Part shown: piece by piece, positions 1-64,000 of the stretch
Layout of the letters: each line of letters begins with the position of its first letter
How positions within the stretch are numbered: the stretch's first letter is position 1
From: Candidatus Hydrogenedentota bacterium
Lineage (GTDB): Bacteria > Hydrogenedentota > Hydrogenedentia > Hydrogenedentales > CAITNO01
Length of the DNA stretch: 64,000 nt
Direction of reading: 5' to 3'
NCBI GenBank assembly: GCA_012730045.1
Contig: JAAYBR010000082.1
Span: 1 to 64,000 of the forward strand
Translations under genes and position numbers: made by a program
Notes under the pieces: generated by a model
The model's input: only the letters and a program-made list of their open reading frames with translations
What the model was told of the DNA's origin: nothing
Database searches by the model: none

Positions 1-693
1 CAGCGAAGGCGACGGACTGGCTTCGGCGGCCAGGGCGGCGGCGCGCGCCGACTCAAGAGTGTCAAGAAGCGCCCCGGCGGGAACCTGTGCCGGGTCCACA
101 AGGGAGAACAGGGCCGCCGCCGCCACCCGCACCGACGGGTCCGTGTCTTTGAGCGTGAACTCGAGGGGTGCCGGGGAATCCGCCGGCACGGCCGGTGTTT
201 TCGCCACCAGGAAGTTGTGCAGCAGGGTCATGAGGGCGACCACGGGCACCCGGTTGCCGGAGAAGGGGGGAAACTCCGCCTTGCCGTCAGAGGCCGGGTA
301 GAAACCGACCGTGGGGAAGGTTCCCGCAGGTGCCAGCCGTCCCTCGGAGGGCGCGACAAGAAGGAGCGCGCGGGTTTCCACACCGGGCATCCAGCATGCG
401 TCGGTCAGGCCCTGAAGCCGCATTTCCATGGGCCCGCCGCCGGGAAAGCTCTTCAGCACCGACAGCCGCGCCTCATAGGGCAGTATCTGGAGGGAGGCGC
501 CCTCGGCGGGGAGGGCGGGCGCGATGCCCGCGAGGGGATGGTTCATGTACGCCACCCGGACGTCCAGCACCATGGTCGCGGAAAGGAGCCCGCGCGGGAG
601 GCACGCCTCCAGCGTTTCGGGGGTGAGCGGAACGGCGTGCGCCGCGCCGCAGACCAGCAGGGCCGTGGCGGCAATTCTAATAGTCGTCGTCAT
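1..693 (-). CDS. Secreted HEAT-like protein, 3' end beyond the window
   Basis: An open frame starts with ATG at 693 and runs to the left edge with no stop, giving 231 visible residues. The first 20 residues (MTTTIRIAATALLVCGAAHA) are a typical signal peptide, so the product is exported. Near residues 185-205 the stretch LKDTDPSVRVAAAALFSLV resembles one HEAT or PBS-lyase repeat helix pair, but one repeat is too little for a firm family call. The ATG lies inside the last codons of the upstream membrane-protein gene (17-nt overlap), which suggests translational coupling and a shared task. Function is unknown, and the missing C-terminus may hold the diagnostic domain. Confidence 0.75.
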   Translation of the reverse strand, partial: MTTTIRIAATALLVCGAAHAVPLTPETLEACLPRGLLSATMVLDVRVAYMNHPLAGIAPALPAEGASLQILPYEARLSVLKSFPGGGPMEMRLQGLTDACWMPGVETRALLLVAPSEGRLAPAGTFPTVGFYPASDGKAEFPPFSGNRVPVVALMTLLHNFLVAKTPAVPADSPAPLEFTLKDTDPSVRVAAAALFSLVDPAQVPAGALLDTLESARAAALAAEASPSPSL

Positions 694-1426
694 CAAGGGC
701 GTTCTCCTCGGCTTGCGCGCGGTCGCGGTCCGCCATGCAGACCCTCCAGGAAATCGCCAAGATTGCGCATTCCATCAGGGCCAGGGGAAGGTCGCACAGG
801 CCCAGCAGGGCGATGTCCAGGAATGAGGATGACGGGAAGGCCGCCTGAAAGAGGTCGCCGCAGACAACCTGCATGAGTCCCAGCAGCAGGGCGGGGGCCA
901 GCGCCGGCAAATTGCGGAGCAGGCAGACGGCGGCGTCGCGCGGCGCTGCGGGGCCGGACTGCGCGTGGAACATGACCGCGGCCCCGGCGGGCGTCGCGGC
1001 GCACAGGGCGGCGCAGGACACCAGCAGGAGAAACCCCGCCGTCGGGGCGGGACTGGACAGCGCCACGGAACCCGCCACGGACATCAGGGTGGTGACGCCG
1101 AGATTAATCACGAACCACACCGGGAGGAACTCCCGCAGCGCGGTGCGGGGCGCGGCGCGGCGCCAGATCGGATAGTCAAGGTGGGCGCCCATGCGAGCGA
1201 AGCACAGGGCCTGCAGGGCGGACAGGGCCAGCGTGACGGCCAGCAGGGAGACAAACAGGTGAAGGTTAAGAAGAGCCCCCCACTCCGGCGCGCGCTCCAA
1301 GAGCGCGGTGGCCGCCGCACGGTTGAGGCGGAACACAGTCAGCACGGCGGCCGTGCCTGCGGCATACACCGCAACGGTGCGCTTGTTGCTCTCGATATCC
1401 TGCTGTGTCTGCTGAATGGGGGACAT
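677..1426 (-). CDS. Polytopic membrane protein of unknown function
   Basis: This 249-residue protein has about five or six hydrophobic segments (for example around residues 20-35, 55-75, 100-125, 130-155, 180-200 and 210-230) and a very acidic tail ending DDDDY. The start ATG at 1426 has a closely spaced AGGAAG upstream. The overall look resembles Yip1-like or other small multi-pass proteins, but no diagnostic motif is visible, so no function is assigned. The following exported gene starts within its 3' end, and the upstream gene lies about 30 nt away on the same strand, so the three genes probably form one minus-strand transcript. Confidence 0.7.
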   Translation of the reverse strand: MSPIQQTQQDIESNKRTVAVYAAGTAAVLTVFRLNRAAATALLERAPEWGALLNLHLFVSLLAVTLALSALQALCFARMGAHLDYPIWRRAAPRTALREFLPVWFVINLGVTTLMSVAGSVALSSPAPTAGFLLLVSCAALCAATPAGAAVMFHAQSGPAAPRDAAVCLLRNLPALAPALLLGLMQVVCGDLFQAAFPSSSFLDIALLGLCDLPLALMECAILAISWRVCMADRDRAQAEENALDDDDY

Positions 1427-1456
1427 CTCTTCCTGACCGGGACGGCCGCCGGGGGC

Positions 1457-3298
1457 CTATTCCACCACAAATCCTTCTTTCTCGAGCAGCCGCGCGAGCT
1501 CCTTCCGCGACAACCCCTTGAACTGCACAACCCGGTGCGGGTCAACCTGCTCAATGATCGGGGCGACCCGCTTGCGGTGGGCCAGATCGAGCAGCGTCAT
1601 CGGGTCGTCCGCCTCAATGACGTGAAGGGTGCGCACGCGCACCTTCTTGATGCCCCCGCGCCAGTCCTCCAGTGTGGTCCGCACATTGTCCGGAAGAAGG
1701 CCCCCGCGGTTGTGCCGCAGCAGAAAATCAGTGAAGGTCACCGGGTTGTGCCCGTTCTGCACGGCCTGAAGGTAGCTCTCCCGGGAAACCCGGTACACCG
1801 ACACCTGCCCCGTGCTGACCTGTTTCGCAAACTGCTCGAGCGGCACCGTGAGCAGGGGGTCCATGTCCTGGATCGGCACCATGATGTCGAAATTGGGCTG
1901 GACCACGATCTCGCTGGCGGGGTCCGGGTGGATTTTCTCCAGGCGCGAAAGCGGCGTGCCCTGGAGGATCGAGCGGCCCAGCGGCGTCACGCGGACCGCC
2001 GAGTTGCCGTCGCACACGCCCCGCTCCACCAGCCCCAGCCAGAAAAACAGCTCCTCGAGGGCGCGCGCCAGCTTGCTCTCGGAGCGGGCCGAGGTGGCGG
2101 GGTCAACGTACTCGTGCGCCCCGTTGACCAGCTTCAGCACGGGGCGGGAGGTCTGCGCGTCGCGGCGGAACGCGTTCTCCACGAGGTCCATCGCGTTGTA
2201 CCAGGCGCCGTCCTCCATCTCGGCGGCAAGTTCCGCCAGGGTCTTGCACTGCGCCGTGTAGTCCATGAACCGGATGGTCTGCTCGCACACGGTCCTGTGG
2301 CGCTCCAGCCGCCGCTGCGGGAGCAGCTCGCCGATGTCGCGGACCACCAGGTCCTGGTCCACATAGGCCAGCCATTGCAGGCCCGTTGTCGCAATCCAGA
2401 GGCAGGTGCTCAGCGAGGGCTCATTGTCCTCGCCGCCGCACAGCGGCCCGAGCCTTCGAAGGTCCTCCCGGAACAGTTCCCCGTCGCTGCGCAGCCGCGC
2501 CGGCTGCGCGGCGACCGCGGCCACCAGGCGGGAGAGGGTGTCCGTGAGGGAGACCCCGCGGTATTCGGGGGACTCCACCTCGGCGCGCAGCGGCCGCAGC
2601 CGGTTCTTCTCGCGCTGGCGGCGGCCGCAGGACTGGAGGTGCTGCCGCACCTCCGACAGCAGCCCCACCACCCGCACCAGCCGGTCCTCCGCGTCGAAGC
2701 GGAACATCTCGGCGCAGGCGAATCCCTGGATCAGCTCCAGCAGCGCCTGCTCCACCGCGTACTCGTTCCCCCCGTGCAGCGCGTGCACCTGCGACACCGC
2801 CAGCACCCCGTTCTTGCTCTGCCACAGGATGTCAAAGACCTCCCGCGCCGTCTCCGAGAACAGCTCCGTCGCAACATGGTCCTGGAGCGAGTCGGGATGG
2901 TGGTAGCACTTTTCCAGAAGGATGTCTATGGCCGCCTTCTTCGTGAGCGGGTTCTCCGAGCCCAGGCGCTCCTCCAGCATCTGGAACTCGAAGGTGCCCA
3001 GGGCCTTCACCCGCGCGCAGAGCGACGGGATGTCCCCGTGGTTGTTAAGACCCTCCCGGATCCGCCGCACCGCGCCGTACCCCTCCGGCACCAGCTTGAT
3101 CTTCGTGAGGTCCGTGAAGAAGAGGCGGTGGTTAACGTCGAGAAGGTACTCGATCTCCTCCGCGGGCACCTCGAGTTTCTTCGCGAGAAAGCGCGTGGTG
3201 AGTCCGGAGCGGCTGTTGTTGGACAGCTCCACGGCGATGTTGTACGCCGTGCGGCTCATGCCCTCCAACGAGGCCAGCAGGCTCGCCCCATGTCGCAT
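1457..3298 (-). CDS. Stand-alone XPB/Ssl2 N-terminal-type (Helicase_C_3) domain protein
   Basis: The 613-residue product has no Walker A or DEAD-type helicase motifs. Its C-terminal third carries the pattern of the helicase XPB/Ssl2 N-terminal domain family: EIVVQPNFDIMVP, then VYRVSRESYLQAVQNG, a short FL stretch, LPDNVRTTLEDW, and a final beta-rich segment ending in a small helical unit. The N-terminal part looks like winged-helix material (residues about 20-75, SGLTTRFLAKKLEVPAEEIEYLL). The ATG at 3298 is chosen because AAGGAGG sits 9 nt upstream; an upstream in-frame TTG at 3304 has poorer spacing. A role in DNA transactions is plausible from the family, but the partner is unknown. It has its own promoter in the divergent region to its right. 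Confidence 0.75.
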   Translation of the reverse strand: MRHGASLLASLEGMSRTAYNIAVELSNNSRSGLTTRFLAKKLEVPAEEIEYLLDVNHRLFFTDLTKIKLVPEGYGAVRRIREGLNNHGDIPSLCARVKALGTFEFQMLEERLGSENPLTKKAAIDILLEKCYHHPDSLQDHVATELFSETAREVFDILWQSKNGVLAVSQVHALHGGNEYAVEQALLELIQGFACAEMFRFDAEDRLVRVVGLLSEVRQHLQSCGRRQREKNRLRPLRAEVESPEYRGVSLTDTLSRLVAAVAAQPARLRSDGELFREDLRRLGPLCGGEDNEPSLSTCLWIATTGLQWLAYVDQDLVVRDIGELLPQRRLERHRTVCEQTIRFMDYTAQCKTLAELAAEMEDGAWYNAMDLVENAFRRDAQTSRPVLKLVNGAHEYVDPATSARSESKLARALEELFFWLGLVERGVCDGNSAVRVTPLGRSILQGTPLSRLEKIHPDPASEIVVQPNFDIMVPIQDMDPLLTVPLEQFAKQVSTGQVSVYRVSRESYLQAVQNGHNPVTFTDFLLRHNRGGLLPDNVRTTLEDWRGGIKKVRVRTLHVIEADDPMTLLDLAHRKRVAPIIEQVDPHRVVQFKGLSRKELARLLEKEGFVVE

Positions 3299-3354
3299 AG
3301 CCAAACGCCTCCTTGCACAGTCGCGTGAAAAAACGCACCGAAACCGAATCTCAT

Positions 3355-3383
3355 ATTATATTCGCCGAACTCACGCGCGGCAA
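3355..3383 (-). promoter_or_regulatory. Sigma70-type promoter for the 1457-3298 gene
   Basis: On the minus strand TTGCCG (3383-3378) and TATAAT (3360-3355) are separated by 17 nt. The expected start of transcription near 3348 leaves a leader of about 50 nt that contains the ribosome binding site. Confidence 0.6.
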
Positions 3384-3434
3384 GCAATCTTCGCGCGTAT
3401 TTTCTGCGGGAAGCGGACGGGGAAGAGGAGCGCC

Positions 3435-3463
3435 TTGAAGGGCGGTTCCCGGTCGGGTATCAT
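3435..3463 (+). promoter_or_regulatory. Sigma70-type promoter for the 3508 gene
   Basis: TTGAAG (3435-3440) and TATCAT (3458-3463) are spaced by 17 nt. Transcription would begin near 3470, leaving a leader of about 38 nt with the purine-rich AGGAAAGGG before the ATG. Confidence 0.55.
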
Positions 3464-3507
3464 CGCCGGACCGGCCCCGGGCCGGACAACCAGGAAAGGG
3501 TGTTCGC

Positions 3508-6453
3508 ATGCGGCGTGCGTTTCAGGCTTGGGCGGTCGTGATGATTATGGGCGCGGCGGCGGCGCAGGACGCGGCGGCACCGCAGTGGGATGTTTTCCAG
3601 GGGGAGATGATCGCCTATCCCGGGCCGTGGTCTTTCGGGCTGCCCAAGGACCACATCATCCTCGTGAGCGACGAGCAGCTGGAGGCGCTGTCGGATCCGG
3701 ACAAGGCGGTGGACCTCAGCCTCACCTTTGACAAGCGCGAGGAGAGCCTCCGCCAGGTCTGCGAGCACGCCCAGGCCGCCGGTGCCCGCACCCTGATCCT
3801 CGCCTTTGACCATTTCTTCTCGCAGTACCGGGAGGGCCAGAAGGGCAAGCCGCGCGCCCTCACGCCGGACAAGCAGGGGTACATTGACCGCATCGCCGCG
3901 ATCAGCAGCTTCGCTGCGGGCTACGGCCTCGGGCTGGAACTGAGCCTGCTGTCCCCGCTGGAGATCGGCCCCGGCTACACGGAGCAGACGGGGGAGCAGG
4001 GGGTGTGGATGCACTACCGCAAGGGCCTGCGCGACCCGAAGAGCGGCGCGTACAGCGTCCAGCTCTGGCGCCAGCGCCGCTGGGCAAACAACAAGGGCCC
4101 GCTGGATGTGAAAGACGCCGGGGTCCGCGTGTTCGCGTTCCGCGAAAAGGAAATCGGCGGCACGCAGTACAGTGCGGTGGACCCTGCGGACATCGTGGAG
4201 ATCACGGAAACCGCGAATGTGGAGGTGTTCGAGGACCTCGTGGAGGGCCGGGGCGACTACCAGGCCGTGCGGGTCCGCGTGCATGGAACGGGGAACGGCG
4301 ACGGCCGGGACCGGGTGCTCGTGGTCCAGCAGTACCACACCCCCGAGATGGACTACTTCAGCGAGAACGCCCTGCCGTACCTGAAATCGCTGGGGGACCG
4401 CTACGCCGACGCGGGCGTGCGCCTCAACGGGCTGTACAGCGACGAGATGCACATCCAGCAGGACTGGGGTTATTTTGGCCACCACGACAACGGGGAGTTT
4501 GCCCTGCGCTATGTCAGCCCCGGCCTCGCGCGCCGCTACGCGGAGCTGTATGGCGCGGAGTACGCCGACTTTGCGAAGTGGCTGGTCTATTTCGTCCAGG
4601 GGCAGGACGACACGGCGAACGACCTGTGGGCGAAGGCGGACCGGATGCACGTTTTCGGCGCGTCGCCCGAGGACATCGCCCGGACCGCCCTGCTGCGGTC
4701 GCGGTACTACCGTCTCCTGCAGGACGGCGTGGTGGAGCTGTTCACCGCCGCAAAGGCGCATCTGGAAGGGCGCATGGGGCGCCGCCTTGAGACGCGCGCC
4801 CACGCCACCTGGGCGGAGAGCCCCACCATTGACCGGTGGGACACCGGGCGGCTGCCCCACCAGCAGGCGCAGTACGAATACACCCCGAATTTTGTCTGGT
4901 CCTGCACGGTCCATCAGGCGGCCTCGGCCTGCCACGACTATTTCCGCTGGGGCGACTACCTCACGGGCAACGGAAACGACCACCCGGAGGGCGGGTGGAT
5001 GGACCGCGACTACTACGCCCTGGCCCTGGCCTGTTCCACCGGCATCCTCAACGAGGTGCCCCACTCGTACTGTGCCCACTGGGGGATGCCCGGACCGGTG
5101 AGCGCCCACCGGAACGCCCTCGTCAGCGTCACCGGGACGGGCGGGCCCGATTTCTACTCCATGGTGGCCGACATGGAGCACCGCGACACGTCCGTGCTGA
5201 TGCTGTACCCCCTGGACCTGGTGGCGGCGAGCGAGCGGTTCGGGAGCTGGATGACCCAGTACGGCTACGCGAACTATGTGACCCAGGCGAAGCTCCTGGA
5301 GATGGGGCGCGTGGAGAACGGCGCGATTGTGCTCGGGGGACGCCGCTTCACGACCCTCTGCACGCTCTTCGAGCCCTTTCCCGCGCCCCGGCTGCTGGAG
5401 ATGATGTCCGCCCTCGCGGACCAGGGCGGGCGTGTGCTCTGGTCCGGGCCGCCGCCGCTGCTGGACGCGGACGGAAACCCCGCACTCGCGGCCTGGCAGG
5501 GCCTCTTCGGCGCGCAGGTGGCCCCGGAGAACGCGGGGGGGCTTATGCTCCCCGGCCGGGTGGCCACTTTCTCCGGCGCCCTGGAGGGGGTGCCCGACAT
5601 GCCGGTCCTCACGCATTTCCTTGTGGACCGCGTCTATCCCGCCGCCACGGCGGAGGGGGTGGAGGCGGTGGCCCATGTCGGCGCGTACTGCGCGGGCACC
5701 CTCCGGCGGCTGCCTTCCGGCGGGATGCTCGGCTTCCTGGGGTTCCGGCCGCGGGACGACCAGGCGGCCTCCCTGGGCTATGAGACGCGGACGTGGTTCG
5801 AGATTCTGGACCGGCTGGGCGCCTACCCGCCGTCCGGCGCGTTCCCGGAAGTCAACGACAACCCAGACCACCTTTCCCGGACGGGCCCGCATCTGGTCTG
5901 CCGCTTTCCAAACGGCGCGGTGGGCGTCGCCCCGCATCTGACCTCGGTGCTGGAGGACTGGCCGGGCGGGTTTGCCCGGAACGCGGAGCAGGACGCGGAG
6001 ATCATGAAGCGCGTGGTGATGCCGCCGGACCGGGTGCATCTGGAGGATTTTCAGGTCAACGGGCAGAAGGTTTCCTATGACGGCAGGATGGCGGTCCTGT
6101 GGCGCGCCGGGGAGGGCGGCTTGCCGGAGGCCTTCGCCGGCATGGACTGCCGGGAGATCACCCTTGACGGTGTGAAGACCCCCTTTGCGGAAAACCCCAT
6201 GCCCCTGGTCGCCTGGGCGCCCGTTCCCGAAAGCCGGCGTGTTCAGGGCGGGGCGAAACTGGTGGTGTTCTTCCACGGCGCCGGACAGCTGCGCATCCCG
6301 GTTTCACCGGCCCTCGGCTTGACCGGGGAGGCGTTCTGCCAGGGAAGCGTTCCGGGAAGCAAAGGAGCGCCTGTTCCTGTGTCGCTGGCGGCGGGACTCC
6401 TGGAAATCGTGGCAGGGCCGGACACGGCCGGACGGTGGATATTTGTGAGGTGA
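3508..6453 (+). CDS. Exported glycoside hydrolase-like protein, family unassigned
   Basis: This 981-residue protein begins with a signal peptide (MRRAFQAWAVVMIMGAAAAQ). Residues about 30-560 read like a TIM-barrel glycosidase: alternating helices and strands, many aromatic residues and acidic clusters such as NGLYSDEMHIQ, whose E313 is a candidate catalytic residue by analogy with clan A enzymes. A second part (about 600-760) resembles the trimerisation or Rossmann-like domain of GH42-type enzymes (LLEMMSALADQGGRVLWSG), and the C-terminus is beta-rich. No exact CAZy family is recognisable. AGGAAAGGG precedes the ATG. It is followed by other exported proteins, which fits a role in polysaccharide handling. 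The catalytic assignment is inference. Confidence 0.7.
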   Translation: MRRAFQAWAVVMIMGAAAAQDAAAPQWDVFQGEMIAYPGPWSFGLPKDHIILVSDEQLEALSDPDKAVDLSLTFDKREESLRQVCEHAQAAGARTLILAFDHFFSQYREGQKGKPRALTPDKQGYIDRIAAISSFAAGYGLGLELSLLSPLEIGPGYTEQTGEQGVWMHYRKGLRDPKSGAYSVQLWRQRRWANNKGPLDVKDAGVRVFAFREKEIGGTQYSAVDPADIVEITETANVEVFEDLVEGRGDYQAVRVRVHGTGNGDGRDRVLVVQQYHTPEMDYFSENALPYLKSLGDRYADAGVRLNGLYSDEMHIQQDWGYFGHHDNGEFALRYVSPGLARRYAELYGAEYADFAKWLVYFVQGQDDTANDLWAKADRMHVFGASPEDIARTALLRSRYYRLLQDGVVELFTAAKAHLEGRMGRRLETRAHATWAESPTIDRWDTGRLPHQQAQYEYTPNFVWSCTVHQAASACHDYFRWGDYLTGNGNDHPEGGWMDRDYYALALACSTGILNEVPHSYCAHWGMPGPVSAHRNALVSVTGTGGPDFYSMVADMEHRDTSVLMLYPLDLVAASERFGSWMTQYGYANYVTQAKLLEMGRVENGAIVLGGRRFTTLCTLFEPFPAPRLLEMMSALADQGGRVLWSGPPPLLDADGNPALAAWQGLFGAQVAPENAGGLMLPGRVATFSGALEGVPDMPVLTHFLVDRVYPAATAEGVEAVAHVGAYCAGTLRRLPSGGMLGFLGFRPRDDQAASLGYETRTWFEILDRLGAYPPSGAFPEVNDNPDHLSRTGPHLVCRFPNGAVGVAPHLTSVLEDWPGGFARNAEQDAEIMKRVVMPPDRVHLEDFQVNGQKVSYDGRMAVLWRAGEGGLPEAFAGMDCREITLDGVKTPFAENPMPLVAWAPVPESRRVQGGAKLVVFFHGAGQLRIPVSPALGLTGEAFCQGSVPGSKGAPVPVSLAAGLLEIVAGPDTAGRWIFVR

Positions 6454-6530
6454 CATCCAGAAAGGGATTTGTGGACTCAGTGCAATACTGTTGACAGTGT
6501 TGACCGGGACCTGGAAAAACTGCCGAAGGC

Positions 6531-6559
6531 TTGACCCCTGTCCAGATGCGTTCTATAAT
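6531..6559 (+). promoter_or_regulatory. Strong sigma70-type promoter for the surface-protein gene
   Basis: TTGACC (6531-6536), a 17-nt spacer and a perfect TATAAT (6554-6559) precede the gene. The predicted start near 6566 leaves a leader of about 62 nt. This is one of the best promoter matches in the window. Confidence 0.75.
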
Positions 6560-6627
6560 TCAAGTGCGTGGCTGGTGTACGGAGTTCTCAGCGCGGGGAT
6601 GTGTCGCCGGAACAAAAGGGTGGATGT

Positions 6628-9600
6628 ATGAAAATGTCGGGAATCGTGTTTTCTGCATGCTTGATATGCGGTGGGTTTGCCTCCGCCATGACCGAGCCCG
6701 GAACGGTGGATATGACCCGAAGCGTTGCCAGTCTGGGGGAGGTGTCCCCGGGAATATTGGGGTTCGTGGTCTCCCTGAACATTGTCGCCGCGTCGGACAT
6801 TGCCCCCTTCGTGACAGCCTTGTCGGTAGTCGAGTATCTTCCGGATGGATGGGTGTACGATGGCACCTATGGAAATCCAATGCCTGTGGCCAGCATAGGG
6901 CAGGGCGTCCTGCAACTGCTTTGGGAGAATGTGCCCGACCTGTCGTCCCCTCTGGCGGTTGAATACCATCTGCGGGTTCCGCAGGCGTTGGCAGGCGCCG
7001 TCCTTTTCGGGAGGGTCGTTTACGCAACGGAAGCAGGACCACAGGAGTCTCCGGATGTCATCACCAACCCAAACGAGATTAACTGCCTCTTCATGGCCCG
7101 CTCCGCCTCACTGGCCGGATATGTGCCCGGCGCGGAAGTGACGTTCACGGTCACGGTCAACAGTTTCTGCCTCGAGCCGGTCACCGCGCTGGCCGTGGTT
7201 GAAGAGTGCCCCGCCGGTTGGACCTTCGTCTCCGCGACGGGCGTTGCCGACGCCGGCGGCGTGGAGCCCGATCCCGGCGCGTCCGGACCCTTGGAGTTTG
7301 TCTGGCTGTCCGCCGTTTCGGTCTTTCCGCACAGCTTCACCTATACGGTGGCCGTGCCGGAGGACTTTTCGGGCGATGCGATGGTCTCCGGCCGCGTGCT
7401 CAGCCGCCTGAGCGGTCCCGAGCTCCTTTCCCCCGTGGTGGAGACGCCCCTCGACTACCTCGACACGGTCCCGCCGGTCATCGTGATCACCGGCGGTTCC
7501 CCCGTGACCGTCGAATGCGGCGGGCTCTACGTTGAACTGGGGGCGACCGCCACCGACAATGTGGACTCCGCGGTGGATGTGACTGTGGACAACAGCGCCG
7601 TGAACACCGCCGTGCCGGGCGACTACACGGTCTATTACAGAGCCCAGGACACCGCGGGCAACAGCGCCCAGGAAACCCGGACGGTGCAGGTGGTGGACAC
7701 CACCGCCCCTGTGGTCGTCATGGACGGGGGGGAGGCCCAGTCCGGCACGTGCAGCGTTCCCCTGACGCTGCACACCGCCACCGCCTCGGACGCCTGCGAC
7801 GGCTCCGTTCCGGCGGTGGCCGCCGATTTGGGCGGGCTCAATCCCGCATCTCCGGCAGTGGGCGTGTATGAAGTGCTCTTCGAGGCGTTTGACGGCGCGG
7901 GCAACCGCGGAACGGCCGTCCTGACGGTCAGCATTACGGACAGCCAGACCCCGCTGCTTGTTCTTAACGGCGCGAATCCGCTCTCCGTGGAGTGCGGCGC
8001 GGTCTTCAATGATCCCGGCGCCACGGCGACAGACAGTTGCGCGGGCAATCTCACGGCAGCGATCACCGTGGAGGGAACTGTCAACACCGCCGAGCCCGGC
8101 CTCTATCTGCTGACCTACACGGTTGAGGACCCCTCCGGCAATGTGGCGTCGCTTGCGCGGGATGTCGAGGTGGCGGACACGACGCCCCCCGTGATCGCGC
8201 TGCTGGGGCCGTCCACGGTCACAATCACCCAGGGAACTCCCTACACCGAGCCCGGATACACCGCGACGGACCTCTGCTCCGGCGACCTGACGGCGGAGGT
8301 GAACGTCACGGGTTCTGTCAACATCAACGTGGTCGGCGCCTATGAACTCACCTATGCCGTCTCCGACGGCGCGGGGAATCCCGCCCAGACCACCCGAACG
8401 GTAAACGTGGTTTCGGACTCCGCGCCCGTCATCACGATCCTGGGTGACAACCCCGCAACCGTTGAGTGCGGAGACCCCTATGAGGATGCGGGCGCCGAGG
8501 CGGATGACGCCGAGGACGGCGACCTGACCCTGTACATTGTGGTGGAGAATCTCGTGAACCCCGGCGCGGCGGGCGTCTATCGGGTCATCTATTCCGTCAC
8601 GGACGCCGACATGAACACCACCACGGCCGAGAGGACGGTCATTCTTCAGGACACGGCCGCGCCGGCGCTTGAACTGCTGGGGGACAATCCGCTGGTGGTG
8701 CAGTGCGGTTACGGTTTCAATGACCCGGGCGCGACCGCCCTGGACGCCTGCCTGGGCAATCTGGACGCCGCCATCTCCGTGTATTCAGAGGTGGATGCCT
8801 CCACGCCCGGCACCTACCCCGTCGTCTACGCGGTCAGCGACGCCTCGGGCAATGAGAGCGAGGCGTCCCGCACCGTGGAGGTGGTGGACACCGTCGGGCC
8901 GATGGTCTTCCTGCAGGGAGACAATCCCATGCAGCTTGAGTGCGGCACGCCCTTTGTGGAGCCCGGCACCATCGGAAGCGACGCCTGCTCGGGCGAAGTG
9001 CCCGTGGAGAGCACCGCCGCGCTGGAGAATTTCGGCGCCGTCGGCCCCGTCACGGTCCAGTATTCCGCCCAGGACAACGCGGGGAACGTCACGACCGTGA
9101 CCCGCACGGTCAACGTGGTGGACACCACGCCGCCGGTTCTCAGCCTGGTTGGCGGGAGTCTGGTGCTTGTGCCCCTGGGTTCGCCGTGGGTGGAGCCCGG
9201 CTACACGGCCGTGGATGCCTGCGCGGGGGACATCACCGGCGGTGTGTCGGTCACCGGTTCTGTGAACACGGACCTTCCCGGCGATTATCCGTTGACCTAT
9301 GTCTCCATTGACGGCGCGGAGAACAGCGCGGAGGCGGAGCGCATTGTGCGTGTCACCCCGGGGACCCCGCCGGCAATCACCTTGAACGGTGACAATCCCA
9401 TGACCGTGGAGTGCGGCGCGGCCTTCCAGGATCCGGGCGCCACGGCCTCCGACGCCGAGGACGGCGACCTGACTGCGGCCATTTCGGTGGACGGATCCGT
9501 TGATGTCTCCGTGCCGGGATGGTATGTTCTTAGCTACGCCGTCGCCGACAGCGGCGGCCTTTCCGACCTCGAGACCCGTTCCGTGCAGGTGGTGGACACG

Positions 9601-11259
9601 GCGGCCCCCGTGGTGGCGCTGCTCGGGGACAACCCCCTCAGCCTGGCGGTGGGCGCGGCCTACACCGAGCCGGGCTTCACCGCCGGGGACGCCTGCGCCG
9701 GCGATGTGACAGCGGGCGTTGTGGTCGGGGGAACCGTGGACACGTCGGCGCCGGGGACCTATGTCCTCACTTACTCGGCCCAGGACGCCGCAGGAAACAC
9801 AGGGTCCGCCTCCCGGACCGTGGTCGTGGGCGGGGTGGACTACTGCGCCCTGACGGATGTGGACATTCTCCGGCCGACGGGCAACGTGCTGACGCCCTTC
9901 GTCACCAGCACGGCCTCCGTCCCGCTCCGGTCCCGCCCCGTGTTCTCCTCCACCGACTGCGTCACCGGGACCGTTTCCGTCGAATACTTCGTCAACGGCG
10001 TTTCCCGCGGCGCCTCGACCGATGCGGCGGGAGACTATCCCGTGACCGTCGCGCTGGGCAACGGCCGGTATGAACTGGCCGCCGTCGCGACACAGCAGGA
10101 GACGGGCGCCGTGGTCACGGCCTCGCGTGTGTTCAGCGTTATCGGGGCGCAGATCAACCGCTACGGCTATCTGGACAACCCCTTCCCGAGCCTTCCGCTG
10201 GACGGCGACCTCTTCGAGAACACCCTCGCCGTCACAGGCTACTACCGCGTCATCGCGATGGCTTCGGCGTACTGTGAGGAGGAGGTTGGCCTTGCCGCCG
10301 ACATCGTCCTGGCGGCGGAATATCCGGACAACCCCGGCCAGACCGTGACCGTCCGCGTGCCGCGCGGGGCGATCCCCTGCGGGTACCAGGCGATCATCAT
10401 CCTCACGCTGTCCGACAGCATTGAGGGGCTCGTCGGCTACGACCAGGCGCCTGTGATGGCCGCCACGCCGGAGGGGCTGGTTCAGGGCGGCCTCTTCTTT
10501 GATGTCAGCATCATTATCGCCTCCCGGGAGGATGTGCTCGCGGGCGGGGAGATCCCCTACGCCGAGCTGGACAACGCATGGCTTGCGGACAATCCGGTCT
10601 CGTTCACGCTCAACGGCCTCTCCTTTACGCCCGGCCGGGTTCCCGTGTTCCTGTCCCACCCGACGGACATTCAGCCGCTGGGCGACGCCGATGTGAACCT
10701 CTTCGCCGCAAAGGGCGCCTGGAGCGGCGTCAACACCGGCGGGTTCATGGTCCAGGGCGACGCCCTCACCGGGTCCGCCACCGCGCTGTCCGTCTTCGCG
10801 CCCTTTGAGCGCCGCGCCACCCTGGCATTCTCGCCAAACATCGCCTACGGCGTGGTCTTCGGCCGGGCCGTGCTGGAGGAGACGCTGGAGCGGACCTTCG
10901 TGGTGACCAATGTCGGCGACCTCCCCGTTTCCGGAGAGGCGGCCATTGCGGGGGACGGCGCCTTCACGGTGGTCGGGGAGGCCGCGTACACCCTGCAGCC
11001 CGGCCAGAGCGCGGAGATCACCGTCGCCTTCACCCCGGCGGAGATCCGCGACTATGAGGCCCAGCTGCAGCTCACCGGCGACCCGGAGGGGCTCCACAGC
11101 GCCCGCCTCTTGGGCTCGGGCACAAAGGGCCGCACCAACCTCTTCGGATGCGGGCCGGGCACCGCGGCGGGCGGCGGCGACTGGGCGGTCCTTCTGGCCG
11201 TGTGCGCCCTGCTGGCGCTCGGCGGCGGGCTGCGCGGCGCGGCGGGCCGCGCCCGCTGA
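6628..11259 (+). CDS. Giant surface protein with ten DUF5011-like Ig repeats
   Basis: The 1543-residue product has a signal peptide (MKMSGIVFSACLICGGFASA). Residues about 25-280 hold two DUF11-like beta domains. Residues about 280-1070 hold ten tandem Ig-like (DUF5011/HYR-type) repeats of about 79 residues, each opening DTxxPV and carrying variants of VECGxxFxDPGATAxD. A module around VEYFVNGVSRGASTD follows (about 1075-1170), then a spacer region and a choice-of-anchor-D domain (about 1397-1500). The tail has FGCGPG (C1508), a Gly-rich linker, a hydrophobic helix and Arg residues ending ARAR, which resembles a GC-TM-Arg sorting signal. The ATG at 6628 is preferred to an upstream GTG at 6568 because AAAAGGG lies just before it and the signal peptide starts there. 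It is probably a cell-surface adhesin or matrix protein. Confidence 0.85.
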   Translation: MKMSGIVFSACLICGGFASAMTEPGTVDMTRSVASLGEVSPGILGFVVSLNIVAASDIAPFVTALSVVEYLPDGWVYDGTYGNPMPVASIGQGVLQLLWENVPDLSSPLAVEYHLRVPQALAGAVLFGRVVYATEAGPQESPDVITNPNEINCLFMARSASLAGYVPGAEVTFTVTVNSFCLEPVTALAVVEECPAGWTFVSATGVADAGGVEPDPGASGPLEFVWLSAVSVFPHSFTYTVAVPEDFSGDAMVSGRVLSRLSGPELLSPVVETPLDYLDTVPPVIVITGGSPVTVECGGLYVELGATATDNVDSAVDVTVDNSAVNTAVPGDYTVYYRAQDTAGNSAQETRTVQVVDTTAPVVVMDGGEAQSGTCSVPLTLHTATASDACDGSVPAVAADLGGLNPASPAVGVYEVLFEAFDGAGNRGTAVLTVSITDSQTPLLVLNGANPLSVECGAVFNDPGATATDSCAGNLTAAITVEGTVNTAEPGLYLLTYTVEDPSGNVASLARDVEVADTTPPVIALLGPSTVTITQGTPYTEPGYTATDLCSGDLTAEVNVTGSVNINVVGAYELTYAVSDGAGNPAQTTRTVNVVSDSAPVITILGDNPATVECGDPYEDAGAEADDAEDGDLTLYIVVENLVNPGAAGVYRVIYSVTDADMNTTTAERTVILQDTAAPALELLGDNPLVVQCGYGFNDPGATALDACLGNLDAAISVYSEVDASTPGTYPVVYAVSDASGNESEASRTVEVVDTVGPMVFLQGDNPMQLECGTPFVEPGTIGSDACSGEVPVESTAALENFGAVGPVTVQYSAQDNAGNVTTVTRTVNVVDTTPPVLSLVGGSLVLVPLGSPWVEPGYTAVDACAGDITGGVSVTGSVNTDLPGDYPLTYVSIDGAENSAEAERIVRVTPGTPPAITLNGDNPMTVECGAAFQDPGATASDAEDGDLTAAISVDGSVDVSVPGWYVLSYAVADSGGLSDLETRSVQVVDTAAPVVALLGDNPLSLAVGAAYTEPGFTAGDACAGDVTAGVVVGGTVDTSAPGTYVLTYSAQDAAGNTGSASRTVVVGGVDYCALTDVDILRPTGNVLTPFVTSTASVPLRSRPVFSSTDCVTGTVSVEYFVNGVSRGASTDAAGDYPVTVALGNGRYELAAVATQQETGAVVTASRVFSVIGAQINRYGYLDNPFPSLPLDGDLFENTLAVTGYYRVIAMASAYCEEEVGLAADIVLAAEYPDNPGQTVTVRVPRGAIPCGYQAIIILTLSDSIEGLVGYDQAPVMAATPEGLVQGGLFFDVSIIIASREDVLAGGEIPYAELDNAWLADNPVSFTLNGLSFTPGRVPVFLSHPTDIQPLGDADVNLFAAKGAWSGVNTGGFMVQGDALTGSATALSVFAPFERRATLAFSPNIAYGVVFGRAVLEETLERTFVVTNVGDLPVSGEAAIAGDGAFTVVGEAAYTLQPGQSAEITVAFTPAEIRDYEAQLQLTGDPEGLHSARLLGSGTKGRTNLFGCGPGTAAGGGDWAVLLAVCALLALGGGLRGAAGRAR

Positions 11260-11283
11260 GCGGGGTCCAATGATCTGATTTGC

Positions 11284-11310
11284 GGGCCCGGCGGATTGTC
11301 CGCCGGGCCC
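11284..11310 (+). terminator. Hairpin terminator after the surface-protein gene
   Basis: An 11-bp perfect GC stem (11284-11294 with 11300-11310) encloses a 5-nt loop (ATTGT) and is followed by GTTCTTTC. It lies 24 nt past the stop codon. The weak T-tract leaves open read-through into the next gene. Confidence 0.6.
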
Positions 11311-11334
11311 GTTCTTTCGAGAAAAGGAGGGTCC

Positions 11335-13854
11335 ATGCGGGGCAGGCAGATGCTGTTGTCGGGATTGGCGCTGGCGGTGGCCGTTTCCGCCGCGGCGGAA
11401 GAGGGGGCCGTGTGGCGGCGCGCCGCGGAGAACGCGGTTACGGCGAACGAAAACATCGTCTACTGTCTGGACCATGCGGAGGGCTGGCTGCAGCAGGCCG
11501 ACCCTGAAACCGGCCTCCTCCCGCGCCGCCTCAAGGAGGACTGGTTCTGGAACGCCAAGGACTGCGCGGCGGACAATTTTCCGTTTCTGCTGCTCACCGG
11601 CGAAATGACCGGACAGCACCACATCCGCCGCGCCGCACGCGCCGTTTTTGACGCCGAACGCCGGCTCTGTCCCCGGCTGGACAGCCTGCCCGATGACTAC
11701 CTCTTCGACCGGCAGGGGTTCCGGGACGGCACCCCCAAGACGGAGGACCTCATCTTCGGCGCGGCGGAATACGCCAAGGACGGACTGCTGCCCGTCATCG
11801 AGTGGATGGGGGAGGGCCCCTGGCTCGACCGCGCGCGGGAAATGGTCGCCGACATCTGGAAACACGCCGTCTTTGAGACGCCCCACGGCCGGCTGCCCTC
11901 GCCCGTCCTGGAGGTCAACGGCGACCTCCTTCAGGTGATGAGCCGCCTCTACTGGATGACCGGCGACGCGCAGTGCCGGGAGTGGGCCTTCCGCCTCGCG
12001 GATTATTACCTGCTTCAGGCACCCCTCGTGGAGGGTGACAAGATTCCCCTGCGCGACCACGGCTGCGAGGCCGTCGGCGGCCTGGCGGAGGCCTATGTCA
12101 TCGCGTGGAAGACCGACCCGGCCAAGCACGCCGCCTACCGGGAACCCATGCACCGGCTGCTGGACACGATCCTGGAGAAGGGCACTTATCCAGACGGCAT
12201 GATGCCCAACTGGTTCAACCCGAAGACCGGCGAGAGGGCCAAGGACACCGTCTCCGACGGATGGGGCTATGTCTATGACGCCTTCCTTACCGTGGCGATG
12301 GTGGACGGGCACGATCCGTACCGCGCGGCGGTGGAGAAGGCCCTGAACAGCGCCCACACCCACCTCGGCACCAACTGGGAGGGGTACCGCGGCGACGGCT
12401 ACGCCGACAGCGTGGAGGGCGCCATCAACCTCCTAAACCGCATTCCCTGCACCACCGCCTGGCCGTGGGTGGACGCCTCGCTCGGCATTGTGAGGGGCCT
12501 CCAGGGCCACGACGGCATCGCGGAGGGGTGGTACGGCGACGGCAACTCGGCCCGCACCCTGATGATGCACACGCTCTGGCTCACCCGGGGCGTCACCGCC
12601 GCCCCTTGGAGGAAAGACGTTACATTGGGCGCTGACATGGAGGCAGACGGCAGCGTGTGCCTGCATCTTTCCACGCAGTGGGCCTGGAACGGCACCCTGC
12701 GCTTTGACATCCCGCGCCACCGGGACAACCTGCGCATGCCCCTCGACTACCCCCGGATCAACCAGTTTCCGGAATGGTTCACCGTGGAGAAGTCGGGCCG
12801 CTATCTGGTCTCCGAGAACGGCGGCGCGGAGCGCGAGGTGTCGGGAGAGGACCTGCTGAACTACCGGGTCGCGCTGAAGGAGAAGGAAACGCTGCGCCTC
12901 AAGGTGCGGGCGAAGGACGCGGCCGCTTCTGGCGCGGTGCCTGCGGAACCGTGGCGGGAACAGCGCTTCCACGCGGTCTCCGGGGAGGAGGCGGAGCGCT
13001 GGCAGCGGGAGACGCGCGGCGCGCTCCTGTCCCTGTTGGGACTGGACGCCTGCGCCGCCCAATGGGCGAAGGCCCCGCTGAAGGTCCGCGAAGGGGGCAG
13101 GCGGAAGGCAAACGGGTTCCAGGTGGTGGAGGTGGAGTTTGCGGCCGCCCCGGAACGCCGGATACGTGTCCTCGTGGGCATGCCTGACGGAGGGGGGCCC
13201 GCCTCGTGCCCCGCCGTGGTCTGCATCGGGGGGCACGGTTCCAAGCCCGAGGATGTGTTCGACGAGAAGTCCATCTACAAGGGCTTCGCGGCGGCACTGG
13301 CCCGCGCGGGCGCGGTGGTCGTCGCGCCGGACATCGCCTACCACGACAAGGACGCCGCCTTTAAGACCCTCCTGGGGCAGCGCACCTGGGACCTGATGCG
13401 CTGTGTGGACTACCTGGCCTCTCTGGATACGGTGAACCCCGCGCGCATCGGCTGCGCGGGCCTGTCCCTCGGCGGCGAGATGGCTATGTGGCTGGGCGCG
13501 CTGGACACGCGGGTGTCCGCCGTGTCGAGCTGCGGATTCCTCACGCTCATGGACCAGATGGAGCGCAACCACTGCCTCTGCTGGAAGGAGGAGGGCCTGC
13601 GGGAGCTCGTGGACTTCCCCGACCTCTACGCCCTCATCGCCCCACGCCCGCTCCAGTGCCAGCTCGGCGAGCAGGAGCCCCGCGACCAGTTTCCGCCCCT
13701 GCTGGGGCGCGTCGCTTTCCGCGACGTACAGCGCTGTTATACACTCTTGGGCGTTCCCGGACGAGCGGGCCTGCATGTCCATCCCGGCGCCCACGAGGTG
13801 GACCGCGAGGCTCTGGTGGCATTCCTGATGGGAACGCTCGCCGTAACGAGGTAG
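11335..13854 (+). CDS. Exported alpha/alpha-toroid protein fused to an alpha/beta hydrolase
   Basis: This 839-residue protein has a signal peptide. Residues about 25-440 have the repeated helices and Trp/Tyr-rich loops of an (alpha/alpha)6 toroid, as in uronate lyases and unsaturated glucuronyl hydrolases. A beta-rich linker (about 440-525) follows. Residues about 550-839 are an alpha/beta hydrolase related to acetyl-xylan or dienelactone hydrolases: oxyanion-side GGHG, nucleophile motif GLSLGG with S711, and a terminal HPGAHEVD with candidate H820. The fusion suggests one protein that combines glycan-chain processing with de-esterification. AAAAGGAGG lies 4 nt before the ATG at 11335. It sits directly after two other exported proteins. 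Substrate is unknown. Confidence 0.75.
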   Translation: MRGRQMLLSGLALAVAVSAAAEEGAVWRRAAENAVTANENIVYCLDHAEGWLQQADPETGLLPRRLKEDWFWNAKDCAADNFPFLLLTGEMTGQHHIRRAARAVFDAERRLCPRLDSLPDDYLFDRQGFRDGTPKTEDLIFGAAEYAKDGLLPVIEWMGEGPWLDRAREMVADIWKHAVFETPHGRLPSPVLEVNGDLLQVMSRLYWMTGDAQCREWAFRLADYYLLQAPLVEGDKIPLRDHGCEAVGGLAEAYVIAWKTDPAKHAAYREPMHRLLDTILEKGTYPDGMMPNWFNPKTGERAKDTVSDGWGYVYDAFLTVAMVDGHDPYRAAVEKALNSAHTHLGTNWEGYRGDGYADSVEGAINLLNRIPCTTAWPWVDASLGIVRGLQGHDGIAEGWYGDGNSARTLMMHTLWLTRGVTAAPWRKDVTLGADMEADGSVCLHLSTQWAWNGTLRFDIPRHRDNLRMPLDYPRINQFPEWFTVEKSGRYLVSENGGAEREVSGEDLLNYRVALKEKETLRLKVRAKDAAASGAVPAEPWREQRFHAVSGEEAERWQRETRGALLSLLGLDACAAQWAKAPLKVREGGRRKANGFQVVEVEFAAAPERRIRVLVGMPDGGGPASCPAVVCIGGHGSKPEDVFDEKSIYKGFAAALARAGAVVVAPDIAYHDKDAAFKTLLGQRTWDLMRCVDYLASLDTVNPARIGCAGLSLGGEMAMWLGALDTRVSAVSSCGFLTLMDQMERNHCLCWKEEGLRELVDFPDLYALIAPRPLQCQLGEQEPRDQFPPLLGRVAFRDVQRCYTLLGVPGRAGLHVHPGAHEVDREALVAFLMGTLAVTR

Positions 13855-13881
13855 AACTGCTTGGAATGGAGGCCGTCTGTG

Positions 13882-13958
13882 AAGTGGCACGGGCTTCCAG
13901 CCCGTGGTCTTGGTACCAAGGGAGACACCGTCACGGGCTGGAAACCCGTGCCACCTCA
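13882..13958. repeat. REP-like inverted repeat, copy A
   Basis: Two arms, GTGGCACGGGCTTCCAGCCC and its reverse complement with one mismatch, flank a 28-nt centre. Each arm is itself a small palindrome built on CACGGGCT/AGCCCGTG. The same element recurs at 27891-27969 with a different centre. It lies between two same-strand genes. Confidence 0.8.
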
Positions 13959-13994
13959 GGGCGGAGACGCTTGACGCAGGACGCATGCCGTAGC

Positions 13995-14011
13995 GCCGCC
14001 GTCCCGGCGGC
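13995..14011. repeat. GC hairpin upstream of the ROK gene
   Basis: GCCGCCG-TCC-CGGCGGC forms a 7-bp stem with a 3-nt loop. It lies 27 nt before the start codon and belongs to the palindromic intergenic material shared with copy A. A role in transcription or translation is unproven. Confidence 0.5.
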
Positions 14012-14038
14012 CTTCAGTCGAGAAGGGAGTTGGACGAT

Positions 14039-14989
14039 ATGGAAGACAAACGCATCATCGCGGTGGAGATCGGCGGCACCAAGCTCCAAGCGGCCATCGG
14101 CACGCCCGAGGGAAAAATCCTGCGTGTGGAGCGCGGCCGCGTGAATCCTGAAAAGGGCGCGGCCGGCATTCTGGACTGGGTCACGGCCCGCGTGGAGGAA
14201 CTCGTCGCCGAGTGTGACGGGGCCGCCTCCGCCATCGGCGTCGGCTTCGGCGGCCCGGTCGAGAGCGCCACCGGCGCGGTGCTGGTCTCCCACCAGATCG
14301 CCGGATGGGAGGGAGTCGCCCTCAAGACCCTGCTTGAGGGGCGCTTCTCGCTTCCCGTGGTCGTCGCAAACGACGCCAACGCCGCCGGCTGGGCCGAATA
14401 CCGCCTCGGCGCGGGCAGGGGCGCCCGCCAGTTCTTCTACATGAACATCGGCAGCGGCATCGGCGGCGCGCTCGTGGTGGACGGAAAACTCCACGACGGC
14501 CAGGGCCGGGGCGCGGGGGAAATCGGCCACACATGGGTCCCCGACTGGACCGCCGACGCCCCCGGCAGGGCCGACAAACTGGAGAACCTCTGCTCAGGCT
14601 GGTCCATCGAGCGGCGCATCCGGGGCTGGGCCGGTCTGGACCCCGCCTCGCCTCTGGGAAAAGCCTGCGGCGGCGACCCCGCCCGGCTGACCTGCGCCCT
14701 TCTCGCCGACGCCGCCCGCCAGGGCGACCCCCGCGCGCTGGAGGAAATCCGCCGCGTCGCCCAGACCGCCGCCCTCGCCCTCGCCAACGTCGTCACCCTG
14801 TTCCACCCCGAAGTCATCGCCCTCGGCGGCGGCGTCTCCCTCATGGGCGACATCCTCCTGCACCCCCTCGCCGAAGCCCTCGACGCCCGCGCCTTCGGCC
14901 CGTACCGCGGCCGCTACCGCCTCACCCCCTGCCAGCTCGAAGAGGATGTCGTCGTCGTCGGGGCGCTTTTGCTGGCCGGGGCCTGCTGA
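14039..14989 (+). CDS. ROK family sugar kinase-like protein
   Basis: The 316-residue product has the ROK fold signature: an N-terminal phosphate-binding loop (AVEIGGTKLQAAI), the catalytic-loop region VVVANDANAAGWAE with the conserved Asp, and the Gly-rich NIGSGIGGALVVDG segment. These enzymes usually phosphorylate glucose, N-acetylglucosamine, mannose or fructose with ATP in the cytosol. The usual ROK zinc motif (CxCGxxGCxE) is absent; after GEIGH the sequence is TWVPDWTADAPGRADKLENL with a single Cys soon after. No DNA-binding domain is present, so it is a kinase-type and not a repressor-type ROK. The ATG at 14039 is chosen over a TTG at 14030 because GAAGGGAG is 10 nt upstream. Confidence 0.85.
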   Translation: MEDKRIIAVEIGGTKLQAAIGTPEGKILRVERGRVNPEKGAAGILDWVTARVEELVAECDGAASAIGVGFGGPVESATGAVLVSHQIAGWEGVALKTLLEGRFSLPVVVANDANAAGWAEYRLGAGRGARQFFYMNIGSGIGGALVVDGKLHDGQGRGAGEIGHTWVPDWTADAPGRADKLENLCSGWSIERRIRGWAGLDPASPLGKACGGDPARLTCALLADAARQGDPRALEEIRRVAQTAALALANVVTLFHPEVIALGGGVSLMGDILLHPLAEALDARAFGPYRGRYRLTPCQLEEDVVVVGALLLAGAC

Positions 14990-14992
14990 CCG

Positions 14993-16357
14993 CTACTTCG
15001 CTGCTGTCTCCGGGCGGCTTCTGTAAAACTGGGAGTTTCCAAGCATCCTCCAAAAGAGGAACCACGCGAGCAGGAAAGCGACCACAACAAGCAGTGATCC
15101 CGCAGGACCGCCGAAACCTATTGCGGTGATGTGAGCGGGCAGGTCGAGAGCGAGAGACCAAGCGTAGATCACTAACGGAAGAACTACCATTATCCCTGTC
15201 CTACGGGACGGAGAAATTCGGACCGCCACAAAGGGAAACGTTAACAGCAGGGCGATTGCCGGGATAATAAAGAAGGAGGGACTGGGAGCGGGGTGCTTTC
15301 CGTACATATCTCTAACCATGAAGGGAATTTCCAGCCCGTGTTGCGCAAAAAATGCGGACACACCCTGGTAAGTGATGGCGACGAAATAGACGATAAGAGG
15401 GATGGGTGCGGCAAAAAGGGAAAGTGCGAGACGGAACGCCTGTGTGGACCGCTTCATGGGAAGCTGGCGCTGCGCCCGGGGAGAAAGGAAGTATAACCTG
15501 GCGTATTCGGCGAGAAGCCCGGCAACCATCGCGCAAAGGGCAAAGGGAATTATGGCAAGCACTTCTCTACGGATTGCGTTGTGGGGGAGAAGGTGGGCCG
15601 CCAAGAAGGCCGCAACCATGTAAATGACCCACATCCCGCCAGACGACCACACAGGCTTGCGAAACACCGTGGGCAACCCGGACACCTTGACACCATCGGG
15701 CTTCTGGGCGGTGTCCATGGGCCGCAGTTTGTACGCGTAGACATCGGGGCGAAGGGAGAGAAGGGGAAAGAAGAGCACGCCCGCGACCAGCATCACGCCG
15801 GGAATGCTCCGCTGCGGAACCAGCACCAGCAGGGCCAGATACACCGCGATCGCAAGGAGCGTTTGTAGGAGCAGTATCTGATGGACGGACAGCCGCGCAT
15901 GGGGAAAGGCGCGCCACAGCAGCTCAAGCACCACAAGCCGACTGAAGGGAATCGAGCCGAACAGAAACACGCAGGGACCGGCGGCGGAAAGAAAAAACCA
16001 GGAAGTCTGGAGGTCTGTGCGGCCCACAATCAGCGGAAAAACCGAAGCAGAGAAAAGGCCCACAAGAGCCGCCACCCCTGCGGGGACTCCAGAGAGCGCC
16101 AGAAGCAGGGTGGCCGAAAGGCTTCGTTTAGAGTACGGAAGCGAGTGGAGAACGCTCAACTGACGCTCAACGGACACCAACAGGAGTGGCAGGAACGACG
16201 CTAGGACAAGGAGCATATAAGCGAAAAATACAGGGGGGCTGGGGCGGTCGGATCTGAGGAGATTCAGGGAGAAGACGTAGGACATCATGGGGAGAAAGAT
16301 GCAAATGATTAAATACCCCCTAGCAAACAGGATAAGCCGAAATGCGGTGAATTTCAT
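14993..16357 (-). CDS. ABC transporter permease-like membrane protein
   Basis: This 454-residue protein has roughly ten hydrophobic segments and no large soluble domain. Its start codon overlaps the stop of the ABC ATPase gene (ATGA), so it is almost certainly the membrane partner of that ATPase. The arrangement GntR regulator, ATPase, permease matches YtrA/BcrA-type drug- or peptide-export operons. The permease itself carries no motif that reveals the substrate. The gene ends 3 nt from the convergent ROK gene without a clear terminator. Confidence 0.8.
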   Translation of the reverse strand: MKFTAFRLILFARGYLIICIFLPMMSYVFSLNLLRSDRPSPPVFFAYMLLVLASFLPLLLVSVERQLSVLHSLPYSKRSLSATLLLALSGVPAGVAALVGLFSASVFPLIVGRTDLQTSWFFLSAAGPCVFLFGSIPFSRLVVLELLWRAFPHARLSVHQILLLQTLLAIAVYLALLVLVPQRSIPGVMLVAGVLFFPLLSLRPDVYAYKLRPMDTAQKPDGVKVSGLPTVFRKPVWSSGGMWVIYMVAAFLAAHLLPHNAIRREVLAIIPFALCAMVAGLLAEYARLYFLSPRAQRQLPMKRSTQAFRLALSLFAAPIPLIVYFVAITYQGVSAFFAQHGLEIPFMVRDMYGKHPAPSPSFFIIPAIALLLTFPFVAVRISPSRRTGIMVVLPLVIYAWSLALDLPAHITAIGFGGPAGSLLVVVAFLLAWFLFWRMLGNSQFYRSRPETAAK

Positions 16358-17235
16358 GATGCGGTCTCCTTCACGAGGGCGACGAAGAGTTCCTCAAGCG
16401 TCACCGGCGCGTCGGTGAGGCCGGTGAACCCGGCCGCCTGAAGGCGCGCAACGGGGTCCTTGAGCGTGTCCGCAAGTATCTTGAAGCGGTTTCCCTCGTG
16501 CCGCAGAAGGTACAGCCCGTCCTCCCGGCGCAGCGGCGGACTGTCGGCGCATTCCCCGTGAATCATGCGGAAGCGTTCAATGAGGGCGGAGGTCTGTCCC
16601 TCCAGCACCATCCATCCCCGGTTCAGGATGCCGAGATGGTCGGTGAACCGCTCAATGTCCGAGAGGCTGTGGGAGGAAATGATCACCGTGCGCCGCTCGT
16701 CCTGCACCGCTTCCAGAAGTTCCGGAAAGAGGTCGCTTTTGGACACCGCGTCGAGCCCGGTCAGCGGCTCGTCGAGCAGCAGCATGTCGGGGCGGTGCGC
16801 CAGGGCCATCACCACGGCAAGCTTGGTCTTTGCCCCGAAGGAGAGGGTGTTGATCCGCTCCTCCGTGTCGAGGCGCATCCGCTTGAGCAGGGAGTGGCAG
16901 TAGGCGTCGTCCCAGGCCGGGTAGTGGGGGCGGAGGAAACGGATAAGCCGGCCAACAGTCCGCCAGGGGGAGTAGTCAAGCTCGGGGCTGACATACCCAA
17001 CGCGGCGCTTCACGGCAACCTCGTCCCGCTCGTGGTCGAGACCGAACACGGAAATGGTTCCGCCGTCCAGCGCGCCCATGCCCATCACCAGGTCTATGCT
17101 GGTGCTCTTTCCCGCCCCGTTGGGGCCGATCAGCCCGTAGATGCACCCCGGGGGCGCGGTGAGGTCCAAGGGGCCAAGCGTGAACCTGGGGAAACGTTTC
17201 AGCACTCCCCGAAACTCCAGAGTGGCGGCGGTCAT
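16354..17235 (-). CDS. ABC transporter ATP-binding protein
   Basis: The 293-residue product has all ATPase motifs in order: Walker A GPNGAGKS, the signature region LSFGAKTKL, Walker B MLLLDEP and the H-loop ISSHS. The architecture and length match the BcrA/YtrB-type export ATPases. The ATG at 17235 overlaps the GntR stop codon (ATGA) and is preceded by AAGGAGGAGAGG, so this start is well supported and translation is probably coupled. A longer in-frame start exists but lies inside the regulator gene. With the next gene it would form a membrane exporter controlled by the first gene of the operon. Confidence 0.92.
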   Translation of the reverse strand: MTAATLEFRGVLKRFPRFTLGPLDLTAPPGCIYGLIGPNGAGKSTSIDLVMGMGALDGGTISVFGLDHERDEVAVKRRVGYVSPELDYSPWRTVGRLIRFLRPHYPAWDDAYCHSLLKRMRLDTEERINTLSFGAKTKLAVVMALAHRPDMLLLDEPLTGLDAVSKSDLFPELLEAVQDERRTVIISSHSLSDIERFTDHLGILNRGWMVLEGQTSALIERFRMIHGECADSPPLRREDGLYLLRHEGNRFKILADTLKDPVARLQAAGFTGLTDAPVTLEELFVALVKETAS

Positions 17236-17657
17236 TTCCTCTCCTCCTTTGTATGGTGACGATTCCAAATGTCCGCGACGATGCGGTTCAATTCTTCCAA
17301 TGTCATTCCCAGTGCCGTGCCGTCCGTCACCGCCTGGGCAAGGCGTTCCTGGACCTCCGATCGCTGGGCGGAACGGCTTTTCTCAACGCCATCCTCGGAG
17401 ACGAAGGTGCCGATTCCCTGTTTCCGGTAGATGATCCCCTCGCGTTCCAGGTCCTCGTAGGCCCGCTTGACGGTGATCAAACTCACAAGAAGGTCTTCGG
17501 CGAGGGCGCGGAAAGAGGGAAGGGGGCTTCCCGGCGGCAGGGTTCCCGCGCTGATCGCCTGCTTGAGCCCGTCAATGACCTGCTGATACAGCGGCGGCTG
17601 CCCGGCAGCCGTGGTGATGGGCGGCAGTGAAATCCGCTTGGAAGGGGATGGGCTCAT
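17232..17657 (-). CDS. GntR family regulator (YtrA-like), first gene of ABC operon
   Basis: The 141-residue protein has an N-terminal winged helix typical of GntR proteins (PLYQQVIDGLKQAI, PSFRALAEDLLVSLITVKR, YEDLEREGIIYRKQGIGTF) and only a short C-terminal tail, as in the YtrA subfamily. These regulators usually repress their own ABC operon. The start ATG at 17657 coincides with the predicted transcription start and has no Shine-Dalgarno sequence, suggesting a leaderless message. An inverted repeat overlapping the promoter is the likely self-operator. Confidence 0.9.
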   Translation of the reverse strand: MSPSPSKRISLPPITTAAGQPPLYQQVIDGLKQAISAGTLPPGSPLPSFRALAEDLLVSLITVKRAYEDLEREGIIYRKQGIGTFVSEDGVEKSRSAQRSEVQERLAQAVTDGTALGMTLEELNRIVADIWNRHHTKEERK

Positions 17658-17659
17658 GA

Positions 17660-17693
17660 CTGTCTATATACACCATATACAGCACGATGTCAA
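17660..17693 (-). promoter_or_regulatory. Promoter and overlapping operator of the GntR-ABC operon
   Basis: On the minus strand a consensus TTGACA (17693-17688), a 17-nt spacer and TATATA (17670-17665) form a near-perfect promoter. An imperfect 23-bp inverted repeat, CTGTATAT-N7-ATAGACAG (17660-17682), covers the -10 region. The predicted start of transcription lies at about 17658, directly at the ATG. Confidence 0.8.
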
Positions 17694-17861
17694 GCCTTTT
17701 CCTCGGGGCAAGCCCACTACATGCCCCGCGAGAAGTGACTGCGGGCGGATGGACGGCCCTCGGATGCTTTGTTGTCCCAGCGGGACATCCGCATAGGGCC
17801 CGGGCAGGCCGTCTGCCACCAGCTCAGCGCCGGGTCCGCACAGCGCGCAGCGCCTTGGAGT

Positions 17862-17965
17862 GCGGTAGCTTGCTGCCGCCTTTCTTCGCGTGGGCTTGCC
17901 CGCGCGGGGGCACACGAGAAACGACCGCAGGACCGCGTTTGCACGGGGCCGCCCGCTGGGGCGAC
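17862..17965. repeat. Cluster of REP-like hairpins
   Basis: GCGGTAGC-TT-GCTGCCGC (17862-17879) and GCGTGGGC-TT-GCCCGCGC (17888-17905) are two 8-bp hairpins, each with one mismatch and the same TT loop. A third, CACGGGG...CCCCGTG, follows near 17942-17971. Their shared design suggests one family of mobile palindromes. Confidence 0.6.
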
Positions 17966-18030
17966 CCCGTGTGCGTCTGTGAAAGGGATGCTCCTCATCC
18001 ACCGGGTGAGACGGTCCTGCCGGGAAAGAA

Positions 18031-18202
18031 GAGGGCGCGGCAAGCGGCGCACCCGGGAAGAGGGCGCGGCAGGCGGCGCACCCGGGAAGAGGGCGCGGCA
18101 GGCGGCGCACCTGGGAAGAGGGCGCGGCAGGCGGCGCACCCGGGAAGAGGGCGCGGCAAGCGGCGCACCCGGGAAGAGGGCGCGGCAAGCGGCGCCCCTA
18201 CA
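18031..18202. repeat. 29-bp tandem repeat, about six units
   Basis: Units begin with GAGGGCGCGG at 18031, 18060, 18089, 18118, 18147 and 18176. The following bases alternate between CAAGCGGCGC and CAGGCGGCGC, then ACCCGGGAA (one unit has ACCTGGGAA). There are no spacers between units. The last unit diverges and runs into the inverted repeat. Confidence 0.9.
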
Positions 18203-18250
18203 TGCCTGCGCCTTGGGTATGCGCCTGTAGGGGCGCCGCTTGCCGCGCCC
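18178..18250. repeat. Perfect 25-bp inverted repeat with 23-nt loop
   Basis: Bases 18178-18202 are the exact reverse complement of 18226-18250. The left arm is also the last tandem-repeat unit. The element ends 24 nt past the stop of the minus-strand gene at 18275 and could fold in that transcript as a terminator-like structure, though no T-tract follows. Confidence 0.85.
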
Positions 18251-18274
18251 TAGAGTGGACGCATGGGCCGTCGC

Positions 18275-19027
18275 TTATCCGGCGATCCGGCTGTTGACCC
18301 ACTCCCCCTCGATCCGCGCGATTCCCCGGATGAGCGTGGGACGGCGGTCCGGGGGCAGGAGGGAGAAGAGGGCGGTGGCCTCTTCGAGCGTTTCGCGGGC
18401 GAGGCGGAGTCCGTCGCGTTCCTGTGCCGTCCATTTGGCGGGGCTCTTCGCGGTGGCGGATTCCAGAGTGCGGGTGAGTTCCAATCCCGCCTCCAGGACG
18501 CTCTCATCGGAAAGCGCTCGCAGGAGGGCGGTCAGCGCGTCGGCCAACTCCAGGAAGGGCTGTTTCGGAAGCGGTGCCAGAACGGCGGAGAGTCTTTCGT
18601 CCTCCGGGGGGGTGCGGGGGGGGACGTCCGCGTCCTGGAAAGCCCGCGCCACGAGTTCCTCCACACGGCGCACCTTCTCAAAGGTGTCCAGTGTGAGCCG
18701 GCCCGCCTGCGCCGCCGCGGGTAGTTTTCTGCCCAGCCGCCAGAAGGCGGACAGCGCGACAGACAGCAGGGACCGGAGGCGGCCCGGGGAGCGAAGCAGG
18801 TGATGGAGCGTCTCGAAGGCCTCGTTGAGTCTCCGGCGCTCTTCAGGCTCCGGGTAGACCCGTCCCAGCACGAAGGCCTGAAAGGCGGCCACGGTGCCGG
18901 CGGAAATGCCCGCGAACTCCTCCACGCCTGCGAGGGCATCCGGAGCATAACGCCGTTCCAGCCCGGCCCGCAGGAACGCGATGGCCAGGGCTTCATGGGA
19001 ACTGCAAGGCTCAAGGACGTTACTCAT
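18275..19027 (-). CDS. Helical protein of unknown function
   Basis: The 250-residue product is Ala/Leu/Arg-rich and mainly alpha-helical, without signal peptide, membrane segment or recognised motif. The ATG at 19027 is chosen because it overlaps the upstream stop (ATGAGTAA) and has AGGAG before it. Coupling to the membrane-protein gene suggests joint function. I do not recognise the family. Confidence 0.65.
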   Translation of the reverse strand: MSNVLEPCSSHEALAIAFLRAGLERRYAPDALAGVEEFAGISAGTVAAFQAFVLGRVYPEPEERRRLNEAFETLHHLLRSPGRLRSLLSVALSAFWRLGRKLPAAAQAGRLTLDTFEKVRRVEELVARAFQDADVPPRTPPEDERLSAVLAPLPKQPFLELADALTALLRALSDESVLEAGLELTRTLESATAKSPAKWTAQERDGLRLARETLEEATALFSLLPPDRRPTLIRGIARIEGEWVNSRIAG

Positions 19028-19424
19028 GCCTGGGCGGCTCCTGCGGCACGCCGCCAAGGGGGGTGTTCCAGGTGCGCCTGCCGAGAATCCCCAGCGGGGT
19101 CAGCATGGGGAGCATCCACAGGGGACTCCACCAGCCGATACCCCCGGCGGAGGTTCCGCCGAACGCTAACCAGGCCCATGCCGCGGAAAGGACCACGAGG
19201 AGATACAGGGGCGTCATCAGTTTCCAATAGGGGGTGTCCGGCCTTCTCCACGGGGAAAACCGGTGGACGCAGACCAGGGAGCAAACGAACAGCGCCATGC
19301 CCGTGACGGCGGCTGCCGGCTGCCCCATGAAAAGAAAAACAACCGCCAGAATGCCGACCCACAGAAAGGCCCCCAGCCAGCCCAGGGCCCATCCGGCCTT
19401 CTCTCCCGCGCGCGCATTATTCAT
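19020..19424 (-). CDS. Small four-helix membrane protein of unknown function
   Basis: This 134-residue protein has about four membrane segments (around residues 15-35, 40-55, 75-95 and 100-115). The start ATG at 19424 has AAAGGAAG 6 nt upstream; an in-frame TTG at 19442 is less likely. Its stop overlaps the start of the next gene. No family recognised. Confidence 0.65.
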   Translation of the reverse strand: MNNARAGEKAGWALGWLGAFLWVGILAVVFLFMGQPAAAVTGMALFVCSLVCVHRFSPWRRPDTPYWKLMTPLYLLVVLSAAWAWLAFGGTSAGGIGWWSPLWMLPMLTPLGILGRRTWNTPLGGVPQEPPRHE

Positions 19425-19487
19425 GGTTCTTCCTTTGCGCAAACACCCGCCCCCTTGCGGGGAAGCCGGGCACTGTCGTCACTCCCT

Positions 19488-20441
19488 TCATTTCCCGTAT
19501 CCCCCCTCCAGCTCCACGGTGAACGTGATCTCCTCCAGAGCGGGGCAGACCCCGCCGTCATCGGCAAGCACATGCTTCACCATGGACAGCTTTCCTCGCC
19601 CGAACCGGCGCACCGCCTCAATGTCCTCCGGTGTCGGCGAAACATGGCTGTCGGGCCCCTGAATGGACTTGCCGACCTCGGGGGAAAAAATGAACTCGCG
19701 GGGATCGCGGGGGCCGGCCTCCGCGTTGTGCGGCCGGTCGGGGCAGGCCGCCGGATCGTCCAGAAACTGCCAGCCCTCGATTTCCCGGGGGTTGGGCACG
19801 AAATGCAGGGGAGGGGTGAGGCGGGCAAGGTCCTCCTCGCGGCCCACCTCCTGCACCCTGATGGTCCATCCCTTGTCCATGGGCGAGAGCACGAGCGCGA
19901 ACCGTCCGCCGAAAGGCCTTCGGTACTCGGTCCCCCGGCGCGCCCTCCCCTGAAAGGATTCCTTGAAGACAGGGTACCGGAAACGGTTGAGAAAGGTTGT
20001 CCAGGACATCTCCTGATGGTCTCCCTCGCCGCCGTCTATGCTGCCCGAGACCTTCCCGTCCGCCACACGGAGCCAGTACTCCCCGCAATGGGAGAGGGCG
20101 TGGCCGTTGCCGGGTTTCGACCCCGGCCCGTCCAGCGCCAGCACCCACTCCGACCCCGCAGGAAACGCCTCCAGCGGGGGCCGGCACAGCATGCCGTCCC
20201 CCATGCCAATCCGCATGCCTGAATCCAGGAGCCCCCCCTGCAACACGTCGCTCACGAGGAAATCCATGCAGGGGGCGTCATCGGTGTGGTGCCGAATCAC
20301 CGTCCCCCGGACCACGAGGAGGCTCCCCGGGGCCACTTTCAGAAAAGGCCCCTCCCACGAGCAGGAGCAGGCGTGGGCAGTTCCCGCCGTGATCAGGGAG
20401 CAGAGAACAACCGCAGCGACGAGTGTGGATGACCGCCTCAT
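19488..20441 (-). CDS. Exported Cys-rich protein with a possible NTR/TIMP-like N-terminal domain
   Basis: The 317-residue product starts with a signal peptide ending near TAHA, followed at once by CSCSW. A mature N-terminus ACSC, then a VVRGTVI strand, a further Cys (DAPCMDFLV), and MLCRPPLEAFPAGSEWVLAL match the pattern of bacterial netrin/TIMP-like domains, in which the N-terminal Cys is disulfide-bonded. The second half (about residue 160 on) is unassigned. The domain call is inference from the Cys pattern. A promoter lies just upstream and the gene is divergent from the GNAT gene. Confidence 0.65.
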   Translation of the reverse strand: MRRSSTLVAAVVLCSLITAGTAHACSCSWEGPFLKVAPGSLLVVRGTVIRHHTDDAPCMDFLVSDVLQGGLLDSGMRIGMGDGMLCRPPLEAFPAGSEWVLALDGPGSKPGNGHALSHCGEYWLRVADGKVSGSIDGGEGDHQEMSWTTFLNRFRYPVFKESFQGRARRGTEYRRPFGGRFALVLSPMDKGWTIRVQEVGREEDLARLTPPLHFVPNPREIEGWQFLDDPAACPDRPHNAEAGPRDPREFIFSPEVGKSIQGPDSHVSPTPEDIEAVRRFGRGKLSMVKHVLADDGGVCPALEEITFTVELEGGYGK

Positions 20442-20468
20442 GTGACTGCTCCAAGTGTCAACCCGCCG

Positions 20469-20497
20469 AGTCTATACCAGCCGGACGGTCTTGTCAA
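20469..20497 (-). promoter_or_regulatory. Promoter for the NTR-like gene
   Basis: On the minus strand a consensus TTGACA (20497-20492) and TAGACT (20474-20469) are 17 nt apart. Transcription would start near 20462, leaving a leader of about 20 nt. A second GGTTGACA lies just downstream on the same strand. Confidence 0.55.
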
Positions 20498-20611
20498 CCG
20501 GGTTGGGCGGGACCTCGCCGGCCCGATGCCACGGGAACAAGCGGGGCGCGGACACTGTTAGCAAAAACAGACGGCGGCACTGGGTCCGCCGGGCTCACAG
20601 GAGGAAAACGT

Positions 20612-21199
20612 ATGATTTCCCACATTGAACCCAAGGACAACGTGGTTTTTCCCTGCACCGCCGAGGTGGAGGGCGAGACCTTCCGTTTCACCCTGATGGA
20701 CGGGAGCGAAAAGGACCTGCTGGAGCGCTTTGGCGCGGGCCTGGAGGGGGCCGACCGGGTGTTCATGCGCATGGACCTCACCAACGCAAAGTGCATTGAG
20801 GACTGGGCGGAAAACGTCGTTGCGGGCCGCACCCGTTCCGTGCTGGTGTGGAATGGGGCAGGGGACATGGTGGGTTTTGCCAGTCTTCACCAGAACAAGC
20901 TGCTTTGGACACGCCACATCGGCGAGATGCGCATTTTCCTCCTCGGCCAATACCGGATGAGGGGACTGGGTCGCCTGGTTGCCGGCATGGTGCTGGGGCT
21001 GGCCCGGACAGAGAGCCTTCAGATTGTGTTTGTGAACATACCCCGGCTCCAGCCGGAAATCCAGGAGGTCTTGCGCCACATGGGCTTCCAGGCGGAGGCC
21101 CTGCTGGCCGACTGGCTCATTGACCCCGAGGGGAACACCCACGACATGATCGTTATGGCCTACCGCTTCAAGGAACGGGCCCTGGCCGGCGGAGACTGA
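20612..21199 (+). CDS. GNAT family N-acetyltransferase
   Basis: The 195-residue protein has the GNAT layout: a strand with MVGFASLHQN, then a strand IGEMRIFLLGQYR leading into the acetyl-CoA loop YRMRGLGRLVAGMVL, and a late strand LQIVFVNIP followed by a helix LRHMGFQAEAL. The loop matches Q/RxxGxG/A. The acceptor is unknown. The ATG at 20612 has an excellent CAGGAGGAAAAC before it; longer in-frame starts cross the region occupied by the divergent promoter. Confidence 0.85.
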   Translation: MISHIEPKDNVVFPCTAEVEGETFRFTLMDGSEKDLLERFGAGLEGADRVFMRMDLTNAKCIEDWAENVVAGRTRSVLVWNGAGDMVGFASLHQNKLLWTRHIGEMRIFLLGQYRMRGLGRLVAGMVLGLARTESLQIVFVNIPRLQPEIQEVLRHMGFQAEALLADWLIDPEGNTHDMIVMAYRFKERALAGGD

Positions 21200-21292
21200 C
21201 GAATGCCGGACTCGGCAATCGGACCCGGTCTTGTCCCGCCCCCGGACAAACAAAATGTCGTGGTGCGTTTATTCGTAGACCACAACATCGTG

Positions 21293-21298
21293 TATAAT
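21293..21298 (+). promoter_or_regulatory. -10 element for tamA, apparently leaderless
   Basis: A perfect TATAAT preceded by TG sits at 21293-21298, and the expected transcription start (about 21305) falls on the ATG at 21306. The -35 region is poor. No Shine-Dalgarno sequence precedes the ATG. Confidence 0.5.
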
Positions 21299-21305
21299 GG
21301 CCGCC

Positions 21306-23129
21306 ATGGCACGGAGTCATGCAACATCAGCCGGGATGACCCCGTTTGACCGGCGCCGCGCCCTCCCCCCGGGAGGGATGCTCTTGCTTCTTGCACTGGT
21401 GTGCGGTGCGGGTCACGCCGCCCAACAATCGTATTCTGTGCGCTTCGAAGGCGATGTCTCCCGCGACCTGATCGGGGAACTGCGGGACATTTCTGACAGC
21501 GTGCAGTTGCGGGACAGGGAGCCCCCCTCAGAAAACCTCCTCCAACGCCGCGCGGAACGCGACGGGGAACGGTTTACCGACCATTTTCACGCCTTCGGAT
21601 ATTTCGACGCCCACGTTTCGTCGGCGGTCACCGGGGAGGAGGGGGCCCGCTCGGTCGTCTTCTCCCTGAACACAGGCCCCCAGTACACCGTTTCAGAAGT
21701 CTCCTGCCGGGTGGTGGAGGATTCCGGATCGGTGCGGCAGGAAGAGCCGGGGGCGGACCTGTCCAAAGCGCTGGCCCCCGGGGATCCGGCGCTGTCCCGC
21801 GCCATTCTGGACGCGGAGGAGCGGTATCAAAAGCGTTTCCTGGAGGCGGGCCACCCCTTTTGCGAGGTGCTGCCCCGCGATGTGGTGGTGGACCGCGGGA
21901 ACCGCACGGTCGCCGTCACCTACACCCTGAGGCCGGGCCCGCAGGCGGTCTTTGGGCCGACAACCATTGAGGGCCTTGCGGATGTGGGCGAGGACACCGT
22001 CCGCCGGATGCTCCCCTGGCGCGAGGGCGATGTCTGCCGCCGCTCGGCACTGGAAAAGGCGCGGCGCCGACTCCAGGAGAGCGGGCTGTTCGCCCTCATT
22101 CAGATCACCCCGGAACCGGGCAAAGACGGCCCGGCGACGGCGGCGATGCGGGTGGTCCTGACGGAGCGAAAGCACCGGTCGGTGGGGCTCGGCGTGGACT
22201 ACCGCAGCGACGACGGCCCCGGCGCGCGGGCCTTCTGGGAACACCGCAACCTGTCGGGGCTCGGACGGCGGCTGCGGATGTCCGGCGAACTGTCGGAGCT
22301 GGAGCCCGGGCTGGAGGTGGCCTACGACAACCCCTTTTTCCTGCGCGACGACCAGAGCCTCTCGCTGGCCTTCAAGGGCTCGCGGCTGGACCCCGACCCC
22401 TATGAGAGCCGGAGCCTTTCCCTTTCCGGGACGGTAGAGCGCCGCCTCTCGGAGGTGCTGCGGTTAAGCGGCGGGCTGAAGCTCCGCTTTGCGACCGTGG
22501 AGCAGCGGAGGCAGGAGGAGGATTTCCTGCTGCTTTCCTCCCCGTGGCGGCTGACGCTGGACCGGCGCGATGACCGGCTCGACCCGGCCTCCGGGTTCCT
22601 GCTTACCGTCCTTGAGGAGCCCTTCGTGGATCTCGGGGACGCGGACGTGTTCTTCACCCGCCAGGAAATCGGGGGCTCGTGGTACAAGGCGCTGGATGCG
22701 GAGGAAAACTGGGTATTCGCCGTGCGCGCGCGGCTGGGCTCCATCACCGGGGACGTGCTGGAGGACATTCCCGCCGACACGCGCTTCTACGCGGGCGGCG
22801 GCGGGTCCGTGCGCGGTTACGGGTTTGAAAAGATCGGCCCCGAGGAATGTGGGGAGGTCACCGGCGGCCGGTCGCTGGCGGAAGGGTCCGTGGAGATGCG
22901 CAGACGGCTCACCGAGCGCCTGGGCCTGGCCGTCTTTGTGGACGGCGGCGCGGCGTTCCGCTCGACCCTTCCCGATTTTAGCGAGGACATTCGCTGGGGC
23001 GCGGGCATGGGGTTGCGCTACTACACCCCCATAGGCCCCGTCCGCCTCGATGTCGCCACGCCGCTGAACCCGCGCTCCGGGACCGACGACCCCGTGCAGG
23101 TCTATGTCAGCGTCGGGCAGGCGTTCTAG
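21306..23129 (+). CDS. tamA: TamA-type Omp85 outer-membrane protein
   Basis: The 607-residue product has a signal region (GMLLLLALVCGAGHAA), about three POTRA domains (residues about 40-270, including LRPGPQAVFGPTTIEGL) and a C-terminal 16-strand barrel ending in Phe. The L6 loop motif is present as RFYAGGGGSVRGYGF, which is diagnostic of Omp85 proteins. TamA acts with TamB in moving proteins or lipids to the outer membrane. The start at 21306 is favoured because an in-frame ATG at 21297 overlaps the TATAAT. The tamB-like gene begins 3 nt after the stop. Confidence 0.9.
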   Translation: MARSHATSAGMTPFDRRRALPPGGMLLLLALVCGAGHAAQQSYSVRFEGDVSRDLIGELRDISDSVQLRDREPPSENLLQRRAERDGERFTDHFHAFGYFDAHVSSAVTGEEGARSVVFSLNTGPQYTVSEVSCRVVEDSGSVRQEEPGADLSKALAPGDPALSRAILDAEERYQKRFLEAGHPFCEVLPRDVVVDRGNRTVAVTYTLRPGPQAVFGPTTIEGLADVGEDTVRRMLPWREGDVCRRSALEKARRRLQESGLFALIQITPEPGKDGPATAAMRVVLTERKHRSVGLGVDYRSDDGPGARAFWEHRNLSGLGRRLRMSGELSELEPGLEVAYDNPFFLRDDQSLSLAFKGSRLDPDPYESRSLSLSGTVERRLSEVLRLSGGLKLRFATVEQRRQEEDFLLLSSPWRLTLDRRDDRLDPASGFLLTVLEEPFVDLGDADVFFTRQEIGGSWYKALDAEENWVFAVRARLGSITGDVLEDIPADTRFYAGGGGSVRGYGFEKIGPEECGEVTGGRSLAEGSVEMRRRLTERLGLAVFVDGGAAFRSTLPDFSEDIRWGAGMGLRYYTPIGPVRLDVATPLNPRSGTDDPVQVYVSVGQAF

Positions 23130-23132
23130 GCC

Positions 23133-26100
23133 ATGGCTTCCGCGGTCGGCAAAGCCCCCCGGTCCCGTTTTCGGCGGCGACTGGGTGTCTTCGCGCTGGC
23201 CGCGGTCCTGTTGCCGGTCCTGCTGTTTGTTGCCGTGCAGACCCCCCCCGGGAAGCGCCTCGCCGTCTCCCTGATCGCGGAACGGGTCGCGGCGCGCACC
23301 CCGTTCTCCCTTGAGGCCGTCGGGCTGCGCGGGGTCATCCCTTTTTCCCTCTCCATGGACAAGGTGATTGTCCGCGATGTTCAGGGCGCCTGGCTTGAAA
23401 TCCGGGACGTCTCCGCGCGCGGTGACGGGGCGTCCCTCCTCCGCGGGCGGTTTTGCCTCAAGAGCGTTCATGTCGGAGAGGTGCGTCTGGACAGACGTCC
23501 GGTCAAGCCCCGCCGTCTCCGGGTGCCCATGCTCCCGTTGGTGCGGTGGTGGCCCGGTGTGGGGGATCTTTTCGTTGACTCAATCACGCTGGACGGGGCG
23601 GTGTTTGGCCAGCAGGCGGTGTATGCGGCCGGCGGGCGCGTGGACTGGAGGGGATGGGGCAAAGTCCCAAGCATGGAACTGTCGGCCCGGCGGACCGACG
23701 GTCCGGCCTCCGAGGTGTCGCTGTCGCTGTCCCATCCGGAAGGAACGCCCCAACTTGCCCTTTCCGTTTCGGACGCGGGGATCGTGCCCGCGTTCTTCGC
23801 GCTCCCCGGCCCGTTCTCGGCGAGCCTGAAGGGGGGCGGCGGACGGGCGGACTGGAAGGGAACGCTCACCGCCGCACTCGGCGGAGAGGTTCTTCTGGAG
23901 GGGAATCTCGATGTCCGTTCGGGGGACTTGACCGAGATCACGGGAACCCTCTCCGCACGGCCCCCGGACGTGCCGCGCATGGCGCCGGTGCGCCGCCTGT
24001 TCGGTCCGCGCCAGGACATGGAAGTGGCGCTCTCGGTGACCCAGGGTGGACATTGGTCGTTGGGCGGCGCGACGGTGACGGGGGGAACCCTGCATCTGTC
24101 CCTTTCCGGGGACTATGACCTGTCCGCCCGGACTGCGAACTTGTCCGGCAGCCTGTCCGCGCCGGACGGTCTGCCGGAGGCTTTCGCCCCCTGGGTCGCC
24201 CTCGACGCGACCCGCGGGGTGGCGGGGTCTTTCTCTTTCAAAGGGCCGGTCGGCACACCCGTCGCCACGCTGACGGTGACGCAGGGCGACCGCGCCCTCC
24301 TCCATCTTGAACAGGTGGCGTCGCTTGGCGGCACGAAGGCGGTGTCCGGGCGTCTGCTGGTGGATATTCCCCGCAAATGGCTTCGAGCGGGGGGGGAGAA
24401 CCCCCTACTCGAAGGGCCTTGGCGGGTGTTGGACACTGTTTCCTGGCAGGAGGGGAGGGTGCGTATTCACCGGCTGGACGTCGTGGGAAACGCCGGCCGC
24501 CTCGTGTTTGCGGGCTCAGCCGCGCCCGGGGCGTCTCTTTTGGAGGGGACGGTGCATGCCGTTTCCGGGGTGTCCGGGCCCTTCAAGGGACTGCATGCGG
24601 ACTCCATGGCTGTCGGGGCGTCCATCCGCATGAACACGGACGAGAAGTCCATCACCGGGCGAATGGAGATGGCGGGTGTGCGTTCTGCCGTGGCGGCGGC
24701 CGCGAGGCTGGGCGGGGACTTCTCCCTCCGTCAACCCGGCGGGTGGCGGGAGTGGGGCGCAGACCCCGAATACGACCTTCATTTGACCGGGGACAACGCG
24801 CGCATCAAAGACCGTGTGCTGAAATCCGCGCGACTTGGGGCGCGGGGCGTTTTCTCCCCCGGGAAAGGGCTGGAGGCGGCCGCGCTGCATCTGGAGCTCC
24901 CGGAGATGGACGCACAGGTGGAGGGCGCGGGCAGGCTCTCCCTGGACGGAACCGTCTCCTGCGACGCACGGGTCCATGCGGGGAACCTCGGCGCGTTCTC
25001 CAGCGGGCTCCCGGTCTCCGGCGGTGTCGAGGCGCGGGTGGCCGCATCGGGGAACTACAAGAATCTCGAGGCGGAGGGAACCCTGTCCGCCACCTCGGAC
25101 GGGCTCTCCGGACTTCCGCAGGTCCTGCGTCCCGTCGAAGGGCAGAAGATCGTCTGTGCCGCCAGCTGGCGTGCAGACCGAAAAGGTGTTTCCCTTTCAG
25201 AAGTGGATGTGGAGACGCCCGTGGGGGAAGTTGCCGGGAAAGGACGTTATTCTTCCCCCGACGACACTTTTTCGGCCGAAGGCACGGTAAAACTTGACGA
25301 TCTTTCCGTGCTTTCAGGCATGACCACCGCCCACTTGGACGGTCGGGGGGAACTGTCCGTCTCCCTTTCGGGCAGGCCGTCCGATTTTTCGGCCAAGGGA
25401 AACCTGTCTGCGTCCAGCCTCCGGATGAGGGGACTATCCCTTTCCTCCCTGGGGGCCGACTTCGACCTCAAGGGGTTGCCGGACCATGTGTACGGGCCGT
25501 TTCGCGTGTCCGTCAAGCCCGGGGAGGACGTTCCGGATGTCACGGTTAAGGGTCGGCTGGCAGCGGACAGGGACCGGGTCTCCCTGGACAAGGTGTCCCT
25601 GCTGAGCGGACCCAACACGGCCTCCGGGAGGCTATCCTACGACCGCAACACGGGGACGCTCTCCGGCCGGGGGGAGGCGGCCCTCCCCGACCTTTCGCCC
25701 TTCGGGCGCATGTTGGGCGCCGAACTGCGGGGCGGTGGACAGATCAAGGGCGAACTGCTCCGGAAGGGCGCCGGTGTTACGACAAACGCAGTCTTCTCCC
25801 TTGACGCGGTGACCACCCCGTGGTTTGCGGCAAAGCGCGCGGAAGGGGATCTCTCCTGCGACACGAAGGACGGTGCGGCGCCCGTGCGGGCAACCCTCCG
25901 CGCGCAGGGCGTGGAGCACGGGGCCTTTCTTCTGGACACCCTTCAGGCCGAGGTCCGGGGCGCGGTGGAGGACGCGGCGGTTTCCTGGAACGCTTCGGGC
26001 TCCCTCCCGTCGGACGGCTCCGCGTTCGGGGTGTCCGGCGATGGGCGGTTTTCCGTGCTGGACCAGAAGGTCAGGTTGGACAGGGTGGAGGGGCAGGTCG

Positions 26101-27854
26101 GGGAGGTCCGGGTTAAGGCCGCTCAACCGTTGACGCTGAGCCGCCGCGCGCCCGAAACGCGCGTGGAGGGGGCTTTCACCATCGGAGACAAAGGCCGGGT
26201 GGATGGGTCGTTTATGGCCGCCCAGCCGGGACCGGTCGCGGAAATCACCTGGAGCGGGGTTCCGCTGTCGGCTGCCCGCGCGGCCGGGCTTCCCTTCTCC
26301 GGGGGGGACTGTTCCGGTCACCTTTCCCTTGGTGGCGGGTGGCAGAGGACGCGGGTGGGATTGAAATGCACGGCATCCGGGGCGGTCCTCTCGGGCGGTG
26401 CCGCCGACAGTCCGCCGATGGACGCGGAATGGACGCTGGACAGCGGGGACGGCGGCACGGACCTCTCCCTGACCGTGAATGCCGGCGCCGCCGGACGGGT
26501 GGAAGGCAAGGGGCATGTCGGTGCGTGCCCCGGAATGAGCCCCCTCACCCTGATGCCGGACGCCGGGGCCGCTGTGGAGTGTGAAGGGAGGGCGGAGGCC
26601 GATCTGGAGGCGCTTGCGGGCGCGTTGGCGCTTCTGGACCATGTGGCGTCCGGACACGCCTCCGGCGGGTTCAAGGTGCGCGGGACCTGGGGCGCGCCCC
26701 TGCTGACCGTGGACGGCGCGGTAAAGGATGCCAGATACGAGAACCTCAAGACGGGGACCCTGCTGGAGGGCATCGCGGGCCGCATCAGTTCCGAAGGGAA
26801 CAAGGTCACGTTCTCAGGATTCAAGGCGCGGGCTGGACAGGGCACGGTGACGGCGGACGGTCATGCGGCTGTCTCTTTCACAGAGGGCGCCTCGGTGAAA
26901 ATCGCCGTGTCCATGGACCGTGCGCTGCTGGCGAGGACGGACCGTGTGCAGGCCACCGCAGACGGCACACTCACCATCGGCGGCCCGCTGAGCCACCCGG
27001 AGGTCTCAGGCAGGCTGGTGTTTTCCCAGGTGGAAGTGACGATGCCCGAGCAGCCCGCAGGGCGCGTGAACGTCGTTGCATTCAGGGAAAAGGGGACGGC
27101 TCCGGAGGCCTCTCCGCCGGAGGCACCCGTGAAACGCGCCGCGCCGCCCCTGGACATGAATGTGGAACTCGAGTTTCCCGGCCGCTGTTTCGTGCGCGGC
27201 CCCGTGCTCGACTCGGAATGGCGCGGGGGGCTGAAGATGGCGGGAACGGTGGGGGAGCCGGTCCTCAACGGCCAGATGACCGCCGTGCGCGGCCATGCCG
27301 GCCTCCTTTCCACCCGGTTTTCCCTGGAGAACAGCACGGTGTCGTGGAACGGCCCCATGAGAAACCCCTATCTCGGCGTTCGGGGAACCGCGCAGTCGGC
27401 CGGCACCGGGGTGGAGCTTGCGATCACGGGCCCCCTCTCCGACGCGCAGCTGACGCTGACCTCCAGCCCGGCCATGCCGCAGGATGAGATTCTCTCCCAG
27501 CTCCTGTTCCGGCGGAACCTCGCCAAAATATCGCCGGTACAGGCGGTCCAACTGGGGCGCGTGGCCCGGCTGTTCAGCGGGAAAACCAGCGTGGTGGAGC
27601 TGATGACGGGGTTCATGCGTCTGCCCGGCGTGGACATGTTCGACATCCGCACGGGCGAGCAGGCGGACGAGGCCGTGGTGGGCGCGGGAAAGTACATCAA
27701 CGAGCGCATCTACATCGAGGTGGAGCAGGGAACCGCCGCCGACAGCGGCAAAGTCTCCGCCGAGGTCGGCGTCACGCCGAACATCTCGGTCAAGGGCGAC
27801 GTGGGCGCCCGCGAGCGAAGCGGCGTGGGCGTCTTCTGGAAGCACGACTACTGA
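23133..27854 (+). CDS. tamB: TamB-like translocation and assembly module protein
   Basis: The 1573-residue protein has an N-terminal membrane anchor (residues about 16-37), a very long beta-rich body of AsmA/TamB-like repeats, and the diagnostic TamB C-terminal domain: QDEILSQLLFRRNLAKISP, then GVDMFDIRTG, GKYINERIYIEVEQG and a final GVFWKHDY. It spans the periplasm and works with TamA. The frame begins 3 nt after tamA. Conserved C-terminus and gene order make this call strong, although the middle part is poorly conserved in this family. Confidence 0.92.
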   Translation: MASAVGKAPRSRFRRRLGVFALAAVLLPVLLFVAVQTPPGKRLAVSLIAERVAARTPFSLEAVGLRGVIPFSLSMDKVIVRDVQGAWLEIRDVSARGDGASLLRGRFCLKSVHVGEVRLDRRPVKPRRLRVPMLPLVRWWPGVGDLFVDSITLDGAVFGQQAVYAAGGRVDWRGWGKVPSMELSARRTDGPASEVSLSLSHPEGTPQLALSVSDAGIVPAFFALPGPFSASLKGGGGRADWKGTLTAALGGEVLLEGNLDVRSGDLTEITGTLSARPPDVPRMAPVRRLFGPRQDMEVALSVTQGGHWSLGGATVTGGTLHLSLSGDYDLSARTANLSGSLSAPDGLPEAFAPWVALDATRGVAGSFSFKGPVGTPVATLTVTQGDRALLHLEQVASLGGTKAVSGRLLVDIPRKWLRAGGENPLLEGPWRVLDTVSWQEGRVRIHRLDVVGNAGRLVFAGSAAPGASLLEGTVHAVSGVSGPFKGLHADSMAVGASIRMNTDEKSITGRMEMAGVRSAVAAAARLGGDFSLRQPGGWREWGADPEYDLHLTGDNARIKDRVLKSARLGARGVFSPGKGLEAAALHLELPEMDAQVEGAGRLSLDGTVSCDARVHAGNLGAFSSGLPVSGGVEARVAASGNYKNLEAEGTLSATSDGLSGLPQVLRPVEGQKIVCAASWRADRKGVSLSEVDVETPVGEVAGKGRYSSPDDTFSAEGTVKLDDLSVLSGMTTAHLDGRGELSVSLSGRPSDFSAKGNLSASSLRMRGLSLSSLGADFDLKGLPDHVYGPFRVSVKPGEDVPDVTVKGRLAADRDRVSLDKVSLLSGPNTASGRLSYDRNTGTLSGRGEAALPDLSPFGRMLGAELRGGGQIKGELLRKGAGVTTNAVFSLDAVTTPWFAAKRAEGDLSCDTKDGAAPVRATLRAQGVEHGAFLLDTLQAEVRGAVEDAAVSWNASGSLPSDGSAFGVSGDGRFSVLDQKVRLDRVEGQVGEVRVKAAQPLTLSRRAPETRVEGAFTIGDKGRVDGSFMAAQPGPVAEITWSGVPLSAARAAGLPFSGGDCSGHLSLGGGWQRTRVGLKCTASGAVLSGGAADSPPMDAEWTLDSGDGGTDLSLTVNAGAAGRVEGKGHVGACPGMSPLTLMPDAGAAVECEGRAEADLEALAGALALLDHVASGHASGGFKVRGTWGAPLLTVDGAVKDARYENLKTGTLLEGIAGRISSEGNKVTFSGFKARAGQGTVTADGHAAVSFTEGASVKIAVSMDRALLARTDRVQATADGTLTIGGPLSHPEVSGRLVFSQVEVTMPEQPAGRVNVVAFREKGTAPEASPPEAPVKRAAPPLDMNVELEFPGRCFVRGPVLDSEWRGGLKMAGTVGEPVLNGQMTAVRGHAGLLSTRFSLENSTVSWNGPMRNPYLGVRGTAQSAGTGVELAITGPLSDAQLTLTSSPAMPQDEILSQLLFRRNLAKISPVQAVQLGRVARLFSGKTSVVELMTGFMRLPGVDMFDIRTGEQADEAVVGAGKYINERIYIEVEQGTAADSGKVSAEVGVTPNISVKGDVGARERSGVGVFWKHDY

Positions 27855-27890
27855 GAGTCATGGACCACGCCTGTGGATCGTGGCGGCAAG

Positions 27891-27969
27891 AGGTGGCACG
27901 GGCTTCCAGCCCGTGTTTTGGGTCATGAACGAGGCCCAAGAACCACGGGCTGGAAGCGCGTGTCACCTC
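27891..27969. repeat. REP-like inverted repeat, copy B
   Basis: This copy has the same arms as 13882-13958 (GGTGGCACGGGCTTCCAGCC and its partner CACGGGCTGGAAGCGCGTGT) around an unrelated 30-nt centre. It lies between the convergent tamB and URO-D-like genes, where it may also act as a bidirectional hairpin. Confidence 0.8.
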
Positions 27970-27979
27970 AGCGTTCTTC

Positions 27980-29392
27980 TCAGAACGACAGCAGGCATTG
28001 CCAGATGTAGACGTAGGCCAGGGTGTCCACGTTTTCCCAGATGCGCTGCGCGAGGGCCTCGTCGCCGGAGACCACGGGGATCTCGGCGCGCTTCTTCGCC
28101 CACGGGAAGCACACAAAGGGTGGAACGTTCCCCTGGGGGATCGCGTCCGGCTGCGAAGCGGGGACGGGCTTCAACTCGGGAACCGCCGGGGCCGCGCCGT
28201 AGACGCCGTACTCCCGCGTGAAATCCGTCATGGCCTTCACGTTCTCGATCCTGGCGTCGTTCTGCACGATGCACGAGGCGTCCATGACGTACCCGCCGTT
28301 CGGCGCGCAGGTGTCAATGAGCTCGCGGCATTTCGCGGTGACCTCGTCCGGCGTGCCGTAGGTGAGCATCGCGTTCGGAACGCCACCGGTGAGGCAGAAC
28401 TTGTCCCCCAGCGTCTTCGCGGCCGCCTGCGGGTCGGTGCGGTCGAGATGGAACACGATGGACTGCTCCGGAAGCTCGGCAAAACTCTCCAGATGGGCCG
28501 TCCAGTCGCCCTCGGCGTAGAAAAGCGTCTGGTGCCCCCGCGCCCAGAACTCCTCGATGATCGGCTTGAGCGTCGGCCAGAAGAAGGTGTTGTACTGCTC
28601 CATGGTCACAAAGGGCGTGCAGCCCCGGTGCATCCAGAAGCCAATGGGCACGTTCTTGTCCGGGTCCGCGCCTGACAGGCCCATCTGCAGCAGGTGCGGC
28701 ATCAGGGCGCGGCACGCCGCCATGACCTTGTCCGGCTGCTCCAGCAGGTCCATCGTCAGGCCGAGGTACCCGCGCAGCTTGTCCCCGATGATGTCCAGCG
28801 GCGCTTTAAAAATGCCGGAGATGGCCGAGGCCGTGCCGCATTCCGTGCGCAGCTTCTCCCCCTGGGGCCCGAAGGCGTTGAAGTAGTTCAGCATTGCCAT
28901 GCCGCCCTTGAGGAAGGACAGGTTGTTCTGGAACGTGTTCGGGCTGCCGGGGGGGACCGCCTCCGTGGACACGCGGGGCAGCCACACGTTGAACAGAAAC
29001 CCCGTGGGGTCGGCGATAAGCTGGTCATACTCGTCCGCCCGCATGAAGGACTGGTCCTCCGGCGGCTCCTTGTACTGGAACCCCGTGTCCGGGGCCACGT
29101 CCAGCCCGGGGACGCCGTAATACCGCAGGCCGATGGTCTGCGTCAGACCCGTCCAGACATACACCATGTTCCCCACCACGGCGTCCCAGTCATACTCCGC
29201 CGCGCAGCGGCGCGCCGCCAGAAAGGCGTTCTCGTAGTCGTGCGTGACCTCCTGGCACGTCATGCCGCAGTGCTTCGCCGTGAACTCTGCCACAAAGGGC
29301 CGGATCGGCACCCGGTCCGGCTTGCCGTTCCGCATCGCCGTCACATAGCGGTTCAGGCGCTCCTGGTACAGTGTTTCCATCTCAGTGGACAT
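27980..29392 (-). CDS. Uroporphyrinogen decarboxylase (URO-D) family protein, methyltransferase-like
   Basis: The 470-residue product follows the URO-D/MtaA-type fold: RPFVAEFTAKHCG near the N-terminus, LTMDLLEQPDKVMAACRALMP, GFWMHRGCTPFVTMEQYNTFFWP, and a C-terminal FCLTGGVPNAMLTYGTPDEV followed by GGYVMDASCIVQ. It is about 120 residues longer than HemE and lacks the compact HemE context, so a corrinoid- or methyl-transfer role is more likely than haem synthesis. ATG at 29392 is preceded by GGAGG. It has its own promoter. Confidence 0.8.
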   Translation of the reverse strand: MSTEMETLYQERLNRYVTAMRNGKPDRVPIRPFVAEFTAKHCGMTCQEVTHDYENAFLAARRCAAEYDWDAVVGNMVYVWTGLTQTIGLRYYGVPGLDVAPDTGFQYKEPPEDQSFMRADEYDQLIADPTGFLFNVWLPRVSTEAVPPGSPNTFQNNLSFLKGGMAMLNYFNAFGPQGEKLRTECGTASAISGIFKAPLDIIGDKLRGYLGLTMDLLEQPDKVMAACRALMPHLLQMGLSGADPDKNVPIGFWMHRGCTPFVTMEQYNTFFWPTLKPIIEEFWARGHQTLFYAEGDWTAHLESFAELPEQSIVFHLDRTDPQAAAKTLGDKFCLTGGVPNAMLTYGTPDEVTAKCRELIDTCAPNGGYVMDASCIVQNDARIENVKAMTDFTREYGVYGAAPAVPELKPVPASQPDAIPQGNVPPFVCFPWAKKRAEIPVVSGDEALAQRIWENVDTLAYVYIWQCLLSF

Positions 29393-29421
29393 GGGCGAAC
29401 CTCCGGTTGGTTGACAAAGGT

Positions 29422-29450
29422 AGACTAGGGAAAAGAACCGGGTTTTTCAA
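29422..29450 (-). promoter_or_regulatory. Promoter for the URO-D-like gene
   Basis: TTGAAA (29450-29445) and TAGTCT (29427-29422) on the minus strand have a 17-nt spacer. Transcription would start near 29415, about 23 nt before the ATG. Confidence 0.5.
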
Positions 29451-29610
29451 GTTTTGGGGGGCGGGCGAATGGGCAAACTTACTGCCCGAGCCGGAGGGAG
29501 GTGGACGGAGTGGACGTTGTGGACAGTGCTGACGGAAACCGGTGTTCTATCCAGGCGGGTTGGTGCGGGTCTGCGCTTGATCCCGCGCTGTTGTCCGGGG
29601 GCGCAAGTGT

Positions 29611-29640
29611 TTGCACGACAGCGGTTTTGTGTGCTAAAAT
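29611..29640 (+). promoter_or_regulatory. Possible promoter for rpmE-prfA-prmC
   Basis: TTGCAC (29611-29616) and TAAAAT (29635-29640) are separated by 18 nt. The implied leader to the GTG at 29748 is about 100 nt, which leaves room for autoregulation by L31, but no known leader structure was recognised. Confidence 0.45.
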
Positions 29641-29747
29641 GGCCACCCCTTGCGCCCGAAGTCTGTTTTTGCGGCGGGCGCGCGGAAGAGGGACACCAAG
29701 AGCATGCGCCGCCCTGTGCGGCATGGTTTCTGAAAGGAGATTTCCCC

Positions 29748-29987
29748 GTGAAAAAGGACATTCATCCGGCCAACTACCGCGAGGTGGTTTTCTTGGACGC
29801 GGGCGCGGGCGCCCAGTGGTTGACCAAGTCCACGATCAAAACGGACAAGACCATCGAGGTGGACGGCAAGACCTACCCGCTTCACCGGGTGGACATTTCC
29901 AGCGCGTCGCACCCGTTCTACACGGGCAAGCAGAAGTTCGTGGACAGCGAGGGACGCGTGCAGCGGTTCCAGAAGAAGTTCAAGTAG
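29748..29987 (+). CDS. rpmE2: 50S ribosomal protein L31 type B
   Basis: The 79-residue product matches L31 closely: [17 protein letters not shown], then [36 protein letters not shown] and a basic end. The CxxC zinc motif of type A L31 is absent, so this is the zinc-independent type B. The start is a GTG at 29748 with AAAGGAGA upstream; a longer in-frame start runs into non-conserved sequence. It is followed after 18 nt by prfA. Confidence 0.93.
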
Positions 29988-30005
29988 TCCGCGCCGCCCT
30001 CCGCC

Positions 30006-31085
<1,080 letters not shown>

Positions 31086-31086
31086 C

Positions 31087-31938
31087 ATGGCCGCCCCGCT
31101 GGGCGAAACCCTGCGCAGGGCGGAGGAGAGGCTGGCGGCGGTTTCGGACTCCCCCCGGCTTGACGCGGAAATCCTGCTGGCGCACGCCGCGGGATTGACC
31201 CGCGCGGGGCTCCTCGCCCGGCTGCGCGACGCGGTGGACTGTCCCGGGTTTGAAACCCTGCTGGCCCGGCGTCTTGCCCATGAGCCGGTGGCCTACATCC
31301 TCGGCGAAAAGGAGTTCTTCTCCCTCCCGTTTCACGTCGCCCCGCCCGTGCTGATTCCCCGGCCCGAAACGGAACACCTCGTGGAGACGGCTCTGGAGCG
31401 GGTCACGGAGGCGGGACCGAACGCCGCGCCCCGCCTGCTGGACCTCTGCACCGGGTCGGGCTGCGTGGCCGTCACCCTCGCGCGGCAACTGCCGGAATGC
31501 CGGATGACCGCGACCGACATTCACCCCGCCGCCCTCGCCCTCGTTGCGAGAAACATCGCACGCCACTGCGTCGCGGTGTCGCTGTACGCTGGGGATCTGT
31601 TCGACGCCCTGCCCGCGGGTGCGGAGCCTTTCGACGGTATCGTTTCCAATCCCCCCTATGTGGAGGAGGATGACTGGGAAGGATTGGCCGCCGACATCCG
31701 GCTCTACGAGGACCGGGCGGCGCTCGTGTCGGGAAGGGACGGCCTTGACCTCATCCGTCGCATTGTCCGGGAATCAAGGGCGCATCTGCGTCCAGGCGGC
31801 TGGCTGGCCTTCGAGATCGGCGAGCGGCAATACCCCGCCGCGGAGGGCCTCCTTCGGGACGAGGGATACACCGGCATCCGCCCGACCCATGACCTCGCGG
31901 GCATCGCCCGCGTGGTCTCCGCGGTCTTGCCGGGCTGA
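31087..31938 (+). CDS. prmC: Release factor glutamine methyltransferase
   Basis: The 283-residue protein has the PrmC layout: an N-terminal helical domain with a VAYILGEKEFFSLPFHV segment, IPRPETE, the SAM site LLDLCTGSGCVAVTLA, an acidic ATDIHPAALALVARN, and the active-site NPPYV. It uses SAM to methylate the GGQ glutamine of release factors. The ATG at 31087 follows the prfA stop by 1 nt, so the two are coupled. A longer frame overlapping prfA is not needed. Confidence 0.93.
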   Translation: MAAPLGETLRRAEERLAAVSDSPRLDAEILLAHAAGLTRAGLLARLRDAVDCPGFETLLARRLAHEPVAYILGEKEFFSLPFHVAPPVLIPRPETEHLVETALERVTEAGPNAAPRLLDLCTGSGCVAVTLARQLPECRMTATDIHPAALALVARNIARHCVAVSLYAGDLFDALPAGAEPFDGIVSNPPYVEEDDWEGLAADIRLYEDRAALVSGRDGLDLIRRIVRESRAHLRPGGWLAFEIGERQYPAAEGLLRDEGYTGIRPTHDLAGIARVVSAVLPG

Positions 31939-32087
31939 CGTTCCCCTGAACGCCGGACACGATGAGACAGCGGGCCTTCCCACCATCCCATACTTCCCAT
32001 AGCTCTCCTTCGTTTCTGCCCGGCGACCGGGTTTCCCCCGCTCTTGCGGGCGTGTTATGCTCGTGTGACCAGCAGGGAGGGAGCGTC

Positions 32088-32795
32088 ATGAGCGATCCGG
32101 CGGCACCTACCAGAAGAATGCAGGACCATCCGGAGGAGGAACGCCCCCGGGAGCGCCTGGTGACCGCGGGTGCGGGGGCGCTCAAGGACGCGGAGCTGCT
32201 CGCAATTCTTTTTCGCACGGGGTCGAGGGAGTTCAACGCGCTGCGGCTGGCGGAGGAGCTTGTGCTGGCCTTTCGCGATCTGCGCGGGGTGGCCCGCGCC
32301 TCGCTGGAGGAGCTTCAGCAGGTGAAAGGGGTCGGGCGTGTGAAGGCCATCGAGATCAAGGCCGCCCTGGAGCTGGGGCTGCGTCTGGCGACCCACCACC
32401 ACAGCCACGACATCAAAGAGCGCATGGACCGCCCGGAGGCGGTTCACAGTTATCTCAAGCACCGGTTCAAGGAATACGAGACGGAGCATTTCGTGGCGCT
32501 GCTGCTGAACACGAAGAACGTGCTGCTGCGCTTGGTGGAGATTTCCCACGGGGGGCTGGACGAGACCGTGGCCGCGCCGCGTGACGTGTTCCGCCAGGCC
32601 GTGCGGGAGGGCGCGTCCGGGGTGGTGGTGGCGCACAACCACCCCAGCGGCGACCCGGAACCCAGCCGGGCCGACCTGATGCTCACCCAGCGCCTGAAAG
32701 AGGCCGCCGACATCATCGGCGTCCGCCTGCTGGACCACGTGATCTTCGGCGACGGGGACCGCTACGTCAGCCTCAAGGAGCGCGGGCAGATGTGA
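32088..32795 (+). CDS. radC: RadC/YeeS-type JAMM domain protein
   Basis: The 235-residue product has an N-terminal helix-hairpin-helix (LEELQQVKGVGRVKAIEIKA) and a C-terminal JAMM fold with VVAHNHPSGDPEPSRAD, which supplies the metal-binding His/His/Asp. RadC proteins are widespread in bacteria and were linked to DNA repair, though the biochemical role is unsettled. GGGAGGGAG precedes the ATG at 32088. It is separated from prmC by 149 nt, so it is probably transcribed independently. Confidence 0.93.
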   Translation: MSDPAAPTRRMQDHPEEERPRERLVTAGAGALKDAELLAILFRTGSREFNALRLAEELVLAFRDLRGVARASLEELQQVKGVGRVKAIEIKAALELGLRLATHHHSHDIKERMDRPEAVHSYLKHRFKEYETEHFVALLLNTKNVLLRLVEISHGGLDETVAAPRDVFRQAVREGASGVVVAHNHPSGDPEPSRADLMLTQRLKEAADIIGVRLLDHVIFGDGDRYVSLKERGQM

Positions 32796-32797
32796 GA

Positions 32798-32826
32798 AGC
32801 CCCCGGCTCGCGGGGAACCGGGGGCT
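32798..32826. terminator. Bidirectional hairpin between radC and gnd
   Basis: AGCCCCCGG (32798-32806) pairs perfectly with CCGGGGGCT (32818-32826) over an 11-nt loop. It lies immediately after the radC stop and 24 nt from the gnd stop, so it can serve both convergent genes. No T-run follows. Confidence 0.6.
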
Positions 32827-32849
32827 GGCAGGTCCAAAGGGGGAGGGGG

Positions 32850-34304
32850 TTACGCGATGTAGGTGGACGCCGCCGTGTTGCCGCCGCGTCCGGTCCAGTT
32901 CGTGTGGAACCACTCCCCGCGCGGCTTGTCCACCCGCTCGTAGGTGTGCGCGCCGAAGTAGTCGCGCTGGGCCTGGAGCAGGTTGGCGGGGAGCCGCCCG
33001 GAGCGGTAGCCGTCGAAGAAGTTCAGGGCCGACGCGATGGCCGGCATCGGCACGCCCATCTCCACCGCCTTGGCGACCACACGCCGCCACGCCGCCTGCG
33101 CCTTCGTGATGACATCGGCGAAGAAGGGGTCCAGCAGGAGGTTTTCCAGGCCCGGGTTGCGGTCGAAGGCCTCCTTGATCTTGCCGAGGAAGACCGAGCG
33201 GATGATGCAGCCGCCGCGCCACATGAGCGCGATGCCGCCGTAGTTCAGGTTCCAGCCGTAGTGGGCCGCCGCCGCGCGCATGAGCTGGTAGCCCTGCGCG
33301 TAGCTGACCAGCTTGGAGGCGTAGAGGGCCTGCCGCAGGTCGTCCACAAAGGCGTCGCGGTCGCCGCTGAACGCCGTCCCCTGGGCGGGGAACACCTTGG
33401 CGGCGCGCACACGCTCGTCCTTGAGCGCCGAGAGGCAGCGGGCGAAGACCGCCTCGCCGATGAGCGTGAGGGGCTGGCCCTCGTCCAGGGCTGCGATGGC
33501 CGTCCATTTTCCGGTGCCCTTCTGGCCGGCCGTGTCCAGGATCAGGTCCACCACCTCGTTGCCCTCCTCATCCTTGAATCCGAGGATGTCGCGGGTGATT
33601 TCGACGAGGTAGGAGCAGAGTTCCGCGTTGTTCCAGTCCGCGAAGACCTTGTGCATCTCGGCGTTTGTCAGGCCGAGGCCCTGGCCCATGAGCTGGTAGG
33701 TCTCGCAGATCATCTGCATGTCGCCGTACTCGATGCCGTTGTGGACCATTTTCACGAAATGGCCCGCGCCGCCCTCGCCGACCCAGTCGCAGCAGGGCTC
33801 GCCCGCGTCCGTCTGGGCGCAGATGGTCTGGAAGATGTCCTTGACGTGCGGCCAGGCCGCCGGAGACCCGCCCGGCATCATGGACGGCCCGAGGAGCGCG
33901 CCCTCCTCGCCGCCGGAGACGCCGGTGCCGATGTAGAGCAGGCCCTTGCCTTCCACATACTGCGCGCGGCGGATGGTGTCCGGAAAGTGGCTGTTGCCGC
34001 CGTCAATGATGATGTCGCCGGGCTCCAGATGGGGGAGCAGCAGCTCGATGAAGTCGTCCACGGCCTGGCCGGCCTTCACCAGCAGCATGACCTTGCGCGG
34101 GCGCTTGAGGCTGGCGCAAAGGTCCTCAATGCTGTGCGCGCCGTAGAACCGTTTCCCGGCGCCGGGCCCGCCGATGAAGTTGTCCACCTTCTTCACCGTG
34201 CGGTTGAACACCGACACGCCGAAGCCCTTGCTTTCCATGTTAAGCACGAGATTCTCGCCCATGACTGCCAGGCCGATCAGCCCGATATCCATCTTCTCAG
34301 ACAT
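32850..34304 (-). CDS. gnd: 6-phosphogluconate dehydrogenase, decarboxylating
   Basis: The 484-residue enzyme converts 6-phosphogluconate to ribulose 5-phosphate with NADP. It has the nucleotide-binding start IGLIGLAVMGENL and the NRT following the second strand, IIDGGNSHFPDT, SGGEEGALLGPS and the active-site KMVHNGIEYGDMQ. The length matches the long dimeric form. The ATG at 34304 is preceded by a purine-rich AAAGGAGTCC. It has an extended -10 promoter upstream. Confidence 0.97.
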   Translation of the reverse strand: MSEKMDIGLIGLAVMGENLVLNMESKGFGVSVFNRTVKKVDNFIGGPGAGKRFYGAHSIEDLCASLKRPRKVMLLVKAGQAVDDFIELLLPHLEPGDIIIDGGNSHFPDTIRRAQYVEGKGLLYIGTGVSGGEEGALLGPSMMPGGSPAAWPHVKDIFQTICAQTDAGEPCCDWVGEGGAGHFVKMVHNGIEYGDMQMICETYQLMGQGLGLTNAEMHKVFADWNNAELCSYLVEITRDILGFKDEEGNEVVDLILDTAGQKGTGKWTAIAALDEGQPLTLIGEAVFARCLSALKDERVRAAKVFPAQGTAFSGDRDAFVDDLRQALYASKLVSYAQGYQLMRAAAAHYGWNLNYGGIALMWRGGCIIRSVFLGKIKEAFDRNPGLENLLLDPFFADVITKAQAAWRRVVAKAVEMGVPMPAIASALNFFDGYRSGRLPANLLQAQRDYFGAHTYERVDKPRGEWFHTNWTGRGGNTAASTYIA

Positions 34305-34385
34305 TCCTGTGGACTCCTTTGGTTGGGGACTCGATGAAGGGGACGGACCCTCCGCGCGGGAAGGGTATTCCCGGAAACGTGAAAA

Positions 34386-34394
34386 AGTATAGCA
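34386..34394 (-). promoter_or_regulatory. Extended -10 promoter for gnd
   Basis: On the minus strand TGCTATACT reads from 34394 to 34386, a TGN-extended -10 element. No good -35 is seen. The leader to the ATG at 34304 is about 75 nt. Confidence 0.5.
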
Positions 34395-34430
34395 AACCGC
34401 CGGGCCGCGTTTCTCCCCCGGGATTTGAGG

Positions 34431-35420
34431 TCAGGGCTTGAAAGCCTCCACCAGGGCGTCCATCCGGTCGCCGTCCCGGAGCAGGGAAACCCGCCCGAAT
34501 CCGGCCTGGGCAAGCGTTTCCGCGATTTCGGCCAGGGTGTAGCAGTTGCCGCCGTTGGTGCAGGCGAGCATGTTGAGGGCGAAGAGCGCCCCGGACACCG
34601 GCCGGGTCCGGTCGTCGCTCAGAACGTGGTCCCGAATCAGGAGACGCCCCCCCGGCACCAGCGCGTCGAAACACTTTCGGTAGAGGGCGATGTTCTGCTC
34701 CGGGCTGTTCTGATGGATGATCGCGGACAGCAGCACAAGATCATGGCCGCCGGGAAGGTAATCCTGGTAGAAGTCGCCGGCGGTGAGCATCAGGCGCGGC
34801 CAAATGTCGAGAGGCTCCATGCGTCGGCGGGCCATTTCGATGACCGGCGGGCGGTCGAAGACCGTGGCCTTCATTTGCGGATACTCGCGCAGGAAGGCCT
34901 CGGCGTAGGTGCCCGTCGCCCCGCCCACGTCCAGGAGCTTTCGGGCTTCCTGCGCGCGCACGGTGCGCGCGATTTCGGCGGCGGTGTCCCGGCCGACGAC
35001 ATGCATGGCCCCGATGAAGGCTTCCAGCTCCCCCGGGTCGTCAAAGGCCCCGGCGGGGCGCTCGCCGCCTTTTCCCGTGCGGACGATGGCGGTGAGTTCG
35101 GACCACCGGTTCCACAGGGAGGCGGAGTGGCGCATCATGGGCAGCACGGACTGGGGGTGTTTTGACGACAGGGGCAGGGCGCCTGCGCCGGGGGAGTAGC
35201 GTCCGTCCTTCTTCTCCAGCAGGCCGAGAGCCGCGAGCCCGTCCAGCAGAATGGGCGCGCCCCGGGGGGAAAGGCCCGCCTCCACAGTCACCTCCTCCAA
35301 GGTCATGGCGCTGCCGTCCAGCAGCGTGAAAAGGTCCAGCTCCACCGCGGTCAGGACGATTCGGGAGTCCATAAACCCCCTGCCGGCGGCGAGCAGTTTT
35401 TCGGTGGTCCACGTTTCCAT
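34431..35420 (-). CDS. SAM-dependent O-methyltransferase (class II type)
   Basis: The 329-residue product combines an N-terminal winged-helix dimerisation domain (LTAVELDLFTLLDG, VTVEAGLSPRGAPILLDGL) with a C-terminal SAM domain (KLLDVGGATGTYAEAFL, VFDRPPVIEMARRR, DLVLLSAIIHQNSPEQN). This matches acetylserotonin/caffeate-type O-methyltransferases. The His in IIHQ is the candidate base. Substrate is unknown. The ATG has AAGGAG upstream, and a TATACT (35451-35446 minus) may be the promoter -10. Confidence 0.85.
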   Translation of the reverse strand: METWTTEKLLAAGRGFMDSRIVLTAVELDLFTLLDGSAMTLEEVTVEAGLSPRGAPILLDGLAALGLLEKKDGRYSPGAGALPLSSKHPQSVLPMMRHSASLWNRWSELTAIVRTGKGGERPAGAFDDPGELEAFIGAMHVVGRDTAAEIARTVRAQEARKLLDVGGATGTYAEAFLREYPQMKATVFDRPPVIEMARRRMEPLDIWPRLMLTAGDFYQDYLPGGHDLVLLSAIIHQNSPEQNIALYRKCFDALVPGGRLLIRDHVLSDDRTRPVSGALFALNMLACTNGGNCYTLAEIAETLAQAGFGRVSLLRDGDRMDALVEAFKP

Positions 35421-35482
35421 GGTGAGGGCTCCTTAGTTGAGCCTTAGTATAGCCGATTTCCGCCCAGAAGCGGGAGGCCGCG

Positions 35483-35511
35483 TTGTTTTTACACGGTGGG
35501 GCGCATACAAT
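35483..35511 (+). promoter_or_regulatory. Promoter of the plsC-lnt-murJ operon
   Basis: TTGTTT (35483-35488) and TACAAT (35506-35511) are separated by 17 nt. Transcription would start near 35518, 36 nt before the first start codon. Confidence 0.6.
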
Positions 35512-35553
35512 ACGGGCAACAGGGACATTGTCGAAGAGAAGGGAAAGGTTGCC

Positions 35554-36186
35554 ATGGGCAGTCCGGTGTCCTCCATTGTCAAAGGCACGAAAATCAGAAG
35601 CGAATACTCCCCCCTGGGCCGGTGGATCGGGCGCATGGTGCTCCGTCTCGGAAGGTGGCGGCTGGTCGGGGTCAACCCCAACGTGCCAAAGTGCGTGGTG
35701 GCCTGCGCGCCGCACCAGTCCTACTGGGATTTTCCGTACACGCTGGCGGCCGCCCTCGCCCTGAGCCTGCCCTGCGTCTTCATGATCAAGGACTCGGCCT
35801 TCTGGTGGCCCCTGGGCAGCCTGCTGCGCTGGCTGGGCGGCATCCCGATCAACCGGCGGAGTCCTGTGGGCATTGTGGACCAGATGGTGGAGATTGTGAA
35901 GGCCCATGAGCGCATGCACGTCATCGTGACGCCCGAGGGCACCCGGAGGAATGTGGAGCATTGGAAACTGGGCTTCTACCGCATCGCCGTGGGGGCGGAC
36001 ATCCCCATCCTGTTCGGCATCATCAATTACAAGGAGCGCTGGATCGGGGTGGACGAGTTGTTCTACCCCACGGGAAACCTCAAGGAGGACTGGAGCGCCA
36101 TTCAGGAGCGCTTTCGGATCAAGGTGGGCGTGGTTCCCACCTACAAAGGGATGGAACGGGCGGGAGACGGGCCCAAAGGTTCCTGA
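35554..36186 (+). CDS. 1-acylglycerol-3-phosphate acyltransferase-like (PlsC family)
   Basis: The 210-residue protein has the acyltransferase motifs in order: HQSYWD (Hx4D), the IPINRRS block, and VTPEGTR. PlsC enzymes add the second acyl chain in phosphatidic acid synthesis at the inner membrane; the divergent spacing between blocks leaves a related lipid acyltransferase possible. The ATG at 35554 has AGAAGGGAAAGG upstream and follows a clear promoter. It leads an envelope-related gene string. Confidence 0.85.
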   Translation: MGSPVSSIVKGTKIRSEYSPLGRWIGRMVLRLGRWRLVGVNPNVPKCVVACAPHQSYWDFPYTLAAALALSLPCVFMIKDSAFWWPLGSLLRWLGGIPINRRSPVGIVDQMVEIVKAHERMHVIVTPEGTRRNVEHWKLGFYRIAVGADIPILFGIINYKERWIGVDELFYPTGNLKEDWSAIQERFRIKVGVVPTYKGMERAGDGPKGS

Positions 36187-36225
36187 AACGTCCGAAAAAA
36201 CATCGGCAAGGGAGAAGAGCGGGAC

Positions 36226-37677
36226 ATGAGATGTTTTTTTTCAGCGTGCGCCGTGCTGGCGTGTTTGTGGGCGGCGGATGCCGCACCGGAAGAGGCGTTG
36301 AACATCGGAACACGGCTGGAGCCCTTCCTTGACCGGTTCCTCATCGACCGACTGGAGGGGGCCGCCCTGGAGATGCAGTCTCCAACCGAGGCGGGGGTGG
36401 CCCTGCGCTTTGACGCGCCGTGGGAGGGCCGCTACTGCGGCTATGTCACGGTTTTCAAGGACGCGGAGAAGTTCCGACTGTATTACCGCGGCCTGCCGGA
36501 ACCCAACAAGGACGGGTCGGACACGGAGGTCACCTGCTACGCTGAGAGCGCGGACGGCATCGCCTGGACCAAGCCTTCGCTCGGCCTTCACGAGGTGAAC
36601 GGCACCCGGGAAAACAATGTCATCCTGGCGGGAATGGCCCCGTATTCCCACAACTTCGCCCCCCTTTATGACACGCGGAACGGGGTGCCCGCCGAGGAGC
36701 GTTACAAGGCCCTGGCAGGCACCAGCGAGACCGGACTCGCCGCCTTCGTTTCCCCGGACGGGGTGAACTGGCGGATTCTGCAGAAGGGGGTCATCACCGA
36801 GGGGGCCTTTGACTCCCAGAACGTCGCTTTCTGGTCCGAGGCGGAGGGGAAGTATGTCTGCTATTTCCGGACCTGGTCGGAGGGTCCCTTCGCCGGGTAC
36901 CGCTGGATCAGCAGGACCGTGTCGGATGACTTCCTAAATTGGACAAAGCCGGAGGAAATGGGCAACGGCGGGGCGCCGCTGGAGCACATCTACATCAACC
37001 AGACGACCCCCTATTTCCGCGCGCCGCACATCTACATCGCCCTGGCCGCCCGATTCATGCCCGAGCGCACCGTGGTGTCAGACGCGGAGGCCGCCGCCTT
37101 GGGAATTCAGGGGGACTATGGAAAGGACTGCTCGGACGGGGTTCTGATGACCAGCCGGGGCGGCACGCGCTATGACCGCACCTTCATGGAGGGGTTCATC
37201 CGGCCCGGTGTCGGGGTGGAGAACTGGACCTCGCGGTCCAACTACCCGGCCTGCGGCATCATTCCCACAGGGAAAAACGAGATGTCGTTCTTTGTCCAGC
37301 ACAACTATGGGCAGCCGGCGGCGAATCTGGTGCGCCACACCCTGCGTCTGGACGGCTTCACCGCCGTCACCGCCGGGTATGCGGGCGGGGAAATGACCAC
37401 GAAACCCCTCCGCTTTGAAGGGGACACGCTGTTTCTCAATTTCGCGACCTCGGCTGCGGGAAGTGTCCGGGTGGAGATGGAGGACGCGGACGGGAACGTA
37501 CTTCCCGGCTACGGTATGGAAGACTCCATGGAGCTCATTGGCAATTTCATCTCGCGGCCCGTGGCGTGGAAATCCGGAAAGACCCTGGGAGACCTCGCCG
37601 GGAAAACCGTCCGTGCGCGGTTTCTCATGAAGGACAGCAGCCTCTTCTCCATCCGTTTCGGACAAGCGGGAGAATGA
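36226..37677 (+). CDS. Exported five-bladed-propeller-like protein, possible glycosidase
   Basis: The 483-residue product has a signal peptide (MRCFFSACAVLACLWAADA). The body shows repeated blades with motifs such as KFRLYYRGL, CYAESADGIAWTKP, AAFVSPDGVNWRIL and YVCYFRTWSEG, like GH32/GH43-type beta-propellers in secreted proteins of planctomycete-like bacteria. The last ~90 residues form a beta-sandwich. Catalytic acids cannot be assigned. Its stop overlaps the lnt start (ATGA), so it is coupled to envelope genes, which is unexpected for a carbohydrate enzyme. Confidence 0.65.
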   Translation: MRCFFSACAVLACLWAADAAPEEALNIGTRLEPFLDRFLIDRLEGAALEMQSPTEAGVALRFDAPWEGRYCGYVTVFKDAEKFRLYYRGLPEPNKDGSDTEVTCYAESADGIAWTKPSLGLHEVNGTRENNVILAGMAPYSHNFAPLYDTRNGVPAEERYKALAGTSETGLAAFVSPDGVNWRILQKGVITEGAFDSQNVAFWSEAEGKYVCYFRTWSEGPFAGYRWISRTVSDDFLNWTKPEEMGNGGAPLEHIYINQTTPYFRAPHIYIALAARFMPERTVVSDAEAAALGIQGDYGKDCSDGVLMTSRGGTRYDRTFMEGFIRPGVGVENWTSRSNYPACGIIPTGKNEMSFFVQHNYGQPAANLVRHTLRLDGFTAVTAGYAGGEMTTKPLRFEGDTLFLNFATSAAGSVRVEMEDADGNVLPGYGMEDSMELIGNFISRPVAWKSGKTLGDLAGKTVRARFLMKDSSLFSIRFGQAGE

Positions 37678-39326
37678 TGGGCAAATCCCCGAAACAAACA
37701 GGCGTCTCCTGCCCGGCCCCACCGGGGGAGGGGGAGACCGGGAAGGTGGGTTTCGCCCGCCGGGCACTGCGGTCTCCCTGGGTGTCCCGGCTGGTTGCGC
37801 CCGCCGTGTCCGCCGTGGCTCTGTTTCTGGCCTTCCCCACGGCGCACCTGTATCCCCTGGCCTGGGTGGCTCTGGTTCCGCTGATCCTTTCCTGTGTCCA
37901 TGCCGGATCCAAGGGTGCCTTCTTCCGCTTCTTCTTCGCAGGGTGGCTGTTTCATTCTTTGACGCTTCAGTGGCTGTGGGCAAACATCTTTTGGGCGGGC
38001 GGCTGGGCCGTGATCGGCCAGCAGTTTCTTTGTGTCGCCTTGGCGCTGTTTTGGGCGGCATGCGGCGGCGTGTGGGCCGCCGGTCGGCGGCGCTGGGCCT
38101 TTGGCGGTGGGCTAGAACTGGCCTCCCTGTGGTGGTTCATGGAACTGGGAATGGCCAACCTCTTCACCGGGTTCGGATGGACTGCTTTGGGGTACACCCA
38201 GGGGGCCGTGCTTCCTGTGGCCCAATGGGCCGCCGTGGGGGGCGTGTCCCTGGTCTCCTTCCTCCTGATGGGCGTGAGCGCACATCTGGCGCTGGCGGTC
38301 TGCGGCAAACACCGCCTTCTGGCCGGGTGCGCCGCCGTGCTGCTCATTGTGGTTGCATTTTCTGGCGGACTTCTACTGCGGGAGGCCCCGCCCCCTGAAA
38401 ATGCCCCCGTCCGGGCGGGTATCGTGCAGCCCATGTTCTCCCAGGAGGTCAAGTGGGATCCCCATTACGCCCGGTTTCTCTTCGACAGCCTGGAGGACAT
38501 GACCCGGGCCTTGGGACGGGAGGGCCGGATGGATTTGGTGGTCTGGCCGGAGGCGGCGGTTCCCGACGCCTTGCCAGCCGCGGAGGTGGATGAGCGCCTG
38601 AAGGCGTTGGCCCGCGAAATGGACTGTGTGCTTCTGACGGGCTACGGCAGGGACGACCGCGCCGCCGGCCGCTCGTACAATTCCCTGATGGCCGTGGCGC
38701 CGGATGGCGCAGAACCCGCGTCCTACGACAAGGTACGGCTGGCCGCCTTTGGCGAGTATGTGCCCTTTGGAGAATATCTACCCTTTTTGGAGGCCATCGC
38801 TTTCGGCGGCGTTTCCGCCGGAGAAGAACAGCGCCTTCTGCCGGCGGCCGGGCAGCGGGTCGGTCCGCTGATCTGTTTTGAGGTGCTGTTCTCCGGAATG
38901 TCCCGCAGCCTGCGGAAGATGGGGGCCGACTGCCTGCTGGTGGTCACCAACCTGGCATGGTTTGGCGCGAGCAATGCGGTGATGCAGGAGCTGGAGATTG
39001 CCCGGTTCCGCGCCATAGAGAGCCGCCTGCCCCTGATTCACTGCTCGAACACCGGGATTTCAGGGGTCTTTGACCCCTTCGGCCGGTTCCACCCGGTCAA
39101 CATGCAGTACTTCTCGGGCGGACAGGTCCGCGCCTTTGACGCCGAACGTTTCCCGGTCGGGGCGGGCATGTCCCGGCGTCTGGTGGGGATTCTGGACATT
39201 CCGGGGAAGGCGGCAGCGTACATGGCACCGTGGTGGGGGGCGGCGCTGGTCTTCCTGTCAGTCCTGACTCTGTCCCTCCTTTGGCGGCGGGTGCGCCCCT
39301 CCCGGGGTGCCGGAGAATCCGTCTGA
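37674..39326 (+). CDS. lnt: Apolipoprotein N-acyltransferase
   Basis: The 550-residue protein has about six to eight membrane segments followed by a nitrilase domain with the catalytic triad residues: E293 in VVWPEAAVPD, K353 in SYDKVRLAAFGEYVPFGEY and C401 in GPLICFEVLF. Lnt adds the third acyl chain to lipoproteins at the outer face of the inner membrane, supporting a diderm envelope. Start ATG at 37674 overlaps the previous stop; a second ATG directly follows at 37677. Its stop overlaps the murJ start (TGATG). Confidence 0.93.
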   Translation: MMGKSPKQTGVSCPAPPGEGETGKVGFARRALRSPWVSRLVAPAVSAVALFLAFPTAHLYPLAWVALVPLILSCVHAGSKGAFFRFFFAGWLFHSLTLQWLWANIFWAGGWAVIGQQFLCVALALFWAACGGVWAAGRRRWAFGGGLELASLWWFMELGMANLFTGFGWTALGYTQGAVLPVAQWAAVGGVSLVSFLLMGVSAHLALAVCGKHRLLAGCAAVLLIVVAFSGGLLLREAPPPENAPVRAGIVQPMFSQEVKWDPHYARFLFDSLEDMTRALGREGRMDLVVWPEAAVPDALPAAEVDERLKALAREMDCVLLTGYGRDDRAAGRSYNSLMAVAPDGAEPASYDKVRLAAFGEYVPFGEYLPFLEAIAFGGVSAGEEQRLLPAAGQRVGPLICFEVLFSGMSRSLRKMGADCLLVVTNLAWFGASNAVMQELEIARFRAIESRLPLIHCSNTGISGVFDPFGRFHPVNMQYFSGGQVRAFDAERFPVGAGMSRRLVGILDIPGKAAAYMAPWWGAALVFLSVLTLSLLWRRVRPSRGAGESV

Positions 39327-40930
39327 TGGATTCCAAGCGGGACATGACCCGGTTCGCCGCCGTCTTCGCGGGGGGGACCATGCTCAGCCGGGTCAGCGGG
39401 CTGGTTCGGGACATGATTTTCTTCCATTTCGTGAAGGGGGAGGCCCTGGGCGCCTTTGTCTTCGCGTTTAGCCTGCCGAACATGCTCCGGGACATGCTGG
39501 GCGAGGGCGCGACCAACGCCGCACTGATTCCCGTGTTCGCCGAGAAGAGGGAAAAGGAGGGGGAGGAGGCCTACCGGAAGGCGGTGGCCTCGGTGATGGG
39601 GTTCATGCTGCTCATCCTGTCCGTGATCACCGTGGTGGGGGTGGCGGTGATGCCCGCCGTGCCGGGATTCCTGCGCATGCTGACGGTGGTGACGGGGGAG
39701 GACCTGCCGCAGGACGAGGCGCAGCTTTCGGAGCTCGTGCGCCTGCTCCAGTGGACCTTCCCCTATGTCCTCATGATCTGCATGACCGTGTTTGCCAGCG
39801 GCCCGCTTTTTTTGGCGAGGCGCTACGGGTCCGCCTCGTGGTCGCCCGTGATCCTGAACGTGGTGCTGGCCGCGTCCTGCGTGCTTTTCGCGCGCGCGTT
39901 TGTCAACCCCGCCTGGGCGCTGGTGCTGGGCATCTGGGCCGGCGGGCTGGGCACATGGGCCTACATGTTCTGGGACATGCACCGCGCCACGGGCGTGCTG
40001 CTGCCCCGGTTCGACCTCCGGAACCCCGCCGTGGGGCGGGTGCTCCTGCTCATGCTGCCGGTGATCGCCGGCCAGTCGGCGGGCGAGGTCAACAAGGTCA
40101 TTGAACGCATGTTTGCCGCCTCCCTGGGGCTTGACAAGGTGCTCGCGCTGTATGCGGCGAACCGGCTGGTCCAGCTTCCCCTGTCCGTGTTCGGCGTGGC
40201 CGTGTCTGTGGCGATCCTGCCCTCCATCTCGCGCGCCATGGCGCGGGGGGAGCGGGACGTCGTCCGCGACACCCTCATGCACGGGCTGCGCCAGAGTTTC
40301 TTCCTCGTGTTTCCGGCCCTGGTGGGGCTGGTGGTCCTGAGGGAGCCGTTGGTGCGCCTGCTCTTCGAGCGGGGGGAGTTCGGACCGGAGGACACCCGCC
40401 TGGCCGCCGACGCCCTGGGCTACGCCGCCCTGGGCCTTCTCTCGTTTTCCTGGGTGAAGGTGTCCATTCAGGGGTTCTACGCGGCGCAGCAGACGCACAT
40501 ACCGGTGCTTGCGGCCACGGCGAGCATGGTGCTGAACATCCTGCTCAATATCGCCCTGGTGCGGCCGATGGGCTACCTGGGCCTGGCCCTGTCCACCAGC
40601 ATTTCGTACACCGTCAACTTCCTGGTCGTCTACACCCTCCTGTGCCGGAAGTACGGACGGCTGTGGAATGCCGGCTTCCTGGGGGCCCTTGCGCGGATGC
40701 TGCTGTCCGGCCTCTTCATGGGCGCGGGCGTCGTGTTCGTCTCCGGCGCCGTGGCCCCGGTGCTGGGCACAGCCACCCTTGCCGCGCGCCTCGCGGGGGT
40801 GCTTGTTTCCATTGGGGTGGCTGTTGGTGTATATTTTGGCTCCTGCGCCCTGCTGGGGGTCGCGGAAATGAGGCAGGTTGTTTCGGTGTTCCTAAAAGGG
40901 AGAGGGGCAGACATGCCCCCTTCAGGATAA
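39326..40930 (+). CDS. murJ: Lipid II flippase MurJ
   Basis: The 534-residue protein has the MOP-superfamily MurJ pattern with about 14 membrane segments: FAGGTMLSRVSGLVRDMIFF at the N-terminus, NMLRDMLGEGATNAALIPVF, and FGVAVSVAILPSISRAMARGE in the middle. MurJ moves lipid II across the inner membrane for peptidoglycan synthesis. The ATG overlaps the lnt stop by one base. It is followed after 6 nt by a receiver-like gene. Confidence 0.95.
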   Translation: MDSKRDMTRFAAVFAGGTMLSRVSGLVRDMIFFHFVKGEALGAFVFAFSLPNMLRDMLGEGATNAALIPVFAEKREKEGEEAYRKAVASVMGFMLLILSVITVVGVAVMPAVPGFLRMLTVVTGEDLPQDEAQLSELVRLLQWTFPYVLMICMTVFASGPLFLARRYGSASWSPVILNVVLAASCVLFARAFVNPAWALVLGIWAGGLGTWAYMFWDMHRATGVLLPRFDLRNPAVGRVLLLMLPVIAGQSAGEVNKVIERMFAASLGLDKVLALYAANRLVQLPLSVFGVAVSVAILPSISRAMARGERDVVRDTLMHGLRQSFFLVFPALVGLVVLREPLVRLLFERGEFGPEDTRLAADALGYAALGLLSFSWVKVSIQGFYAAQQTHIPVLAATASMVLNILLNIALVRPMGYLGLALSTSISYTVNFLVVYTLLCRKYGRLWNAGFLGALARMLLSGLFMGAGVVFVSGAVAPVLGTATLAARLAGVLVSIGVAVGVYFGSCALLGVAEMRQVVSVFLKGRGADMPPSG

Positions 40931-40936
40931 GCCGCC

Positions 40937-41302
40937 GTGGAGCTGGTCATCATAGCGACGGACGACGTGTCCGTGTACATGCCTTTCTCAGCCGAGATCG
41001 AGGCTCTGGGCTATGAGGCGCTGTGGGCCTCGAACGGGCTGGAGGCTGTGCTGGAGGCGGAACGGAGGCACCCCCTGGTGGTTTTTCTGGACGAGCGTCT
41101 TCCGGTCCTTAACCCCTACGAGGCGTGCGAGCGTCTCCGCATGATGCCCGAGTTCCACCACGAGCTCCCCGTCTACCTCATCACGCACAATGACGTGGAC
41201 CCGCGCGCCCGGGACAAGTCCGGGTTCACCGGGGAGTTTCCCGCCGCGCACGGCGTGTGGGCGCTTCAGGAGCTCATGGCGCAGCTCGACGCGCAAAGAT
41301 AA
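40937..41302 (+). CDS. Stand-alone receiver-like domain, degenerate
   Basis: The 121-residue product has a response-regulator receiver fold: an acidic pair ATDD near residue 9, phospho-acceptor candidate D52 in VVFLDERLP, a Thr in YLITHND, and the final helix WALQELMAQL. The conserved Lys of the last loop is replaced: GFTGEFP has E100 where KP is expected. No output domain exists. The start is GTG at 40937, 6 nt after the murJ stop, with weak Shine-Dalgarno. It is the last gene of the envelope operon and may sense or scaffold without normal phosphorylation. This is inference. Confidence 0.75.
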   Translation: MELVIIATDDVSVYMPFSAEIEALGYEALWASNGLEAVLEAERRHPLVVFLDERLPVLNPYEACERLRMMPEFHHELPVYLITHNDVDPRARDKSGFTGEFPAAHGVWALQELMAQLDAQR

Positions 41303-41303
41303 C

Positions 41304-41325
41304 CCCGGCCGCGGAAACGGCCGGG
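41304..41325. terminator. Hairpin between convergent genes
   Basis: CCCGGCCG (41304-41311) and CGGCCGGG (41318-41325) form an 8-bp perfect stem with a 6-nt loop (CGGAAA). It lies 1 nt after the receiver gene stop and ends 28 nt from the Gfo/Idh stop. No T-tract. Confidence 0.6.
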
Positions 41326-41353
41326 ACGTGCTTTGAAGAGGGGAGGGCGTGCG

Positions 41354-42421
41354 CTACTTGATGACGATTTCCCGGTTCTTCGCGGAGGACAGGTAGATCG
41401 CGTCTATGATCTTCTGGATGCGGAGCGACTCCTCCGGCTTCACCATCACCGGCAGGTTCTTCTCGACGCACTCGCAGAAATGGCGGACCTCACGCCGGTG
41501 GCCGTCCTCGTCGGAGAGCCAGTCCCAGGTGGTGTGGTTCAGGGAGTCGTGGTCGGCGCTGAAGAACCCGAGGGGGTTGATGCCCACGCCGCCCTTGTCC
41601 CCGAGAATGTACATGTTCTCGATCTCATCGTGGACGTTGGCGGCCCAGGACACCTGCATCTGCATGGTGAGCCCGCCCTCAAACCGCACGAAGGCGGTCG
41701 CGTAGTCCTCCACGTCGAACTCCTTCGGCGGGTAAGGCGTGCCCCAGTCGGCGTTGAAGAAGTCCTTCCGGTCGCCGAACTTGCGGTAGACCTTTCCGCT
41801 GGCGGCCACGGGCTTCGGGCTGCCCATGAGCCACACGCACAGGTCCATCATGTGGACCCCGATGTCAATGAGCGGTCCGCCGAGAGACTCTTTGGCGATG
41901 TGGAACTTGCCCCACCCGGGCACGCCGCGGCGGCGCAGCCACTTGGTCTCGGCGGTGTAGATCTCGCCGCAGGCCCCGCCGGCAATGACTTCTTTCAGTT
42001 TCTGGGCGCGCGCCTCGAAGCGCATGTGCTGGGCGACCATGAGCTTCTTGCGCGCCTTCCTGGCGGCGGCGATCATGGCCTCGCACTCCTTCACGTTCAT
42101 CGCCATGGGCTTCTCCACCAGCACATTGGCCCCGGCCTGGAGCCCCGCGACGGTGGCGACGGAATGGAAGCGGTTCTGCGTGCAGACGTCAATGATGTCA
42201 AAACGGTTTTCCGAGAGCATCTTCCGCATGTCCGCGTAGGTTTTCGCATCGCGGCACTGCGCCGCCTCCGCCTCCCGGCGCTCCCTGACGACATCGCACA
42301 GGCCGGCAATGTGGACGCGGCCCTCCGCCTCCAGCTCGCGCCAGTAGGGAAGATGCTGTTCCCGCGCAATCGCTCCGGTCCCGATAACTCCAACGGTGAG
42401 CGGACTCTTCTGTTTGGCCAT
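41354..42421 (-). CDS. Gfo/Idh/MocA family oxidoreductase
   Basis: The 355-residue enzyme has an N-terminal Rossmann motif (VGVIGTGAIAREQHLP), the conserved EKPMAMN, and a C-terminal alpha/beta dimer domain containing GGPLIDIGVHMMDLC. These enzymes use NAD(P) to oxidise or reduce sugars, inositols or related cyclic substrates. No signal peptide is present. ATG at 42421 is preceded by GAGAAAAG and GGAG. It is divergent from the exported isomerase/epimerase gene, and the two often act in one sugar pathway. Confidence 0.9.
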   Translation of the reverse strand: MAKQKSPLTVGVIGTGAIAREQHLPYWRELEAEGRVHIAGLCDVVRERREAEAAQCRDAKTYADMRKMLSENRFDIIDVCTQNRFHSVATVAGLQAGANVLVEKPMAMNVKECEAMIAAARKARKKLMVAQHMRFEARAQKLKEVIAGGACGEIYTAETKWLRRRGVPGWGKFHIAKESLGGPLIDIGVHMMDLCVWLMGSPKPVAASGKVYRKFGDRKDFFNADWGTPYPPKEFDVEDYATAFVRFEGGLTMQMQVSWAANVHDEIENMYILGDKGGVGINPLGFFSADHDSLNHTTWDWLSDEDGHRREVRHFCECVEKNLPVMVKPEESLRIQKIIDAIYLSSAKNREIVIK

Positions 42422-42481
42422 CTTTTCTCGTGACTCCTTGACCTGATATGCCCCCGGAGGGGCGGTTTCTCTTGAGCGGTA

Positions 42482-42511
42482 ATCATACCCGACCGGGCAC
42501 CCCGCCGCCAA
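42482..42511 (-). promoter_or_regulatory. Promoter for the Gfo/Idh gene
   Basis: TTGGCG (42511-42506) and TATGAT (42487-42482) are 18 nt apart on the minus strand. The leader to the ATG is about 50 nt. Confidence 0.45.
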
Positions 42512-42525
42512 GACGGGCGTGTGTT

Positions 42526-42553
42526 TTGATTTCGGCCGCCGATTGGGTAGAAT
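42526..42553 (+). promoter_or_regulatory. Promoter for the isomerase/epimerase gene
   Basis: TTGATT (42526-42531) and TAGAAT (42548-42553) are 16 nt apart. The predicted start near 42560 gives a leader of about 73 nt with a hairpin inside. Confidence 0.55.
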
Positions 42554-42600
42554 AGACCGGTCCGCGGGGCTGTCCCGCTTGTGGCGCGAAACGAATCATG

Positions 42601-42617
42601 CCCCTGGTTCCCAGGGG
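42601..42617 (+). repeat. Leader hairpin upstream of the isomerase/epimerase gene
   Basis: CCCCTGG-TTC-CCAGGGG is a 7-bp perfect stem with a 3-nt loop inside the predicted 5' leader, 15 nt before the ATG and next to the GGGACGGGAG ribosome binding site. It may influence translation or mRNA stability. Confidence 0.55.
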
Positions 42618-42632
42618 ACGGGAGTACGGACA

Positions 42633-43517
42633 ATGACCATGAACCATGTTTCCCTGCTAGTGCTTGCCGCGGGCCTCGCGGTCGCCTTTCCGGCGGTTTC
42701 CCAGGACCTGTACACCGGCGGCGCGCCCACGGCGGAGTCCCTCGGGTGGCGCGTCGGCTGCCAGGCCTACAGCTTCAACCGCTTCACCTTCTACGAGGCG
42801 GTGGACAAGACGGCCTCCATCGGCCTGAAGTACATCGAGGCCTACCCCGGCCAGCGCCTGAGCAAGGACAAGCCGGAGGACGTCAAGTTTGACCACGCCA
42901 TGTCTGCGGAACTGCAAAAAGAGGTGCTGGACTATCTCGCCGCCAAGGGCGTCAAACTGGTGAACTACGGCGTGGTCGGCATTTCCAAGGATGAGGCCGA
43001 GGCCCGCCAGCTTTTTGACTTTGCCAAGGCCATGGGCATCGAGACCATCGTTTCCGAGCCCGCCAAGAACCAGCTGCCGGCCGTTGCCAAGCTCGCGGAC
43101 GAGTACGGCATCAAGGTCGCCATCCACAACCACCCCAAGCCCAGCATGTACTGGGACTACAATTCGGTGCTCAAGGCCACCGACGGGCTGAGCAAGAGCG
43201 TGGGCTCCTGCGCCGACACGGGCCACTGGCCCCGGTCCGGCGTGGACCCCAAGGAGGCCGTGATCGCGCTTGCGGACGCCGGCCGCATCGTCTCCCTGCA
43301 CTTCAAGGACCTCAACGAGTTCGGCAACCCCAAGGCGCATGACGTGGTCTGGGGCACCGGCGTCTGCAATGCGAAGGACATCCTCGCCGAGCTGAAGAAG
43401 CGCGATGTCAAGGGCGTGTTCAGCATCGAGTACGAGCACAACTGGGACAACTCGCTCCCCGAGATTTCCCAGTGCGTGAAGGCTTTCGAGGAGTTCGCCA
43501 AGGAGCTGGCGAAGTAG
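42633..43517 (+). CDS. Exported sugar phosphate isomerase/epimerase (TIM barrel)
   Basis: The 294-residue protein begins with a signal peptide (residues 1-23 or so, ending AFPAVSQ) followed by a xylose-isomerase-like TIM barrel: GLKYIEAYPG, KLVNYGVVGIS, YGIKVAIHNHPKP, GSCADTGHWPRSG, IVSLHFKDLNEFG and VFSIEYEHNW. The His, Asp and Glu residues of these strands match metal ligands in the family. Exported members are common in planctomycete-like bacteria. GACGGGAG lies before the ATG. A strong terminator follows. Confidence 0.88.
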   Translation: MTMNHVSLLVLAAGLAVAFPAVSQDLYTGGAPTAESLGWRVGCQAYSFNRFTFYEAVDKTASIGLKYIEAYPGQRLSKDKPEDVKFDHAMSAELQKEVLDYLAAKGVKLVNYGVVGISKDEAEARQLFDFAKAMGIETIVSEPAKNQLPAVAKLADEYGIKVAIHNHPKPSMYWDYNSVLKATDGLSKSVGSCADTGHWPRSGVDPKEAVIALADAGRIVSLHFKDLNEFGNPKAHDVVWGTGVCNAKDILAELKKRDVKGVFSIEYEHNWDNSLPEISQCVKAFEEFAKELAK

Positions 43518-43537
43518 CCTCCCCCAGTCTCCGTTCC

Positions 43538-43580
43538 GGCGTCTCCGCACCCCCCGCGCGGAGACGCCATTTCTAATTTT
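43538..43580 (+). terminator. Intrinsic terminator after the isomerase/epimerase gene
   Basis: GGCGTCTCCGC (43538-43548) pairs perfectly with GCGGAGACGCC (43558-43568) over a 9-nt loop and is followed by ATTTCTAATTTT. It begins 21 nt after the stop codon. Confidence 0.8.
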
Positions 43581-43663
43581 CCGTCCCGCAAGGAAGCCTG
43601 AACGGGCGCCGTGCCGGGCGCACGGGCACACCCGCCCGGGGTTCACTGTGGGCCCGCACCTCT

Positions 43664-43671
43664 GATATACT
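43664..43671 (+). promoter_or_regulatory. Extended -10 promoter of the radical SAM gene
   Basis: TGATATACT spans 43663-43671 as a TGN-extended -10. The -35 region is poor (TTCACT at 18 nt). Transcription would start near 43678, 30 nt before the ATG. Confidence 0.55.
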
Positions 43672-43707
43672 GGGCGAGGAAAGTTACCGCAGCGGAGGAA
43701 TGATTCA

Positions 43708-45312
43708 ATGTCTGTTGATATGACCGTCATCATGGCGCCCAAGTGGGATTCGCGGGAGCCGGCCTGTTCAACCGCCTACATCTGCCAGCGCCTCCGGTCT
43801 CTCGGACGCACTGTGCAGTATTTGGACTACAACATCGAGTTGTATGACCTGTGCCGCCGTCTGGGCATGGGGGACTTCTGGACGGATCCGGTCTACCATC
43901 AGGGGTGGGTCAAGGGGGCGTTCCATTTCCTGGCCGCGTTTCTCGACATTGACCGCATCCAGGGCGACGTGGTCGGCTTCTCAGTCACCGCCACCAACCG
44001 GGACATGTCCCTGCTCCTCGCGCGCATGGTCCGCGAGCGTTTCCCCCGAAAGAAGATCATCTTCGGCGGGTATGCCCTCTACTATCACACAGACCTGTAC
44101 GGTGTCTCCCCCGGAGCCGTTGACGCCATTTGCACGGGCGAGGGCGAGCACACGCTGCGCGACGTCCTTGACCGCGACTTCAAGAACCTGGAGGAGGTGC
44201 CAGGCCTTTACCTGCCGGACGGCGACTGCTGGCGTCTCACCGTGCCCCGGCCGCTGATCCAGAACCTCGACGAGATCGCCTGGCCCACTTTCGAGGAGGT
44301 GGACCTGGGGCTCTATGATGTCCCGGACCTTCCGCTGATGGGGAGCCGGGGGTGCATCGGGAGGCGCGTCTTCTGCAATGACCGGCACAGAACGCCGGGA
44401 TACCGCACTCGATCCGCCGTGCACCAGGTGGACGAACTCCAGTTCCTGAAGGAGCGCTATGGCACCCAGTTCTTCATCTACAACGACCCGCTGATGAACG
44501 GAAGCGTAAAGGTCCTGGAGGAGAAGGCGGACGAGATTCTCCGTCGCAGACTGTCGGTGGACTACGGCGGAAACCTCATGGCGCACCGCGGCATGAAGCC
44601 CGAGCTGTTCCAGAAGCTCCGGCGCTCCGGCCTCACCGTGGCCATCATCGGCCTCGAGAGCGGGTGCAACGAGACGCTCAAGGGCATGAACAAGTACCAC
44701 ACCGAGAGGTCGGCAGAAGAGTTTCTGCGGAACTGCCGCGATGCGGGCATGCGCGTCGAGATCAACATCATCGTGGGGTTCCCCACGGAGACGGAGGAGC
44801 ATTTCCAGGCGACCATCCGTTTCATCGAGAGAAACCGAGACAACATTGACTGCGTGGTCAGCGTGGCCACCTTTCATGTCGCCTATTCCGACCTGTGGAA
44901 ACGCAGGGGGGAGTTCGGCATTGAAATGAAGGACCATGGACACACCGCCGAATGGCGCACCCGGGACGGCCGCAACACCCTTGACATTCGGCTGGACCGG
45001 CTGAAGCGTTTCCAGTCCCGAATGCTCGAGTTGGGGCTTTCCCTGGACCGGAGCGACAGAGCGGTGGAGCAGAAGTGCCCCAATGTCAGCAGGCGCTTCC
45101 TGAAGACGTATCTCGACAGCCTGGGGGAAGAGGGGATACTCTCCGCAGAAGAGCGGAACCGGGCGCCGTTCGTTGGGCGCGACATCCAGGGACGGCTGTG
45201 GCGGGCGTCCCTGGCAAAGGCGCTGGGCAAGATCGGCGTTCTCGACCAGGCTGTCTGGATGAAGAATACGCTGGCGAGGGTGTTGAGGGGGGCGGGAACT
45301 GGGGCCGAATAG
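43708..45312 (+). CDS. B12-binding radical SAM protein with a missing cluster cysteine
   Basis: The 534-residue product has an N-terminal cobalamin-binding-like Rossmann domain (residues about 1-150, with IIFGGYALYYHTDLYG and CTGEGEHTL) and a radical SAM barrel (about 200-440, with IIGLESGCNETLKGMNKY and INIIVGFPTETEEHF). The cluster motif CxxxCxxC reads C216-IGR-R220-VF-C223: the middle Cys is Arg (CGC at 44365-44367, one T-to-C change from TGC). Everything else in the motif, such as GSRGCIGR before and FCND after, is intact. It may therefore be inactive, altered, or a sequence error. GCGGAGGAA precedes the ATG. Substrate is unknown. Confidence 0.85.
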   Translation: MSVDMTVIMAPKWDSREPACSTAYICQRLRSLGRTVQYLDYNIELYDLCRRLGMGDFWTDPVYHQGWVKGAFHFLAAFLDIDRIQGDVVGFSVTATNRDMSLLLARMVRERFPRKKIIFGGYALYYHTDLYGVSPGAVDAICTGEGEHTLRDVLDRDFKNLEEVPGLYLPDGDCWRLTVPRPLIQNLDEIAWPTFEEVDLGLYDVPDLPLMGSRGCIGRRVFCNDRHRTPGYRTRSAVHQVDELQFLKERYGTQFFIYNDPLMNGSVKVLEEKADEILRRRLSVDYGGNLMAHRGMKPELFQKLRRSGLTVAIIGLESGCNETLKGMNKYHTERSAEEFLRNCRDAGMRVEINIIVGFPTETEEHFQATIRFIERNRDNIDCVVSVATFHVAYSDLWKRRGEFGIEMKDHGHTAEWRTRDGRNTLDIRLDRLKRFQSRMLELGLSLDRSDRAVEQKCPNVSRRFLKTYLDSLGEEGILSAEERNRAPFVGRDIQGRLWRASLAKALGKIGVLDQAVWMKNTLARVLRGAGTGAE

Positions 45313-45348
45313 CAATCCCCCGTTCCGGGGAATGTCTCCCCTCTGGGA

Positions 45349-47823
45349 TCATCTGGTTGCCTGCCGCAGCCGCAGCACCGTGAAAGAGCAGGAGGGGAAG
45401 GATTGGGGGAATGACGCCTCCGGAAACCGCACGGCCGTGGTCTTGGGAACAACCGCGCCGGGGTGGCCGAGGCTGTTCTCCGCGGGTCTTTCCGCCGCCG
45501 AGAGGACGGTCGCCGTCCCTTCCAGGGGGCCGGAAACGCCTTTCAGGGTGACGGTGGTCTCCCACGCCCGGTCGAGGAAGTTGGAGACCTTGATAATGTG
45601 GTCCCCCGTCTCCGTGTCCCCCCCCGCGTTGGCCGTGATGCCCGGCGTGCGAAGGGAGGGCAGGGGCTCTTCCATCACCCGCACGCCGTCCAACGTCACT
45701 GTGACGGTCTCCTGTTTCACGGCGACCTCTACGTCGTACCAGCGCCCCGTCTGGATGCTTCCCGGAAGTCGCCGGGACTCGCCGAAGCGGGCGCCCTGCA
45801 CGCACGACTCGAGGCCGTGCGCGGTGTTGCCCCAGCCGCCCAGATTGATCCAGTGCCAGGTGCCGCTGTCCGAGGCGCGGAAGAGCGCCAGGAACCCCTC
45901 GCCTCCGGCCAGTTTGCGGGCCTTGAAGCGGAGGGTGCAGTCGGTCCAGTCGGGACTTCCCGCCAGGGCGACCCGGTTGGGGCCCAGGTCAGACTGGGAG
46001 AGTACCCCGTCCGCGACAGACCATTCCCCGTCGAAGAAGGTCCAGTCCCCGGGGTGGTCGGCCGCGCGCCAGGGTTCCGGCGACGCGCCCGGTCCGGTCA
46101 CCTCGATGTCCTTGAACTCCGCCCGGGTGCGCCAGGTGCCGACCCCAATGCGGCCCTTTCGCAGCGAGATTTCCTCCCCGAGGCGGGGATAGTCCACGGC
46201 ATGGAGGCGGTCGGGGAGGTTTTCCGCGAAGAGCTTCTGGACATGCCAGGACGGGGTTCCGTAGACGCGGTGGCTGTCGAAGACGACCATATTGACGGGC
46301 CACTTGCGGTCGTTCTCATGGCAGAAGAGGGGGGCGTAGGCGGCCATGGCCACGATGTCGCTGTTGTTCTCCAGACCGATCATGAACGCCGCCTCGCCCA
46401 CGGCGGCCTCCAGATTCCCCTTTCCCGCGGCGGTGTTGGCCGCATACTCGCTCACGAAGACCTTGGGGAGCTTTCTGTCGTAGGCGTCGTACTTCTCCGC
46501 GTTGGCGGCGAACCACTGCGGACTCATGTAGTAGTGGTGCTCCTCGTAGTCCGTCGGCGACCCTGGCACCGGGCTGTTGGAGATGAGTTGGATGTCCGGA
46601 TACTTCTCGCGGAAAACGCGCGCGAAGAGGTCGTAGCGCTCCTGATACTCCGGCCCCCCGTTCTCGTTGCCGATGGTGATGTGCCGCAGGTCAAAGGGTT
46701 CCGGGTGCCCGTTGGCGGCGCGCTTCGCCCCCCAGACGGTCTCCGGCCCGCCGATGGCGTACTCCACCGCGTCCAGCGCGTCCTGGACATACCGGTCCAG
46801 GGCGTCCATCGGCTGGAAGATCGGATTCCGGCCCTGGCAGGTGATGCCGCAGTTGACCACGAGGATCGGCGCCGCGCCGATGTCCTCGGCGAACTGGAGG
46901 AACTCATGGTAACCCAGGCCGTCCGTGGCCCGGTACCCCCAGAGGTTCTGGCGTCCGGGCCGCGCCGCAGGGTCGCCGATGGTCTCCTTCCAGTCCCAGG
47001 CCGTCTCGGGCGTGAACCCCTCCACGATGCACCCGCCGGGGAAGCGGATGAACGCGGGCTTCAGCGCGGCGATCATTCCGGCCAGGTCCGGCCGCAGGCC
47101 GTTCTTCCGGTTAAGATAGGTATCTTCGGGAAACAGGGACACCATGTCCAGGCTGAACGTGCCGGGCCGGTCCGTGCAGAGGACCAGCACGGCCTCCGCG
47201 TCCTTTTCCGTCACAGAGAAGACGGCTTCAAAGCGGCGCCATTCCGGGGAGGTGACTCCAAGGACTTGGGTGTCGTAACGCCGCTTTCCGTCGCGAGAGG
47301 CGAGGAAGGCCGTGAGGGCAACCCCTTCTCCCCGGGCATGGAGGGAAAGGGCATAGCGCCCGCCGGGCTTCACATGCATGCCCCAGAAGCCGCCGTTTTC
47401 CAGCCCCGCCCATCCGTCTTCCCCGATCGACTCCACCACAACGCGCGCGGAGGTGGGGGCCTGCGCGTTCAGGGGCGTGTCCGTCTCCAGCAGCACGCGC
47501 GCCCGCGCGTTGTGTTCCACCAGTTTCCATCCGGCAAGCGGCACCGCCTGATCCCCCTTTTCGAGACGGTATCCCGACGGGCTGATGAACGCCTCCGCGT
47601 CATCGGTGCAGTCCTCGGGCACGCGGTTGTCCTCGAATCCCCGGTTGCGCACCATCTCCGCGTAGAGCCCGCCGTCGCCGGAATGGTTGATCTCCTCGAA
47701 GAAGACCCCCCAAAGCATCGGGCTGGTCTCGCGGACAACGGCCGATGGGTCTATGATGAGCTCATCGGAAAAGACCGGGGCGGACAGGGCGGCCAGAAGC
47801 AGCAGGGGGATCGCGGAACGCAT
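45349..47823 (-). CDS. Alpha-L-arabinofuranosidase, GH51, with inserted beta-sandwich
   Basis: The 824-residue exported enzyme (signal MRSAIPLLLLAALSAPVFS) removes terminal alpha-L-arabinofuranosyl residues from plant-type or other arabinose-containing polymers. Residues about 130-230 form a CBM4_9-like module. The GH51 barrel has the acid/base E387 in GNENGG and the nucleophile E459 in FVSEYAANTA, followed by NSDIVAMAAYAPLF. After about residue 560 a concanavalin-like insert (DWTFFDGEWSVADG to near GITANAGG, about 593-731) interrupts the C-terminal beta-sandwich, which resumes with HIIKVSNFL. AAGGAGGT precedes the ATG. Confidence 0.92.
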   Translation of the reverse strand: MRSAIPLLLLAALSAPVFSDELIIDPSAVVRETSPMLWGVFFEEINHSGDGGLYAEMVRNRGFEDNRVPEDCTDDAEAFISPSGYRLEKGDQAVPLAGWKLVEHNARARVLLETDTPLNAQAPTSARVVVESIGEDGWAGLENGGFWGMHVKPGGRYALSLHARGEGVALTAFLASRDGKRRYDTQVLGVTSPEWRRFEAVFSVTEKDAEAVLVLCTDRPGTFSLDMVSLFPEDTYLNRKNGLRPDLAGMIAALKPAFIRFPGGCIVEGFTPETAWDWKETIGDPAARPGRQNLWGYRATDGLGYHEFLQFAEDIGAAPILVVNCGITCQGRNPIFQPMDALDRYVQDALDAVEYAIGGPETVWGAKRAANGHPEPFDLRHITIGNENGGPEYQERYDLFARVFREKYPDIQLISNSPVPGSPTDYEEHHYYMSPQWFAANAEKYDAYDRKLPKVFVSEYAANTAAGKGNLEAAVGEAAFMIGLENNSDIVAMAAYAPLFCHENDRKWPVNMVVFDSHRVYGTPSWHVQKLFAENLPDRLHAVDYPRLGEEISLRKGRIGVGTWRTRAEFKDIEVTGPGASPEPWRAADHPGDWTFFDGEWSVADGVLSQSDLGPNRVALAGSPDWTDCTLRFKARKLAGGEGFLALFRASDSGTWHWINLGGWGNTAHGLESCVQGARFGESRRLPGSIQTGRWYDVEVAVKQETVTVTLDGVRVMEEPLPSLRTPGITANAGGDTETGDHIIKVSNFLDRAWETTVTLKGVSGPLEGTATVLSAAERPAENSLGHPGAVVPKTTAVRFPEASFPQSFPSCSFTVLRLRQATR

Positions 47824-47848
47824 GGGGGCACCTCCTTGGTTTGAGGTG

Positions 47849-47877
47849 ATTGTATCCGCCCGTCCGCGGAAGCGCAA
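47849..47877 (-). promoter_or_regulatory. Promoter for the arabinofuranosidase gene
   Basis: TTGCGC (47877-47872) and TACAAT (47854-47849) on the minus strand are separated by 17 nt. Transcription would begin near 47842, 19 nt before the ATG. Confidence 0.6.
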
Positions 47878-47963
47878 CGCCTTGCTCCGCAAAGTTTGAC
47901 CCGGGGCCGTCCCGGAGTGAAGAATGATAGCGGTTGCGGACGAACCCTGTTGGAGGATCGAAC

Positions 47964-48905
47964 ATGTCTTTTTTGCTGATGACGCTGGCCTCCCTGGCCG
48001 CCTCGGGCGCGTTCTCGCTCGCGGAGGAGGCCGGAAAGGTCACGGTGCTGGACAATGGCGCGCCCGTTTTCGTGTACTGCGCCGATCCAGTCAAGGCCCC
48101 CAGACTTGTTCCGGAGCGGTTCACCCGCGGGGGCTACATCCATCCCCTCTACGGACTGGACGGCGAGGTGCTGACGGAGGACTTCCCCTGGGACCATTTC
48201 CACCACCGCGGCCTTTTCTGGGCCTGGCCCGACAGCACCGTCGCCGGGCGCAAGATGGATGTTTGGTCGTTGGACGGGGCGCGGCAGGTTTTCGTGAAGT
48301 GGCTGACGAAGGAGGCGGATGAGAAGTCCGCCCGGCTCACCGCCGAATGCGTGTGGGTTTTCGACGATGCCCCGGACACCCCGCTCGTCCGGGAGACCGC
48401 TGAGATGGTTGTGCTGCCCGTCGAGGGGGACGCCCGCCCGATGGACCTCACACTGCGGTTTGAGAATGTCGGAAAGGAAACCATTACCATTCGCGGTGCG
48501 ACCACGGGCAACAAGGGATATGGCGGTCTCTGCCTCCGGCCCGACTCCGCGCGCAAGCCCATGCACTTCACGGCGGCCACGGGAAAGATCGAGAAGGATG
48601 TGCTGGAACTCGCCTCGCCGTGGGCGGACGTGTCCATTGCTGTCGAGAAGGGCTCGGAGAAACTCTCCGGCCTGGCCGTGTTTCAGCATCCCTCCCTGCC
48701 CGGATATCCGCATCCCGGGTGGATCCTGCGCAACTACGGGTTTCTCGGGCAGTCGTGGCCCCACACCACCCCTTACGATCTGGAACCCGGAAAGTCCTTC
48801 ACGCTGAAGTACCGGGTGGTGATTCACCGGGGAAGCGCCGAGGAGGCGGGCATAGAAAAACTGCACGAGGCCTACGTCCGTTCTGAGGGGGGGGGCGCGA
48901 AATAG
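47964..48905 (+). CDS. DUF6807 (PmoA-like) family protein, exported
   Basis: The 313-residue product has an N-terminal hydrophobic segment (MSFLLMTLASLAASGAFS) and the conserved DUF6807 features: RGGYIHPLYGLDGEVLTEDFPWDHFHHRGLFWAW near residues 50-85 and a beta-sandwich ending in YRVVIHRG. Members occur widely in planctomycete-like bacteria and are named after a methane oxygenase link that is not established as a function. TTGGAGGAT precedes the ATG at 47964. It is divergent from the GH51 gene. A TTGACC (47896-47901) may be part of its promoter but no good -10 follows. Confidence 0.85.
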   Translation: MSFLLMTLASLAASGAFSLAEEAGKVTVLDNGAPVFVYCADPVKAPRLVPERFTRGGYIHPLYGLDGEVLTEDFPWDHFHHRGLFWAWPDSTVAGRKMDVWSLDGARQVFVKWLTKEADEKSARLTAECVWVFDDAPDTPLVRETAEMVVLPVEGDARPMDLTLRFENVGKETITIRGATTGNKGYGGLCLRPDSARKPMHFTAATGKIEKDVLELASPWADVSIAVEKGSEKLSGLAVFQHPSLPGYPHPGWILRNYGFLGQSWPHTTPYDLEPGKSFTLKYRVVIHRGSAEEAGIEKLHEAYVRSEGGGAK

Positions 48906-48933
48906 CGGGGGAAGTTCCGGGCGCGTTCTGGTG

Positions 48934-48939
48934 TATACT
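48934..48939 (+). promoter_or_regulatory. Possible -10 of the nfeD-floA operon
   Basis: TATACT preceded by TG lies 19 nt before the ATG at 48958. The -35 is poor. The implied leader is about 12 nt and contains GAGGG. Confidence 0.4.
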
Positions 48940-48957
48940 CTTCCCGAGGGTACTTCC

Positions 48958-50625
48958 ATGATACGGGCCGGGTGGAAACATGGTTTGGCGCTGTGCGCCG
49001 CGCTGCTTCTCCTCTCCGGAGGGCAGGCGGACGGGGAGGGCGAGCCGCTTCCCCGCGCCGTGGTGTGCCCCATTGACCGCGAAATCTCCGACGGGGTGGC
49101 CGTGCTGGTGCGCCGGGCCGTGCAGGAGGAGGCCCCCGGGGCCGCGGCGCTGGTCTTCGTCATTGACACCTTCGGGGGCCGCGTGGACTCGGCCATTGAG
49201 ATCACCGAGCACATTCTCGACGCCCCCTGCCCCACGATCGCGTACGTCACGGGCAAGGGGGCCATCTCGGCGGGCGCGCTGATCGCCTACGCCTGCGATT
49301 ACATCGTCATGGCGCCGGGCACCAACATCGGCGCCTCCACCCCCTTCATGCCCGCCGCCGAGGCGGCGGACCAGGTGAACGAGAAGTCCATGTCCTTTCT
49401 GCGCGCGAAATACCGCGCCCTCGGGGAACTGAAGGGGCACAACCCGCTGCTCGGGGAGGCGATGGTGGACGAGGACATCGAGCTTTTCGGCATTCCACAA
49501 GAAGGGCGGGAGATGCTGATTGTCAAGGTGAGCGGAGGAAAAGTGGTGGAGGGCATCCGAGAGGATGCGGAGCGGAAGCCCGGATCGGCGCTGGACGTCG
49601 TTTTTGAGGCGCTGGACGAGGAGGGGAACCAGGGCCTTCAGGACCTGAAGGAACTGGTGAAAAATGCCGCAGGGGACATCCCGGGGAAGACGGAAGACGT
49701 CCCGACAGGAGCAACGGAGGCCGCGCCAAAAGCTAAAAGCGTGGCTCCGCAGCGCGCCGGTCTTCCAGCTGACGCGCGGATAGTGACGGAGGCGGGAAAG
49801 CTTCTGACGCTCACCAGCAGGGAGGCGCTTGAACTGGGGCTGGCTGATGCCGTCCTGGACTCCCCGGAGGAGGCTCTGGCGCAATACGACCTGCGCACCC
49901 TGCCGCCGGAGCGCATGGCCATGCGCTGGGACGAAGGCCTCTTCACCTTCCTCACGTCGCCCCTGATCGCTGGTCTCCTCCTCATGTGCGGCGTCGCCGG
50001 GATCTATCTCGAGTTCAAGACGCCCGGCATCGGCTGGGCGGGGTTCATCGGCGCGGCGTGCCTGGCCATTTACTTCGGGTCCCGGCTCGTGGTCGGCATG
50101 GCGGACTGGATGGACGTCGCGCTGGTGCTCGCCGGGTTCGCCCTGCTGGCCGCAGAGATATTTGTCATTCCCGGCTTTGGCCTCGCCGGGGCGGGCGGCA
50201 TTGTGTGCCTCCTTCTGGGCGTCTACCTCTCCCTGACCCGGGTGACCATCCCCGAGTATACGTGGGACTTCATGCGCCTCACGGACGCCGGCGTCTCCAT
50301 CATGGTGGCCGCGGGGACCTTCCTGCTGTTCATGCTGTTCATGTGGAAGGTGTTTCCGTCGACCCCCGTGGCGCGCGGGCTGATGCAGTCGCACGCCCAG
50401 CTGGCCGAGGCGGGCTACGCCGTTCAGACCCATGCGGACGCCGAGGCCGCCCTCGGCCTGACGGGCGTGGCCGTTTCCATGCTGCGTCCGGCGGGACGCG
50501 GGCGGTTCGGCAGCCGCACACTGGACGTGATGACCCGGGGCGAGTTTGTGGAGCCGGGACGGAACATTGTGGTGATCCAGGTCGAAGGAAACCGCTACGT
50601 GGTGCGGGAACAGGAGGAGTCGTAG
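48958..50625 (+). CDS. Long NfeD protein with ClpP-like protease domain
   Basis: The 555-residue product has a signal peptide, a ClpP-like serine protease domain (residues about 30-250 with TFGGRVDSAIEI, KGAISAGALIAYACD containing the candidate catalytic Ser, and a downstream Lys-rich helix SFLRAKYR), an inserted low-complexity stretch, TSREALELGLAD, about five membrane helices, and a C-terminal OB-fold NfeD domain (LRPAGRGRFGSRTLDV, VEPGRNIVVIQVEG). Long NfeD proteins accompany flotillins or stomatins in many bacteria. It starts a five-gene string and is followed 1 nt later by a small gene. Confidence 0.9.
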   Translation: MIRAGWKHGLALCAALLLLSGGQADGEGEPLPRAVVCPIDREISDGVAVLVRRAVQEEAPGAAALVFVIDTFGGRVDSAIEITEHILDAPCPTIAYVTGKGAISAGALIAYACDYIVMAPGTNIGASTPFMPAAEAADQVNEKSMSFLRAKYRALGELKGHNPLLGEAMVDEDIELFGIPQEGREMLIVKVSGGKVVEGIREDAERKPGSALDVVFEALDEEGNQGLQDLKELVKNAAGDIPGKTEDVPTGATEAAPKAKSVAPQRAGLPADARIVTEAGKLLTLTSREALELGLADAVLDSPEEALAQYDLRTLPPERMAMRWDEGLFTFLTSPLIAGLLLMCGVAGIYLEFKTPGIGWAGFIGAACLAIYFGSRLVVGMADWMDVALVLAGFALLAAEIFVIPGFGLAGAGGIVCLLLGVYLSLTRVTIPEYTWDFMRLTDAGVSIMVAAGTFLLFMLFMWKVFPSTPVARGLMQSHAQLAEAGYAVQTHADAEAALGLTGVAVSMLRPAGRGRFGSRTLDVMTRGEFVEPGRNIVVIQVEGNRYVVREQEES

Positions 50626-50626
50626 G

Positions 50627-50941
50627 ATGGAAACGGGCAACGACACTTTTCAGGCGCCGCTGCACATGCTGCGCCAGCTGCTGAAGGAGATGGAGATCGT
50701 CTCCTCGCAGGGCTCCGGGTATTACACCTGCGTCCCCTTCGCCAGCCGCTACAACAAGATGCTCGGTCTTGCCAGGACGCTTCCAGGCCTGGACTCCGCG
50801 CTGCTCGGCACCTTTTCCCCCCTGGAAGAGGGTGACCCCAAGGACCCGGCGGACAAGAGCCGCGTGCTCCTGGGCATACGTGTGGAGATTTCGCAGTTGA
50901 TCGCGCTGCTGGAATCGTGCGGCGGGGGGCAGAAGAAATGA
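50627..50941 (+). CDS. Small uncharacterised protein between two NfeD genes
   Basis: The 104-residue product has no membrane segment or signal. It contains amphipathic helical stretches (PLHMLRQLLKEMEIVSSQG, and a C-terminal RVEISQLIALLESCGGG) and a central Pro/Gly-rich part. CAGGAGGAGTCGTAGG precedes the ATG at 50627, so translation should be efficient. It starts 1 nt after one nfeD stop and its own stop overlaps the next nfeD start. I do not recognise it, and its fixed place inside the operon suggests a soluble accessory role. Confidence 0.75.
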   Translation: METGNDTFQAPLHMLRQLLKEMEIVSSQGSGYYTCVPFASRYNKMLGLARTLPGLDSALLGTFSPLEEGDPKDPADKSRVLLGIRVEISQLIALLESCGGGQKK

Positions 50942-51417
50942 TCGGATGGGTCCTTCTCTTCTTTATCGCCGGCATGTGCATGATCCTCGCGGAGTTTCTC
51001 CTTCCAGGCGGCGTGCTGGGCATGTTGGGCGCCCTGCTTGTCCTCACGAGCGGCGCCCTTGGCGTATACGCCTACCCCGAGCAGGCCGTCCTCATCATCT
51101 TTGGCGAGTTGACAGGCGCCGCCCTCTCCGTTATTCTGGGGTTCTGGGTGCTCACGCGCACCAAGGCGCTGAAGCTCCTCACCCTGCAGACATCGCAGCG
51201 GGCGGAGGACGGGTTTGTGAGCGCCGTAAGCGACCTGTCGCTGGTGGGCAGGGAGGGCGTCTCCGTCACCGCCCTGCGCCCCGCGGGCGTGATCCGCGTG
51301 GGGGACGAGCGGCTGGACGCCGTCACCGACGGCGGGTTTGTGGAGGAGGGGCACCCGGTGCGCGTGCTCGAGGTGCACGGAAGCCGGATTGTCGTTGAGG
51401 CCGTTGACAGTCAATAA
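50938..51417 (+). CDS. Short NfeD membrane protein
   Basis: The 159-residue protein has about three membrane helices (residues about 1-20, 25-45 and 55-80; MIGWVLLFFIAGMCMILAEF, LLPGGVLGMLGALLVLTSG) and a C-terminal OB-fold (VGREGVSVTALRPAGVIRVG, VEEGHPVRVLEVHGSRIVVE). This is the short NfeD type, which pairs with flotillins. The ATG at 50938 overlaps the upstream stop (ATGA). Together with the long NfeD and FloA it makes a membrane microdomain module. Confidence 0.88.
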   Translation: MIGWVLLFFIAGMCMILAEFLLPGGVLGMLGALLVLTSGALGVYAYPEQAVLIIFGELTGAALSVILGFWVLTRTKALKLLTLQTSQRAEDGFVSAVSDLSLVGREGVSVTALRPAGVIRVGDERLDAVTDGGFVEEGHPVRVLEVHGSRIVVEAVDSQ

Positions 51418-51462
51418 CGCGCCCCCGCGGGCGCCGGGAACCGAACTGAAAGGAACAGGAAA

Positions 51463-52479
51463 ATGGGTCCGTTTGTAGCCGTGCTGGGGCTTTTCGTGGC
51501 GGTCGCCGTGCTGGTCATGTTTGTGGTCTTCATCTCCTACGTGCGCCTGTGGCTGCGCGCCTGGCTGTCAGAGGCCAGCGTCAGCTGGCTCAGCCTGGTC
51601 GGCATGAGCCTGCGCAAGGTCAACCCCGCCGTGATCGTGGACAGCCGGATCATGGCCGTGAAGGCGGGCCTTAACATCAGCACCAACGAGCTGGAAACGC
51701 ACTACCTGGCCGGCGGCAACGTGGTCAAGGTGGTGCAGGCGCTTATCGCCGCGAACAAGGCCAACATTGACCTCTCGTTCCAGCAGGCGACCGCCATTGA
51801 CCTGGCGGGACGCGATGTGCTGGACGCGGTGCAGACCTCCGTCCGCCCGAAGGTCATTGACTGCCCCGACCCCTCCAAGGGCTCGCCCGTCGTCGCCGCC
51901 GTGGCCATGGACGGCATCCAGCTCAAGGCAAAGGCCCGGGTCACCGTGCGCACCAACATCAAGCGCCTGGTCGGCGGCGCCACCGAGGAGACGATCATCG
52001 CCCGCGTCGGCGAGGGCATCGTCACCACCATCGGCTCCTCGCAGTCGCACAAGAAGGTGCTGGAGAATCCCGACTCCATCTCCAAGACCGTGCTGGCGCG
52101 CGGCCTGGACGCGGGCACGGCCTTTGAGATTCTCTCGATCGACATTGCCGACGTGGACGTGGGCGAGAACATCGGCGCCGACCTCCAGATCAAGCAGGCG
52201 GAGGCGGACAAGCAGATCGCCCAGGCCCGCGCCGAGGAGCGCCGCGCCATGGCACGCGCCCGCGAGGCCGAAATGGTCGCCATGGTCCAGGAAATGCGCG
52301 CCCGCGTCGTGGAGGCGGAGGCCGAGGTGCCCAAGGCCATGGCCGAGGCCTTCAAGAAGGGCAACCTGGGCATCATGGACTACTACCGCATGAAGAACAT
52401 CGTGGCCGACACCGGCATGCGCGAGTCCATCTCCCGCGCGGAGGGCGGCACGGAGGCGGGCGATCCCGTTCAGCAGTAA
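51463..52479 (+). CDS. floA: Flotillin-like protein FloA
   Basis: The 338-residue protein belongs to the UPF0365/FloA family: an N-terminal membrane hairpin, [65 protein letters not shown], and a long Ala/Glu-rich coiled coil ([20 protein letters not shown]), then [14 protein letters not shown]. FloA scaffolds lipid-ordered membrane regions. AAAGGAACAGGAAA precedes the ATG. It follows two nfeD genes, the usual arrangement. Confidence 0.95.
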
Positions 52480-52515
52480 CGCGCGGACAAGCCTCGGAAC
52501 CGAAGGAGGATGCCG

Positions 52516-53301
52516 ATGGGATTCGAAAACCTGCTGGCGTTCATCGTCTTCATCGTGATCGCCGGAGTGAGCATGGCGCAGAAGACACGCGAGGCGCGCA
52601 AGAAGGCCGAGGAGGAGAGCCGCCACCTGGAGGAGCTCTCCCGGCGGCCCGAGCTCCCCGAGGCGACGCGGCGCGTCCTTTACGGAGAGGGCGGGGAGGC
52701 CCCCCGGCCCGCCGGCCCCCCCCCGCACACGGATTTGCCGGAGGCCACCCGCCGCATCCTCTACGGGGACCGGTCGGAAATCCCCACTGCGCGCCCGCGC
52801 GGAGTCACAGCGGCACCCGTTCGTCCCGTGGTGGTGGCCCGGCCGGCGGCCCCTCCCGCGCCGCCGAACAGGGTGCCCCGCAACCCCGAACGTCCGAACA
52901 GCCCACCCGTCCGACAACCTCAAGGGAGGCCCCAGCCGCGCCCTGTGGGCATGCCGCGGCAGGGCACTTCTCCAGTGGCGCCGGTTCGTCCCGCCGTCCC
53001 CCCCCGCGGAATGGCACCGGTTCCCGCCATGGCCGCGCAAATGCGTGTGGCGGGGGGAAGACCGGACGAAACCGCCCGGGCCCAAACGAGGCGGAGTGAG
53101 GAACGCGAACAACGCCAGGCCCAGGCCCGCCGCGAGGTGCAGGTACGGGCCATCCGGGCGGCGGACCAGAGGAACCACCGCCTTTTTGCCGGCGGCAGGG
53201 CGCTGGGCAGGGCAATCGTCCTGCGAGAGGTGTTAGGCCCGCCTCTCGGTTTGCGGAATTCGCCCGCACCCGATTCGAGGAACGCCCCCACCTATTGGTA
53301 A
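52516..53301 (+). CDS. Membrane-anchored Pro/Arg-rich protein with duplicated LPEATRR motif
   Basis: The 261-residue product has one N-terminal membrane helix (FENLLAFIVFIVIAGVSMA), a short charged coil, and a long disordered Pro/Arg-rich tail. The motif LPEATRRxLYG occurs twice, at residues 47-57 and 74-84. The two copies use different codons at 7 of the 10 shared residues, which argues that the peptide is under selection. The start ATG at 52516 has AAGGAGG 6 nt upstream; an ATG at 52510 overlaps that sequence. It closes the floA operon and may link the microdomain to a partner. Family unknown. Confidence 0.75.
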   Translation: MGFENLLAFIVFIVIAGVSMAQKTREARKKAEEESRHLEELSRRPELPEATRRVLYGEGGEAPRPAGPPPHTDLPEATRRILYGDRSEIPTARPRGVTAAPVRPVVVARPAAPPAPPNRVPRNPERPNSPPVRQPQGRPQPRPVGMPRQGTSPVAPVRPAVPPRGMAPVPAMAAQMRVAGGRPDETARAQTRRSEEREQRQAQARREVQVRAIRAADQRNHRLFAGGRALGRAIVLREVLGPPLGLRNSPAPDSRNAPTYW

Positions 53302-53312
53302 TATCATTTTTG

Positions 53313-53363
53313 GCAGGATGAACGCCGTTTGTTCGCAAACAGGCGTTCATCCTGCTCTTTTTT
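53313..53363 (+). terminator. Strong intrinsic terminator with UUCG tetraloop
   Basis: A 14-bp perfect stem (53313-53326 with 53342-53355) contains a second 5-bp hairpin GTTTG-TTCG-CAAAC and is followed by TCTTTTTT. It ends the floA operon. Confidence 0.93.
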
Positions 53364-53374
53364 GCTGCGGGGGA

Positions 53375-53404
53375 TTGCCAAAAAAAGACGATTCGTGGTA
53401 GATT
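53375..53404 (+). promoter_or_regulatory. Promoter for the prepilin-like gene
   Basis: TTGCCA (53375-53380) and TAGATT (53399-53404) are separated by 18 nt. Transcription would begin near 53411, giving a leader of about 84 nt. Confidence 0.5.
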
Positions 53405-53494
53405 ATTTGTAGAGCAGATTACCGAAAGGGACGTGATGCGTTGTTTGGTGTCAGAACGCGGGAAGTCTCCCGCATACCCAAAAGGAGCGGCGTC

Positions 53495-54385
53495 ATGAAA
53501 AAAACAGGATTCACGTTGATCGAGTTGCTCGTGGTCATCGCCATCATAGGCATTTTGGCCGCCATTCTGCTCCCGGCACTGGCGCGGGCGCGGGAGGCGG
53601 CGCGACGGTCCAGTTGCCAGAACAACCTCAAGCAGGTCGGGCTGGTGTTCAAGATGTATGCCAACGAGTCAAAAGGGCAGTCCTTTCCGTTGGTTCACCA
53701 CCGCGGCGAGGATGATTCCGTGCCGGGCGAGCCGTGCATTGACCCCGGTGTTGACTTCATGATCCAGGGCGAGACGGTCTATCCAGAGTACCTGACCGAC
53801 CCGAACATCCTGGTGTGCCCGTCGGACGCGGACGGAGCGGAGAGTTTCGCCTCCGGAAGATGGCACATTGACGGGAACCCCCAGAACCCCGTCAATCCCT
53901 GCCGGTTTGACTCGCTGTCCTATGTGTACATCAGCTGGGCGCTTCAGGATGTCTACACCGGGCCGCTTGACCCCAACTCGCCCGACATCCCCAACACGCT
54001 CATGGGGGCCCTCGGGGCCGGTTACCTGAACTTCGGCCTGGCCTCGTACCTGCAGACGGTTCAGGATGAGGTGGACGAAGGCAATTTCAGCATACTGGAC
54101 GGCGACATGACCCTGCCCGCCCCGGACGGCCGCACGGTCCACCGGCTCCGCGAGGGCATCGAGCGGTTCTTCATCACGGACATCAACAATCCGGGCGCCT
54201 CGTCCCAGGCCCAGAGCGAAGTCTATGTGTTCTGGGACACCGCCAGCGTGAAGGCGGACAACTTCAACCACATCCCCGGCGGGTCGAACGTCCTGTACAT
54301 GGACGGGCATGTGGAGTTTGTGCGGTTCCCCGGTCCGGCAAAGAGCCCCGTTTCCAGGGCCTTTTCCGTGCTGACCGGCGGTTGA
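53495..54385 (+). CDS. Prepilin-type N-terminal methylation protein with H-x-DG C-terminal motif
   Basis: The 296-residue product has a classic type IV prepilin/pseudopilin leader: [20 protein letters not shown] with E at position +5 after the cleavage site, then a helix continuing [17 protein letters not shown]. The C-terminus has [18 protein letters not shown], the processing-associated H-x-DG motif, with ten residues between H and D instead of the usual nine. Such proteins are very abundant in planctomycete-like genomes. AAAAGGAG precedes the ATG. An in-frame upstream ATG lies before the leader and is not used. Confidence 0.92.
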
Positions 54386-54414
54386 TCCCCCGGCCTGACC
54401 GCGCGTGAGTTCCC

Positions 54415-54455
54415 GCGGGGGGCGTGTCCGGCGACACGCCCCCCGCTTCTTTTGT
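54415..54455. terminator. Bidirectional terminator between convergent genes
   Basis: GCGGGGGGCGTGTC (54415-54428) pairs perfectly with 54433-54446 over a CGGC loop and is followed by TTCTTTTGTT. It lies between the prepilin-like gene and the metallophosphoesterase gene. Confidence 0.9.
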
Positions 54456-54461
54456 TGGGGG

Positions 54462-56252
54462 CTACGGAAGGGTCAGCCCGCCTGCCGTATCGGCCAGCAG
54501 GAAGCGGAAAAACCAGTCCCCGCGGTTGTTGGTCACTTTCACCACAATACGGTTCGCGCCCGCGCGGAGACGCACCGGGACGTACACAAACCCGCCGGGG
54601 GCGGAGAGGGCCTGGGCCTGCTCCACCAGCACGCCGTCCACATAGAGTTGGGCGTAGTTGTCCGCATAGAGCAGGGCGCGGGTGGAAAGCTCCCCCGGGG
54701 AAACGACATCGAAGGCGAAGAACGCGGAGGCCAGGTCGGCGGTCCCCATGAGGGCGTTGCAGTTGACCAGTCCGGCCGCGTTTCCCGTGGCGGGACGCCA
54801 CTGTTCCGCCGTATCCCCGGCCGGCGGCCCCGCCTCGTGTCCCGTTGGGGCGAACAGCTGCGGCCAGGCCGTTCTGGGATCGTCCCGCATTCCCTTCTCG
54901 TCCGCCATGGGGCCGATGGGAACCGGGCCGGCAAACCGCCACTGGCGCACCGCGCGCCACGCGTCCCCGGGGTAGATCGGGACAACGGGGGCCTGCTCCA
55001 TCCGCATGGCCTCGTTTTCGAGCCAGGCCCCGCCATGCAGCACCTCGTGCGCCACCGGCGGCGGGAAGGGCAGGGCGGCATTCGAGACGGTGAATGCCAG
55101 GGGAAAGGTGTGCCGCTCCCCGGGGGCCAGTGCCTGTTCCACGACGAGTTCCCCGTCCTCCAGCCGGGCCGCGCGGGTTTCCCCTGCGGGAGTCCATCCG
55201 GAGCCGTGGGGAAGCGCCACACGCACCCTTACCGTGATGGGAACAGGAAATGGGTTGACCGTGTCGGCCTTTCCGCTGACCCCCCAGGCACCCTCCTGGG
55301 CGGGGCGGGGAGGCTCTTCTGCGGCAAGCACGAGCAGGTTTTCGATTTGTTTCCGGAAACGCAGGGGGGATTCCTCCGGGTCGTGGCGGGTTCCGTCCGG
55401 CTCCACGATTGCATAGGTGACAGCCGTTTCTGACACGGACACCTCCGCATACCCATGATAACAGCCGTAAATCTTCGCATTGCTCAGGTGTATCCCGCCT
55501 CCCGTGGCATTCTGGATCACCAGCAGAAGGTTGTCCCGGCGTTCGGTGGCAAGGTAATGCTCATGTCCCGCAATGACCGTGCAGGGGCGGTCGCCGATGA
55601 GGGCAACAAGTTGCCGCCAGTCCTCCTCAAACCGGGGGTCGCTCCACATGGGTTTGTGAAAGAAAAGAAAGGTATGCGGTGCGCTGCGATGTTTTGTGAG
55701 CGATTCCGCGGCGTAGAAAAACATCTTCTGCCAGATGGGGCCCCGCCCGTCAAAGCGCTCCTCTTCCGTGTTCAGAACCAGAAACAGGCAGCCCTTGTGG
55801 GTGAAGGAGTAATAGGTGTCCCCGAGATCCTCCCGCCAGAACCCGTGGCAGGCGGTGTTGGCGATGTCATGGTTTCCGGGAACGAGCCAGAGGGGGGCGG
55901 TGAGCCGCGAGGCATGCGCCCAGTATTCCCGCCACTGGGACTCCCACAGGGGCCGGTCCTCCATGTGGCCGGGAATATGGTCCCCCGTGGTGATGACGAA
56001 ATCGTGGGGCTTCGCGTTGATGGCGTCCACCGCCCGGTCAAACAGGGGCCAGTTTTCCTCGCCGCCACTGGTGCGGTCGCCGAGAATGGCGAAGGTGAAG
56101 GGGGCGGCGGCTTCCGCAGTGTCTGTCCAGGCGGGTCGGCGTGGATAGCGCGGGGCAGTCGCGGCATCACCGGCAGCGTTGGCGGAAGCGCAGACCGACC
56201 CCATGATGGCCAAGAGAAGGAAGACCAAACGGGGCTGTGGGCGGGATTTCAT
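54462..56252 (-). CDS. Exported metallophosphoesterase with C-terminal beta domains
   Basis: The 596-residue protein has a signal peptide and a calcineurin-like phosphoesterase domain (residues about 50-290) with the motifs FAILGDRT, TTGDHIPGH, VPGNHDIAN, FFHKPMWSD and IAGHEHYLA. These coordinate two metal ions. After that come two beta-rich domains (about 310-440 and 440-596; the last looks like a galactose-binding or carbohydrate-associated sandwich, SAFFAFDVVSPGELSTRALL). Substrate may be a phosphorylated sugar or nucleotide. ATG at 56252 has AAAGGAAT upstream. Confidence 0.88.
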   Translation of the reverse strand: MKSRPQPRLVFLLLAIMGSVCASANAAGDAATAPRYPRRPAWTDTAEAAAPFTFAILGDRTSGGEENWPLFDRAVDAINAKPHDFVITTGDHIPGHMEDRPLWESQWREYWAHASRLTAPLWLVPGNHDIANTACHGFWREDLGDTYYSFTHKGCLFLVLNTEEERFDGRGPIWQKMFFYAAESLTKHRSAPHTFLFFHKPMWSDPRFEEDWRQLVALIGDRPCTVIAGHEHYLATERRDNLLLVIQNATGGGIHLSNAKIYGCYHGYAEVSVSETAVTYAIVEPDGTRHDPEESPLRFRKQIENLLVLAAEEPPRPAQEGAWGVSGKADTVNPFPVPITVRVRVALPHGSGWTPAGETRAARLEDGELVVEQALAPGERHTFPLAFTVSNAALPFPPPVAHEVLHGGAWLENEAMRMEQAPVVPIYPGDAWRAVRQWRFAGPVPIGPMADEKGMRDDPRTAWPQLFAPTGHEAGPPAGDTAEQWRPATGNAAGLVNCNALMGTADLASAFFAFDVVSPGELSTRALLYADNYAQLYVDGVLVEQAQALSAPGGFVYVPVRLRAGANRIVVKVTNNRGDWFFRFLLADTAGGLTLP

Positions 56253-56343
56253 GGCGGGGATTCCTTTGGCGGGCGGTTGTCAGCCGGCACCCAACGCATT
56301 ATGGGGAACCCGGCCGCTGCCGCTCAAGCCCGGCTTGCCACCC

Positions 56344-57186
56344 TCACGAGGGGGAATAGAAGGGGCAGGGGGCAAAACCATCCTCGGTGTTCGGGGCGGG
56401 GCCGTAACATCCGGCGTTGTAGAACTGGATGACGCGGAGCAGCTCCGAGAGGGAGACAGCCCAGTCCTGCGGGGCGTAGTCGGCGCTGTGCGCGGGGCAG
56501 GCCGCGTCCCCCGGGCCGGGGGCAAACCCGTCCTCGGTGGCGGGGTCGCAGTGGAAGGACCCGGTATTGTAGAACTGGATGATTCGAAGCAGTTCCGAGA
56601 CGGAAACCCGCCAGTCCGCAACATAGTCCCCCGAATGCTGTCCCCCGGGATCGGCAATGGTCACGCCGGGGCCCTCAAACGCGAGGGAAACCGGCAATGC
56701 ATCGGTTCCCGCAGCGCTCGCTCCGGGGCCCTCCGAATAGCCGCCCGCGGCGCCGGAGGGGGTGTTCGCGGCAAGCCGTGTCACAACATGGAAGAGCACC
56801 CCCTGGGGAAGGGGGACGTCGCCGCCGTAGACCGCCACCCGCGCAACGCCGTCCGCCAGACGGAAGGAGAGGCCCTTTCCAGCGGCTTCGAGGCCGTCCG
56901 CAGGCAGGACATCCCGTATTTCCATCCAAGGGGCGGAGGCCTCCAGCACCACCACGGCGGTTGCGGGGACATTTGCCGGGTCCGGGGGAATGTGGAGAGA
57001 CACGGGAACGGCGGCCGCCACCCCGGCGGGGAACGTGGCCGGCCCCGCCGAAAGCACGGGGACCGCCTTCGTCTCCGCAGTAATCCCCTCAGGAACGCCC
57101 CCCAGCATGCCAAAGGCGGCCATTCCCGCGAGAACGCCCGCGACCATGCCGGCCACGAAGCGCAGTTGTGTTTTCCAGAGGGCCAT
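56344..57186 (-). CDS. Exported protein with two pseudo-dockerin EF-hand-like repeats
   Basis: The 280-residue product has a signal/anchor region (residues about 8-35), a cohesin-like beta region (about 40-180, with AVVVLEASAPWMEIRDVLPA) and two tandem repeats of about 48 residues. Each has a DYxxxDWxVSxSELLRxIQFYN core, a Cys pair region and TEDGFAPGP, in the manner of dockerin calcium loops but with non-canonical spacing. ATG at 57186 is chosen because the signal begins there. It may bind calcium or a surface partner. Function is not established. Confidence 0.75.
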   Translation of the reverse strand: MALWKTQLRFVAGMVAGVLAGMAAFGMLGGVPEGITAETKAVPVLSAGPATFPAGVAAAVPVSLHIPPDPANVPATAVVVLEASAPWMEIRDVLPADGLEAAGKGLSFRLADGVARVAVYGGDVPLPQGVLFHVVTRLAANTPSGAAGGYSEGPGASAAGTDALPVSLAFEGPGVTIADPGGQHSGDYVADWRVSVSELLRIIQFYNTGSFHCDPATEDGFAPGPGDAACPAHSADYAPQDWAVSLSELLRVIQFYNAGCYGPAPNTEDGFAPCPFYSPS

Positions 57187-57222
57187 CACACCCGCTCCAG
57201 ACGGGGCCAATCCCCTGCCCGA

Positions 57223-57231
57223 AGTATATCA
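57223..57231 (-). promoter_or_regulatory. Extended -10 promoter for the pseudo-dockerin gene
   Basis: TGATATACT reads 57231-57223 on the minus strand, identical to the element at 43663-43671. Transcription would start near 57216, 30 nt before the ATG. Confidence 0.55.
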
Positions 57232-57308
57232 CGAAGCCTGCGTGGCAAAAGAGGAGGGCGGACGGGGCAGGTGCTCCGTCCGCCCGAAAAAGGCGCTTTG
57301 TCGTCCCC

Positions 57309-59240
57309 CTAGTCCTTGCTGGGAAGGTCGGAGGCCGGGTGGTCGTAGTCGTTCTTCTCGTAGTCCCGGTATTTCGGCGGGATCGGGTTCATGCACTCGC
57401 TGGCCAGCCAGTTGAGCTTGCCGTCCATGAGCTCCGCGCCGACTTTCTTGTACATCCGGTTATGGTTGCACTTGACGGCCCTGAAGTTCATGGCGATGCG
57501 CTTGCGCGCCTCCTTGCAGAAGAGGTCCGCCAGGTCCTGCGGGGTCTGGTCCGCCGGATTGAGCCCGAGCAGGTGCTCCGCATAGGCCAGGGACGAACCC
57601 ATGACGAAGAGGTCCGTGCCGATGTCCACGAAATTGGCAAGAATCAGCTGTTCGTACTCCATCTTGGCCTGGTACTTGCCCATCGTGTGGAAGAGGGTGC
57701 GGGCCAGTTTCTTGGCCGTTTTCGCCGCGTAGGAAAGGTGCGCGCGGTTGGCCCCGTTGAGGTTCTTGCAGGCCAGGCTTCGCGGCGGCATCCAGGTGCT
57801 GGGATACCATTTCACGTAGAACTTGGCCGCCTTCATGAGGAGCGAAACCTTGCCTTCCTTCTGGCCCGGCTTCGGCATGATGAGGGGCATGACCAGCTTA
57901 TAGTGGGTGTCCAGGGCCTCGCGCGCCATGATCAGGTGCATGACCTGCGAGGAGCCCTCGAAGATGCGGCCGATGCGCATGTCGCGGAAGACCGTCTCCA
58001 GGGCGGAGGGGCGGTCGCCGCGGTTGTACAGGGAAAGGGCCGTCTCATAGCCGCGGCCGCCGCGCACCTGCATGTAATCGTCCAGCATCTTCCACAGCGT
58101 CTCGCTGCAGTAGTATTTCGCGGCCGCCGCCTCCAGGCGGATGTCGGTGTTCTGACGGTCGGCGAGGGAGCAGGTCAGGGAGACCATGGACTCCATCGAG
58201 AACAGGCTCGCCGCATAGTTGGCGATCATCTTGGTGATGGACTGGTGCTTGCCGACGGACTGGCCCCACTGCACGCGGCTGGTGGCCCACCACTGGCATT
58301 CCTCCAGGAAGGCCCGGCCGGCGCCGAGGCCCGCGGCGGGAAGGCCGAGACGGCCGACGTTCAGCGTGGAGAGGGCGATCTTCAGGCCCTGCCCGGGCTT
58401 GCCGATCATGTTCTCGGCGGGCACCTTCACGTTGCGCAGCACCAGGGCCGCGTTCGCGATGCCGCGCAGGCCCATGAACTCGCACCGGCGGGCCCGCTCA
58501 AAGCCGGGCATGTTGGACTCGACCACGAACGCCGTGATCTGGGGAATCTTCTTCCCGCTAGCCAGCACCTTGTCCGGCGTCTTCGCCAGCACCACGATGA
58601 GCGTGGTCAGGTCGTCATAGCCGTTCGTGGTCCAAAGCTTGTCCCCGTTCAGGGTGTAGTAGGTGCCGTCCGCGCTCGGCTCGGCCACGGTGATCATCTT
58701 GGCGGGGTCCGAGCCCACGTTGGGCTCCGTGAGGGCGAAGGCGGAGATTTCGCCCTTTGCGAGGCGCGGCAGGAAGCGCTTCTTCTGCTCGGGGGTGCCG
58801 AACTCCTTCAGCGGCTGCGGCACGCCGATGCTCTGGTGGGCCGACAGGTAGGTGACCGTGCTGGAGCAGTAGCTGCCCACCACGCCGAGCACCCGGGCAT
58901 AGTTGGAGATGGACAGGCCGAGACCGTCGTACTCCTTGGGGATTTTCATGCCGAAGAGGCCGATGTCGGCCATGGCCTTCAGGGCCTCGCGGGGGTACAC
59001 GCCCGTGCGGTCAATCTCGTAGGGGTCCACATGCTCCTCAAGGACCTTCTTGACCTTCTCAATGTACGCGTCGCCGATCTTCTTGTCCTCGGCGTCCTGG
59101 GCCGGAAAGGGATTGATGAGGTCCCAGCGGAAGTCGCCCTTGAACAACTCTGCGGTGAAACTAACGGCGTCCCATTCCGCCTGACGCGCGTCCTCCGCGA
59201 TCTGCATTGCGACGTCTTTGTCTTTGTTTTCTTCGGCCAT
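57309..59240 (-). CDS. Acyl-CoA dehydrogenase with C-terminal extension
   Basis: The 643-residue enzyme has the ACAD blocks FALTEPNVGSDPAKM, YTLNGDKLWTTNG, GLRGIANAALVLRNVKVP, GRGYETALSLYNRGDR and the catalytic Glu in RIFEGSSQVMHLI. The C-terminal about 200 residues form the extra helical domain seen in very-long-chain-type enzymes (ACAD9/VLCAD). It oxidises acyl-CoA in beta-oxidation with FAD and an electron-transfer partner that is not in this window. ATG at 59240 is preceded by GAGGGTGAAAG. Confidence 0.93.
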   Translation of the reverse strand: MAEENKDKDVAMQIAEDARQAEWDAVSFTAELFKGDFRWDLINPFPAQDAEDKKIGDAYIEKVKKVLEEHVDPYEIDRTGVYPREALKAMADIGLFGMKIPKEYDGLGLSISNYARVLGVVGSYCSSTVTYLSAHQSIGVPQPLKEFGTPEQKKRFLPRLAKGEISAFALTEPNVGSDPAKMITVAEPSADGTYYTLNGDKLWTTNGYDDLTTLIVVLAKTPDKVLASGKKIPQITAFVVESNMPGFERARRCEFMGLRGIANAALVLRNVKVPAENMIGKPGQGLKIALSTLNVGRLGLPAAGLGAGRAFLEECQWWATSRVQWGQSVGKHQSITKMIANYAASLFSMESMVSLTCSLADRQNTDIRLEAAAAKYYCSETLWKMLDDYMQVRGGRGYETALSLYNRGDRPSALETVFRDMRIGRIFEGSSQVMHLIMAREALDTHYKLVMPLIMPKPGQKEGKVSLLMKAAKFYVKWYPSTWMPPRSLACKNLNGANRAHLSYAAKTAKKLARTLFHTMGKYQAKMEYEQLILANFVDIGTDLFVMGSSLAYAEHLLGLNPADQTPQDLADLFCKEARKRIAMNFRAVKCNHNRMYKKVGAELMDGKLNWLASECMNPIPPKYRDYEKNDYDHPASDLPSKD

Positions 59241-59277
59241 TTCTTTCACCCTCTTGCTGGTTGCGGTTTCCGTATAC

Positions 59278-59322
59278 CTAACGTACGGTAGACATCCTAG
59301 CACAAAGCGGGGTTTCCCGCAA
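59278..59322 (-). promoter_or_regulatory. Promoter and palindromic operator for acyl-CoA dehydrogenase
   Basis: TTGCGG (59322-59317) and TAGGAT (59299-59294) on the minus strand have a 17-nt spacer. A 14-bp palindrome CTAACGTACGGTAG (59278-59291, one mismatch pair) overlaps the predicted transcription start, which suggests control by a repressor such as a TetR-type fatty-acid regulator. No such regulator is seen in this window. Confidence 0.5.
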
Positions 59323-59358
59323 GTGTTTTTGTCAATTTTCTCGGTTCAGGGCCGGCGC

Positions 59359-61080
59359 CTACCTCGCCCGCGCCGCCCGGCGGCGTGTCAGCAGCAGCAC
59401 ACCAAGGAAAATCCCGGCCACTGCCGCGTCACTCCCGTATGATACGCCTTCGGTCGTACCAGCGCAATTAAGGAATCCGGTCCGGAGTCCCGTGCCGGAA
59501 AGCGCGTGTTCCACCGCAGCCAGTTCCCCCGCCGTGAACCGGAGGGTGGCCGCATAGTCGCCCCCCTTCTTGCCCGTGGTCAGACGCACCGTGATCACCG
59601 CCGACTGGCCCGCCGTCAGGCTGAAGTCGCTCGCCCCCACGAAGGAGAAGGCCTCATCGCCGCTCAGGCTCGCCACGCCGGTCAGCGTGCCCCCGCCGGT
59701 GTTCGTGACGGTGAAGGCCTTGTCCACAGGGGTGGACACGTCGGTTTCCCCGAAGCTCACCGCGCTGGCGGTGGGCGACACCTGGAGCTTCGGCGGAACA
59801 ACCACCGTCACCTGTTTCTGCGCCGTCACCGCCGCGCCGATGCCATCCTGCCGTTCTGCGGTGGCCATCACGGTCCACGCGCCCTCCGGCAGGCTCACCT
59901 GGCCCGGAAACTCCCCGTCGTAGTCGGTCGAGACGCCCTTGCTCTCGCCGTTGACCGAGTAGGTCACCCGGACATTCTTTGTGGGGAGGCAGTCCTCGAC
60001 GGTGTTGAACGTGACGGCGGCGCCGCACGCCACCTTCACCGTTGCGGTGGTGCCCGTGACGGTGTCCTCAGGGAGGGATAACGTGACAGACGCCAGGGGA
60101 CAGCCGCCGTAGTTCGGCGAGGCGGCGGCGGAGACATAACCCAGGTCAGCCAGCGCCCCAAGGTCCACCCCGGAATAGGCGCGCTTCATCACACCGGGCA
60201 GATAGGCGGGCTCCATCACCGCCCCGCCGGGCACCGCCCCCTGCGTCCAGTGCTGCAGACTGCTCCCGGACAGGAAAGGGGAGGGGGAATATATGGGAGG
60301 CAGCGTCCCGCCAAAGGCCGCGGTGGCGGCCGGACCGCCAAACACAACAGCCCCGCTGGTGAGCGCGGCGGAGTTTCCAACGAAAGTCCCAGCGTCAACC
60401 AACAACAGAACAGGGTTGCCGGCAGCGAGGAGGTTGTCGAGATTCGTGTAAATACCGGCGCCCTGAGTGCTTGCCCCGCTTGCTCCCACAAAGGTGCTGA
60501 ACCCCAGCCCGTGGGTCATTTCATGGAGCATCACGGAGCGAAGGTCCACTTGGTCGGCCGCAGGCGGATTCAGGGAGGTGTTCCAATTCCACCCCCAGTC
60601 AAACACAAGCACCATCTCGGCGTAGCCGGCAAAAGGTTTGACACCTTCGGTCAGCCGGCGAAACACGGCCCCGTTTCCGGCGGGACTTCCCCAGAGCGTG
60701 CCCCCCTGGGCGAGTGCTCCCCCTCCGTCAAACTCAGACGGCTTGAGCATAAGGTCAAACTCGCCGGATTCATTCAAAACATCCAATAGGTAGACCAGTG
60801 TTTCCTCCAGCCGGTCCATGCGCTCCGTTCCCTGGCGGAACCCGACGCCTTCGGCGTCCTTGCTGTACACGTTGACCGCCATGGCGTTCGCCTCAAGGGT
60901 GGAGAGCAGCGTCGCCCCCGCCAAGAGGGCGTCTGCGGCCAAGTCCTTCTCCGGCCCCTGCGGACCGTCCGCCAGGATCAGCACCGGTGTTTCGGACTCC
61001 GCCTGCGCAAGACCCTGCCCGTGCAAGGCAAAAACCAACGCGGCCAAGCAGGCCGTTGTGCAAAAAAAAGGGCGTTTCAT
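59359..61080 (-). CDS. Secreted metalloprotease-like protein with surface-sorting tail
   Basis: The 573-residue product has a signal peptide. The catalytic part (residues about 50-320) contains HEMTHGLGF with H186, E187 and H190, the HExxH zinc motif; the third metal ligand is not obvious. Residues about 330-430 carry a beta module with VTYSVNGESKGVSTD, and about 435-535 a choice-of-anchor-D domain (FTVTNTGGGTLTG). The tail has FLNCAG (C539), a short Gly/Ser linker, a hydrophobic helix and TRRRAARAR. This module order equals that of the 6628-11259 surface protein. GGAGAG precedes the ATG. Confidence 0.85.
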   Translation of the reverse strand: MKRPFFCTTACLAALVFALHGQGLAQAESETPVLILADGPQGPEKDLAADALLAGATLLSTLEANAMAVNVYSKDAEGVGFRQGTERMDRLEETLVYLLDVLNESGEFDLMLKPSEFDGGGALAQGGTLWGSPAGNGAVFRRLTEGVKPFAGYAEMVLVFDWGWNWNTSLNPPAADQVDLRSVMLHEMTHGLGFSTFVGASGASTQGAGIYTNLDNLLAAGNPVLLLVDAGTFVGNSAALTSGAVVFGGPAATAAFGGTLPPIYSPSPFLSGSSLQHWTQGAVPGGAVMEPAYLPGVMKRAYSGVDLGALADLGYVSAAASPNYGGCPLASVTLSLPEDTVTGTTATVKVACGAAVTFNTVEDCLPTKNVRVTYSVNGESKGVSTDYDGEFPGQVSLPEGAWTVMATAERQDGIGAAVTAQKQVTVVVPPKLQVSPTASAVSFGETDVSTPVDKAFTVTNTGGGTLTGVASLSGDEAFSFVGASDFSLTAGQSAVITVRLTTGKKGGDYAATLRFTAGELAAVEHALSGTGLRTGFLNCAGTTEGVSYGSDAAVAGIFLGVLLLTRRRAARAR

Positions 61081-61175
61081 GGGGGACTCTCCAATGTTGC
61101 CACGCCGTCTGAAAGTTCTTATTGTAAACACTATTCGCTGGAAAAACTATACCCTGTTTTCCGAAAAAGGCGCGG

Positions 61176-61976
61176 TCACCGGGCGGCGATGAAGGTACCC
61201 AGCACGCCGTCCGCCAGGTGCTCCCGTTCGATGTCCAGGTACAGCGTCCGGCGCAGGGTGTAGACGCGTCCGACCAGACGGTCTTTGTGAAACACCCCGC
61301 CCTGCCGGATTACATAGGTTTCGCCCTCCCCCCGGGGCAACACATGGGTCACGGGGCCGCGCCAGCCAAAGCCCTGCCGGATTTCGAACCGCTTCTCGTT
61401 CTGGAGGAATAGTCCGATCCGCCCCGGCTGCGCGGCGCTCCAGGGGGTCAGGAAGAAACTGCGGGGCCCCTGAAGGGACATGAGGTCGAACAGCGGCTCG
61501 TCCAGCGAGGAGGTGACGCGCCAGAAGGCCCGCGGTCGCCGGACGTCCACAAAGCAGTGGATCAACCCGTCGTTGTCCGAGCAGGCGAAGAGCGCCCCCG
61601 CAGGCCGCAGGGGACGTTTCAGCAGGGCATGCCCCGCGAAGGGGTCCGGCAGGTCTTCGGAGTCCTGCGCCGCCGTCTGGGTGCGGGCGGCGGCCAGAAG
61701 ACGCCGCCTGCGGACATCCTTGGCGAGGGCGATGAGGAAGAACCAGGCCAGTCCGCCCACGGCCAGGAGCCCCAGCGCCCAGCCCCCCGCGCGGACCCAT
61801 CCGTCGTTGTCGGCGGCGGCACCGTAGCAGAGCACGGCCGCCGCCTCGGCCAGCAGCACCGCGTACACGGCGAGCATCCCTGCCGACACAGGCGTGGCCG
61901 CGCGGGGCAGGGTGTAGTAGCACACCGCCCGCTCGGCGGGCGAGATACGGTCCTCTGGCTGCTCAACATACGGCAT
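61176..61976 (-). CDS. Membrane protein with two N-terminal helices, unknown function
   Basis: The 266-residue product has two membrane helices (residues about 33-55 and 60-85) and a soluble C-terminal beta-rich domain with repeated basic and aromatic strands (RFEIRQGFGWRGPV, YVIRQGGVFHKDRLVGRVY). This part has a possible resemblance to LURP/scramblase-like beta barrels, but the evidence is weak. ATG at 61976 is preceded by GGGGGAGGTGG at a long distance. A longer in-frame start is poorly supported. No operon partner is clear. Confidence 0.6.
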   Translation of the reverse strand: MPYVEQPEDRISPAERAVCYYTLPRAATPVSAGMLAVYAVLLAEAAAVLCYGAAADNDGWVRAGGWALGLLAVGGLAWFFLIALAKDVRRRRLLAAARTQTAAQDSEDLPDPFAGHALLKRPLRPAGALFACSDNDGLIHCFVDVRRPRAFWRVTSSLDEPLFDLMSLQGPRSFFLTPWSAAQPGRIGLFLQNEKRFEIRQGFGWRGPVTHVLPRGEGETYVIRQGGVFHKDRLVGRVYTLRRTLYLDIEREHLADGVLGTFIAAR

Positions 61977-62029
61977 GCGACCATTGTCCACCTCCCCCCC
62001 CGGGGGAGTCAAACAGCGGCTCCGCGGTG

Positions 62030-62035
62030 TATACT
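62030..62035 (+). promoter_or_regulatory. Possible -10 of the RND transporter gene
   Basis: TATACT preceded by TG lies about 100 nt upstream of the start codon at 62135. The -35 is poor. Confidence 0.35.
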
Positions 62036-62134
62036 GGGGACCGTGCGCGCCCAAGCGGGAATGCCCGGGGGCGCAGCGGCGTTTGTGGGATGAGTGTCCT
62101 AGTCCCGTATACAGGCGTTAAGGAGAATCCCCTC

Positions 62135-64000
62135 ATGAACATTGGCGCCCGGTTGGTCGGTTTCGGCGTGGACCGTCCCAAGCTCACCGTGCTCTCCATA
62201 GGCGCGCTCACCCTGGCGCTGGCGCTGCTTGCCGCGCTGCCCACCGTTTTTCCCGCCGCGTTTCCGGCGCTGAACGGGGTGCGGGTGGACACGGACCCGG
62301 AGAACATGCTGAGCGCGGAGGAGCCCGCGCGGGTCTTCCACAACGACATGAAGCGGGTCTTCGACCTGAACGAAATCGTGGTGCTCGGCGTGGTGAACGA
62401 GTCGCACCCGGACGGAGTGTTCAATCCGGAGAGCCTCGGGCGGGTGCATGCGCTGGCGGAGTACGCAAAGACCCTGCACGGGGCGGCCATCGGCCAGAAG
62501 GACGAGCGGGCCGGGGTGATCGGGGTGGACGTGATCGCCCCGTCCACGGTGGACAACATCGAGCAGGGCGGGCCGGGGGAGGTGAGGTTCGAGTGGCTCA
62601 TGGCGTCGCCCCCCGCCACGCGGGAGGAGGCGCTCGCGGTGCGCGACCGCGCGGCGCGGATTCCCTTTCTCCAGGGGACGCTGGTTTCCGAGAGCGGCAA
62701 GGCGCTGGCCCTGTACCTGCCCCTGACGTCCAAGGCCCTGAGCCACCGGGTGTACAAAAAGCTCCAGGAGAAGATCGCCACCCTGCCCGGGGACGACCAG
62801 TACCACATCACGGGGCTTCCCGTGGCCAACGACACCTTCGGGGTGGAGATGTTCATCCAGATGGCCGTGTCGGCCCCCCTGGCCATGCTGGTCATCTTCC
62901 TGCTCATGTGGTGGTTCTTCCGCAGGCTTTCGCTGATCATCGCGCCCATGGTGCTGGCGGTGGTCGTGGTGATTCAGACCATGGGCCTCCTTGTTTCCAT
63001 GGGGAACACGATCCACATCATGAGCTCCATGATCCCGATCTTCCTCATGCCCATCGCCATCCTGGACTCCATCCACATCCTGTCCGAGTTCTACGAGCGC
63101 TACCAGAAGCACAAAAACCGTCGCGCGGCGCTGCTGGACGTCATGGGCACGCTGTTCATGCCCATGCTCTACACCTCCCTCACCTCGGCCGCGGGCTTCG
63201 CCTCCCTCGCCATCACACCCATTCCTCCCGTGCAGGTCTTCGGCATTTTCGTCGCCCTGGGCGTCATGGTGGCATGGCTGTTCACGGTCACCTTTGTGCC
63301 CGCGTTCATCATGCTCATGCCGGCGCGCGGGTTTGAGGGCTACGGCGCCGCGCACACGGAGGACGAGGAGGGGGCGACCTTTATGGGCCGCCTGCTGGGA
63401 CGCCTCGGCCGTTTCACCTGGAACCGCGCGAAACTGGTGCTGGCACTCACCCTGATCGTGGCGGCCGTGTCCGCCTACGGCATCTCGCAAATCCAGGTCA
63501 ATGACAACCCCACCCGGTGGTTCAAGGCCAAACACCCCATCCGCGTGGCTGACCGCGTGCTCAACGAGCATTTCGGCGGCACCTACATGGCCTACCTCGC
63601 CCTGCGGCCCGCGGACACGGCCTTCGACGCGGCCGGGGCCGCCAAGGGCCTGACGGAGAGGCTCACGGCCTGGGCGGCCGAGAACGCCGGGGACTATCCA
63701 GGCCTGCCGGCGGTGGCGGAGGCCCTCGCCGCCGAGGCGCGGACGCGCGCGGGCAACGCTCCCGACTGGAAAACCCTCGCGGGCGGCCTGGGCGACCACG
63801 CGCTCGCCGAGGCGGACAAGGGGGGCGATGCCGGCGCGGCGTGGGAGGAGGCCGCGTTCTTCCTGGACAAAGAGCGGCAGCGAGACGAGCTGTTCAAGGA
63901 CCCGGAGGTGCTCCGATACATGGAGCGCGTGCAGGAGGCCCTGCTGAAAACGGGCACCGTGGGCAAGACAAACTCCCTGGCGGACCTGGTGAAGACGGTG
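62135..64000 (+). CDS. RND (MMPL/patched-like) family transporter, 3' end beyond the window
   Basis: The frame from ATG at 62135 stays open to the last base, giving 622 residues. AAGGAG lies 9 nt upstream. An N-terminal helix is followed by a periplasmic domain (residues about 50-240), then a bundle of about five membrane helices (about 245-400, starting FIQMAVSAPLAMLVIFLLMW) and the start of a second half (KLVLALTLIVAAVSAYGI, then a second loop). This is the duplicated layout of RND exporters of the MMPL type, which move lipids, sterols or hydrophobic compounds using proton motive force. Substrate is unknown. Confidence 0.88.
   Translation, partial: MNIGARLVGFGVDRPKLTVLSIGALTLALALLAALPTVFPAAFPALNGVRVDTDPENMLSAEEPARVFHNDMKRVFDLNEIVVLGVVNESHPDGVFNPESLGRVHALAEYAKTLHGAAIGQKDERAGVIGVDVIAPSTVDNIEQGGPGEVRFEWLMASPPATREEALAVRDRAARIPFLQGTLVSESGKALALYLPLTSKALSHRVYKKLQEKIATLPGDDQYHITGLPVANDTFGVEMFIQMAVSAPLAMLVIFLLMWWFFRRLSLIIAPMVLAVVVVIQTMGLLVSMGNTIHIMSSMIPIFLMPIAILDSIHILSEFYERYQKHKNRRAALLDVMGTLFMPMLYTSLTSAAGFASLAITPIPPVQVFGIFVALGVMVAWLFTVTFVPAFIMLMPARGFEGYGAAHTEDEEGATFMGRLLGRLGRFTWNRAKLVLALTLIVAAVSAYGISQIQVNDNPTRWFKAKHPIRVADRVLNEHFGGTYMAYLALRPADTAFDAAGAAKGLTERLTAWAAENAGDYPGLPAVAEALAAEARTRAGNAPDWKTLAGGLGDHALAEADKGGDAGAAWEEAAFFLDKERQRDELFKDPEVLRYMERVQEALLKTGTVGKTNSLADLVKTV

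Follow-up and report, generated by a model that had tools for sequence, protein, structure and literature searches.

Arginine at the Middle Cluster-Cysteine Position of a Predicted Cobalamin-Binding Radical SAM Protein from a Candidatus Hydrogenedentota Genome

The Locus and the Encoded Protein

The gene described in this report lies in a window of 64,000 nucleotides, the whole stretch of DNA that was analyzed, from a metagenome-assembled genome of Candidatus Hydrogenedentota (4.46 Mb, 155 contigs, 97.5% complete, contamination listed as 0.05%). The open reading frame starts with the ATG at 43708, closes with a stop codon that ends at 45312, and encodes a B12-binding/radical SAM (rSAM) protein. 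The features of the gene are collected in Table 1.

Table 1. Features of the B12-binding/rSAM gene, in window coordinates
Feature	Coordinates	Strand	Remarks
CDS, B12-binding/rSAM protein	43708..45312	+	534 aa, frame open throughout
B12-binding domain PF02310	43957..44166	+	residues 84-153; Pfam 32.2 bits, cut-off 32.1 (marginal)
C174	44227..44229	+	private; Gly in other close-family members
Radical SAM domain PF04055	44344..44826	+	residues 213-373; Pfam 61.4 bits, cut-off 29.5
C216	44353..44355	+	TGC; first cluster cysteine, intact
R220	44365..44367	+	CGC; Cys in every other aligned family member
C223	44374..44376	+	TGC; third cluster cysteine, intact
R281	44548..44550	+	private; Gly in other close-family members
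R344	44737..44739	+	private; His in other close-family members

The three cysteines of radical SAM enzymes bind a [4Fe-4S] cluster that coordinates and reductively cleaves SAM (PMC11834973). Members of the superfamily carry these residues as C-x3-C-x2-C or a spacing variant of it, a feature that the window protein lacks by virtue of the arginine at position 220. Residues 212-225 read GSRGCIGRRVFCND, and the motif is C216-IGR-R220-VF-C223 within GSRGC-IGR-R-VF-C-ND, where R219 is encoded by AGG. The first-pass annotation had described the pattern as C216-x3-R220-x2-C223 with CGC in place of the middle cysteine codon, and both the coordinates and the codon were found to be right when re-read from the sequence. 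Since the Pfam rSAM domain is placed at residues 213-373, the position of the motif is no chance match. No replacement cysteine is present within the motif of the window protein next to the lost ligand, and there is no conserved neighboring cysteine.

The rSAM barrel is recognized both by the PF04055 profile and by a structural model that matches rSAM structures. The N-terminal B12-binding domain is recognized by the marginal PF02310 score and by the top Foldseek matches, which are B12/rSAM enzymes. The AlphaFold model, built from 14 sequences, has a mean pLDDT of 87.4 and a pTM of 0.83, and its best matches in the PDB are cobalamin-type rSAM enzymes and proteins of related fold, namely MgmA, OxsB, TsrM, CysS, and AprD4. 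MgmA (9ccb), OxsB (5ul4), TsrM (6wte), and CysS (9n1d) possess, like the window model, an N-terminal Rossmann-like B12-binding domain and an rSAM barrel, and were matched with E values of about 1e-18 to 1e-19 and a probability of 1.00. They are, however, only 13-16% identical to the window protein, in which their middle cluster cysteine is an arginine. The same two-domain fold is found in AprD4 (6fd2), a radical SAM diol dehydratase whose TM-scores of 0.63 (query) and 0.73 (target) are among the highest of the Foldseek list, but the identity is ~15% and the cluster motif is broken in the window protein. The case of AprD4 demonstrates that fold alone does not determine the reaction. Some cobalamin-dependent rSAM enzymes are not methyltransferases (PMC9692996).

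A sequence search of the PDB with the window protein gave no match. The top NCBIfam profiles were rSAM_ocin_1 (101.6 bits), HpnJ (88.7 bits), and the BchE type (85.7 bits), and membership in these families was rejected because all scores fall far below the curated cut-offs of 281.85, 577.6, and 481.35, respectively. Going by the Pfam domains and the predicted structure, the window protein is a putative radical SAM enzyme of the cobalamin-binding type.

The neighboring genes (an oxidoreductase, a sugar isomerase-like protein, and an arabinofuranosidase) form no coherent pathway from which a function might be read. Further along the window, at 48958-52476, two genes for NfeD-type membrane proteins (48958-50622 and 50917-51414) are followed by flotillin-like FloA in a syntenic and ordinary NfeD-FloA cluster.

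Position 220 among Relatives

Position 220 was compared in an alignment of 18 sequences from Hydrogenedentota, Omnitrophota, Deltaproteobacteria, and others, including members from other phyla that are roughly 30% identical. Cysteine is found in all 17 of the other sequences and arginine in the window protein only, which rules out a conserved non-catalytic subfamily or a clade feature. The Hydrogenedentota B12/rSAM subfamily (L037, L038, L039/L117, L002, and L010-L013) is homologous to the window protein over its full length at 44-95% identity, and every member other than the window copy has C-x3-C-x2-C. The named relatives of the window protein come from Candidatus Hydrogenedentota metagenome genomes.

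One same-genus genome was available for comparison. Its ortholog (L008/L037) is syntenic, 95% identical in amino acid sequence, and has TGC, a single transition away from CGC, at the codon of R220. Within the source genome, a paralog (L002) with 67% identity retains the motif CIGRCVFC; it is flanked by thiE-like and dnaG-like genes, as judged by eye, which offer no clue to a pathway. Thus, the question posed by the first-pass annotation, whether C or R is found at residue 220 of homologs, was answered by cysteine in 17 of 17 others and in the same-genus ortholog. Among the sequences compared, Arg220 is private to the source genome.

Homologs were retrieved with two patterns, one of which admitted only Cys or Arg at position 220, while the other lay outside the motif. 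The few members of the 144 homologous frames that depart from CX3CX2C are three-cysteine spacing variants (CX4CX2C and CX7CX2C) and one fragment. Among the 30 best rSAM loci of the source genome, the window gene is the only one that lacks the complete three-cysteine motif; the other 29 retain it, and a genome-wide quality problem that strikes rSAM motifs is thereby ruled out.

Some variation in the motif was observed elsewhere. A B12-type rSAM gene of the minus strand (L004/L121, G000:C32:5248-6171) has C-x4-C-x2-C spacing (CPYGKCRFC), which is a family variant and not an error since it is also found in the relatives L022 and L028 from other genomes. In an Omnitrophota family member (L048), the motif CSNCCLFC contains one cysteine more, directly before the middle ligand. 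Two distant homologous frames (L088 and L090) have C-x7-C-x2-C cluster motifs of the CWWGAKSHCVFC type.

Other Private Changes and Divergence

The window protein differs at 4 of the 119 columns that are invariant across the other seven close-family proteins, and the outcome was unchanged with nine sequences. The four changes are G174C, C220R, G281R, and H344R, with BLOSUM62 scores of -3, -3, -2, and 0, respectively. C220 is universal in the 18-sequence set, whereas G174, G281, and H344 are conserved in the close family only. The same-genus ortholog differs at invariant columns only in its GTG start. In control genes of the window (the Gfo/Idh/MocA oxidoreductase, FloA, and MurJ), only mild departures were counted for the source genome, 3 among 516 conserved columns; with seven comparison sequences drawn at random, the corresponding value was about 3.7 of 601. 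The excess in the window protein relative to the control genes has a Fisher p value of 0.026 when C220R is counted and of 0.08 when it is left out; for the 4:0 split of changes between the two tips, p is 0.125. The excess of departures at conserved sites is therefore small and suggestive rather than strong.

Relative to the same-genus ortholog, the window gene has a dN of 0.030, a dS of 0.140, and a dN/dS of 0.21, from which it follows that the gene was under constraint for most of its history, until recently. A branch codon model with omega on the window lineage did not separate the two tips, and for the window tip even an omega of 1 came at a cost of only 0.37 log units. The model is uninformative because the outgroups are too distant for synonymous changes to be assigned to either tip.

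Explanations for Arg220

The first-pass annotation had proposed that the locus could hold a recently lost enzyme, a deliberate non-catalytic paralog, or a sequencing or assembly error. The comparisons above narrow the interpretation to a recent private loss or an error. Loss is favored because three further private changes hit conserved columns, and a conserved non-catalytic paralog finds no support, the change being unshared. We consider it rather probable, though far from settled, that a real missense substitution of Cys220 by Arg was acquired recently, is limited to this species or strain, and has left an inactive or crippled enzyme that has begun to decay. With two of the three thiolates remaining and a bulky, positively charged residue at the site, the [4Fe-4S] cluster would be absent or unstable. 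Reductive cleavage of SAM would then fail, leaving the protein with little or no catalytic activity. The gene would be at an early stage of decay that precedes any frameshift or stop codon, and its loss may be made good by the intact paralog at another locus. Counting against a recent loss are the small size of the excess at conserved sites, the open frame, and a dN/dS well below 1; the last two are expected of an undamaged gene as well.

The main rival is that the metagenome assembly contains a consensus error or has mixed strains; the organism would then have Cys220, and the assembled base would be wrong or represent a minority or mixed allele. We regard this as possible but doubtful. The assembly is a draft of 155 contigs, the named relatives of the lineage are likewise metagenome-assembled, and the change is a single private transition at a site that is otherwise invariant in the alignment. 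However, an error of this kind would also have to account for the three further private substitutions that hit conserved positions of the same gene, when the FloA, MurJ, and oxidoreductase genes of the window have no such radical departures, the motif is complete in the 29 other top rSAM loci, and the listed contamination is 0.05%. The base call is probably correct.

A selected function that dispenses with the canonical third thiolate, either as a B12-binding pseudoenzyme or as an enzyme active through Cys174 or another ligand, is unlikely. The former would have lost radical chemistry and kept a selected role in cobalamin or substrate binding or in regulation. Campylobacter CgdH2, a HemN/HemW-like protein that binds heme and is devoid of coproporphyrinogen dehydrogenase activity, is a loosely related precedent within the superfamily for such a changed role (PMC10320005). 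The open frame, the dN/dS of 0.21, the predicted intact fold (pLDDT 87), and the presence of two copies in the genome are all compatible with it. We nevertheless judge a retained pseudoenzyme to be quite improbable, since the change is found in no other genome compared, including that of the same-genus ortholog, and since the low dN/dS mostly reflects the time before the change and the ancestry shared with the intact ortholog. No direct precedent for a radical SAM pseudoenzyme that has lost its cluster motif was found in the part of the literature consulted.

In a still-working enzyme, the cluster would be coordinated by C216 and C223 together with a replacement ligand, which might be the new Cys174 or a non-thiolate. 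Iron-sulfur clusters with non-cysteine ligands exist in general, and Cys174 was gained on the same lineage as R220. However, Cys174 precedes position 220 by 46 residues and falls in a strand pair predicted ahead of the barrel (167-171 and 174-177), the glycine that it replaced is conserved in the close family only, and we know of no rSAM enzyme with a substitute ligand arranged in this way. The suggestion that another cysteine might stand in for the lost ligand was not borne out by the homologs, which have no conserved neighboring cysteine, and the private C174 shows no sign of a ligand role. A rescued cluster is accordingly very improbable. We found no positive support for either a selected non-catalytic role or a rescued cluster.

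The window protein is probably a damaged representative of a known superfamily and reveals no new mechanism or new kind of enzyme. Because one of the three cluster cysteines is missing, it ought not to be labeled an active radical SAM enzyme, and a Pfam match alone is no ground for doing so. If the base is real, the gene offers a clear view of a radical SAM enzyme shortly after the loss of a cluster ligand. The intact ortholog of the sister species and the intact paralog of the same genome would serve as natural controls and as a comparison pair for the tolerance of cluster-ligand loss.

The dS of the window gene relative to its ortholog L037 (0.14-0.15) is the lowest among the well-supported genes of the syntenic block. 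The other well-supported genes of the block have dS values mostly of 0.3-0.9, with 0.19 for FloA, and the dS of the paralog pair is 0.54. The intergenic DNA that flanks the window gene is diverged between the same-genus genomes. These values may reflect a recent exchange of alleles of the window gene between the two lineages; if this exchange is real, the change from Cys to Arg would be recent too.
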